Source: Chaenocephalus aceratus (lineage: Eukaryota; Chordata; Actinopteri; Perciformes; Channichthyidae). Taken from it: a stretch of DNA of 64,000 bases. The translations under genes were made by a program, and so were the position numbers. The DNA is taken from positions 22,932,927 to 22,996,926 of the forward strand of contig CM043796.1 in the NCBI GenBank assembly GCA_023974075.1. The letters run 5' to 3'. The notes beneath the pieces are model-generated. The model made no database searches, was not told where the DNA came from, and saw only the letters and a list, made by a program, of their open reading frames with translations. Positions 1-64,000 of this stretch are shown here, piece by piece (position 1 is the stretch's first letter; each line of letters begins with the position of its first letter).

Positions 1-571
1 AGATGGGCCGGAGAATCGGAGCAGCGGGAGCGGTACTGCAGTCGCTTTACCGCACCGTTGTGACGAAAAGGGAGCTGAGCCAGAAGGCAAAGCTCTCTGT
101 CTTCTGGGCCATTTTCGTTCCTACCCTCACCTATGGTCATGAAGGATGGGTCATGACCGAAAGAACGAGATCGCGGATACAAGCGGCCGAGATGGGTTTT
201 CTCCGCAGGGTGGCTGGTGTCTCCCTTAGGGATAAGGTGAGAAGTTCGGTCATCGAACTCGGAGTTGAACCGCTCCTCCTTCGCGTCGAAAGGAGCCAGT
301 TGAGGTGGTTCGGGCACCTAGTTAGGATGCCACCTGGGCGCCTCCCTAGGGAGGTGTTCCAGGCACGTCCAGCTGGGAAGAGACCAAGGGGTAGACCTAG
401 GACCAGGTGGAGGGATTATATCTCTTCGCTGGCCTGGGAGCGCCTTGGGATCCCCCAAGAGCTGGTTGATGTGGCCAGGGAAAAGAAAGTTTGGGGCTCT
501 CTGCTGGAACTGCTACCCCCGCGACCCGACCAAGGATAAGCAGGAGAAGATGGATGGATGGATGGAAGATA
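1..571 (+). mobile_element. 3' end of an RTE-clade (Rex3-like) LINE, cut by the window edge
   Basis: The stretch aligns almost base for base with the 3' part of the larger element at 57041-57610. It ends in a very short 3' UTR made of GATG units (about 549-571). Seen: the shared coding tail and the GATG tail. Known: Rex3 elements of fish end in GATG tandem repeats. The 5' part lies outside the window, so full length and target duplication cannot be judged. The copy is young, because differences from 57.0-57.6 kb are few. Confidence 0.85.
3..539 (+). pseudogene. C-terminal part of LINE reverse transcriptase polyprotein
   Basis: An open frame of 178 codons ending in TAA at 537-539. It encodes the region downstream of the reverse transcriptase fingers and palm: a stretch with FVPTLTYGHEGW, then RVAGVSLRDKVRSS, LRWFGHLVRMP and RGRPRTRWRDYI, which is typical of the C-terminal thumb and connection region of this LINE family. 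Compared with the copy at 57.3 kb it has a 6-bp in-frame deletion near 253, but it keeps a G that the 57.3-kb copy has lost near 310, so this tail is the less damaged of the two. The true N-terminus is upstream of the window. Confidence 0.8.
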
Positions 572-1619
572 CAGTATACAGAATACAGTGCAGAGTTATG
601 AGACACACACCATAGTGCCAGACACTCTCTGGATTTGCTAATCATCCATGCTCCTCCTTAAGAGCCTTAGCGGGATGTCAGTTTTGAATTCACATCCCCA
701 CCCTCTCATCTCAATGATGTCAAATGTATTTGATTCCAGTGCTTGTAAGTGCAGCTCCTCAGGGGTTGTGTGCCACAAAGGGGGGCAGATGTCAGCTTTC
801 CAACTATCTGCCCTACAATTGTTGGGAAAACAAATATTTACTATAGGGAGAAGGGAGCTGTCTGGGGGCGTCGGAGGGTGGGACTATAAGGCATGAGTGA
901 TGAGAACTTCATCAGTGTCGAGCAGGTTGGATGCAATAAGAAGATGGATGGATGTTAAATATGAAAATGGATTGTGAGGATGAGAGAAGGTGACTGAAAG
1001 AGGAAGAGACTGGGAAGATGGGATTTTGAGAAAATAAGTGAGACATTAATTAAGCGCCTCATCAAAAGGAAACTAATAATATTTTGGGGACAATAACTAC
1101 ATCAAGTTTGTCAATTGATTGTTAAAGCCAAAGTACCAAAACAGTTACTGGTTCCAGCTTTTTTAAAGTATGTATTTCTGTTTTAAATCTTTGTATATTG
1201 GATTCTTGGAATTTAATAAGTGGGAAACTGCCAAGTCACATTTTACGAAACAAACGAATATTTAAAACAAATAAGAGATATAAATAATGAAAATAATCTG
1301 TGGGTGCATCCCTTTAAATTGGCAACAGATGTTTCCTATCGTTCTCCCTCCCCACCCCTCTCTTTTTTTTTTTTTTGTAGATTTCTTTGATCTGCTCCGC
1401 TCCTCTGCTTTGCGCCAGTTGTTTTCACTTCCTGCTGTGAGACAGAGTCCCAATGTTGGCAATCTTTATTTTGAGAATGTTCAAATTAAAACTAACAAGG
1501 ACAACATATCCTCACTCACAAGATACACAATTATTCTCAATTTCATATTAACAATTATTAATGGGGAAACAAAACAAATACACAATGGGAAGGAAAACTG
1601 CCCAAAGATGTGTTAAGTT
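572..1619. other. Unassigned non-coding DNA
   Basis: No gene or recognisable element. It contains a short GATG run (943-954) that resembles a degraded LINE tail and a T homopolymer of about 14 bases near 1363-1377. Short open frames here show no domain or composition bias. Confidence 0.5.
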
Positions 1620-1925
1620 AAACTCTGCATAGAAAGTTCTCGACAGTTCTCTGCATTGTGAATTTAAAAGTGAAATAAGTGGGGGGTTTATGCATAGGAC
1701 CTGATACCTTCTATGCAGCTCTACCACTCTAGTTGCCCGGCTCTGTTGTGATTGGTCAACTGCTTAGAGTTGTGTCTGAAATGTCCAGCTCCTTGGCCTA
1801 TCATGTGTTGGAGTTACATTTTGATGTCAATATGTTAGGGAAAAAAACAAAGGATTTACAGGCACATAAAACTATGTAACAAACTACAGGAACGGTAAAA
1901 CCCCAATAAGCACAATAGGGACCCT
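1620..1925 (-). mobile_element. TTAA-type MITE fragment, reverse orientation
   Basis: Read on the minus strand from TTAA at 1926-1929, the sequence starts AGGGTCCCTATT and passes through a CCAATCACAACAGAG-type segment. This matches the general layout of the intact TTAA MITE at 38414-38972 (AGGTCCCAT start, GACCAATCAGAG interior). The distal end near 1620 shows no matching inverted terminus, so it is truncated or degraded. Superfamily (piggyBac or Kolobok) is not decidable from TTAA alone. Confidence 0.5.
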
Positions 1926-1929
1926 TTAA

Positions 1930-4900
1930 TGCTATGTAAGCCGAAATATTGATTGAAAATCTTTAAAGACCTCCGTGTTTAAGCAGTCCTGTGTACCAAA
2001 GTCTCAGGATCTGAAAAAAAAGTGTAATTTGTTGTTGTTGTGTTTGTGTATGAATCACTATGTTTGCATGATTAATGCAAGCACAACACTCCACTCCAGC
2101 CCACATCTCTGAACAAATGTCATCATGAGACCTACAGTATCCTGGTAACATAAAGGTAAAATAAAAATCATCCTAAACCAATAGCATAATGCTACAATGA
2201 CATATTGTAGCAGGACGGGGGAAATAAAAACAAAGAGAAAAGGAGTGGAATACTGATCCAGCTTATTAACCCAGTTGGATTGTTGGGGACTTTATCCGGT
2301 CAACTGGTGGTATCGCTACAGTGTAGAAGGAAAAATGATTGTATTTAATCCATAAAGTATGAAATCCTACAAAAGTGCTGTAAAATGACTGTTTTTATCT
2401 ATGAAATATCTAAAGCATATACCTCTGTACATCAAGGTCAGTATATCGTTTGTCTAAATCGTGAGAAATTAATCCCGAGACAAGGATTGTTGCCTAAAAT
2501 AAGTTGGGTTTTTGTTAACAAAAAGAACAATAGCACTTCAACACTCTTGCACCTGATTGTGAAGTTACATGCATTGTAGTCCTCATTCATAAAGCACAAA
2601 AAAAGAGGTGGAGGTACAGTGGCTTCAAACATCAGTCCTTTGTCATCGACTCTTCTGTTCTTCCAGGTAAGATCCAGTATGAAAGGTATGGAAGGGCTTA
2701 CACCCAAGGGGTTTCGTTTTTTATTCACATATCCACCCCCACCGCCCTTTTAATGTCGTTTTTCAATCATTCGAGGGTACTCAGTGTGTCACTGCATCAG
2801 CATGGGAGGAATTAGTTTTTTCTTGGCAGCTTTTCTGTTTTCTCTCAGCACATTTCTCTCTTCCTGCCATCACCTGCTCCAGCTTGTTGGCCTTCCTTAA
2901 GTCTGTCCTGTTTGTATGGCTGTCAGTTTAAATCATTACCTTTCAATATTGCGCCATGCACACACATTAAACTTAGGAATTACTGCCTGGAGCATGGTTA
3001 CGGTATACATGTAGAAAGAAATCTCCTTGAGCTCCTTTTTATAAATCATCCAAAATATAACAACCAACACTTTGCTATAATGACTCTCCTTTCCTCTCAC
3101 TGCAGCAGGCTCTCTTTCTTCTTCTCTCTAATCATTTAGCCTACTTATTTGCCTTGATTCATCATTCATTAACCACAACAAAAGTACAGGCTTTCAACAA
3201 TGATTCCATCCAGTGGCTCCCTCTTGGAGTGGCAGCCAAAAGCCTGTTGTTATACAGTAGGCGACACCAAAACGTTCTCACTATGAATGGTAACTAAACA
3301 TAATGATACACCTTGGTTTCTATTTTTACAGTCAGTGTTACTGATGTGTATCAATAAGCACAGTTCATTTTTGAGTTCCACAACCATTTTGTTTAATGTG
3401 CTTTGTCTCTGACTAAACACGTCTTTGGTGAATCATTGTTCTTCAAACAGGCTTGTCCTTTTCCTCAGAAAGACAACATTTCCAGCTTTAATTTGAGTTA
3501 TTACATTGGTTGTAAGGAACAAAACAATTACTCAGAACAAGCTGACCCCTATGTCATGTCACTCCGGGCTAGTGGGGGGGCAGTGATGGTACTTTTTCCT
3601 GAGACTATTAAGCTGTTCGATATATATGGGTTAAAGTTTTAGCCCACATTTTAAAGAGATTTCCAGAAAATGCGCCATTAAAATGTATTACCATCCACTA
3701 CTCGGCTCATTATTGCTCCACTGAGATCTTTCCTTGCAAGTGTTCCTCTCTCTAGTGGCCACTGCACTTGGTTGTAATCTGCTTTGACCAAAACATAAAC
3801 TTGTCAATCTTAGCGAAGCCAATTTTGTTACTCGCAATATTGAGACTTTTCTTCTTTAATTTCCAGCATATCCGTTTTAATGTTCAAATTAAAAATCCAA
3901 AGAAAAAAGAAAAAACAACTGCAACTGTTTTAACTTGAACAAAACAATCACATAATTAAGAAAATTGAGAAAAAATGTTGTTTATTATATGCATTATTGT
4001 GAGATTAAAGCCTAAGTCATGAGGTTCTCCTACTAATATATAACAATACAAAAAAAGACACAACAACATCCATTTAGAGAATTGTCGTTTAATTTCCAAA
4101 TTAAATCTAAGAGGAAGTTACATAACTTAATCTTCAAAACAAGCATTTCCAAACTGCCAGCATCAGTTACTGTTGTGGGGTACTTAAAACATTTATACAC
4201 AAACAGCAAGTGCCCCTCCCCGTGATGTTAACTCAGCACTTTAGTCAGTGTTTTTTTCTTATTGAGAGGCAAAGCATCTAGATAGCACTTTGGAGGGAGA
4301 CACCGGATGAATCATAACATGATGATAACCGCTTTCTCCACTGTCCTACATTAGTATTTTGTCATCCCTCTGTCATTTTCTCCCTCTACCTGGAGCTGGA
4401 GAGAGTCCAAAATCCCTCTGGAAAGCCGCCTGCCTTACATGCAGAGACGACTGTAGTGTGTTTAGAAAACAGCTAACTGGTGACGGATTAGGAGATTTAA
4501 GAAGTAATCCTCCAAAGAGGAAGCGCCCCAAGTCTTGGATATGCTGTCATCACTGTTATTAATAAAGATATATGGGCTTAAATCAGCAAATGTTTGGCTG
4601 TGTTTCCCTGTCTCACTGTACAAAGAGAAACTCCACCCTGAACACAGTGTACCATTCTGTGTCACCTTCTTGTTCTACGAAAGAAGTCATGTGTTTGGTA
4701 ATGTGTCACAGATCTCAAGTATTCTTCCTCATGATTCTACCAATGTCTACAGGATTCTTGTTTTTCATATCCTTATGTAACCATATAATCTAATGTTTAA
4801 TTGTTTTGATGTTTTTTTCTCTCTCGCGGAGATGAATCTAAGGTCACAGGAAGCAGTGTAGGAACCAGACCATTTGGAGAGCTCATTATGTGTTCATTAG

Positions 4901-5226
4901 TGTTCACTAGACTCATGTCGTGCCCCCAGAGGAAAATAAAAGATTCACAGAAGTTTGGCAGATGTTAAGTTTTAATCAGGGATGTCTAGACTTACAACAT
5001 GCAAGAATCTTGAGTTAAAGAGGAAGAACTCACTCTGTAAGGTATCTAAGCATAGCAAAGACCCATGGGAAATTGTGTCACAGTTAGTGTGAATGTGTGT
5101 ACTGTAAATTAGCTGCTGAGGTTATTGAACACACATTTCTTTCAGATTTCTTCATTCCCATTATGTCGGTGGTGTTAGATCTACACATTTTAAGGTCACA
5201 GTTTTTTTCTGGTTTTAAAATGAATA
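1930..5226. other. Unassigned AT-rich DNA
   Basis: About 3.3 kb with no supportable gene. Open frames are short and lack domains. A GTT-rich microrepeat lies near 2029-2046. I recognise no transposon termini. Confidence 0.5.
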
Positions 5227-5245
5227 GGGTTAGGGTTAGGGTTCT
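5227..5245 (+). repeat. Short interstitial telomere-like repeat
   Basis: Three consecutive TTAGGG units, too few to be a relic of a chromosome end. Such short tracts are common in vertebrate genomes. Confidence 0.6.
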
Positions 5246-7904
5246 GTATTTGAATAATCAGTGTTTGGACTCAAATACCCATTAGCAGAAGTGGCAGGTA
5301 AGCGTGGGGGAAAAGTGAAGGAAAACTAAATACAAAAAATGTAGTTAAAAAATGTCCCGCATCTGCATAACAAGCAGTAACTATAATTTATAAAATCCTT
5401 ATCTCTTGACTTGGACTCTACTGATACTTAATATTGTTGCAAAACTAGCATCAACCCCAATCAAAATCAATGCTCACTCCAAAAGTGTTCCTATCTCCAC
5501 CAAGAAAATAATTGATCGATTATGTTCTTGGTCCTCAAATTCTCGTTTGACGCAAGATCTATTTGCTTCCCATTAATTGCCTCCTTACTTCGAAGAAATC
5601 ACACAATACAACTTTGTTAAATATCAATGAATGATTAAGTATATAACAGTTTTTAGAGAAATGAAACGACTCTCAGTATCAGGGTCAATATCTTTGGTAC
5701 TGCTTGATAGCCGATCAAAATAAATGTTGTGGTATGACCCGCCGATACAGTATTTCCTACTATTTCATGCTTTTACGGCAGAAAACAACCAGCTATTGTG
5801 ATGCTGTGAACTGGAAGTTAATAAGTAACTATGGGTACTGGTACAAAACACTATATTCTTTCTACTTTAGAGTTAAACCGTGTAATACCGTGATGCGCAT
5901 CCCTTCCTTCCGATTGGAACTCCACTTCTTCCTCTTTCTTTTTGTCTATCTGTTCTGGCATGCAGCATACAGATTGAGAATGACAGGTGATTGTGCCCCA
6001 TATATATAGGATGAGGGCCATTACCCAGCTGTCCTTGGGTTGGAGACATCCATCTCCCGTAAGAGGCATGACATGGCCAAGTGAAGGTGATGATGTTATG
6101 GATGAGGCTGGCTGTCAGCACAAGGTAAAGCCGGCCACTCCGTCACTCAGGGCAAGAGTTGACAGGGTCTTTGCAAAGAGTGGGAAGCAGGCCTTGGAAA
6201 TGCCGGCAAGGTTAACCTGAGTGATATCTGGAACAGATTGGAAAGTGACCATAAGGATGTGATAGAAAATTGAGTAGTATGAAGGTGGGCCTATATGAAG
6301 AAACTGTGGAATTCTCGCAATGCATGAGTACCTTAGCGGTAGCTCACTGACAAGTCGATGCTTGTTTCACATTTCATATCCTGGCAATCAACTATCACAT
6401 GTATATAGGCATGTGGGAGAGACAGTAAGCAGGGAGAAACCCCTCAGCAGAAAATCTTATTATGCTTTGATGCCTCATAGGATGGTAGATTTCAGTCACA
6501 GCGAAGCAGCGTTTGATCTGCTATGTCCATTCGTTTCATTGCCTCTTCTGCCAGGGAAGCTTAGATGAGCTAAACTGGTGATGATGCCACAGCAGGCCAG
6601 CGTTTTTTGTATCTGCCCAATGATGGAAGCCATCTGGACACGAACAGGGTCATTCACTTTAGCAGCAAGTTCCGACGCAAAACCGTATATTTAGGTCATA
6701 TGGCAGGAGGAATTCTGCAGTGTCAAAAGCTCAGAGGAAATGCTTTTTTATTCTTTCCACTTCCCGTCAGATGTCCAGCCCCCGGGGTCCTTTAAGGTCG
6801 GGTTGCAACAACTGAATGGCTATCATGTGCTGGGCGGGGCAAAGGAAGGCTCGTCCGAAACAAACACGGGCAGACAGTGCGTAATTCTCTTTTTCTGAGT
6901 GTGTGTGGCTGATGTAATTGAAGTGGGCAGTGAGGACAGGATGATCCGCCGCAGAGACATACTCATCTCCCAAACTCTTCTTCCCTCCGCCGGCCTGCCA
7001 GGCAATAGAGCTGTCAAGTAGTGTGTCTACTAATGGAACACCCAGCTGGCTAGAGACTTCATCACGCTGCCGTGAATTATTCAGCTTCCATAGGGCTCTC
7101 CCCAAATTATTTAAAAGCCTGATTTGGCGTTCAGAGGAACCTGAAGTGCTCGGAGTTTGTATTTTAGGTTTCCATGAGTCAACCCATCTTGTTTAGGGTC
7201 TGCAAGAAAACTCTGCAGGTCTGCCCTCAGAAAAACGGATCTGATGAATCAGGACTATTTTATAAGATTGCTGAGTAATCCACTACTGTATAATACAAGG
7301 GTGGGTGTTGACTTACTGTACACATCTACAGTATGAGATTGAAAAATTGGCATAATCTAAAAACTTGAACTCTAATTAAAGATTCACTGCTGTCCTAACC
7401 CTCATATCATTGGATTTCAATGATGTAAGACACTATGGGTGAGGACGAATCCAATCTGCATATGGTCCTTTCCTAGTGAAATCCCTTTCTAATGCAGGAT
7501 GTGAAGCACAATTTCATCGTGTTGCGGGAGACAGCCCGGATTCATCAGTCCTCCTGTGTAGGTGTCCTGGCAAGGATGACTGATTGGAATTCCATGTCCA
7601 TATACATCACACTCGTTCGTCGTCCACTCAGTAAAGACTGGATAAATCACTCCTTCTGGGCTGTCCCTCAGCACTGCAGGCCCCAGAAAGCCTTTAATAA
7701 CAGGCTCAAGCTGCCTGCAGTGCCGGACCCTGATTGTTTTGAGTAAAACCAGATGTGGTTGCTTGCTTCACAGTGCAGCATGCTCAACAAAGGTTCTGAA
7801 CAGACCTCTGTCACAAGGCCGTCGTGTCGTCTAACGGAAACATCCGGCACCATGAGGCAGTCGTGTAAAGTAACTAGGGACATCTTATCAAGAAATGTAC
7901 AATT
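5246..7904. other. Unassigned non-coding DNA with a more GC-rich part at about 6.0-7.1 kb
   Basis: No gene or transposon recognised. The 5.98-7.14 kb part is less AT-rich and has no repeat character, which makes it a reasonable place to look for conserved non-coding sequence. I cannot test conservation here. Confidence 0.4.
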
Positions 7905-8300
7905 CTGAGGTACTTTTATTTTACTTGAGTATTGCCATTTTGGGCCACTTTGTACTTCTACCGCATGATTATTTAGAGGTAAATGTTGTACTTTTACTCG
8001 AAAACATTTACGTTTACCTTTAGTTGCTTTTCAGAAATGGATTTATGATTTTAAAAAAAACATGCTACCCAGCAGTAAAAAAAACAACTTACAATTGGTT
8101 CCACCTTAACAAGCTTGATAAACACATGAATACATTAATGATTATAATGACAACATATAGTATGATTCTGAAAAGTTCCAATCTGCATAGCGAGTACATT
8201 TATTTTGAATACAGGTCTTTTACTCATACCAGAGTATTCCTACACTTTGGTATTTCTACTTTGACTTAACTAAAAGATCTGAGTACTTCTCCCACCTCTG
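7905..8300 (-). mobile_element. Dispersed teleost MITE (hAT-like ends), reverse orientation
   Basis: Read on the minus strand from 8300 it begins CAGAGGTGGGAGAAGTACTC and continues with repeated AAGTA/GTACTTT phrases. The same design is seen at 49049-49549 on the plus strand (CAGTGGTGGAACAAGTATTC). The CAGNGGTGG start is typical of hAT ends. The other end near 7905 has only an imperfect ACTTTTATTTTACTTGAGTA-like terminus and no clear target duplication. Confidence 0.55.
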
Positions 8301-10117
8301 CCAATAGGACGCCATCTAAGTTCCCTTCCCACTCCCTATGGCTGCAGTTATTCCAGCAACCTCTTCATTGCGGGAAAAAAAAAAAAAAAGTATTTCAAAC
8401 AAGGTAGGAACAGGCTTCCCTCTCCACCCTCGTAAAGCCCACTTTGAGAGTCTGGGTGAACACATTCATGCCCCGAGGCCCTGATGAAATAAAACACCAG
8501 CGCCATGCCCTTTATGTGTGCCAAAAACACTGGCCATGTTTATTACATCTGACCATCTGGGTTTTACACGTGCATGTCTGCTGGACATAGCTCCACACAG
8601 CCTTGCACACACATAGGTCAGAGGTCCTACAGACAGCCGAATGCTTGTTAGCTGAATTCAACTAAACTGACACCATCGTTTTTGTCGGGAACGCTCTGTG
8701 CCCGGAGGAGTCATGCAGGTACTTTTGGAAACATCCCTCTTTCTTTCTGTCATTCTACAGATGACAAAACGATCTCTCAAGGGGAGATAAATGCCTCTGC
8801 AGCAGGGGAACAAACCAACAGCATCTCCCGCAGGGTCCTCTGTGACTGATATTCTTCACTGATTTGTTTAAACAGTCTCAAATGTCCCCCCAGCAGTCCT
8901 CATCCCACCCCAATCTCCCACCATCCCCCAGTTGCGCATGTGGTGCGTGTCCTGCAGGAACCCTGAGTATTGGTCGAGTTCCCCTTCAGGCAAAAAGGTT
9001 TAATTAAAGCAGTATGGACCCTGCCTTTTAAAGATGATGGACATGTAGAGGCGTGGTTTGCCCTCAACGCCCCTCCTCCTGGCACACGTAAACCCACAAG
9101 CAAGCATTTCCCCTTTATTCTTTTCTTGTCTAATTTGTTTCTCATACCACGTCTTTCTTTCTGACTCAGCCGCTGGAATCCCTAGCCAGTCTGTCCCACC
9201 CAGCTCGGTGGGTTCTGTTAAATCAGGAAGGAAATATTTACCCAGCGCTGGTGTGAAGGGGTTGTGACCTTTGGGTCAAACTGAGGGTCAGGATGTGGGC
9301 GGCATAGGTATGGAAATGTTTAGACACGTCACTCATGGGATGGCAAAATGCAAGCAAACAGGTTAGAGTGTGGGTTAAAGACATTCCTTGTGGTATTTTG
9401 AATTTATGTTTGGTACATTTATTTGTTCTTATGGTAATGACAAAGGGGGAACTATAGGCTCTTCTAGAAAGAGATATCATGTAATCATGAAAAGAACTCC
9501 CAAACCATGATGATCATATGGTGAAATGAATATTAATTTGTAAATGCCAGTCACTCACTTAAATCACTTATAACCTGCTACTTAAGGACACACCTTTTTT
9601 CATACCAAGTGGTTTTTCCATTAGACCCATTGAGCATGATAACCAAGGCCATTACATACCAAGTAATTATACTGACAGTTCAGACACTCACGGTCAGAAA
9701 CACTATTCCACATGTGAATATGACAGTTATGGCACCATGGCGATTTTCAATTCCCATTTGCTAATTCTTTTCTTCTTTTCTTATGTGTCCTAGAGAGATC
9801 TGTTCAATGACGCAGAAGGAGACTATTTTAGACGGCATGATTGTCCTTTTAGAAAGGTCTGGCTTTGGAAGAAATGGTACCATTATTTTCTAGCTTTTCT
9901 GTTATGTCCATTTTCATGGGCCTTTTTGGCTTACCAATACACCATAGCCAATGTGAGCCAATAGAAGTGCATGTGATACATATGACATTTTCTAGAAGTT
10001 TTATCATCAGATAGGATACATTTTCTCTAACTTTCCACATGCCACACAGTTGCAACAACAGACTCCATTCAGTGCAACTGCAATGAATCTGTACACCAAT
10101 CTTTTGTACCTGTACCT
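8301..10117. other. Unassigned non-coding DNA
   Basis: No gene recognised. There is an A homopolymer of about 15 bases near 8373-8388. The last 100 bases flank the truncated LINE fragment and show no LINE homology. Confidence 0.5.
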
Positions 10118-11585
10118 TGGATGGTTCCCTGCTTCCCCCTCCTGAGGTGTCGGACAGTTTTCCAGAACAACTTTGGTGCCGCCCGAAAGTCCTTCTCCAT
10201 GTCTTCTCCAAACTTCTCCCACACCCGCTGCTTTGCCTCGGCCACGGATGAGGCTGCTGCCCTTCGGGCCTGTCGGTACCTTGCAACTGCCTCGGTAGTC
10301 CCCCGGGATAACAAATCCCTGAAGGCCTCCTTCTTCAGTCGGACGGCTTCCCTGACCACCGGTGTCCACCAGGAGGTTCGAGGGTTACCGCCCCTTGAGG
10401 CACCTAGGACCTTGAGACCACAGCTCCCCGCCGCGGCTTCGGCAATAGAGGCTTTGAACACCGACCACTCTGGTTCAATGTCCCCAACCTCCACAGGAAT
10501 GCCCGAAAAGCTCCGCCGGAGGTGTGAGTTGAAGGCCTCCTGAACTTGGGCCTCCTCCAGACGTTCCCAGTTCACCCGAACTACACGTTTGGGCTTACCA
10601 GGTCTATCCAGAGGCTTCCCCCGCCACTCGACCCAACTCACCACCAGATGGTGATCAGTTGACAACTCCGATAACGAAATCGATCATGGACCTTCTGCCT
10701 AGGGTGCTCTGGTACCACGTACACTTATGAGCATCCTTATGTTCGAACATGGTGTTTGTTATGGCCAATCCATGACTAGCACAGAAGTCCAGTAACAAAC
10801 CACCACTCCGGTTCAGATCAGGGGGGCCGTTCCTCCCAATCACGCCCCTCCAAGTGTCTCCATCATTTCCCACATGTGCGTTGAAGTCTCCCAGCAAGAC
10901 TAAGGAGTCCCCTTCAGGAGCCCCATACAGGACTCTTTCCAGGGTCTCCAAGAAGGCCGAATACTCTGAACTGCTGTTGGGTGCATAAGCACACACAACA
11001 GTCAGAGTTTTCCCCCCCATAACCCGCAGGCGTAGGGAGGCGACCCTCTCGTCCACTGGGGTAAACTCCAACAACGAAGCACCTAACCGGGGACTTGTGA
11101 GTATCCCCACACCCGCCCGGCGCCTCACACCTTGAGCAACTCCGGAGAAGAATAGAGTCCAACCCCTATCCAGAAGTAAGGTTCCAGAGCCGACGCTGTG
11201 CGTAGAGGTGAGCCCAACCAGATCCAACTGGTACCGCTCCACCTCCCGCACAAGCTCCGGCTCCTTCCCCCCCAGAGAGGTGACGTTCCACGTCCCCAAA
11301 GCCAGCTTCTGCCGCCCGGGTCTGGTCCGTCGAGACCCTCCGCTTTCACTGCCACCCTTCTGGCAGCGCACCCGACCCCATCCATGTTTCCCGTAGGTGG
11401 TGGGCCCGCGGGACGGAGAAGCGGAGGTGTTGCCCACGTTGCCTTTTCGGGCTGGGCCCGGCCGGGCTCCGTGGCAAGCCCGGGCACCAGACGCTCGCCG
11501 ACGAGTCCTCCTTCTGGGCCTGGCTCCAGAAGGGGACCCCGGGCTTCCTCCGGGCCGGGTATCCTCACTTCTTGTTCTTGTTTTT
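10118..11585 (-). mobile_element. RTE/Rex3-like LINE fragment, endonuclease half only
   Basis: On the minus strand this copy matches 54480-55920 of the near full-length element, but stops abruptly at about 10118. The reverse transcriptase and the GATG tail are missing. The 5' edge is near 11585, after which similarity to the other copy ends. LINEs normally lose their 5' end and keep the 3' end, so the missing 3' half implies later deletion or recombination. A 53-bp internal deletion near 10664-10672, relative to the 54-57 kb copy, breaks the frame. Confidence 0.85.
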
Positions 11586-11599
11586 TCTTGGGGAAACAA
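10118..11599 (-). pseudogene. LINE APE-type endonuclease with downstream linker, frameshifted
   Basis: Two overlapping frames make up the remnant. The first (11599 down to 10655, 314 codons) carries an Arg/Gly/Pro-rich N-terminal segment, then an apurinic-endonuclease-like domain: [31 protein letters not shown], and RRSMIDFVI near its end. A 53-bp deletion then shifts the frame. The second (10665 down to 10069) resumes at [13 protein letters not shown], the His-containing endonuclease motif, and continues into the basic linker before the lost RT domain. The usual LQET-type acidic motif is replaced by LTSTHS. Known role of the family: nicking the target DNA for target-primed reverse transcription. 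This copy cannot encode a working protein. Confidence 0.8.
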
Positions 11600-11889
11600 A
11601 TGTCCCCCTCAAAAATGAACAGAATGGCAATGAACACAAAACGACATTATGAGCTCAGATAATTGGCCTATTACAGTCCAGGGACTGAACTGCTAACCCT
11701 GAGATGTCCAAATATCAAATGGTCCATATGTCCATGGCCTCATGGCACAATGTATGTGCTGGAATAATATCACTCCTTGACTGCAAATTCATCTGACAAA
11801 TGTCATGTCCAGAGGCTCAACACACAAGCAGTTTCCCCTTTTTCAGTGATTTTGAGTGTGGAACTGCAATTTATTAACATTTATTTAAG
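11586..11889. other. Unassigned spacer
   Basis: Single-copy looking AT-rich spacer between the LINE fragment and the hAT element. It includes the upstream bases of the hAT target duplication. Confidence 0.5.
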
Positions 11890-11914
11890 GTAGAGACTAG
11901 AGATGTTAAGATTC

Positions 11915-12065
11915 ACCGATTCGCATCGGTGCACCGGTATAAACGTTCAAGATGCGATTGCACCAGTTGAAAGAGTGCACATCGGCTACAGTTTGGGTTG
12001 AACCGGGTTGAACTCGCGATGCATCGATTGCATAGCGTCTTTGCATCGGTAAAAAACCGATTCAT
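11915..12065 (+). repeat. hAT subterminal repeats, left end
   Basis: Clustered variants of GCATCG and CGATTCG in both orientations. Subterminal clusters like this are typical transposase-binding regions in hAT elements. The binding role is inferred. Confidence 0.5.
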
Positions 12066-12179
12066 TAATATAAAATCCACTCATCTTGTCAACGCTCAGC
12101 AGAGACGATCTTTGATATTTGCTTCGCCACTACGGAGGCCGAGAGTCTCAGTTATCAACACACACGGAAGTTAAGGAGA

Positions 12180-12570
12180 AAGAGAAACACAGCGCACCGA
12201 AAAATACCTACAAATCAAACGTTTGGCAACACTTCGGATTGTTCAAGAAAGACGGTGTAATAGTCCTTTATGCTATATAGTTGACCGCAGGTCATGGAGA
12301 GTAATAAGGTATCCGTAGACCTTTGTATGAGTTATCTTTATTACTTAACAGGTCTACAGCCATGATACATAGATCCGTCCTAGATGCGGGCTTGCATACA
12401 CACAGTATCACTCCGCCGCCAGCCGCACCCCATCAGTAACGTCCTGATGGTATATGTGCGCGGCACTATATACTACAGACGGTCATCTTGAAAAATCGCT
12501 CGCAAATTGTTAACGATGCCGAGCCACTTTAAAGTACACAAGTAGTACGAGGAACTTAGCGACGCACAGA
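12180..12570 (+). pseudogene. BED zinc finger of a ZBED1-like hAT transposase, split by a solo LTR
   Basis: Before the LTR the frame reads SNVWQHFGLFKKDG (12215-12255). Exactly after it, counting one copy of the GACGG duplication, it resumes in the same frame as GHLEKSLANC, then a TAA at 12511-12513, then RCRATLKYTSSTRNLATH. Together these show the layout of a BED finger: aromatic W..F positions, a Cys-x2-Cys pair (interrupted by the stop) and a downstream His. BED fingers bind transposon ends in Ac-like transposases. The rest of the transposase is missing. The clean frame continuity across the insertion supports both the BED call and the LTR boundaries. Confidence 0.8.
12256..12477 (+). mobile_element. 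Solo LTR with 5-bp target duplication
   Basis: A 222-bp segment begins TGTAATAG and ends ACTACA, flanked by GACGG at 12251-12255 and 12478-12482. TG...CA ends with inverted TGTA/TACA and a 5-bp duplication fit an LTR left after recombination between two LTRs. No internal retroelement sequence is present. The family is unknown. It interrupts the BED finger, so it arrived after the hAT. Confidence 0.8.
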
Positions 12571-13041
12571 GGTGACATGGGGTCTGCGGCTGAAAAGAGA
12601 AATCTGAAAGTTAGACTATGAGTTAAATCACTCACTGAGGTGTTCTGTCAGAGAGAGTGGTGTTTAGTTTACAGCAGCATGTGACGGCCAATAATAATTT
12701 AAATGTCTTACTTACTGTAAGCAGTTATGAAATACCTGTTTGTGAAAGGTTATTTGTATTCTTTATTGTTCATATAGAACCCACTGCTTTCTGCTCACTG
12801 GTGAGTTAGCCTATGAATGAGTGTTAAAGGAATGGTATGCTCATGACACTCATTTTTAAATAATTATCATCCGATTTTTTTTTAATCCGATGACATTATC
12901 AGTGATTTTAAACTGATTATATACCGAAATAACATCAACACTGTGGGCGCCGCCATTTTCCGGACGTGACGTAAACCATGCGTTTGGTTTTCGAAGACAC
13001 GTTGATCTCCATGTTATTTACTGTAGTTTCTCTCTTCAAAT

Positions 13042-13395
13042 ATGCCTCACTGTATCGCGAAATATTGCCACAATTCTGATAGGAACAATCCACGGAATTC
13101 TCGGTTCCATCTGTTGCCAAAAGGTAAGCGTAAGAAGTACATTCGGAGGCAGTGGCTAGCGAAATGTGGCCGGCCCGAACCGAAAGATTCACAGGCTCAT
13201 GTATGCAGCGAACGACTACGCTATGATAAAACATAACATGGATTTATGGAACAACCATTACTTAATGGAGATGCAGTACCATCGGTCTTTCTGGTGTCAT
13301 CACCGACCAGGACACCAGTTCGGCCAGTTGAGAAATCGCCCTCTGCAAGTGTGAAGCGACGGAGGAGCAGAAGTAGTGCTCGGAGTAAGAATAAG
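13042..13395 (+). pseudogene. THAP zinc finger N-terminus of a Kolobok-type transposase
   Basis: The ATG at 13042 opens a frame starting MPHCIAKYCHNS: Cys4 and Cys9 form the first pair of the C2CH finger. FH is at residues 22-23, Trp at 38, and VCSE with Cys55 follows. The expected His two residues after Cys55 is replaced (CSERL where CSEHF is usual). A TAA stop follows at 13234-13236. In the same frame beyond the stop lies AVPSVF (13273-13290), a form of the AVPTIF box that closes THAP domains, then a basic Arg/Ser stretch. It ends at AAG before GTATGT (GT at 13396), which looks like a splice donor. THAP domains bind transposon ends. The domain is recognisable but inactive. Confidence 0.8.
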
Positions 13396-13734
13396 GTATG
13401 TTATAGCGCATTTCCATTGCAGCGGCTAGCCCCGTTTTAACGTCCTTTAGCGTCCAGGCTAGGACAGTTTTTGGTGGCCTTTCCATATAGCGTAGTACCG
13501 GCTAGTGTGTATTTTCCCCCAGTTTTTTCCGGCCCCATAAAATCGTGATTCTATGGCCAGGGACAACGAAGCTGAGTATGCTAAACTAGAGAGGGAATCG
13601 CGTGGTACTACATGCATACATATAGTATCTTATATCATCTTCCTATTATACACACATGCATTTCCAAACATTTGGACCAACTATGTTGCAAATGTATTAT
13701 CTTTTCAATTTACACACGGCATCTATTGCACGTC

Positions 13735-13885
13735 TGTCCGTCCTGGGAGAGGGATCCCTCCTCTGTTGCTCTCGCTGAGGTTTCTCCCATGTTCCCTTTA
13801 AACTGTGGGTTTTCTTCGGAAGTTTTTCCTTGTACGATGTGAGGGTCTAAGGACAGAGAGTGTCGTATTGTCATACTGATTCCCC
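13735..13885 (+). repeat. Teleost dispersed repeat fragment (retroposon-tail-like)
   Basis: The block around GATCCCTCCTCTGTTGCTCT, followed by TTTTTCCTTG and GATGTGAGGGTCTAAGGACA, resembles a sequence I recognise as widespread in fish genomes and transcripts near retroposon 3' tails. It lies inside the Kolobok-like element. I cannot assign a family name. Confidence 0.5.
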
Positions 13886-14474
13886 CATCCAATCTCTTCA
13901 CATTGGTCAAAACTTCTTCCTCTGCTGACGAGTCCGAACTCAAATACTCCGCCATGTTTCCGTGTGTTGACAAAGTGAACGCATGGATGACGTCACGACC
14001 ATCACGTGACTACTGAAAATGGCAAAAATGGCGGCGGCCAGACGGAATATACAGGTTTTGATAAAAAAAGAGCTATACAATCATTATTTACCGGGGAATA
14101 TCGCTGATTTCTTCAGGGTATGGTTTAAACATAATGTTTCACTAAATACTGAAGTTTTGATTAATTATCTAATGAGTGGACCATTCCTTTAAGCACATCA
14201 GGCTGGCAGCTGTATGGGCATTGCACTATATATGGTAGCTGTTATTTGCACATTGTTAATCATGAGCAATGCATCCTTACATTGTTTAACTGTGAGGTGT
14301 TATAACATTGTACTGTACTCTGGAAAGCTTTTAAAGGGAAAAAAATAAACGGCATGATGGGATGTGCAGTACCAAATATGTAAAGCACTTTTTTGTTAAT
14401 GTATGATTTGCTGCATATAAGGAATAAAACAAAAATCCTCTGTCGTACCATATTGAAGTATCATTATGTTTGCA

Positions 14475-14660
14475 TAGTGTTGAATCGCATTGCATCGTAT
14501 CGCACCGAATCGCATAATGTTGAATCAAATCGTATCGAACTGTATCGCAACAGGGGTGAATCGTATCGTATCGCATCGCCTGGTGTTTCAAATGTATCGT
14601 TAATGTATCGTATCGTGGCAACGTATCGAGATGCGCATCACATCGGCCTCAGTGATTGAG
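14475..14660 (+). repeat. hAT subterminal repeats, right end
   Basis: A run of degenerate ATCGTATCG/ATCGCATCG units just inside the right terminus, mirroring the left subterminal cluster. Probably transposase-binding sites by analogy with other hAT elements. Confidence 0.55.
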
Positions 14661-14776
14661 ATGCACATCTCTAGTAGAGACCAATATAAAAGTGGAGAAA
14701 TGAGAAGTAAATCATTCAGCAACAATTGAAATGTAATTGTTTGTGGTCTCCCATGCCATGTGCGTCATTCAGTCCA

Positions 14777-14780
<4 letters not shown>

Positions 14781-14867
<87 letters not shown>
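14781..14867 (+). repeat. (GT)n microsatellite, left part
   Basis: An uninterrupted 87-bp GT array ending at the first base of a hAT-like element. With 16059-16158 it probably formed one array before the insertion. Confidence 0.95.

Positions 14868-17918
<3,051 letters not shown>

Positions 17919-18010
<92 letters not shown>
17919..18010 (+). repeat. (TG)n microsatellite
   Basis: About 92 bp of pure TG repeat bounding the left side of the 18.0-18.3 kb module. Confidence 0.95.
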
Positions 18011-18492
<482 letters not shown>

Positions 18493-18495
<3 letters not shown>

Positions 18496-19078
18496 ATTTT
18501 CCCTTTTGTGAACTCTCATCCACATATTTACCGTTTGTGGTTAATCTGTGTTTGCCCAGTGAAATCCTCTGGTACCTTGCCATTAATTCCGACTGTTTAT
18601 CTGTTTTACTTCCATAGCTTCAGTATTACGGACACATGTTTGTATTTGCATCAAAAATTCATGATGCTATCTTATCAGTAGGTCCAACCCATTGATTATC
18701 CAATGTTCTGCTTTATTTAGATGGATTTGCCCAACTTCCAACTCTTTGAATAATAATCAATAGAGTGGTGAGGGCTTTACTGTGCTCCAACCGTCCCTTC
18801 ATGTCAACATATTAGATTGAAAACAATTTTTTTTACTGGTTTGGTGAGCTGGTCCAAGGCAGGTAGGGTTTCAAGAATGTAGAAATCATCCAAAATGTAC
18901 TTGACTTAGCATATCTACCATTGTTTGTTTGTTTTCGAAGAGTAAGAGCCATGTTGAACTCAAAGTAAGCAACATGCAATGTTTGTAGGTCGTTAAATGA
19001 TTGGCATAAGTACTGCCTTCAGTATTTTGCATGGACCCATCAGTGTCAAAATTGGTAAATCACTGAAGTGAAGTGTGT
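18493..19078. other. Unassigned non-coding DNA
   Basis: No gene or element recognised. Confidence 0.5.
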
Positions 19079-19083
19079 GTGGC

Positions 19084-19539
19084 CAGAGGTTGCGCTAGAC
19101 TTTTTCGCTGCCCGTCATTTTGACGGACAGGATCGTAAAACTTCCGTCAAAACCCAGAATTACCCGTCGGCCTTTGCACAACTCTGACGAGGGGGGGGGG
19201 GGGGAAGCATGCTCGTGAACTGTCAACGGGGGGGGGACAGTTCACATGCGCCGTGTTATGCATGGCCGCTGCACCTCGCTGGAGCGTGCACAGCGTAAAG
19301 CCAAAACTCACAGACATTTCAATGATTTGTACGGCACAGTTAGGTTTGGAAACGGTATAATTTCCTTTTTGGAGGGCATGCATAACACGGCATAACACCG
19401 GAGCCTCGCTGCGGGGAAACTTTGGCGTTGTTCTGAGTTTGTTCTAATCTGTCAAAATGACGGACTGCTTTCAGATTTGTCCGTCATTGTTAAAAAAAAT
19501 CTGTCATAGACGGAAAATATTCGGTTAACACGACCTCTG
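19084..19539 (+). mobile_element. 456-bp MITE with inverted ends and internal hairpins
   Basis: The left end is CAGAGGTTGCGCTAGAC; the right end on the minus strand is CAGAGGTCGTGTTAACC. It is flanked by GTGGC at 19079-19083 and 19540-19544, a possible 5-bp duplication. Inside are GTCA..TTTTGACGG motifs near both ends, an inverted pair GCCGTGTTATGCATG (about 19250-19264 with 19376-19391), G runs at 19191-19204 and 19228-19236, and a 9-bp hairpin GTGAACTGT/ACAGTTCAC (19215-19223 with 19237-19245) that puts a G run in its loop. Ends look hAT-like, but a 5-bp duplication is short for hAT. Confidence 0.65.
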
Positions 19540-19544
19540 GTGGC

Positions 19545-22217
19545 ATTGTTGCATGGACTATGTGCCAGTGTTTCTCAAGTTGAGCTTTATTTCAAAACAG
19601 TTTAGAGAGCCTTAAGCGTTCTAGTTCCAAAACATAAATCATGGTCTGTGCAAGAATTGCTGCAAGAACTTTGAAAAATTTTGCAAAATATCCATGATTG
19701 CAACTCCAGCTAATGAAAGAAAATAAATGTCGCATTTATGTGGCTGAAAGGGATTTCAAAATTGTGGGAATTTGTTGAACACTACTGTTACAGGGCATTT
19801 TGAATCTTTTTAAAAATCCAACACACTGTACTGAAGCAAACAATGTACAATGTACAATGTCAGCTAAAGGGAAATAAATAGAGTATGTCACTACAAGCAC
19901 ACGTTTTTTTCAATGTGGCTTTTCCGATTAAGACTTAGGAGAGAAAGAGGAATGTGTTACACTAACACGCTCTGTCAGGAAGCTGTAAGGTATTGATCGC
20001 AGGAGTGTATGACGATGATGGGCTTTGACAGCCCGCTGCGTGGACCTGAGCTGAGTCAGACGGGAGCTCTGTCTTACATCTGGAAGGGCTCTGGGTCACG
20101 CTGGCGAAATACTGCATCCCTCCGTGCACATGAATACCCTTAGACACGAGCCGAAAGGCTGCACTGAGAAATATGGCTCCAATCTTTAACATTTAGATAA
20201 GAGCATCGGCTGAATGTCGACCTCACAGAGCAAATTTCAAAGAAGATAATTTACCCTCAGACAGTCTCATATTTCACTTTTGGATGAATAAATATACTCA
20301 GATGAACACATTTGTACACATTAGGTGTTGTTATTTTGTTGTGTTTAGAATTTCCTTATGTTTCCAGTCTACTTATCAACAGTCCTTGAAATAAACTGGA
20401 TGTTTCAATATGAGGCATGTCGTACAATACAATTTCCCAGAATTCACATTGACGTCCTTCAATGCTATCTTGTGTCCAAACAACAGCCCAAAACCTTTTA
20501 CCAATTAATATAAAAGAAAAACATCTGAAAAGAAGAACAATTTTCTGCTTTGAGAGTTCATGTTAGCAGAAATATGTTAACCTGATGATTTACTGTTATC
20601 TGTTTGTTTCAAACTAAAATGTGTTCATTTATCTGTGGAAATAAAGAGAGAGCAAAGCACAAAATAACTCTGTGCACCCAGACTTTTCCTCTGTAAACAG
20701 TTTTAATGGATTTTCAGAAATATTGAGAGACCTTGATTCTGGGAAATACTCAAATTAAACCTGCTCTTGAGCGGATGCTAATTGCTGCTGACTGTAGCAA
20801 ATGCATTTGGGTTAAGGCTCTTTGTGGACCTAATGGAAACAGGATAAAAACACAGCCGTTATTAATTTGGGTACAGTGACGGCCTTCAATGACCATAATA
20901 GGCAGATGCGGACCAATGTCAGCACATGGACTTCTTCAAACTTAGTAAACGTATTTCCTTTTTTCTCTTGTTATAAAGTATCTAACTTCCGCATATAGGG
21001 AAACCATAATGGGTTTCAAATGGATTGCAGTGCTTGATCAAAAAAGTAGAATTGTCACAAACAAAAGCTTGGTAAAGATTGCAAGGGTATACCATGGACT
21101 GGACGTTAATTTACTAAAATGTATTTTGCTTTAGTTCATATTTTCAAATCATGCCTAGATATTATTTCTTGAACAGAAGGCTGATATTATGGACATGTGC
21201 CCTCCTTGCTGTACATATTAGGTGTTCTGCATTGGATGTGTGTTTCTACTGAGTGATTTATAGAGAAATACATGAAATGCAAACCTCCTTACATTGGCAG
21301 CGCAGCGCAGGCCCGCAGTGAGTAATCTCAGAATGTGTACTATCCAATGCTCTAACTAATGAGCTGCTCTGAATGAAAGCTTTCATCAAACCCACTTTAA
21401 ACACTGTAAGCAGTGTTTCAGCCTCTCGGAGTCACTCAGCATGACTGGCTCTGTAATGACCTCCAAATGTGTTTTCTGTGATTGCTGCCTTGCAGCCTCA
21501 TTCCCTCCTTCCTTCCCTCCTTTCTCTCAAACCAACCTGATCTCAAAGGAAGTGTGTACATGTATATTTATAAGCTCAAGATAAATATTACTGGGTTTTG
21601 TTGTACTGAAGGGTACATCATCTTGTAACCATTGATGTCCGAACTAATTTGTGTGGGATCAGTACATTTAGGGTGCAAGTCAAAGGACATGGGATGCTAA
21701 AGTCAGTACCATTCATCTATTGGGGAACATGAATGTATAGTGACCAAACTTCCACAAATGATGTCGCTAAGAAGCTAAACTTCGCTCTTCACTGTGGGGC
21801 GTTCCAAAATAAAAGTCCATGCATAAGATTTGTGTTCATTATGTTTATTAAAGAAATAAAACAAACACATGCTAACCATGGAGAAAACAAAGGTTTAGGA
21901 ACATTCATCAAATACGTGTTGAGAAATGTCAACGGTTAAGAATTTAGATTTTGTCTGGAGAGGGCGTTTCATAGTGGTGAGATTCACTTCCTCTCAGTGT
22001 ATGCAACAAGGACTACACATCCCATAGTCAGCATGATTATGGCTGCCGCCCAGCTGCACCTGATCAGCTGATTTCCCTAGTTAGAGGGTTCAAAGGGGGG
22101 AGGAAGACGGAGTGTGTGAGAAGAGACAATGGTTGAGGTGCACTAAGAGGGAGTGTTTTTTAGTTGTTTCCACAGAAGACGGTGAGAGATTTGATATAAT
22201 GCCATTAGTCATTGTTT
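19545..22217. other. Unassigned non-coding DNA
   Basis: No gene recognised. Segments near 20.7-20.9 kb and 21.3-21.5 kb are moderately GC-rich and free of repeat character, so they are possible conserved non-coding sequence. This is untested. Confidence 0.4.
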
Positions 22218-22388
22218 GTCTAAAGCAGTGGTCCCCAAACTAAGGCCCGCGGGCCGGATACGGCCCGCCTCCACATTTGGCCCGGCCCCCTGAACAATAC
22301 CAGAGATGCATTATGATTTTTTTTCAGTCTGGCCACGCGAATCCTAGACTAGCTCATTTTTATTCGTGGAGTTAGCGCAAACTTTGAG

Positions 22389-23577
22389 ATGTGCGAGGAG
22401 CTGGCAGCCCTCCAAAGTCTCAAAGGGACTACAACGGGGGAGGATATTTTCGGCAAAGTATGCCAAACCATGGAAGAGCTAGACTGGTCAAAGCTTGCCA
22501 GCATCACGACTGACGGGGCTCCTAGTATGGTGGGCGCGTCTCAGGGTCTAATAGGACGCATGAACCGGGAGATGGAAGAACGGGGTCTCACCGCCCCGCT
22601 ACAAGTCCACTGCCTAATTCACCAGCAAGCACTGTGCTGCAAAGTGTTGAAGTGGGATTCTGTCATGAAGGTTGTGGTGTCATGCATAAACTTCATCAGA
22701 GCAAAGGGACTTAAACACAGGCAGTTCCAACAATTCCTGTCTGAACTGGAGTCTGCACACGGCGATGTGCTGTACTACACAGAGGTCCGATGGTTGAGCC
22801 GTGGCAGAGTTTTGAGGCGTTTTTACGAGCTGCTACCCGAAATTAACGCATTTCTTCATTCAAAAGACAAAACGGTCCCAGAGCTGATCGACCCAGAATG
22901 GAAATGGCACCTCGCATTTTTAACAGACGTGACAGAAATGCTGAACAGCCTTAACTTGCAGCTACAAGGCCAGGGGAAACTCATTTGCGACATGTATTCT
23001 CACATAAAAGCATTTGAGGTGAAACTTGCGCTGCTTTTGGAACAAGTGAAAAAGCACAACTTCATCCATCTCCCTGCTACCCAAAACCTCTCTGCAGAGA
23101 ACCCAGCAGTCCCGTTCCCAGCTGAAAAATGTGTGGAAGCACTGGAAATGCTGAAGGCGGAGTTCAGTGTGCGATTCCGGATACTACATGTTAATGCAAA
23201 ATAAATCCGTCTTTTCCAGAACCCCTTTCTTGCCGACATCGATGAAGCCCAGCCTTCTTATCAGTTTGAGGTGGCCGAGTTACAGAACTGTGATGTTCTG
23301 AAAGACGCATTCAAGCCCAACAGTCTCATTGACTTCAATGCCGCCCTCCCAAACGACACGTACCCTAACATAAAAAAACACACAATGAAGATGTTTACAC
23401 TTTTTGGCAGCACGTATATCTGCGAGCCTTTTCACACATGAAACACCTGAAAACACCGATGAGATCAAGATTGACAGATGAACATCTGCATCAGTGTTTG
23501 AGACTGGCTGTGACTAGAATGGAACCTGACATTCAACTTCTCACCAGCCAGATGCAGGCCCACGGTTCACACTGATG
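22389..23577 (+). pseudogene. hAT transposase (GTF2IRD2/EPM2AIP1-like) remnant
   Basis: The open frame of 271 codons (22389-23204) starts at an internal Met of the RNase H-like core. Visible motifs: SITTDGAPSMVG, then VHCLIHQQALCCK, TEVRWLSRGRVLRRFYELLPEI, the helical region with WKWHLAFLTDVTEMLN, and FPAEKCVEALEMLKAEF. A TAA (23202-23204) then interrupts; the same frame continues to about 23430 with LFQNPFLADIDEAQPS and FGSTYICE. A further shift near 23425 puts the C-terminal dimerisation (hATC) region, ending in LTDEHLHQC..LTSQMQAH, in another frame up to about 23575. Similar domesticated proteins exist in vertebrates (GTF2IRD2, EPM2AIP1), but the TIRs and duplications show this is the transposon itself. 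Confidence 0.85.
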
Positions 23578-23968
23578 AACATGCATAGGTAAGCTCACTT
23601 TTCTGACTTGAATGAGTCATTCTGAGTATAAACAAATGTAATCATAATAAAATCTACTGCGATAAAATCCATCTCCACAACCATACTGGTAGTGAAATGT
23701 ATTGTGCTGTGTAGGTGCTGTATCACTTAGTTCGGTTTCTCAGCCTGCTTGCTTTGTGGTTTTCACAGGGAAGTTGATGAGAGAGAGCTGCAAACAGCAG
23801 TGTCTACAAGCCTACTGGAACCTACAAAAGGATTATAAGGAAGGAACACAAGAACTTTGAGAGACTGCTCATACTGTATGAGTCATTTGAGTAAGAGATT
23901 CTGCTCTGACAACTAAGCTAAACTTTTACCTGTTAAGATTGTGCACGGCACAACAGCAAGTTAATGTT

Positions 23969-24270
23969 CAATGGACTTTTTTTCTGTGAAGAACCCAGAG
24001 AGGGTTATTTGGTTATTATTTATTTCATAAATAGTGTTATTATATATTTTCAGACTTTATTTTTTCTGTGAAGAACCCAGAGAGGGTTATTTGGTTATTA
24101 TTTATTTCACAAAGTGTTATTTATTTCGTGACTTTTTCTATGAAGATCCCAGAGAGGGTTATTTGGTTATTATTTATTTCATAAATAGTGTTATTTATTT
24201 AATTAATAATGTTATTATTTATTTCCTGACTTTTTTTCTGTGAAGATCCCGGAAAGGGTTATTAATATTT
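23969..24270 (+). repeat. Minisatellite, about 85-bp unit, inside the hAT element
   Basis: About four imperfect units, each with TTTCTGTGAAGA.CCC, then AGAGAGGGTTATTTGG, then ATTATTTATTTC. It lies between the transposase remnant and the right terminus, so it is part of this hAT copy. Confidence 0.8.
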
Positions 24271-24399
24271 GGTTATGTGTGGCTTTCTAGAAAACAATAA
24301 ATGTTTACGTTTAGGCACCCCTGCGATCGTCACACTTTTTCTGTTACAAAAAGTTATGTGGCCCTCACAGGAAAACGTTTGGGGACCCCTGGTCTAAAG

Positions 24400-26233
24400 A
24401 AAACTGAGTTGACATGTATTGAGATACACTTAATGTAAACTGCTTTGCTGTCTTTACTTTCTGCACACACACCTTCAGTGCTCCTAACGAAAAGATTCTG
24501 ACCTTTCAAGTCATGACATAATATTCCCCCAACTCTCTTTTAGTCCTGTTGCAACCACAATTATCAATTTATTCAAAATAAAATGACATTATCACCTCCC
24601 TGGATTATGATTGTGCGTTTGTCTATTCATGTCTGAAAATAAATGTACCTAGTATTTTCACGGCTGTGGACAAACTGGATCCCTAGCAGTGTTAACTTCT
24701 CAACAAAATGGATTTGTTCAAAGAACAGGCAACTTGGACAGCATGTTCTCTCACATACCAACGCAAGCTTATTCTCAGAATAAACAAAATGCCACTTTCA
24801 ATAAAGATGCTCACTCAAGTAGGGTGTTAGTCTTTGACAAGGTGTTATTGATCCGCGAGAAGCCATCACGGCTGAGACAAAACATACTGAAACTACCACC
24901 TCAAGGCTAGAACACGCCTGCTCATGCTGTAAGTGATTATCGCAGCTGTGGCAAGTCAAGCGTAGGAAAAAAAAGAATATAATTTCCATCTGACAGCAAT
25001 CGATAGCAATAATGGGCGTGAAGAGAAGTGAAGGACAGGCGGTAAATCCTGTCGAATCAGCTTGATGAGGGGGACGTTTATTACCACATTTATGGCGTTT
25101 TGTCTTTTTTTCGTTTGTATTGGAATGGTGATAAACAATGCATTTTACAAATTACACCGTGTCCTTGGTTTCTTGAATGTCGTTTTTTTTGCGAGCAGGC
25201 AACCATTGACACTGCTTACCAAAAGGAATACATATATATTTAACCCTGTGCAACGACAGACAGAGATAAGGACATTAACATAGACTTTGTACTGGAAGTC
25301 ACTGAACCAGTATTTCACATGTTTGTTTTAATGGATTTTCTGCTAAACAAATGGTTATTTTCCTCAGTGTGTAGCTTTCTTTCGTAACAAAGACTAAAAT
25401 ATAGACAGCTACATACAGACTTAAATAAAGAATTTGTTTAAAGAGTATCATTTCTTGATTCATCTCTCTGTCTCATTGGCTATATGCAATAAGGTTGTAG
25501 AGCTTCAAACCTTGATTAGAGAGAATGAATGAGAGGCATGAGAGTTGTTTGAAGGGGGAAGCTTAGCATTGAACAAGTCCCATAGAGATGCACTGTATTC
25601 CCACAGAACCATGTAGCAATTAGTCACTGCTCATTAATGACTACAAGTCCCACATGGCACGCCCCATGCAGCTGCCGATACGCCACGGATCCAATCCTTA
25701 TTTGATTTAATACCCTGACATAAGAGGAGTGTTGAAAGTATATCAAGCATTGCAGGGAATTTTCTTTGGGGAATAATGTGTGGTATCATGAGAAGGGAAT
25801 AAAAAAGGGAAATAAAGTGGAGGAGGAATATTTTTCTTTTGTATTTATTGATACTTCTCTGAATGAAAATTGCTCACATCCATGATAAAGAATAGTGTCA
25901 TTAAAAAAGACAATGAGCATTATTGGAAGCTCCTGTTTTTTTAATATAAACCACTGCAATATACCAGTCCATAATGGCCAAACTTTTAACTGGCTTTGTA
26001 GTGTTTCAATGTTAGTTGTATTTGGAAATAAACGATGTTTGGTGTCCCTCCGTGGTATTGCTCACAAATTAGGTTTGTATTGTTCAATACTTTACCTCCC
26101 AATTCGTGGGAATGCAAAGTGCCAAAGTAGGAGAACGTTTCTAGGTAGCAATGTGGATGTGTTTGTGCATTAAGTCAAATCTTTATGCAGAAGACCATAC
26201 TAAGTCTGGTAAAAAACATGCTGTTCAATGAGT
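24400..26233. other. Unassigned AT-rich DNA
   Basis: No gene or transposon ends recognised between the hAT element and the LTR retrotransposon. Confidence 0.5.
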
Positions 26234-26238
26234 CGTAA

Positions 26239-26643
26239 TGTGATGCCCCTGTGGGTCCATCAGTAGAGAGGGTGTGGCTGTTCTGTCTGTGCTGTATTGG
26301 TTCAGTGATTGCATTGATTACAGTAACTCAGGGCACCTGGGTCTGGTGTCCTTGAAGCCTCTCTGCTCCTCTCTGTGCTCAGCTTCTCCCTGCAGGCACA
26401 CCGGTTTTGTTGAGTATACTATGAGTTTCTTCAGCTGCTTTACTCTGTGCACTTCAACACTCTCACATACATACATGTCCATACAATCCTCACCCTGCAT
26501 TTACATTACTGATACCACTGACAACCACACCTCATACTTTACTGGTTTTGACTTGATTTGTTTGTCCTAAATAAACATATTTTGTTAACCGTCAACATGG
26601 TGTGTCTCCTTTTTGTTGTGGCCTTTTGAGCCAGGTCATAACA
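26239..26643 (+). repeat. 5' LTR
   Basis: 405 bp, from TGTGATGCCCC to CATAACA. It has an AATAAA signal at 26570-26575. The 414-bp 3' copy differs by a 5-bp GATTT duplication, a 4-bp indel and scattered substitutions. Confidence 0.92.
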
Positions 26644-26645
26644 AA

Positions 26646-26658
26646 TGGGGGCTCGTCC
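26646..26658 (+). other. Primer binding site, tRNA-Pro type
   Basis: Two bases after the 5' LTR, the sequence TGGGGGCTCGTCC matches the first 13 bases of the classic tRNA-Pro primer site used by murine leukaemia-type retroviruses and many Ty3/gypsy elements. The match stops after 13 bases. Confidence 0.75.
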
Positions 26659-27029
26659 TACGGGTTATTTGGTTGAAAATGTGTGTAGTGCTCAGAGCAC
26701 ATGGCGTCATTTGAGCAGCTAATTAGTTGATGTGGTCCAGCTGTGTGCTGGCTCGGCGCTGCTATTTGGGGGACACATCATGTTTTTTTGGGTTTCAGGA
26801 AGCTTTAGTGTTTGACATGTCGTCAGGTTTTGTGTGCCAATCAGAAGGTAAGATGTTGCTGCTTGTTACGCTTTTGTAAAGAGTTTTCCCCACTAGGCTT
26901 AAGTGGCGTTTCCCCTTGCGTCTGTTTGTTTTTTTTATAGTGTTGTGGCGACGTGGTTAGTGTCAGCTGTTTTCGGACAGCTGTCTCGCGGTGTTGGCAG
27001 TTTAATACTTTGCTTTCTGATTGGCTATT

Positions 27030-28135
27030 ATGACTTCTTTGTCAGCGTTTGTGGATGCGCCCTCAGTGTCTTTCTTAGATGATTGCCAGAAGGCGCAGTT
27101 GGTCGAAATAGCAGAGCACTATGACATTGCTGTTGTCGGGAGCAAGCGGAAACATGACATTAAAACTGTCATTGTGTCATCTTTGTTTGAGCAGGGGGTG
27201 TTGCAGAAGAGTGAGTCTGGTGCGGCAGGGTTCGTGCCGGTAGTGGTTCAGACAGCTGGTTTGACGTTCGAGCAGCAAAAGGAGCTTTTGGCCATGCAGT
27301 TTGATCAGGAGAGATCGCAGTTGGAGCAGGAGAAGTTACAGTTGGAGAGAAGTTGAGGTTTGAGCAGGAGAAGTTGCAGTTGGAGATGAGGGGTCAGCAG
27401 CGGGAGGTGGAGAAGACGCTGGAGGTGGAAAGGATGAAATGTGAGGTGGATCATGCTAGATTACGGCTGATGGGAGAGGGCAAGTTTTCTCCAGGGGAGG
27501 ATGGTGGTGATAGGTCGGCATCAGGCAGTGGCGATATCATTTCTTACTTGCGACTAGTGCCAAAGTTCAATGAGCGTGACCCGGAATTTTTTTTCACTCT
27601 ATTTGAACGCATAGCAGAGGCAAGAAACTGGTCAGAGTCGGACAGAGTGCTGTTACTTCAGTGTGTACTCACTGGGCGAGCACAGGAAGTCTATTCAGCT
27701 GTTTGTGGCGAAAAGGCTTTGGACTATGATAGAGTAAAATCAGCGGTGTTGAAGTCTTACGAACTGGTTCCTGAAGCGTATCGTCAAAGGTTCAGAAGTT
27801 GGGTCAAGGGAGATAAGCAGACACATGTGGAGTTTATCCGTGATTTAACTTCTCATTTTCAGCAGTGGTGTGCGGCAGCAAAGGTTGCAAGTTTTAACGG
27901 TCTTTGTGAACTCATTGTCTTGGAACAATTTAAAGACATTCCCCCTCAGCATGTGGCCACTTATGTGAATGAACAGAAACCTTCCACTGCGTTTAGAGCT
28001 GCTGAATTAGCGGACCATTTTGTGTTGACACATAAGGGCAGTTTTACTGATAAGTATTCTTGGGGTGATTGGAAACGTGGAGAAGACTGGCTATGCCCGC
28101 GGTGGTGCAAAGTTTTCACCAGGCTCCTCCCGTAG
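27030..28135 (+). pseudogene. Retrotransposon gag with SCAN-like domain, frameshifted
   Basis: The frame begins at ATG 27030 (MTSLSAFVDAP) and contains a Glu/Gln/Lys-rich coiled-coil segment (EQEKLQLE repeats). A one-base loss near 27345 brings a TGA at 27354-27356; the next frame (27353-28135) continues the coiled coil and then the core: YLRLVPKFNERDPEFFFTLF, LLLQCVLTGRAQEVY, LKSYELVPEAYRQRFR, LCELIVLEQFKDIPP, TAFRAAELADHF. This is the all-helical SCAN-like capsid fold of Ty3/gypsy gag. Another shift near 28065 leads into the zinc-knuckle frame, where CHYCRGEG (about 28178-28201) survives but the spacing to the third ligand is altered. At least two shifts make it non-functional as it stands. 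Confidence 0.8.
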
Positions 28136-28319
28136 ATTTGTAGGTACAGGGCGACCCGAGGGGGCCAAAGTGGACCTATGTCATTATTGCAGAGGAGAGG
28201 GTGTCCGTTGCTGGAAACTAAGGGGAAGCCTCATTTGTCACCACATGCTCCAGCCATGTGTTGTTCTGCCGTGTTGAAAAAAAAAACCGTTGGCATGGTG
28301 CCTGATAGGAAGCCGATTT

Positions 28320-28760
28320 GTGCTGACCCGGATGCGGGTTCTGGTTTTGAGCCGTTCATCACTGAAGCGGTTGTATCAGTAGTCGGTAGTGACAAATATG
28401 TGCCGATTAAGGTGTTGCGTGATACAGCGGCTAGATACTCATTCATTGTTTAGTCAGTGTTGCCTTTTTCGTCAGACAGAAATGGGGGATTTTGTGCTGA
28501 TGAGGGGCATGGAGATGGGCTTGATTCCTGTGCGACGTCATACAGTAGTGCTGGATTGTGAGCTGATACGGGGAGTTGTGTCTATCGGCGTGCGTCCCGC
28601 GTTGCCACTTGATGGGATACATATGATTTTGGGCAACGATCTCGCTGGTAGTGCTGTGTGGGCTGGTGTTCCACCGCCTGTGGTGGTTTCCAGGACGGTG
28701 GCATCTGGGGAGCCAGATGAGAGTGGTTTGCAATTTCCAAGTGTGTCTCCAGTTTATACT
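28320..28760 (+). pseudogene. Degraded retropepsin-like protease region
   Basis: After gag, one frame gives YVPIKVLRDTAARYSFI (28400-28448) and then a stop. The expected catalytic Asp-Thr-Gly has become DTA (28421-28429). A shifted frame then reads LPLDGIHMILGNDLAG (about 28600-28645), which matches the conserved Ile-Leu-Gly flap of retroelement proteases. No reverse transcriptase motif follows. Confidence 0.7.
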
Positions 28761-28874
28761 ATTACGCGTGTGCAGAGCCGTAGGATGTCCACTGACCTAC
28801 CTGTTTCGGAGTCTGGAAAAAGTGGTCCAGCACGGTCCTTTGAGATCGAGAAAGAGAGGAAACCCCGCAAAGCG

Positions 28875-28964
28875 AGGCCGAAGGAGAGGAGGCCGAAGGA
28901 GAGGAGGCCGAAGGAGAGGAGGCCGAAGGAGAGGAGGCCGAAGAAGAGAAGGCCGAAGGAGGTC
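28875..28964 (+). repeat. 15-bp tandem repeat encoding a basic RPKER-like motif
   Basis: Six units of AGGCCGAAGGAGAGG, the last two diverged. In the protease frame each unit encodes a permutation of Arg-Pro-Lys-Glu-Arg. It immediately precedes the HMG-box fragment, which is in a different frame. It may be an expanded basic linker of the captured gene. Confidence 0.9.
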
Positions 28965-28968
28965 GGCG

Positions 28969-29067
28969 AGGCCGATGAGCGCCTACATGCTGTGGCTCAA
29001 TGCCAGCCAACCCAAGAAGGAGTGGGACATAAAGGCAGTGGAGGCAAAGAAGCAGTACGAAATCGCA
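28969..29067 (+). pseudogene. SSRP1: SSRP1-like HMG-box fragment captured inside an LTR retrotransposon
   Basis: In one frame the bases encode RPMSAYMLWLNAS, directly followed by QPKKEWDIKAVEAKKQYEIA. The first 13 residues match the start of the HMG box of SSRP1, the HMG subunit of the FACT histone chaperone, as I remember it. The second part resembles the last helix of the same box (KKEEWD, KA, YE). The middle of the box, roughly 30 residues, is absent, and the joint is in frame. The fragment lies after the protease and before the polypurine tract, where pol should be, and in a different frame from gag-protease. No introns are visible. Host origin is inferred from this residue match. Confidence 0.72.
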
Positions 29068-29126
29068 AGGCTGGAGTTAAGAAGAAGGATGTTGGGTTGT
29101 CGTGGACCCCTTTGGGGCCCCGTCTT

Positions 29127-29137
29127 AAGGGGGGGGG
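29127..29137 (+). other. Polypurine tract
   Basis: AAGGGGGGGGG one base before the 3' LTR, the expected primer for plus-strand DNA synthesis. Confidence 0.85.
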
Positions 29138-29138
29138 C

Positions 29139-29552
29139 TGTGATGCCCCTGTGGGTCCATCAGTAGAGAGGGTGTGGCTGTTCTGTCTGTGCTGCATTGG
29201 TTCAGTGATTGCATTGATTACAGTAACTCAGGGCACCTGGGTCTGGTGTCCTTGAAGCCTCTCTGCTCCTCTCTGTTTTCGCTCTGCTTCTCCCTGCAGG
29301 CACCCCGGTTTTGTTGAGTATACTATGAGTTTCTTCAGCTGCTTTACTTTGTGCACTTCAACACTCTCACACACATACATGTCCATACAGTCCTCACCCT
29401 GCATTTACATTACTGATACCACTGACATCCACACCTCATACTTTACTGGTTTTGACTTGATTTGATTTGTTTGTCCTAAATAAACATATTTTGTTAACCG
29501 TCAACATGGTGTGTCTCCTTTTTGTTGTGGCCTTTTAAGCCAGGTCATAACA
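29139..29552 (+). repeat. 3' LTR
   Basis: 414 bp with the same TGTGATG start and CATAACA end as the 5' LTR, followed by the CGTAA duplication at 29553-29557. Its AATAAA is conserved. Confidence 0.92.
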
Positions 29553-29557
29553 CGTAA

Positions 29558-32454
29558 CCACACTTTTCCTCCAAGCATAGCCAAGTGTTTGTGTTGACCC
29601 CTAATCATACCCTATAAAAGTTAAATGACCATAACCTTGATCTTCCAAAACCATAATTATACAGAAAAAAAGGGAGAATAATTAAGAAAAAACTCAAAGC
29701 AGGTGATAGAATCTTTGCCTTTTTGAACCTGGTAACACATCCTTTTTTCACCTTATCTGTAAATGAGGAAAGCTCAACGATAGTAATCTATGCATAAATG
29801 GGTCACCTTGAAAGTTTCCACTTTGGTTACTTCCTCTTTTTCTGCTAAGTCTCATGGGTCCTCGCAGCCCTTTTTTCTTTCTCTGATCCTCTGTGAATGG
29901 AGCAGGCAGGATGGGACACATGAGCAGCTCTCCAGAGATCTAACCCCGGCACTCTCAGGTGATCTGCCTCAGCGTGGCTCCGTTTACCAGCCGAGCAGCT
30001 GCCGCGGGAGCTTTGAGCCCTCTTAAAAGTCCACGGTGGGCTATGGTTACAGTGTGAAAGTGTCTGAGGCAGTGGTGGAGAGAAGGGACAGCTTAAGGCC
30101 AGAGGGTGCTGCAGACCTCCTGCTGTGAGTTCAAAGAGAGGTCCCCAGCAGCTGTGGCTCTCAAGGGAAGCTCACAACGGTGTTGGGGGCAGCGAAATTG
30201 GGGGAGGTTAGGGTCACATGGCAATTCAATCTGACTTTAAAAGCCAAGTTGCTTGTCTAGATTTCCACATTTTTGAAAGAAATATTACCCTCCTTAGATT
30301 TCACATTTGAAGGACAACAGTTGTTTACAGTTTTCTCATGATTTCCTAAGTTGCAATGTGTTTACTTTTTCACACCGTCTTGAAATCTAAAGTCAGCTTT
30401 AAGAATGACATAAGTGCAAGGATTTGATCTGGCATTTATCAAACTTATGAAGCCGGGTAAGAAAGTTGAGGTTGGAATTGATGTATGGCTTTTTCTTTAA
30501 ATGAGTACAGGCACGGAGATGCAACCTGGCAGGACTCAAGGTCAGTTAAGCAGAGGCGGGAGCAGACTGTTGATGTGGTGGATGAGAAAATGGCAACACA
30601 GCAATGTTACAACAGCCTACACTTAGGAAAGTATAGCAAATCATACAATCTTCTGTATCTTAGTTATAATGGCATTTCTCCATCACACAATATTTGCCAA
30701 TTTCAGCAATAGTGAGTTGTATCAGGACAATTTACCAAGATTGATGTAGAACGTTCCTTTTATTTGTTGATATTTAAGAGTATTAGTTGTAACAATTAAA
30801 TTAACCTTTTATCTAATATGGACATTTTCAATTCCATTTCCAGCCATATTAACCATTGTTGAGTTGTTGCTAGGCATAAACAGAAGCAGGTAAACACACC
30901 TGTCCACTGTTAGTTAGATCTTGAGAACTTAAAACTGTACAAAAAATAGTTTTGGTTTTAAGAGATTATCGACTCTTTAGCAGCGACCTGTAGGCGTCAC
31001 TCTTGTTGTATCTAGATCCGTAGTTATACTTTCCGAGTATCTGAAAGTCCATTAGGCTTAACAAGATGCACATTTTGTCATAAGACGGTGTACAGAAGAC
31101 TCCGGACGTTCATGTACCACCGACTTGTTGTGGGCACCAAAAGTGTAAGTGGAGCATATTTATTGCACATGCTTGGATTGTTTCCTCCAATAATGCGGAA
31201 AAACAACTTCTACGTGTTCATACAGTCTGCAGACTTATCTTTAGACTACTGAATGTTGTCTCCCTTCCCTTGTAATGAAAGAGCATTAGGAAGGGTTCCT
31301 TATTGGCCAGTGGGAACAGGGGGTGACCATTGACTATAGCAGGAAAACATATTAAAATGTCTATATGCACCTGAACATTGTTTTGCTTTTATCCCATTGC
31401 AACCATCAATCATTTTGGACATACATTTTTTTGTAATGTTAAACAAATACTAATTGTGTCAAATACATCTGTTTGCAAGTTATTATGGTTGGATTTAAAG
31501 GAGATTTTGATCAATGTGATACAGTTGATGGAGTACCCTGATTTTTCAGGTATCAATTTACTGGATTGAACTAAAAACACACATCCATCTGGTAATTTCA
31601 TTATTAGTATATCATAATTTTCCTAACCTCTGGAATAAATATGCATTTCAGACTATTTCCAAAAATAGCCGTCCAGAATTACACCTCTTCGCATCCAAGA
31701 AAAGCACTCTTTGGTAAAAAGTGCTCCTTCCATTATTGCATTTCCTGAGCTTTGATCAGTCAATGATCCAATCGTAGATCATCTGATAAAGTAGAAATGT
31801 AGTACATGTGTATCTGACTTTTCAATCACCCTGCCTATTATTGTCTCCTCTAGTTAGAATGTTCCAGTAACGTGACACTGCATAAATATTTGTCCGACAT
31901 TACTGCAGGCCCTTTCAGCTGATCCAGTGGCTTCAGTTCCGGCACAATGGCCCCTTATCCCAACCAAGTAACCCTACACTCGCCTTCCTGGTCATTATTG
32001 ATGGCCTAGTAAGTGTTACAGTTACAAACCAATTACTCTACCATTAATGTTAGATGAGCTGCTCTACAAGTACAGCTTGATGCTGATCAGCTTTCATCTG
32101 TTACAGGTCTTTACTTTCACTAAATGGCGCACCTTCTCCCTCTCTTGGTTGCAGTTGTTAAAAAGTAGGAGGTGAGAATGACAGCTGGCAGTCTCAGCCC
32201 TATATCAGGGTGAAATTCCCTCAGTTCAAGAGGTAAAGAAGTCAAGAGGTGAGCAACATGTCCCCTCGGTGACTCTGGGAAATCTGGTGACCCAGTAAAG
32301 TGATATCACACCACCAAAGAGGAGGGGGGGTGGGGAAGGAACAGAACAGAGGTGTAGGGATCGAATGAGTCTTGCTGCCACCTCCACATGTTGGTTTCAC
32401 CAGCGTATAAGGAAATGTGTGTCTTCAGGTCAGTGAAAGGTAGAACATTTAAGT

Positions 32455-32455
<1 letters not shown>
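29558..32455. other. Unassigned non-coding DNA
   Basis: No gene or transposon recognised. The 29.8-30.2 kb part is more GC-rich than its surroundings but has no coding signal I can defend. Confidence 0.45.

Positions 32456-32541
<86 letters not shown>
32456..32541 (+). repeat. (AC)n microsatellite
   Basis: About 86 bp of uninterrupted AC repeat. Confidence 0.95.
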
Positions 32542-32542
<1 letters not shown>

Positions 32543-33404
32543 GACAGCAGGGAGAGGAGAGACAGTTCACAGATCAAGTCAACACCTTTCACATCTCCAT
32601 CAACAGCTTCTGAGAGACATCTATTAACATATCCTCTCGCCAACAGTTATCTTTCCAAGAAGGGAAATGAAACTGAGTATACAGTTTCAAAGCTTATGCA
32701 CTTTTGTGGGTAAATACTCAAATCTAAGTATCTTAAATGTACAAGATGTTTCCCAACACCACTTTTTTTTCACAACCTATCTTTATTACTCAGATTCTTT
32801 TTTTGTATCTATATCGTTGTAAAATCAAAGAAGACGGCAAACAGGACAGACACATGGAAGTAATTAAAAGCGTAATGGGAGTTTTGCATCATAAACATTT
32901 AAGCATCCCCCCTTGCATTTTAAGAGCTTACCAGCCATTGAACACACCACCACATGGACACTTTTTCTTGAATGTTCTAAGACAACTGGCCCGTGCCTAT
33001 TCACTAGAGCAAAACAACGCTTTAATTAATAATTCAACTCTATACATTTTGCAACACTTGACAGCTTCTTTCTCACAAACACACCTATGTCTCCGTAGGT
33101 GGTTGTGCTGAATCCCTACCTCAGCAGCTTTGCAGAGGAACATGTCCTTAAGAATATGATAAAGAGGAAGCAGGCATTTCCTCTTCAGGAGGGATGTTTT
33201 CCGTTGCATGTCCTGTATGATTAGTGAGAACCGTGCCTCTTCCCCTGAACTGCACCGCGAGACGATCCATTACCACACATTTACAGAAAAAGGTTTCATG
33301 TTATACTGCATGTTGGAAGACGCTCTCCGTGGCATTGAGACAAAAAGTGACTCTATAATTCATAACTCTTGGGCGTGCTTGCATTATGCTGTCATAAGGA
33401 ATTG
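32542..33404. other. Unassigned non-coding DNA
   Basis: Nothing recognised. The open frame at 32737-33111 has no domain or splice support. Confidence 0.45.
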
Positions 33405-33690
33405 ATATGCCTAAACAACATAGTATAGTCTCTCAAATATAAAAAAAAATAAAAGTATGGTTTGATGAAAATATCTGAAAATCATCATCATATGCTTTCA
33501 AAATAAAATAAAAAAAATAGTATATTTTTTTGAAAAAAATCAAAGTATAGTATGTCAAAGATAAGTCGTATTATAGTTTGTCGAAAACGTTAGACAAAAC
33601 CAAATAGTATAGTATGTCAAAAACGGTCATAGTATCCAAATTATCAGAAAAAACAACATGGTATAGATTGTCGAAAGTATCAGTAAAACG
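33405..33690 (+). repeat. Degenerate minisatellite based on TATAGTATGTCAAAAA
   Basis: Irregularly spaced variants of ATAGTATAGTATGTC(G/A)AAAA occur around 33418, 33545, 33568, 33605 and 33661, separated by A-rich spacers. I recognise this motif as a common fish tandem repeat; this copy is old. Confidence 0.65.
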
Positions 33691-36600
33691 TTGGTTTGCA
33701 GAATTACCATACGTAAACATTGAGCAATTTAAATGAGGGTAATGTTCCTTAAACAAGAAAAACAAATGGTTAAAATTACATTTTCCCAAGTCTGAAAACC
33801 CAAACAAACTTCAGGAACACTGACCATCATTATTGTAAAGAATTGTTGCATGATGAGTCACGGCCCAGACTGGAGAGGAACTTTGGGAAGGAGCCGCTCT
33901 GTTAGGGGAAATCAGGAGATGGACTTGTCCGTCTGGAGGCTGTTGAGAAGGAGATGCATTATCTGAGTGTCCAGCGAAAGTGGGGGGAGAGTGGTTTGCT
34001 GAAGTTTATGGAGATTTATGGCTTCTTCTCCAGGCCTTAATTGCCTCCTCCTCTGTGGGTAGTCCTGGGAGGCCCGTGGTGAGCAGAGACCAGCACCAGG
34101 GCTCCTGCAGGTGGGCCCACCAGAACGCTGCTCACTGAGACTTGTTATGGAGACAAATGGTGTCACGGAGCGCCCCAACAGCAGACGACAAACAAAGGGG
34201 AGGAAAATAAAAAGCGGAGAGACGGACAGCTGGTCAATGAAAGGGCTCAGGACTTCAACTTGGCCTTCGGAGACACACAAAAAAGAGTTATGGCAGTCTT
34301 GGCTTTACTTGCGCCAATTAAATATCTATCATGAAAGTGCTGTGATAAAATTGTGACAGAAAGAAACATTTAAACTTGAACTGAGAATGTTGAATTCAAG
34401 TCCAAATCCGAAAATGGGTCTTTGCCAATGACATTGACATTTATTTCACAAAAGAGAACTGACCTAGAAGGCAGCATAAAACCTTTGCTATGACAATAAT
34501 GACAACAAATAATCCAGTTTAGATGCATTTACAGAAATGTAAATTTTACTCTGACCGTTTCTTGTTCTACATGAGTATTTTGACATTGTCTTTAACAGTA
34601 TTTAGCTGAAAAATTGTTATCTTAAGCAATTTTGGACCAGATCTGGTCATGAAGCAGGTTTTTAAATCCACATTTTTGTTAATAATGCAACAACAAACAC
34701 ATATTTGTGTTACTGACATACCATGGATAGAGGGGCCAATGCTTCGGACGCTTTCAATTCTTTCTTAGTTCACTTGTTTATTGACATCCCCACTGCGTAG
34801 CAGGAGCACATTTTATAGGTTCAATCAATAAGATAATGACATTCACCTGGTTTCACCCCGTGAGTCAATGCCAAGCACACAGCTTCAAAGAGCATGCTGC
34901 TGTTGATACATCTTTATTTTTCAGGTAGGAATCAGGTTGTGGGTGTTCCATCTTGTCAACACAATGTTGTTATTATTTACTTACGTAAATATTGTAGATA
35001 AAAAAAATCATTAATTATATTCATCTTTATTTTTGTATGTCCTCTGGCAAACAGGACTTTTACAGAACAACGTTCCCATACACTTGTGATTTCTCTACAC
35101 TTAAAGGATTGCGCTTCAATGAATCGATTTTCAATCGATAAAATAGTTAGTCATAGTTTCAAACATGTGGTTAATGTTGTAAATTGAAACCCAAAAAAAC
35201 AGAAAGAAACGTCTTGGTTAGATTTTGTAAAAGGACATGGTTCGGCCTACGATGAGAATATTTGTGATGTTATTGACATTATGATAAATTAGTGTTGACC
35301 TTTGGTTGAGCTAATGACACGAAACCTTAATTTTAGTATTAAAAACCTGGTGAAAGTCTTCTATTTGAATGACCCAACTGTCCAGCCCAATCTTCTTTTT
35401 ATTGGTTCTTGCACAGGTTTGTTAAGAACCATCTTTTGATTAATCCAAATTCAACATAACCGGAGAAAATAAGCTTTTGTAGAAACCTTCTACTCTCCGA
35501 ATTATTTCTACTGGAACTACTTTTTTATGAGACCAGGATAAGGGTTGTAACCAATGTTTATCTCATAATTACCTCAATGATCACATCTAAAAGCACCATA
35601 TCTTAGGAACTAGTAGAGGAAGAAAGAACACTCACTTGTCAGAGCTATGTTGCGTGGGGTGTCGGGACTGTTGGGAAGGACAGGCTCATGTGTATTGCAG
35701 GGGAACACGTCGTGAGTGACTGGCTCTGGGATGAGCCTGAGAGGCAGTGAGAGCACTAATGACTTGCCAAAGTCTGGACACTCAAACCATGAATATTGGA
35801 TATGAACTGTATAGGAGCACATTTAAAACCAGCCACACCAGGCCCTTACTGTTTCCTGTCAAGCTGAGGCTGCTGTTCATTTAACTGAGCTTACCTGAAA
35901 AACACAGGGGGCATCTGTTGTCATAGCCCGGGAGTGAAGTACGAGAAACACTGGAAAATTGTGACTGTGTCATTAGCAAGTAAGAGAAAAAATAACTGCA
36001 ATGCCCAAAGAACTGAATAAATACTCCTAATAGCCAATTAAGTAAAGTACTTACCCGCAAATCTACCAATATTTACCTTCGTTTTAGTGTCAATAACCAT
36101 GTGTTTTTGTAATGATTGCCATCTTTTAACATTATTACTTTCAATCAGCTTTGTTCCACTGCCCACCTGCCCATTAAAGCCTCGGCCCTGTTGAAAAATT
36201 CAGTAGAGTAGTCATTAGAAGATTAACCTCTGCCATTTTGTCATTATTGTGCAAAAACTCTCATACCAGGTACCAGGCAACAGACCACAATAACAAATTA
36301 AATAGCCATCTGGTGACTTTATTCCATATGCTCCAAGCTGGCGGAAAGGACTCGTGCTACTCCATTATTCTGTGGACTGGCTATCTTAGATCATCATCTC
36401 AGGCCAATTTCGTAAATGACTCACCAGCTGCAGGAAAGCACTCTTAATCGTTCCTGACTAAAAATAGATATGGATGAGAAAATGCATTAACATTAGTTTT
36501 AGAATCATGTCTCTCTTCTGTTTCCCCTAAAAAAACATGCTTGTACCGATTGTACCTCAATCCTATTTGTTATGGTGATCTAAAATGATATGGCACTCAA

Positions 36601-38409
36601 GTTCGTTCAATTTCGACCTACACTAATTGCATCTTTGGAGTTCTACATTGATTTAATCAAATTGCAATCACAACACAATCATTTGTTATAAGAGTTAGGG
36701 TTTATAACATTTTACCAAATCAGAAACTTGTCTTAAATCTAAATTGGAAAGACTGATATTTGAAGAATTAAACTCAGCGAGGACCTCCACCAAGGCCATT
36801 TCCATATGGGAAAAATAAAGTGCATGTAGGCCATGACATTTGGCTACACCCTTTTACCAAGTTATAAGAAAATCAGACGAGCAGTTTCTCTGTAACCTTG
36901 CTAACAAACACACAAACAAACCAACCATTCAAACCAAATTCCCATACTTGACAGAAGTACTTCACCTGAGATGTTGATATGAAAAATTCATTTGGAAGAG
37001 ATGCAGCACAAAACAAATAATTGCAAATATCGAGACCCAAGAAAAAAACGAAGGACTCGTAGATGCCATTGGAATTGAGCATGATTCGTCTAATTGAAAT
37101 AAATAGTGCAAACTTGTTAGAGATCCAAAAAAGTCCTTGAAGGAGGTAGGGGTGGATGGAGGTGTTGTTTAAATGTTGGACTTGAGAGACCACAGACTAT
37201 ATCCTGTTCCCTACCACTACTCAATTATGGTTTCTTCTAACAACGACCGTGGCTGTTCCCTCACCTTAACCAACACAGTTATTTCTTAACCAAAACCACA
37301 ATATTTCCTCAAACTTCAGAGATGATTTGTTTTAGCCCAAACCACGATAATGTCCTTCGGCATCCAAGTTGTTTTTGTGTCTTGTGATAGGAACAACGTG
37401 TATCATAGTGATTTTTTTTTTTTTTAATTCAAGATCCTGTTTGATAAAAGAACAACATGACTCTCTCTTTAGGCCAAAAATAGACATTTAAATGTTTACA
37501 AAAAAATACAGATGACGTTTCTGTGAAGGTACCTCGGTTTCTTTCAGTTTCAAAAATTGACAAATCCAGATGTTTTATTAACTAGACATATCCTATTTCT
37601 GATGAGATCCCATAACTGCTGTGTCTAAACTCTACTTTTTCAGACCTCTAAAACCAAAAAACAGTAAACAGCAGTGCGTTGCTATGAATCAGGGCCTCTC
37701 TTAATGCAGTAATGTATACAACAGCCCGAGGTTGCCAGCGGCTCCACTCTGCCTGACCCAGTTGCTGGGAACTGGAGCTCCGAGGCTCTGCAGTCCCCGC
37801 GGTGAGGAACCCCCCTGCCTTCCCCCCATTCCTCCGTCTAATGAAGACCAGAGGAGAGGATATCAGGCCCTCAATCAGCCGCAAGTCCACTTCACATGTG
37901 TTTTGATGAATCTCCGCTCATGTGCCGAAACCCTGCAAGCTCAGGGGATTGCGCCGCCGAGCGTTATCAGCATTCCTCAGAGGACATAGTCAACAAAACC
38001 ACATGGGCTATCGCTGACAGCCAACGCCTTGACACAGACAGGCAACACCTCAGTATTTGATCATGTGATATTCCGAGGAGCCCGGGGGGGCGGAATGTTT
38101 ATGTGATCTCGATCACATGCTGTAATTTGTAGTGAAGCCTGTTGAACACTCAGCTGAGCAGTGGAGTTAACTCAAGGCCTTTTTTATTCGGGGGGGTTTA
38201 CATGTGATTGACAGCAGGGATTTCTGGAGGAAAAAGTGCAATGTGAGGCTGAGGGGGGTCACTTTGCAAACACATATCGAAACCAACCAAATTCTACATT
38301 ATAATATTATTTGTTTGTTATTTAGCACATGTGCCAACAATTTCTCATGTTCCAGTTTCTCAGATGGGACAATTGTATCCTTTTCTCTTTTTAAACTGTC
38401 ACTTACATA
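33691..38409. other. Unassigned non-coding DNA
   Basis: About 4.7 kb without a gene or recognisable element. GC-richer patches lie at 33.84-34.28 kb and 37.70-38.15 kb. The first carries short open frames on both strands, which argues against either being real. Confidence 0.45.
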
Positions 38410-38413
38410 TTAA

Positions 38414-38972
38414 AGGTCCCATGTCATGCTTTTCCGGTTATTACCCGTCCCCTTGTTTGTTATGAAGGTTTCTATGCATGTAAAGGGTCTGCAGAGGGTC
38501 TGGGTCTGCATACATTTTCAACTAACAGGGAGTCCCCTGGTTGGTAATAGACGAGTTGGAGAAATGCTCTCCGCAGACCCATTCTAACAGCGTTTATAAA
38601 CCTTTTTCTTACTCAATATCAAGCTACACTTATTGTTTTTACTTCGGCTGTGATTGTTTCTGTATGCTCAGGATGAGTTTCGCGCTGTCCCGCTGTATCG
38701 CCGACCCGGAAACCACACCAGTAAGCCATCTCACTGAGCAGCGAGCCTCGCAGCGTCCCGACCAATCAGAGCACACTGAGCTCACAGGGAGTGGGGGGCA
38801 GGAGCTCCAACAAGCCGTTTAGGACAGAGTGAATACCAGTGAATACACATACTTTACAGAGATGCTGTATGAGAAACCAATTTGAGTTTGCAAAATTGTA
38901 CAATATAAATCTATTTTAGTAGACCTCAACAATGGAATTATGATCAGTAGAAATGGCCATGACATGGGCCCT
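38414..38972 (+). mobile_element. TTAA-flanked MITE
   Basis: TTAA at 38410-38413 and 38973-38976. Inverted ends: AGGTCCCATGTCATG on the left and AGGGCCCATGTCATG on the minus strand of the right end. It is 559 bp with no transposase. The TTAA duplication fits piggyBac or Kolobok. A related degraded copy is at 1620-1925. Confidence 0.85.
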
Positions 38973-38976
38973 TTAA

Positions 38977-39888
38977 ACTATTGCAACTTGTATTGACGAA
39001 CATTTTTCACCACTTTCTGCTTTTTTTTCTAAATTCAGCATTTAACTGAATATGAATAATGGACAAAAAAATGTACTTTTTAATAAACATTTCCTTTCTC
39101 TCTGCAGATACATATCCATGTTCTTACAAAAGTGTGTTTGCTTTGTGAATGGGTCGGAATGTGTGTGTCTATTACCGTTTATAAATACCCACGCTGAATT
39201 GCTGAGATGCAGGAAAGAGGAAAAACCAAAAAGCAGCAACTGCATGAACACTTGTAATTAACCAAATTATGATTTTCAGTGTGTGGTGCACACACACTCC
39301 CAATTTATAGTACACTGGAAAAAGTGAACTAATGCCATGTAGTCAAATGTTTTTAAAAGGGATTGAGTGTACGTGTTTGCAGGTATATATGTTCAGGTGG
39401 TGTTGGAGAGCTTTTTTATTTTTTGAATCCTTCAAATCCTGTCTCTGTTATTGGAAAAATGTTCACACATAATTCTCACGTTTCTTGTTTTCATTTCTCT
39501 ACAGCAGGTTCATATCCAGATGTCAGCTTTGGCAGACTCCTGCTGCTATTTTAAGTTTTGTATATCGTCTATTTGCAGTATTGCATTCATGTTCATTTGA
39601 ACTTCTTTACCTCTGATATTTAGCATAAAATGACTTGAGAAGTGGGGTTTTTTCTTGCGCAGCTTGACATCACATATATATATATGTGCATGAGTATATC
39701 CTATATCTGCTTGATCAAACTATCCATTGAAGCTATATGATGCTGAATAAAATATTAAAACACATGACATTTTTAACATTTAACATAGATTCCCCAGCCA
39801 CAGCATGACTGGTTTGGTATGTTTTGAAATCTCTGAACTTGATAGACTTTTATATTGTGCATCTCACAAAGTTACAACATGCATTTCC
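38977..39888. other. Unassigned AT-rich DNA
   Basis: Nothing recognised apart from a short TA-rich run near 39675. Confidence 0.45.
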
Positions 39889-40664
39889 ACTATAATCAAC
39901 GCACTCTCACTCCATAATCGTCCAGGAGCGACGTTTGGTCAGTGTCCTTGGCGTGCAGTTGTGACGCTCCTAGGCTCCTTCAGCTTCATAAAGGGACGCA
40001 AATAGCTTTCAACTGATTGCAATGTATTCCCATCTGCGGCGGGATTTGACGCTCATGGAAGCACGGCATTCGTTTGTGTCAGCTGCCCTTAAAGGCAATG
40101 TGAGCGTCCATTCCCATTGGATAGCGGAGAATTGTACACCCGGAAGTAAGTATTCCCCTTACTGTCGATTGATTTTACAGTGATATCTGCACTACTGATC
40201 GACTAAAAAACACCATATTATCCTTGTTAATTACACAACATTGATTGGTTTACATTTTTTTCACCATTCATTCCAATCAAGCCCCCAGGAAGTGCGCCGG
40301 ACTCAGATGAAAATATTCGTGGTGGCCAAACGGCAGTACTGCACATCCGTTTGGTTGCCAGGCCCGGAAACACTTTTTCCCATTGACTTACATGGGGAAA
40401 GAGTGGTCTGTAAATCGTTGGATAATGTTTTTTAAACTAAATAAACTACCCAGTATGAACACTTGTATAGCCCTTATTAAAAACATTCGTTCCTCCAGTT
40501 GTAAAAATGTGCTAATAACATTATTCTGAGAGTTATTTCCCTCTGCATTATGAACGTGCATCTAACCCACGGGACCGCGCCTCCCTGCACGTTCATGTTA
40601 CGTGTTCAGCACTACATGCCACATGCGTTTATCTTTACCCATGGATGCACAATAACAACGGACC

Positions 40665-41493
40665 CAATATTTAATCGCGATTAATCGCATGATTGTCCAT
40701 AGTTAATCGCGATTAATCGCAAATTAATCGCACATTTTTGATCCGTTCTAAATGTACCTTGGAGGAATATTTTTCAAGTTTTTAATACTCTTATCAACAT
40801 ATGAGTGGACAAATATGCTTTATGCTAATGTTTATTATCATTTGAACAATGACAAATATTCTCATGAATATTAAACACAACAACCTCTGAACATTACCAA
40901 TATTCGCCTCAATTCAACCTGGAACCTCTCTCATACACTACAAATGGTGTGCACGTGCGTGTGCGTGTGTGGGTGTGTGTGTTGGATCGTTGGAGCTATG
41001 TGCAACTCAAGGCATATGCTCGAACGGGAGCTGCCTGGACGCTGCAATCATGTTGCTGCAATCATGAGTGTGCTGACTTCTCGTACAATGTCCCACTGTC
41101 TGGCTTCCTGCATAAAGTCAAGTGCTCGGCGCAGTTGTGTGGTTGTGTGGATAGCTAGCACCAGATGCTAACAACAACAAGGCACGTAAGGTCTCTCTCT
41201 CGCTCAGGCCACACATAAACACACCCTCCCGGTCCTCCCGATGGCCAGTCGGTGCCTGCCGGTGAGCGTGGAAGTGTGGTCTGCCACAAGCGGGCGGCAG
41301 GAGCGGGGCTGTCAGCATCAGCTTGGAGATGGTATTTTAAACTCGATGCGCTCTGAAACTACGTGGCGGCCGAGGAAAAAAAATACACATGCGTTAATCG
41401 CGTTAAAATAATTAGTGGCGATAATTTTTTTTGCGTTAGCGCGTTATTAACGCGTTATTAACGCGTTATTAACGCGTTAACTTGACAGCCCTA
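40665..41493 (-). mobile_element. hAT-like element rich in TTAATCGCG and AACGCGTTA repeats
   Basis: The left part repeats ATTAATCGC, and the right part repeats GCGTTATTAAC and ends TTGACAGCCCTA. Read on the minus strand, the start is TAGGGCTGTCAAGTTAACGCG, a terminus I recognise from abundant fish hAT-type MITEs. The matching end at about 40665 is lost. No transposase is visible. Confidence 0.6.
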
Positions 41494-41509
41494 ATATATA
41501 TATATATAC
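41494..41509 (+). repeat. Short (TA)n repeat
   Basis: Seven or eight TA units next to the right end of the TTAATCGCG-rich element. Confidence 0.8.
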
Positions 41510-41900
41510 AGTGCAATAATTATTTCATGCTAAATGAAGCTCTGTTGCTTGGCTATCACTAGATCCTGTTACAACGAAATATAAGTACGATTGATGTGTA
41601 CATTAGCATCATTACTAGCTAGCCGCTAGCTGCTAACTGTCGCCTCGTTAATATCAAATCCATGATAACAACAATCCATTACCATGCTGTCATGAACGCG
41701 CGGTGCTGTTACGTATACGCAAATTGACGTGCTTGATGTGAACGAGCATTTTGGTTAAAGTTGTGCATGCGCTATGAGCGCACATACGGGTATTTCTCTG
41801 GCATGCCGGGTAATCTGTGACGTTTCGCTCTCTCAAAAGTTGGGCCATTTTATCAACTCTCATAGGAATGAATGAGGCCCCGCCTCCCACGCTGTATCCG

Positions 41901-42967
41901 GGGTTGCGTTCCAATAGTCCATTTAGCTTAGGAACCTTCCTAACCAAGTGAAATGACCCGGAAGTACGTCAGTGGCAGCCATGTTAAGTGCCGTTCCAAT
42001 TCTCCAAATGAAAGGAAAGGAGGTTTCAAACTTTCTTTATAACCTCCTTTGGCTTAGAAACCACTGGACCTCCCTTGACGAAAGGAGAGGAGAAAATGCT
42101 GCCCCACAATGCATTGCAGCCGCAGCATTTGCCGTCACTCAACAGTTGGCCGTTCACGGAAACAACCGATTATGACCGAGAAATGATATCATGAACGTTA
42201 CGGTGCTTATTAAGCATTTTAAAACGTAGGTGGTAAGTTGCCAAAGTGCTTTGTTCTGAACGTTCATCAGTATTATAATCAAAAAGAGAAATATGAACGT
42301 TAGTTTTGACTGAAATGATCAAAAAAAGTCAACATTTCACAGTCTTTACTGAGCTGTGTGGAGTTTGTTCAACTTTTAAAAGATGTTTGAATGGTGATAT
42401 ACACAGTGATAGATGTTAAGGACTAACGTTTATAATAAATACATTTGAATTGATTTTAAGATATTTTCATAGTTCATACAATCATACGTATTGGGATCAT
42501 TTGTATTAATGTGGACCGGAGGGAGAGGGTGACGAGCATAAGTTTCACTTTCCTTTTTTATTTCAATTCCAACTTTGGTCATGAAGAATATGTTTCTCTG
42601 TTGTCCACGTTCATAAAGCATAAAGCAACAGCATCAGAGCACGGTGCAGAGTCTCTAGATGAGTTTACAGTAGTCCCTCGTTCTTATTAAACATCCATGT
42701 TGTAGTCCGCTGTATAGAAAACTGTAGTTTCCATAGTTTCCCCACAGCAGCAGACGCACATTCATGACGTCCGCTGGCGCATCATAAACACGTCAGATAG
42801 TGAAAGTGCATTCGGATTCTCTAAAGTACCGCAGTCTCTTCTCCTAAGTCCTTTTGAATTCTCCTATCCACTATCCCTTAACCCCGTGACGTTTCACTCA
42901 GAGGTCAAGGAATAGGAGATAGGGTTAGAATTTAGGAGCTGATTTTTGGATTATCGGAACGCAACCC
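41901..42967 (+). mobile_element. 1.07-kb MITE with GGGTTGCGTTCC inverted ends
   Basis: The left end is GGGTTGCGTTCCAATAGTCC and the minus strand of the right end is GGGTTGCGTTCCGATAATCC (18 of 20 match). It splits a sequence that would otherwise read GCTGTATCC then AGTTCTTATT. I see no target duplication and no transposase, so the superfamily is open. Confidence 0.75.
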
Positions 42968-43421
42968 AGTTCTTATTATACATCCATGATTCCAATGGCT
43001 GGCGTCTATGTCACGTGATCTTCAAATTAGCTGCAGAAAAAAAAAACTTTGTTTTATTCTCGGTGGAAAATGCCTATTTTAAAGTTAGTTTGGCCATTAA
43101 AATGCCTTTTGATGTCATTTGATGCGAGAAATATGAGTTGTTATTTCAGATTATGTGTGCAGTGGATGTACATGATCTTTAGTTTGCTAGTTATTACGAA
43201 GATTACTTCAGGAAATTGCGTCCATAGAACGTTTTCATACCAAGGTGGTTGCTAGGGACGCTGCTATCGATATTATTTCTGTTATGTTGTGTAACTGTTT
43301 AATGGTGTTATCTTTATTGCTACCCCCTTCCCCGTCAATGTATAGTGTTGGTCCACAGCGCAAACGTATTAGTTTAACAAAATCCGCATCTCAAGATACG
43401 TTATGTTCCCCTGTGCAATTC

Positions 43422-43973
43422 CAGTCTCACATCTCACAGCACATCGTCATTAACAAATACCGGAAACAGACCGAAAACATTTAAAAAAAATAAAATAATA
43501 CTTTATTCCGAGTGTGCTTGCTTTTCTCTTTGAAAGTCATCACATAACGGCATTGTAATACACGGTTCGGCTGCATTAAATATTACATATCTGCCGTAGT
43601 TCTCTATTTATAGAGCCCTGATGAGAAGACTTCTAGACAAACATGAGGAACTGAAAATGTGAGGTGGATCATAAATATATCAGCAGTTAAACAACATCTT
43701 ACATTTATTTTCACACAATACGTCTCCTTGCAGTATCAACACTAATTCGGCTGACTTTTATATTTGATCCAATTGGTAGATAGGCTGTATTTACACCATA
43801 AAGGTGCACAGCTGATATAAAGGGACACCTAGTGGTTAAAGCATGTTATTGAATTTCAATATTTGTATTATTAGATATTAATAGGATCCCTATAAATTAT
43901 ATTCATTACTCGTTATTCTCTACTAATAGTTAATTAAAGACTGTATATATTGACTATTTTGCACATCCCTTTC
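43422..43973. other. Spacer of the inverted repeat, left part
   Basis: AT-rich DNA between the arms; nothing recognised. Confidence 0.45.
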
Positions 43974-44380
43974 AAGATTTCAAGATTTTCTAAGGTTTAT
44001 TGACATATCATATTCACAAACGGTGTAGTTATGCATTGAATGAAAAACTTGGGTCGCAGGTTCCTCAATAGTGCATTACAGGACATCTATCAATATTTGT
44101 GCATACCTCCAGCAATGTTAACTATGTTGAAGCACTTATTTTAACTGATATTATACATAATGTATTATACTCTTATAAGATGTATGTAGATATTTCATCT
44201 TATCAGGTATTGAACAATCAATAAATAAAGAACACAGAATTGTTAAATATAAAACACAGAATTTGTGTGATTATACTAAATGATGTAAATAAACACCACT
44301 GCATATTTACAACTGTTACACATGCTGATGTAACGCAAATGTTTCCAACTTGGGATCAATAAAGTATATCTTATCTTAAG
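43974..44380 (+). repeat. Retroposon-like repeat ending in a LINE-type tail
   Basis: It ends TTGGGATCAATAAAGTATAT then TCTTATCTTA, a tail style of fish CR1/Rex1-type LINEs and related SINEs. The first part (GTTTATTGACATATCATATT and following) also resembles a common fish repeat. No coding region. Family assignment is tentative. Confidence 0.45.
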
Positions 44381-45103
44381 ATGATCGATGGCTACTGCCA
44401 TATTTGCAAAATGTGCCTCTGAACCTTGACAAGTGCCTGTTTCAGGCTTATCAATTAATGTAATGTAATGTTATCAATTAACAACAGGGGTCACAAACAT
44501 AAGACCAGCTGTTAAATAAAGCTCTTCTGACCTTAGCTGGCATGTGGGTATATATATTAATGCTGCCCATTATGGGCACAAGCAATTTTCACCCATGTAT
44601 TAATTATATGTTTTTAATTTGAGTGTTTCCTATCCCCTAAACCTCCAGGGATGTACACAGTTTAATACTGGCAACTTCTTATTATGGGAAATACGAAAAC
44701 GTCTTTTAAAACTACAACTCCCAGTAGAGACGTGCCATAGATAGAGGACATGTTGCGAAACACAATAGCCAGCATGTGTAGTTCTGGGGACAGGGTGGGG
44801 GGGACGGGGACGCGGTGGACCCGTTCAAATACAGTTTTGGACAGTCTGCCGTGGTTCCATCCCATTTCAAGTGCTGTTCGACGCTCGGCGTAACCCTCGG
44901 AGCACACTCTCCAATCACAGAGCTTGAGGACTATCACGGGGTTTGTCAAGCGAAGTGGAGAGAATACTTACTTCCCGGTGTAATATTCTCTAAAGCAAAT
45001 GAGCTGCTCCGACCCTCAGTCCTGACGGACTCCAACTTGTGTTTATTAATCAAACAAATAAATAAACACAAGGATAAATAATGTGTTATTGTTGAGTAAA
45101 TGG
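44381..45103. other. Spacer of the inverted repeat, right part
   Basis: It includes ACTACAACTCCCAG near 44711, a phrase common in vertebrate repeats and promoters, and GAATACTTACTTCCCGGTGT at about 44963, which echoes GAATACTTACTTCCGGGTGT at about 45831 in the right arm. No gene recognised. Confidence 0.4.
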
Positions 45104-46022
45104 AGAATTGCACAGGGGAAAATAACGTAGGCTATGCCACAATTTTAGATACGGATTTGGTTAAACTAATATGTTTGCGTTGTGGACCAACACTATACAT
45201 TGACGGGGAAGGGGGTAGCAATGAATAAAGATAACACCATTAAACAGTGACACAACATAACAGAAATAATATCGATAGCAGCGTCCCTAGCAACCACCTT
45301 GGTAACAATGAAAACGTTCAATGGACGCAATTTCCTGAAGTAATCTTCGTAATAACTAGCAAACTAAAGATCATGTACATCCACTGCACACATAATCTGA
45401 AATAACAACTCATATTTCTCGCATCAAATGACATCAAAACGCATTTTAATGGCCAAACTAACTTTAAAATAGGCATTTTCCACCGAGAATAAAACGAAGT
45501 TCGGCCATGTTTTTTTTTTCTGCAGGGAGAAATTTGAAGATCACGTGACATAGACGCCAGCCATTGGAATGAATGGTGAAAAAAACGGGGTTTGTCAAAC
45601 AGAGCACATGGTGTAGTCCTAAATGATAGCTGGGGATTCTGGGTAGTGTAGTGTCTTCTGCCATCCTTTACTCTGAAAAAACATTTGTTTCTCCGAATCG
45701 AAGGGGAAAAATACAAAAGCATTGCACACAATTTAAACCAATCAATGTTGTGTAATTAACAAGGATAATCTGGTGTTTTTTAGTCGATGAGTAGTGCAGA
45801 TATCACTGTAAAATCAATCGACTGTAAGGGGAATACTTACTTCCGGGTGTACAATTCTCCGTTATCCAATGGGAATTGACGCTCACATTGCAATCAGTTG
45901 AAAGCTATTTGCGTCCCTTTATGAAGCTGAAGGAGCCTAGGAGCGTCACAACTGCACGCCAAGGACACTGACCAAACGTCGCTCCTGGACGATTATGGAG
46001 TGAGAGTGTGTTGCTATAATGG
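45104..46022 (-). repeat. Right arm of the large inverted repeat
   Basis: Uninterrupted reverse-complement copy of the left arm, from GAATTGCACAGGGG at the inner edge to GGAGTGAGAGTG at the outer edge. Open frames on the two strands here are reading-frame shadows of the repeat. It could be one end of a large foldback element or an independent opposite-orientation insertion of the same family. Confidence 0.75.
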
Positions 46023-47460
46023 TACTGTTTGAATGAAACAATAGTCAAATCAAGTGCTAACAAGTATCCTAAATGTTCAGGTACTTTGTTTGGAAGTGGA
46101 GGTTTGTTTGTCTTATTAAAAGGCATCTTACTGCCACACAGACTGAACTAAAGCCATCTTGTACATTACCGCTGCAAACCATACATTTCATCAGCAGCGT
46201 ATTGGAGGGGTAATAACTAAGAAAAGATTGATTAAATATTACGAAGATGAGCAGAACATTGTGGAAATTGATGTGAGATATTGTACCGAAGAAGGGTGTT
46301 ACATTTAAAATGGCAGAAAGTCTTGTTGCAATTTCCAGATATTAAAAGAGGTCCCTTTGAGTTTCTCTGGTAATTAGCAATAGTAGCAGTTAAGTGAATA
46401 CTGTTCAAACAATACCTGTGTTTGTGTTTTATAGTGATTTCTCTGTTTTATCCTTTCATAAATGTGAGGACTAAAATGGCGATAGACAAAGGGCTGTTAA
46501 GAGTAAACTGGGTTTTATTGCTATGTGGGGGAGGTGAAGATATGCAGGACAGGGTGCTTGGTGGGGGAGAGTATATTCTGTTTAAGATCTCTGGCAGGAC
46601 ATGTTTCAGGGAAGTCTACATATCTTTAATAGTATATGTGTGGGTTTATACATTCCTGTAGGTTTTTTATAGATTCCTGAAACAATGTTCCCTTTTTCTT
46701 AAAAGTAGATTAGCGCAATAGTCTTTTTGTTTGACTTTTTACCTGTTTATCAAAAGAGTGTTTTAAGCTATTTGTGAAGAAGGAAGATGCAGAATTAATG
46801 GTGATTTCTGTTTTGAGTGAGAAGATTATCCCAGAGTGTTTTTCTGGGTTAAACCATCGATAGGCTTTGCAAATTGGGAGGGACATTTCCCCTGATTTTA
46901 ATGAGGTGCATCCTGCAGGCCTTCCCAACACCTGTGGCTTTCAAAGCTGCCCGCGCTGATTCCCTGTGAGATAGCGTTTTGGTATCTCCCAAATGAAACT
47001 CCACCCCTTTCTGTTGGTTTTGGGACGTGCAACTTGTTGCTTCGTCCTCTCTTCACGCGCGGCTCGGACCGGGAGGTCGGGGCAGCCCGTGAACAAAGCC
47101 AGGAGTAGGCATACTCCTGACATTACTCATATGATATGGCTTTGTATGGTAATGTATTATATGGTATTGCATTATTACCGTTTATGATTAAAACAGATTT
47201 TTGTTTAACCCTCGTCCTGGCTGTTTTGAGTGCTTCTTCTTTTAAAGCAAGCTCATTAGGAACGGCGCGGAGAAAAGTAGTCCCAACTCCTTCAACATGC
47301 AGTATAATGCATTTACTGTGCCGAACTTTCCTGGAAAACATTGGGCATTTTCTTTCTCGTGAAATACCAAATTCATTTTCAAGCCATGCGAAGTAACCCT
47401 TAAAGCTCTCAGATGTGCGATCAGCTGAAGCACATACAGCGCAAACCTTTCCTAAGTAGG
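46023..47460. other. Unassigned non-coding DNA
   Basis: No gene. The minus-strand open frame of 156 codons at 47123-47593 overlaps repeat sequence and has no recognisable domain. A segment at 47344-47400 resembles 48238-48300 in the same orientation. Confidence 0.45.
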
Positions 47461-47617
47461 AATAGAGAACCGCAGTGACGCGTCCTAAAACCCGGATGTA
47501 AACTCCTTCCGGTTCCTTCGTCAAAAACGCAATGCAATTTCTCCATAGGATTTTGGAAAATAGCTCGAAATAAGGTCTGTGGTTGACACACATTTAAGAG
47601 ACGGATCACGTTTTGTT
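47461..47617 (-). repeat. Left copy of a small inverted pair
   Basis: The reverse complement of this segment matches 48021-48188: AACAAAACGTGATCC, CTCTTAAATGTGTGTCAACC, ACAGACCTTATTT, and CACTGCGGTTCTCTAT are shared. The loop between the copies is about 400 bp. Confidence 0.8.
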
Positions 47618-48020
47618 CAGCCGGATAATATCCACATGTCTATCCTAATTGTATCATTTTCGAAGCATAAATCTAGTCACAAGAAGCAAAATGCTAACGT
47701 TATGCTATAAAGGAACGACAGCAGGGTCGCTGCTTCAACGTCACGCCAATTTAAGATCCATATTCAAACACACAGATTGTAAATGGTACAAGTTGAAGTG
47801 TTTGTTTGAACAGTCTGCAGGAGGCAGGCACTTGCTTTCAAGCAGAACAGGGCAAACAAACTTAGCGGGAGTGTTTTACGTGTTCGGTGTAATGACGTAA
47901 AACGGCCTGGACAACTTCTGTAGTCCTATTCAGCCACTTGGTAACAACCATCGTTTTTCAGACACGTAAACTCTTCAAAAATCACCAGCGGGGTCACTGC
48001 TGATGTATTTAATGTAGTAG
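47618..48020. other. Loop between the small inverted copies
   Basis: No gene or repeat recognised. Confidence 0.4.
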
Positions 48021-48188
48021 AACAAAACGTGATCCATCTCTTAAATGTGTGTCAACCACAGACCTTATTTGGAGCTATTTTCCAAAATCCTATGAAGAAA
48101 TTGCATTGCTTTTTATCGAAGGAACCGGACTTGGTAAAAATGCTAACTTACTTCCAGGTTTTAGGACACGTCACTGCGGTTCTCTATA
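48021..48188 (+). repeat. Right copy of a small inverted pair
   Basis: Matches the reverse complement of 47461-47617, with a small extra segment (GGTAAAAATGCTAACTTACT near 48134). Confidence 0.8.
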
Positions 48189-49048
48189 TGACAGAAGTTG
48201 GGGGTGGGGGGAACATACGCTGCCTGCCTGGATGAAGTGGAATTTTCTGTCTTGTGAAATACTCAATTTACTTTCTAGCCGTGTAAAAAGCACACATAAT
48301 AGCTTAAAGAGCACTCAGGGGTGCATTTTGTTAAATCATCCATGTAACACCAGTGCATTATATACAGTATTTTCTTTTGTCCTGCTACTCTCAAGTAACA
48401 GGCATGTGAGAAAACAGGAAGTTGGCCAGCTGAGAGGTTTCTTTCTTTTGTCTCCACCGCACTTTAACCCATATACGGAAATAGCGCTGTGGAAAGTGTG
48501 ACTTCTGCCACAGAAGAAAAAAACAAGATGTTCAGAGTGAGTTAAAAAAAACATAAAAAAGGAGAAAATTGGCAACCTCCAAAACAGGCCGAATGTCTGT
48601 TTTGTGTAAGCAGCAGAAAGAGACAACGGGCAGCTTTTCCTAAAACGCCTTGATCGAAAGGTTAAAAAACAAGATGCTCTTCATCTCCGAATATGACATC
48701 TTGGCCAATCTTGTTGGATTTCCACCAGAACAGGAGAGCTGAAGCGAAACCGCTGTCTCCAGCACTCACTGCATGCTGTTGTGCAACGGCCCAACACTAT
48801 TTACTCGTGTTTCCTCTGCCAGCTTGTTGTTTTACACTTTCGACATCCTGCACACAGGGTGCCACGAGAGGCTGACGCTGCTCTTTAACTGCACTGTAAA
48901 CGTGCTTATGACTTTAAAAAAAGGACCAACAGAGGAAGTGAGACATGCTTTAATATCAGTTTTATTTATAGTGTTTTGCTGCCATGTGCGGTTATTGACC
49001 TTAAGAACACTGTGATAGCAATTTAATGATTATGGAGCAACATGTTAC
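48189..49048. other. Unassigned non-coding DNA
   Basis: Nothing recognised beyond the short direct match of 48238-48300 to 47344-47400. Confidence 0.4.
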
Positions 49049-49549
49049 CAGTGGTGGAACAAGTATTCAGATTCTACTTTAGTAAATACCACACTGAAAA
49101 ATGCAACATTTCAAGTCAAAGTACTGCATGAAGAATCATACTTTAGTATTTAAGTACTATAAGGAAAATGTACTTAAACTATTATGTGTAAAGTACTCAC
49201 TGCAGGAAAAACTAAAAATATATATAAATGTTTTGAAAGATTTTAAACCAAAAGCAGCAAATCCTCAGATGTAAGAAGCTAGAACTGTGAAATATGTTTG
49301 AACATGGCCAATTAATTTCCTTTGAACCCACTATTACTTAAATACAATGTTGAATTGTTTCATTTATACCAAATAATTATATTTGAGACTTTTCTTCAAG
49401 TATTGTGTTTCAAAATGTAAGTAACTGCTAAATAAATGAAAAGTACAACACGTGTTTCCAAAATGTAGTAGTATAAAGTAGGATAAAATACTCAAGTACC
49501 TCAAATGTTATTTGCAGTACTTGAGTACATTTACTATACTTTCCATCAC
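49049..49549 (+). mobile_element. Dispersed teleost MITE (hAT-like ends)
   Basis: It begins CAGTGGTGGAACAAGTATTC and ends TACTTTCCATCAC, with AAGTACT and GTACTT phrases throughout. It is the same family as 7905-8300, in the opposite orientation. Ends are imperfect and no duplication is clear, which suggests age. Confidence 0.65.
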
Positions 49550-54048
<4,499 letters not shown>

Positions 54049-54307
54049 TGAAAAGTCAAGATATCACCAAACTCATTGAAATAAATGTTCTTGGCACAAT
54101 GAAAATCGCTACCAAAAACATGGATAACATCCAATGGTTGGGAAGATTTTCCAGAAAAAAACAATCACGTCAACCCCATTGTGGGGCAAGAGAAAAGGTC
54201 AGGGGTCCCCAAAGTCCATAGGTTTCATCTACGTGTGAAAATGAAGGTCTGTACAAAACGTTGTGGCAATCATCCAATAATATTTGATATATATTGGTCT
54301 GGAACAA
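54049..54307 (+). repeat. Older dispersed fish repeat, left part, split by the LINE
   Basis: Phrases such as GTCAGGGGTCCCCAAAGTCC, GTCTGTACAAAACGTTGTGG and CAATCATCCAATAATATTTG match a widespread teleost repeat I recognise. It continues without loss at 57611 after the LINE. The last 13 bases (54295-54307) are the LINE target duplication. Confidence 0.65.
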
Positions 54308-57300
54308 CCTCTCTGAAGAACCAGCACCTTACTGTGGTAGAGAGGTTTGTGTGCCCTGATGAACCTGGGGGCTGTGTTGTCTGGAACCTTGTGTTCCTGG
54401 TAGGGTCTCCCATGGCAAATTGGTCTCAGGCAAGGGGCCAGACTAAGATTGGTTCAAAAGACCTCATGAAAGAACAACAAAGAAGTGAGGATACCTGGCC
54501 CGGAGGAAGCCCGGGGTCCCCTTCCGGAGCCAGGCACAGAAGGAGGACTCATCAGCGAGCGTCTGGTGGCCGGGCTTGCCACGGAGCCCGGCCGGGCACA
54601 GCCCGAAAAGGCAACGTGGGCAACACCTCCGCTTCTCCGTCCCGCGGGCCTACCACCTACGGGAAACAGCGATGGGGTCGGGTGCGCTGCCAGAAGGGTG
54701 GAAGTGAAAGCAGAGGGTCTCGACGGACCAGACCCGGGCGACAGAAGCTGGCTTTAGGGATGTGGAACGTCACCTCTCTGGGGGGGAAGGAGCCGGAGCT
54801 TGTGCGGGAGGTGGAGCGTTACGCACAGCGTCGGCTCTGGAACCTTACTTCTGGATAGGGGTTGGACTCTATTCTTCTCCGGAGTTGCTCAAGGTGTGAG
54901 GCGCCGGGCGGGTGTGGGGATACTCACAAATCCCCGGTTGGGTGCTTCGTTGTTGGAGTTTACCCCAGTGGACGAGAGGGTCGCCTCCCTACGCCTGCTG
55001 GTTATGGGGGGGAAAACTCTGACTGTTGTATGTGCTTATGCACCAAACATTATACATAGTATACAGAGTATCCTTCTTGGAGACCCTGGAAAGAGTCCTG
55101 TATGGGGCTCCTGAAGGGGACTCTTTAATCTTGCTGGGAGACTTCAACAAACATGTGGGCAATGATGGAGACACTTGGAGGGGCGTGATTGGGAGGAACG
55201 CCCCCCCTGATCTGAACCGGAGTGGTGGTTTGTTACTGGACTTCTGTGCTAGTCATGGATTGGCCATAACAAACACCATGTTCGAACATAAGGATGCTCA
55301 TAAGTGTACGTGATACCAGAGCACCCTAGGCAGAAGGTCCATGATCGATTTCGTTATCGTATCATCGGACCTGAGGCCGTATGTTTTGGACACTCGGGTA
55401 AAGAGAGGGGCGGAGTTGTCAACTGATCACCATCTGGTGGTGAGTTGGGTCGAGTGGCGGGGGAAGCCTCTGGATAGACCTGGTAAGCCCAAACGTGTAG
55501 TTCGGGTGAACTGGGAACGTCTGGAGGAGGCCCAAGATCAGGAGGCCTTCAACTCAACAGCTTTTCGGGCATTCCTGTGGAGGTTGGGGACATTGAACCA
55601 GAGTGGTCGGTGTTCAAATCCTCTATTGCCAAAGCCGCGGCGGGGAGCTGTGGTCTCAAGGTCTTAGGTGCCTCAAGGGCCGGTAACCCTCGAACCTCCA
55701 GGTGGACACCGGTGGTCAGGGAAGCCGTCCGAATGAAGAAGGAGGCCTTCAGGGATTTGGTATCCCGGGGGACTCCCGAGGCAGTTGCAAGGTACCGACA
55801 GGCCCGAAGGGCAGCAGCCTCAGCCATGGCCGAGGCAAAGCAGAGGGTGTGGGAGAAGTTCGGAGAAGACATGGAAAAGGAAAACTGTCCGACACCTCAG
55901 GAGGGGGAAGCAGGGAACCATCCAAGCTGTGTGCAGTAAGAATGGGACGTTGTAGACCTCAACTGATGGAGTGTTAGGGCGTTGGAAGGGACACTTTGAG
56001 GAACTCCTGAACCCGACAACTCCGCCCTCTATGTTAGAGGCAGAGCTGGAGTATGACGGTGGATCAACACCAATCTCCCGGGGGGAGGTCACTGAGGTCG
56101 TCAAACAACTCCACAGTGGCAAAGCCCCGGGGGTGGATGAGATCCACCCAGAAATGCTGAAGGCTCTGGGTGTTGAGGGACTGTCATGGTTGATACGTCT
56201 CATCAACGTTGCGTGGAAGTCAGAAACCGTACCGAAGGAGTGGCAGACCGGGGTGGTGGTTCCCCTTTTCAAAAAGGGGGATTAGAGGGTGTGTGCCAAT
56301 TACAGAGGCATCACACTACTCAGCCTCCCCGGGAAAGTTTACTCTAAGGTACTCGAAAGGAGGGTCAGGCCGATTGTCAAACCTCAAATTGAGGAGGAAC
56401 AATGCGGATTCCGTCCTGGTCGTGGAACGATGGATCAGCTTTTTACTCTCGCAAGGATCCTGGAGGGGGCCTGGGAGTACGCTTATCCGGTCTACATGTG
56501 TTTTGTAGACTTGGAGAAGGCGTATGACCGAGTTCCCAGGGAGTTACTGTGGGAGGTGCTGCGGGAGTATGGGGTGAGGGGGTCTCTACTCAGGGCCATC
56601 CAATCTCTGTACTCCCAAAGCGAGAGCTGTGTCCGGATCCTCTGCAGTAAGTCGGACCAATTTCCGGTGAGGGTTGGCCTCCGCCAGGGCTGCGCTTTGT
56701 CACCAATCCTGTTTGTAATATACATGGATGGGATTTCAAGGCGTAGTCGTGGGGGAGGGGGTCTGCAGTTCGGTGGACTAAGGATTGCACCACTGCTTTT
56801 TGCAGATGATGTGGTTTTAATGGCTTCATCGGTCTGCGACCTTCAGCACTCACTGAATCGGTTCGCAACCGAGTGTGAAGCGGCTGGGATGAGGATCAGC
56901 ACCTCCAAATCTGAGGCCATGGTTCTCAGCAGGAAACCGATGGACTGTCCACTCCAAGTAGGGAATGAGTCCTTTCCCCAAGTGAAGGAGTTCAAGTATC
57001 TCGGGGTCTTGTTCTCGAGTGAGGGAACAATGCAGCGTGAGATGGGCCGGAGAATCGGAGCAGCGGGAGCGGTACTGCAGTCGCTTTACCGTACCGTTGT
57101 GACGAAAAGGGAGCTGAGCCAGAAGGCAAAGCTCTCTGTCTACCGGGCCATTTTCGTTCCTACCCTCACCTATGGTCATGAAGGATGGTTCATGACCAAA
57201 AGAACGAGATTGCGGATACAAGCGGTCGAGATGGGTTTTCTCCGCAGGGTGGCTGGTGTCTCCCTTAGGGATAAGGTGAGAAGTTCGGTCATCCGGGAGG

Positions 57301-57610
57301 GACTCGGAGTTCAACCGCTCCTCCTTCGTGTCGAAAGGAGCCAGTTGAGGTGGTTCGGCACCTAGTTAGGATGCCACCTGGGCGCCTCCCTAGGGAGGTG
57401 TTCCAGGCACGTCCAGCTGGGAAGAGACCAAGGGGTAGACCTAGGACCAGGTGGAGGGATTATATCTCTTCGCTGGCCTGGGAGCGCCTTGGGATCCCCC
57501 AGTCAGAGTTGGTTGATGTGGCCAGGGAAAGGAAAGTTTGGGGCTCTCTGCTGGAACTGCTACCCCCGCGACCCTACCACGGATAAGCGGGAGAAGATGG
57601 ATGGATGGAT
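54308..57610 (+). mobile_element. Near full-length RTE-clade (Rex3-like) LINE with 13-bp target duplication
   Basis: Bounded by TGGTCTGGAACAA at 54295-54307 and 57610-57622. The first T of the right copy may belong to the GATG tail. Order: 5' region, basic N-terminal segment, APE-type endonuclease, linker, reverse transcriptase with FADD, C-terminal region, short 3' UTR with GATG units (about 57594-57610). At 3.3 kb this is the expected size of a full RTE element. The host repeat rejoins exactly at the duplication. Several small deletions and stops make the copy dead, although it is very similar to the fragments at 1-571 and 10.1-11.6 kb. Confidence 0.9.
54466..57586 (+). pseudogene. LINE endonuclease-reverse transcriptase polyprotein, inactive
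   Basis: The likely start is ATG 54466. Endonuclease motifs: [38 protein letters not shown] and [10 protein letters not shown]. Reverse transcriptase (56090-57365): SGKAPGVDEIHPEML, NYRGITLLS, EEQCGFRPGRGTMDQ, FVDLEKAYDRVPRE, GLRQGCALSPILF, then LLFADDVVLM with FADD at 56799-56810, and YLGVLFSSEG. Damage: a deletion of about 28 bp near 54820; a shift near 55050-55075; TGA 55311-55313 where the 10.8-kb copy has Trp; small deletions near 55552 and 55885; TAG 56283-56285 in frame just before the NYRG motif; one base lost near 57359. The protein would nick DNA and reverse-transcribe its own RNA; this copy cannot. Confidence 0.88.
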
Positions 57611-57665
57611 GGTCTGGAACAAAGTGCTGACCAACAGACCAATATTGCTACCAATAGAGCCATGT
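57611..57665 (+). repeat. Older dispersed fish repeat, right part
   Basis: It continues the sequence interrupted at 54307, passing through CAACAGACCAATATTGCTAC and AGAGCCATG. It includes the right copy of the target duplication. Confidence 0.65.
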
Positions 57666-60600
57666 AACTAGAATGGTTGAAAATGAAAATGATTCATTTT
57701 GTCTTAATTTACTTACTTACTACAATGGCTAAAGAGATCCAGATGTTTTCTTCGTGATACCTTCTTGGTGTAACTGTTGTAAAACACTTTCTCAGGAATA
57801 TTAGCCAGGGCAAAAAAGTGGTAGGAGTCACAATGGAAAACATTGAAACGTGACATTTTGTCAGCTGGCAGTCCTACCGATCCCAACCTCTTTATAAACA
57901 CCTTGTTGAGAACCACTCTGATTTGGCAATGAGAAAGTCAGAAAAAGGAAGGGAGGGAGGAGGGGCAGAGTTTTCCTCACAAAGCCTGGAGCTGTGACTG
58001 TGAGAGAACACTGTTACGCTATCTTCACAGAACCCCCTAGGCCGAGGAGGGATTTTATCTCTCGGTCCTCTGGGACTGGAAAAGGCAATAGAAGGTTATT
58101 TCCTGAGAAGTCAAGTTAGAGGAAGTGAGGGAAAGAAGAAAAATAGGGGAGAAAGCAGTGGGTGAGAAGGCTTTTTCTGAGTTCCAGCATGGGAAATGAA
58201 CAGGAGGAAAGGAAACAACCTAAAGCGACAAAAACACAAAGAAACAACAAAACACAAGCCATCGCGGTAACCCTCCGTCCCACCTCTTCACACTGCAATT
58301 TCCACAACAAAAACACCCGCACGGCTTCTTAGGCGGCTTTGGTCAGGCCTCGGTGAGAGAAATACAGCACATAAAGCATTTGGAGACTTTAATGTCCTGC
58401 CTCCTTCATACACAGCTTTTTCCTTAGTCAAAGCCACACCGAACAAACAGATATCAAAGGGAAGGTGGGAGGCATCACTTTTGATTGAACAGGAGAGCAC
58501 AAAGAGAGAAAAAAGCCTTCACAGAGGACCCTGCTCTGGATCTGGGTCAGGCCGGGGTTTTGTCGATCGTCTTCTTAGAGACGCTGGATTCTAAGAGGAT
58601 AATTCTGTAGTTGATAATTAGTGACGGTGCGATTTTGATGAAGCTTCACAGATTAGAAGACATGTGCTAACTGGTACAACATTATCAAACCAAACTCCTA
58701 CAATTTTTTATCTTATTAACTGCGTTGGTTTGACCACTGAAATGCTTTTGCTGTCCGTTCTTGTTTCTATTTTCCAACAAAAAGCTAATATGAAGACTTG
58801 TGCAGATGTAAGCTGTAACCCTTAGCTTAAGTTGTTAGCAGTAGCTAGGTAGTGATAGACGACAGCTTTGATAAAGATTTACCAGAACCTTTTGTTAAAA
58901 CCTCTGAAAGGTATGGTTATTGGTTATCTTACTATAATAACTTTGGATAGAGTTTGAGTAACGCCTTTGATAAGCCGTCAAAAGTCTGCTAACGTCTAAT
59001 ATTTTCACACGACTGTTTCCACTTTCACTTGGCTTGCAGTTGCTTTGCCTAAATGCAAACAGTTTGAACCCACTTTTAGAAGTATCCATGTTTTGTTCCA
59101 GGAGAAAAAACATGTTATGACTCAGAAGATATACTGCTTCAAGTGGGTGGAGGTTTATTCATGGTAAATCTCAATTTGGACTTAATAGTTGGAAGAATAT
59201 GATGCCTGGTACATGATACATATTGCTGTCAATCACTCCTTAAAATTACGTTGCAATACAATATGCAGGGCCAGTTTTTGTAAAGAGTACATGTTCCCCC
59301 TTTGATTACCAAGCATGTTGTAAACTCTGGGCCAAAAATATTATCTTACAAATTCCCCCTTGAGGTTTTTTTAAAGATAAAGATTTGATTTAAACTTCTT
59401 GTGACTGATTGTGTCACTTGATCTTAGGCTGTAGCCACTTTGTCAAACAAAGTTTATTTTCTATCTTAAAACTGAACAAAGGAATACAGTCAGTGAGAAA
59501 ATAACTACAAAACATTGCAATAAATATTGTATAACAGCCATGAGTGCCCCAAAACGGTGACGACATTCACTATCAAATAACTTATCTATGTTCTCAGGGT
59601 TTATTTAGTATCAAATTTAACTATGGTTGAAAATGTCACATGGGGAATGATTCTGAAATACTTGATAAAGAATACCAGGCTATTTTTTGCACCACAATTT
59701 CAATTTTTCTGCTGAAGAGCTCAAAGAAATACTCTACAGTTCAGAATATTCCCATGTGGTAGAACTGGTGTAGGCCGAGCGTCTATGAGAATATGTTCCA
59801 CCACATTTCCCCTTTCCAAATCACCTCACACTCTGCCATATCGAAGCGAGGGTGACTTTGAGCAGAAGATTTACCGTTGCTGGCAGTAGCGGCGAAGAAG
59901 ATGACAGCGTGCTGTCTCTCTCCTCGTTCATCAGAGAGAAAAATGGACTGGGAGCTGTTGGGTGCAGACAGGACTAAACCATCCATCTCGGGCTGTAATT
60001 ATGCACCGCCACACGTCTTGTTGTCTTTCTTCCCACTGTGCTGGGACCGCGAGACAGACTGGGTTTACGTTATGGGTCACCTCTTTTTCCAAACACAACA
60101 TGAACTCCTCCCCTCTGCATAACTGATCGGTCATTAATTAGATAATAGAGGGGGAAAATGGATATGATGGATGTATCTCAGCTCTAATTACCTGGCCCAG
60201 TGATATCTATTACTGGGTGAAGTTCATGTCTTGTGCGGGACTGCAAGCGATTATTGATAATCTAGTCAATGGATTCAATATTTAGTGCACACAATGTTTG
60301 GAAAAAGCAAAACAAGCCAAATGTATAATCCCAGAGCACATGTTGACAGCTAATAAATTACTTGTTGTGTCCAAAACCAAAATACATCTCATCTACAATG
60401 ACATAAAACAAAGGAAAAGCATCACATTCTAACATTTTAGGAGCTGTATCAACATATGTTTGTTTGACCTTTATGCTTTTTATTGAAAACATCTCCCATA
60501 ATGTATCCACATTGCTCTCTTGTGACATTTTCCTTTTTGTCTTTGAAAAATTACCTATTTTTATAAGATGCATTGAGGGTGCACACAAAAATCTCCCTTG

Positions 60601-61309
60601 GCTGGCCCCATATCCCTCATGTATACTGTACTGTATGTGACAAGAGGCTTTAAAGACTCCTCGACGAGCACTTTTTACAAGGCTGAGACACTGCGCTGCT
60701 TCACGAGGCCTCTGTACACATTGCCTCGTCTGTGGCCCCATTCATTGGTGCAGGCTTACCAGCCATTTATATGTCTTCTGTCACACTTTGGAGGAATTTT
60801 CCATATGTTCGATGTGTGATTCTGGAGTTGTCAGTTAACAGAAAAAAAAGGGACGGAAAGGGTTCTTTTGCACGGCTGCTTTTTTTCACACAAACTCGGC
60901 TTATAGTTTCTTTCACGCGAACAATGAGCAGACACCGTGCGGAGGCAGACAAAGGCCCAAGTCAAACTGTATAGGAATTTAAATAGAGCAATCCCATAGG
61001 GTCCGCTCTCTGTTTCCCCCCACTCTGGAGCACAGTGTTTGGAAAGAGGAGAGCCAGAGAAATTCTGTCATGCAGTCCTGCTCTGCATCCCACTGTGGAA
61101 AACATGATTAGTTATGTCCCGAGGACATAACTAATGCATATGTGCATATGTTATTGTCTCCCTGTATTATGGCTAATCTTCTTTTTGTCCACTTTTTCCA
61201 AGACATAAGAACAATGTAAAATCTGCTGCTTTTTTATTACAGCCCTTTTTTACTTTGGATGACTCTTTTGAAATGCGACAAAGATATTTTCAGTTGCCAG
61301 GATTGATTT
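57666..61309. other. Unassigned non-coding DNA
   Basis: About 3.6 kb without a recognisable gene or transposon. The 59.76-60.25 kb part is richer in GC and includes TAATTA homeodomain-type core sites near 60133 and 60186, so it is a possible regulatory element. Conservation is untested. Confidence 0.4.
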
Positions 61310-61361
61310 CTGATAAAGATAAGATAAGATTTTCTTTATTGATCCCAGTTTGGGAAATCTG
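61310..61361 (-). repeat. LINE-type 3' tail fragment
   Basis: On the minus strand it reads TTTCCCAAACTGGGATCAAT, then AAAGAAAATCTTATCTTATC. This matches the tail at 44352-44380 and the 3' ends of fish CR1/Rex1-type elements. Only the last 50 bases are present. Confidence 0.55.
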
Positions 61362-64000
61362 ATGCAGTTAATTTTTCTATTTTCTGCAAAATATTTGGAT
61401 GCACATGCTGCGTAAAGGCATTCATAGTCTTCCATGGGTTTGAGTCATCACCCATTTACATAGAAATTAATGTAGAATCTAATTTCAACCAATAAAATGG
61501 AAATTGCATGTAAAGAGTGCTGTAAATAATCCATTATTCTAACACTATACATGCATTTTGTAACACATATAAGCTACTTGTGCGTGATATACTAATTTAC
61601 AATATGCAATGAAAAGTGTGAATAAATTATGCAAGCAAACACAGTTGTTGGTAAAGCAAGAATACAAAAAAACCAACAAAGCCCCTTAGAATATCTCTAC
61701 GGTCTAATTTCAGTGTTTCCAAACCAAATTTAAAAAAAGATTGGTCCGGCTACCTCCCATGCGCTCACAGCAGGCGAGCACGAGAATAACAGCAGCAAAC
61801 CACGGCCTCCCTGACACGTTTTCTTTTCTTTTTTCATCTTTGAAAATTAAATATTCTCTCTCATCCTTGGTGTGGAGCTATAAGCTCTTCAGGTTGGGAG
61901 GGGGAGGGAATCATTTCTTCCTCTCTTTAGGAAACTAGATATATTTAGAATTAGGCACATTAAAGAATAAAAACCCCCACAACTAACTATGGAGAAAAAC
62001 AGTAGATTGGAATCCCAGCCCAGATAAATCACATTAGGAAAAATAAATAAGAGGGAAGGCTACTTATACTCAGATGGACCGGTTAGTCTTTAAGTGTTGA
62101 AATATTTACAGCAATGTCGGTGCAGATGCTTCAATTATGGCTTGCTCTCTCGGAGCCTCGGACAGACTGTTTGTCATCTATATCACCCTCGTCTCCCAGC
62201 AAATCTGTAAATAACTGTCGAGCCAGTTTGTTGAAATCATGTTGAGGTCATGATGCTGATGTGTGTAATGGATACAATCCTGTGATTTATTTTTATATTT
62301 TTATGCTAAAATAACCGCTAGAGATATTCATTCGCCTTAAGCACATGATTTATTGACTGGTAACAAGCTTAATAAATAAAAAAACACCATTCTGATCTAC
62401 CTGCAAGGGTCTCACCAGTTCCAAAAAAATAGTTTCTATCATCTTCCAGACTGTCAAATAGTAAAAGTTACTTACTATTCTTCTGTCGATAATGAATGAC
62501 TGCAGGTATTTCTTGTTACCGTTACAGGCATACAGGGAAAAACATGCTTTCTGATATATAACAAAAGAAAAAGAGAAATGAAAGAAAGCATGAAGCCAAC
62601 TGCAAGTGTATGCTTTGTGTATTTTGCAGGTCTTGCAGACGTTCTCCACTGTGGACGTCTCTGTCCTCTGGCAGCCCTTATTTGCTTTCTAATAAAACTC
62701 CAGCATCTAAAGCGTTGGGGATGACCTATCACATTACATAATTCATGCATGAAGCTTGTGAATAATGAATGTTTCTGCCCCAGTTGACGTGGTGCCAGAG
62801 GTGGAACAGCACTGCTCTGTGCCCAGCCTTGCATCTCTGCAAAGCAAACACTCATGCCACAGGTACTTTTATTATTTTCTACAGTCCTACATGCTTGGGC
62901 CGTGGAGCGCAAACACTAAATAATGAGACATCGACAAGACACCATGCTGTTTTTAATTTATGTCTTGTTGTTTTTCCCCTGTCAAGACTTTTTTTCTATT
63001 GAGAAATCATGGGTATGAAATTTGCCTCGCATAAAAATCTGAGTCATCCTTAAATCTGTGCTGCTCTTCCCATCCGACCAACTGTCCATGTTAATGTTTT
63101 ATCAGGCCTTTTAGGCTCATTCATCACCCTCCTTTGTGTGGCTGCCAATGAGGCTTCAGGCCATGGGAACCCAGTGTTTCTAAAGCTGTATGTGCTTTAT
63201 TAATACACAAAAGCTGACGTGTTTGTGCCCTGAGAACCTACAAGTGAGGAGACCCGCGTTAGAAACATACCGAAGCAGTAGTCTGAGCCACGGTTGGTGT
63301 CATTAGAAGCAAAGCGATGGACCCCTAAACTAGCCTGGGGCTGCTCATCAGTACTTGTCACCATGCTGGCTTCATTAGTCACTTTCCAGATGACAGGGGC
63401 TCTTGTAAAGGATATCTCACCCCCTGCCGAGAGCCAAGTGTCCTGGCAAATGGGCCGCTGACCTCCAGAGCGTCTCTGGTCTTGCCGATGAGAACAGGCT
63501 AAGAGTGAGATGAGTGCGTGCGGACCGCGGGGCACGGCCGGGGCCAGGGCCTCTCCTTTCTGGTCAATCCCGAGAGCTGACCTGCCCCTGACCTCATCCG
63601 TACAATCAAGTTAGTCGACTGGTGACTCCTTCACACTCTGATGAAATGGCAGATTCCCCCCTAGAAGAAGAGAAAGGGGGGGGGGGAAACATTGTCTGGG
63701 GGCCCCTCTGAAGGAGAGTGGGATACCCAGCAGTGACATGCTAATCCTCTCGGTTGATGATTAGGAGTGGTGGGGGGATGGAATGAAATGATGAGGGGTA
63801 AACAAAGAATTCTTGGCAGGTTTTTGATGTCTCTGCCTTTTGATTCGGTCTCTCTGCTGTGCTTTGGAAATGACAGCGGCTCTGTCAGAGTGGAGGTAAT
63901 GTGTGGACATGTGATGGGCGATTTTCGCTTTGATGTTGTGGTTTTGCCCTGGATCGTCAGTGAGGCGCGATACACAGTGCGCTTCTTGATGTTCATTTAA
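61362..64000. other. Unassigned non-coding DNA
   Basis: No gene supported. The 62.6-63.6 kb part has balanced composition and no repeat character. A G run of 12 lies near 63677-63688. Open frames on both strands at the end (63661-64000) overlap each other and show no domain. Confidence 0.4.

Follow-up and report, generated by a model that had tools for sequence, protein, structure and literature searches.

The HMG-like stretch examined here is a piece of the SSRP1 gene lying within a 3.3 kb LTR element that is flanked by a 5-bp target duplication. The element sits in a window of 64,000 nucleotides, the whole stretch of Chaenocephalus aceratus DNA analysed (C12:22932927-22996926). Judged from sequence, it very probably (roughly 93%) belongs to an amplified, non-autonomous family of Gmr1-like Ty3/Gypsy elements whose pol has given way to a stretch of spliced SSRP1 mRNA. 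In the same genome, a sister lineage holds spliced SNRNP25 in almost the same position. The best explanation of both cargoes, we infer, is that templates were switched between the element's RNA and host mRNA and that the products then spread with borrowed enzymes.

Translation of window positions 28969-29067 gives RPMSAYMLWLNASQPKKEWDIKAVEAKKQYEIA. In a search of this translation against PDB sequences the top four matches were all SSRP1, the best being 6l34_A (E 8e-9). This match falls into two stretches, with the two halves of the fragment aligning separately to two parts of the SSRP1 HMG box. The best match other than SSRP1 was HMG-D (E 6e-6). At the DNA level, local alignment of the RPMSAYMLWLNAS part with the SSRP1 gene of the same genome gives 37/38 identical bases and that of the exon D part 45/47. 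Perfect runs of at least 24 nt to spliced host SSRP1 mRNA occur in all 21 copies read and in none of the 21 when the sequence is reversed, so the match is far beyond chance. Both a chance match and another HMG protein were ruled out as origins of the stretch.

The original prediction, made from the letters of this DNA, had proposed an SSRP1 HMG-box origin, which the PDB search and the host gene in the same genome bear out; the possibility of a better match outside the host failed, the best match being host SSRP1. It had also proposed that about 30 central HMG residues are absent without loss of frame, and compared with the host 31 residues are indeed replaced by two (QP), a net loss of 29, in frame. 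The proposed extent, 28969-29067, was right as to SSRP1 content and too short: the captured piece runs from about 28831 to 29089, beginning upstream of the HMG box (FDFEIETK) and continuing beyond it. The HMG frame differs from that of the protease ORF, and a frame-shifted tail gave chance matches only when searched against PDB sequences.

Element layout and spliced SSRP1 origin

The element extends from 26239 to 29552 (Table 1) and, as expected of an LTR retrotransposon, is bounded by a pair of nearly identical LTRs that start with TG and end with CA. The 5' and 3' LTRs agree at 397/405 aligned bases with 9 gap columns, and CGTAA flanks the element on both sides, which upholds the earlier claim of intact LTR boundaries and a target duplication. 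The TGGGGGCTCGTCC motif behind the 5' LTR, a probable primer binding site, looks like one for tRNA-Pro. The exon A part reads RSFDFEIETK in most other copies, and the match of the exon B remnant begins two bases before that of exon A ends (28849..28850). Host exon C ends in the 6 nt AAGGAG, the counterpart of the AAGAAG in the bridge across the deleted HMG core. A polypurine tract, AAGGGGGGGGGC, lies ahead of the 3' LTR. The gag is of the SCAN type (PF02023), which excerpts of two publications tie to Gmr1-like Gypsy elements (PMC3424704, PMC4131045).

Table 1. Features of the SSRP1-carrying LTR element, in window coordinates.
Feature	Position	Strand	Basis
Target-site duplication, left copy, CGTAA	26234..26238	.	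flank comparison
5' LTR, TGTGATGC...CATAACA	26239..26643	+	pairwise alignment with 3' LTR
Probable primer binding site, TGGGGGCTCGTCC	26646..26658	+	sequence read
gag, interrupted	27030..28135	+	ORF pieces 27021-27356 and 27305-28135
SCAN domain within gag	27770..28036	+	Pfam PF02023, E 4.9e-18
Broken protease region with a frame change and DTA in place of the DTG of relatives	28136..28823	+	ORF reading, relatives
SSRP1 exon A remnant, RSF..EIE	28831..28850	+	host gene alignment
SSRP1 exon B remnant, KERKPRK	28849..28872	+	24/24 bases identical to host
15-nt repeat array, GAGGCCGAAGGAGAG, 5.9 copies, at exon B/C junction	28874..28961	+	unit resembles host exon C start
SSRP1 exon C part, RRPKEVG..RPMSAYMLWLNAS, with 8-nt deletion ahead of RPMSAYM	28940..29008	+	host alignment
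AACCC + AAGAAG, bridge across deleted HMG core	29009..29019	+	host alignment
SSRP1 exon D part, EWDIKAVEAKKQYEIA, spliced to exon C, 950-nt intron absent	29020..29067	+	junction 21/22
SSRP1 exon E remnant, AGVKK	29071..29089	+	17/19, weak alone; clearer in copy L028
3' tail belonging to the element, including the polypurine tract; pol-bearing relative homologous again from here	29092..29138	+	relative comparison
3' LTR	29139..29552	+	pairwise alignment with 5' LTR
Target-site duplication, right copy, CGTAA	29553..29557	.	flank comparison

The comparison with host SSRP1 concerns one assembly, the window's own (1.064 Gb, 3032 contigs). A PF03531 profile search of this genome returned a single match (one candidate, one scored) at C10:15802684, the host SSRP1 gene (C10:15.80 Mb). 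The insert maps to host exons A, B, C, D and E in order, the corresponding host parts being A (RSFDFEIETK), B (KEKTVKVVKEKKERKPRK), C (RRPKEVG..RPMSAYMLWLNAS), D (EWDIKAVEAKKQYEIA) and E (AGVKK). Copy L015 is locally identical to the host at 32/32, 53/55, 19/19, 38/38 and 46/47 bases for A, B, C1, C2 and D, respectively, or 188/191 locally aligned bases in sum. The window copy is more worn, with 22/27, 24/24 of the 55-base piece, 19/19, 37/38 and 45/47. The host introns between B and C, C and D, and D and E measure 95, 950 and 73 nt (GT..AG exon ends read), and their 14-mers are absent from all 21 inserts. The spliced C/D junction, AAGGAG-GAGTGGGACATAAAG, is matched at 22/22 bases in 18/21 copies and at 21/22 in the window; the junction area is deleted in L017 and L028, and the D/E junction is kept in L028 alone (45/48, one gap). 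The absence of three introns together with the presence of splice junctions identifies spliced SSRP1 mRNA as the source, and by its base sequence the insert is derived from such a host message. The original prediction had suggested comparing the fragment with the local SSRP1 exons; the exons lie in order, three introns are missing and the insert is bounded by coding sequence at either end, exon A at one and exon E at the other. Its claim that pol of an LTR element was replaced through recombination with a host transcript thus gains support from the host gene in the same genome. Near C10:15808835-15808855 (L031) the A-run of host exon E is apparently one base shorter than in the L028 insert, which puts the assembled exon E out of frame and is possibly an assembly error.

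At the 5' joint, homology to the pol-bearing relatives L034 and L035 stops at 28823 (AAAAGT) and host exon A begins after seven bases, GGTCCAG (28824-28830), that match neither the relative as read nor host exon A. Exon A passes to exon B at a common ACAAAG (host GAGACAAAG and GATACAAAG). Where B meets C, a 15-nt unit resembling the beginning of exon C has multiplied; its number varies among the window (28874-28961) and L009-L028, and the reading frame shifts inside the array in L016, L017, L027 and L028. The host 8-nt stretch CGCCCAAG is absent before RPMSAYM in all 18 copies with the anchor (3/21 lack it). It is retained in protein P0008 of Champsocephalus esox, which reads VGTPKRPMSA. The HMG core is gone between NAS and KEEWD, and the AACCC of the bridge is also present inside the deleted host stretch. 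The 3' joint reads GTTAAGAAG-AAGGATGTT; at this point the relative has CTGGATATTTGG. With a GGA match at the 3' joint and the ACAAAG repeat at A/B, the junctions would fit template switching. The joints are alike, bar point changes, in 21/21 copies read. Exon skipping was rejected as the cause of the gaps: the HMG gap starts within exon C and ends 6 nt before the end of that exon, and the gap in the SNRNP25 cargo described below lies inside exons 3 and 4.

A family of copies, its relatives and a second cargo

The SSRP1 cargo is present at many places in the genome. We searched with segment 28840-29140 and scored the best 40 of 75 first-look candidates, obtaining at least 40 matches at no fewer than 39 places (two matches form a tandem repeat in one element). 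The copies are 84-100% identical over the matched part, and among the 40 scored the whole query was matched by the window alone. Twenty of the 38 other places were read (L009-L028), which with the window makes 21 copies. In every one of them the SSRP1 piece lies between the pro end and a short tail that leads to the polypurine tract and the 3' LTR, so that the insert occupies the same slot between LTRs at different genomic places. The distance from pro end to tail is 246-358 nt, which leaves no room for pol. Five further tails, chosen for a later match start, all contained SSRP1. The 5' LTR was undetected by blast in L010, L011, L017, L023 and L024 and partial in L009. A perfect 5-bp target duplication was present in half of the ten copies compared (the window, L016, L020, L021 and L025) and not found in L015, L019, L022, L026 and L014; L019 and L014 have a truncated LTR and the right end of L014 is an arbitrary coordinate. 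In L015 the two LTRs align without a difference over 433 bases (four flanking), indicating that some copies moved recently. A search for further copies of the HMG segment had been proposed with the original prediction; it upholds the capture, which is family-wide rather than private to one element.

Several copies are rearranged. A short gag repeat (window about 27295-27391) is greatly expanded in L013 (about 3294-3867) and L024 (about 2029-3492), and in L020 (5534-7103) the pro end, the SSRP1 piece and a partial LTR are tandemly duplicated within one element. L016, L020, L027 and L028 carry the same SSRP1 insert under another, shorter LTR type (partial match, about 80-91%); either reshuffling has brought the cargo together with different LTR types, or the capture is older than the split of these types.

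Relatives with pol are present in the same genome. A search with protein P0002 (pro then integrase), in which the best 118 of 3651 candidates were scored, gave seven best matches that are 87-90% identical over most of the length of P0002; three of them fall within stop-free open frames, 785-1457 codons long. Relative L035 is 95-96% identical to the window element in gag DNA and 89-92% in pro. The order in L035/L036, read as two pieces separated by a short stretch, is pro, integrase (Integrase_H2C2, rve), RVT_1 and RNase H; integrase, RT and RNase H are all absent from the window element. Integrase upstream of RT, a mark of Gmr1, was found in this one relative. Downstream of RNase H the relative has the same tail and polypurine tract, followed by an LTR of the shorter type, and its homology to the window restarts near 29092. 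The family thus resembles Gmr1-like Ty3/Gypsy elements in the SCAN-type gag of the window element and the integrase ahead of RT in the relative, and differs in that the window member lacks pol. Pol-bearing relatives able to act in trans therefore exist, and presumably did so.

SSRP1 is one of two cargoes. Protein P0017 of Gymnodraco acuticeps has the same flanks and carries SNRNP25, the U11/U12 25 kDa protein (PDB 8r7n_B, E 3e-37); P0010 has the 5' joint of P0017, and P0018 and P0021 of Dissostichus eleginoides also carry SNRNP25. In the window's genome this cargo occurs at no fewer than three places (C17:23209483, C5:25056000 and C7:1313733). The captured copies came from a protein search with at least 98 matches among the best 150 of 173 candidates, most of them shared flanks or host exons; a Pfam SNRNP25 search of the same genome gave one match of 10 candidates, the host gene only. 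In L042 (the C17:23209483 region, 1543-1958) pieces of five host SNRNP25 exons lie end to end between pro and tail, and none of the SNRNP25 intron 14-mers was found there. The pieces are 83-100% identical to host SNRNP25, below the level seen for SSRP1, so the SNRNP25 capture is probably the older. Compared with the SSRP1 cargo, its 5' joint is shifted downstream by about 18 codons; the place is thus nearly, not exactly, the same, and the captures are separate events. Proteins P0019 and P0020 of Pogonophryne albipinna contain an SNRNP25 piece with the internal gap of the captured copies and without the family flanks; P0020 also has Tc1-type transposase domains.

Coding capacity, proposed mechanism and alternatives

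The SSRP1 cargo is also found in five Champsocephalus esox proteins (six matches among 38 candidates, the sixth being a Gymnodraco protein), and the nearest named sources of cargo-bearing proteins are Antarctic notothenioids. P0008 and P0013 read the HMG frame, and P0014-P0016 the shifted frame seen in the window. Of the 21 copies, 16 have a pro frame that stays open across the insert, and in most of these 16 the HMG bases read as EADERLHAVAQ... The HMG frame coincides with the pro frame in three (L017, L027 and L028), two of which have an upstream stop, and is out of frame in 18. A complete three-helix HMG box was not found, as the core is deleted in all 21 copies read; it is also missing from P0008 and P0013. 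Pfam HMG_box scores fall below the 25.4-bit cut-off (13.9 bits for the window, 16.3 for P0008). SSRP1 and SNRNP25 are both in frame at the 5' joint, which could have arisen by chance (1 in 9) or could reflect selection to keep a frame open. Codon-position counts consist mainly of changes found in the window copy alone and are uninformative on selection.

A working HMG protein from the cargo is unlikely, as is a chromatin role. The reading in which the cargo forms a working HMG-type part fused to gag-pro and aids integration or packaging could draw on P0008, where the SSRP1 piece is in one frame with the pro tail, and on the in-frame SNRNP25 of L042. Set against the missing core, the rarity of a shared frame and the sub-threshold Pfam scores it is highly improbable. 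The original prediction had floated an effect of the HMG box on integration or packaging; with the core absent in every copy and the frame differing in 18 of 21, that idea is unsupported. Most likely the cargo is a passenger or spacer rather than a working HMG protein.

The capture, we infer, most likely proceeded as follows. SSRP1 mRNA would have been packaged together with element RNA, and reverse transcriptase, having copied the 3' end of the element, would have changed over to exon E of the SSRP1 mRNA at a short matching stretch. Copying through exons D, C and B would have been followed by a jump to exon A at the 6-nt repeat ACAAAG and a switch back to element RNA at the pro end, so that integrase and RT were skipped. 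The chimera would have kept LTRs, PBS, polypurine tract and gag, and with these, pol-bearing relatives could have supplied the enzymes for its copying to dozens of places. Loss of the HMG core and of the 8 nt, and growth of the 15-nt repeat at the exon junction, would either have preceded the spread or accompanied it. Each of the two template switches and of the internal jumps could have been an event of its own.

Two other routes would also bring SSRP1 into an LTR element. A LINE-made processed pseudogene, inserted in the element and then carried along, would lack introns like any processed copy. This route is very unlikely: the insert has coding sequence at both ends and continues into the element tail, it stands precisely where pol is lacking, and an unrelated spliced mRNA, SNRNP25, occupies almost the same position in the sister lineage. 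The original prediction had itself named a processed pseudogene with its own poly-A and target duplication as the alternative. At the joints neither a poly-A nor a repeat resembling a nested target duplication was seen by eye, and we rejected it. Uptake of genomic SSRP1 DNA by read-through or recombination, for which no supporting evidence was found, has next to no probability, as the inserts hold no intron 14-mers; the spliced junctions refute an unspliced genomic capture for SSRP1.

The cargo might instead matter as RNA. Perfect matches of 24-45 nt could let small RNAs against the element reach host SSRP1 mRNA, or the reverse. This is an unlikely reading: the perfect runs in every copy read speak for it, yet they may reflect recent capture only. 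FACT represses retroelements, and the cargo could have been kept as host RNA so that silencing small RNAs would also strike a FACT subunit needed by the host, with the host gene a "hostage" or FACT lowered. We regard this version as decidedly unlikely; if it were true, the SNRNP25 lineage would be the same trick with another essential gene. As a precedent for action at the RNA level, excerpts on a moth describe an LTR-linked retrocopy that makes piRNAs against its parent gene (PMC9674220).

Relation to known captures

LTR elements can acquire, copy and spread host gene fragments, and capture of host mRNA by them is regarded as the first step towards a transducing virus and as a source of new chimeric genes. 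In transducing retroviruses a host mRNA piece replaces viral genes and a helper is needed; the fish element, in contrast, has neither env nor a cell-growth gene, and its fragment is not a working protein. Bs1 of maize is without working pol and its host pieces are spliced. LTR-mediated retroposition in animals was reportedly described by Tan et al. 2016. To our knowledge amplified vertebrate captures have seldom been set out base by base.

Bs1 is the nearest named element, an LTR element described in the excerpts available as carrying pieces of three host genes (PMC13317346, PMC5408686). The likeness lies in host gene pieces carried in an LTR element. Bs1 is a plant element with several cargoes per element, whereas the fish family has one cargo per lineage, different cargoes between lineages and dozens of copies. 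By analogy, and going by partial texts, the family appears to fit LTR-mediated retroposition by template switching (PMC5408686, PMC8277862, PMC13317346), a process involving LTR RNA and host mRNA in animals (PMC5408686, PMC8277862), with zebrafish among the species named (PMC5408686) and amplification of an LTR-host chimera mentioned for the CG17604_r family (PMC8277862). Unlike those cases, the fish family has two cargoes at nearly the same place. Pxyfem of Plutella xylostella, in the excerpts of its description, consists of Masc retrocopies fused to LTR gag (PMC9674220) and is similar in joining a spliced host mRNA piece to LTR element sequence in many copies; it forms W-linked tandem arrays with piRNAs in sex determination, whereas the fish family is known here from sequence alone. 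Among the papers listed in a literature search, none was recognisable from its title or the start of its abstract as describing a capture of SSRP1 or SNRNP25 by a retrotransposon. The kind of capture is thus already known from Bs1 and LTR-mediated retroposition, while an amplified two-cargo family in a vertebrate is unusual. Parent gene, spliced exons, junctions and pol-bearing relatives are all readable here in one genome, and it can be asked whether the pro end is favoured for template switching, whether the cargoes are neutral and whether their small RNAs touch the parent genes.

Outside the element, positions 23978-24200 of the window hold a tandem array of an 82-nt unit in 2.9 copies.
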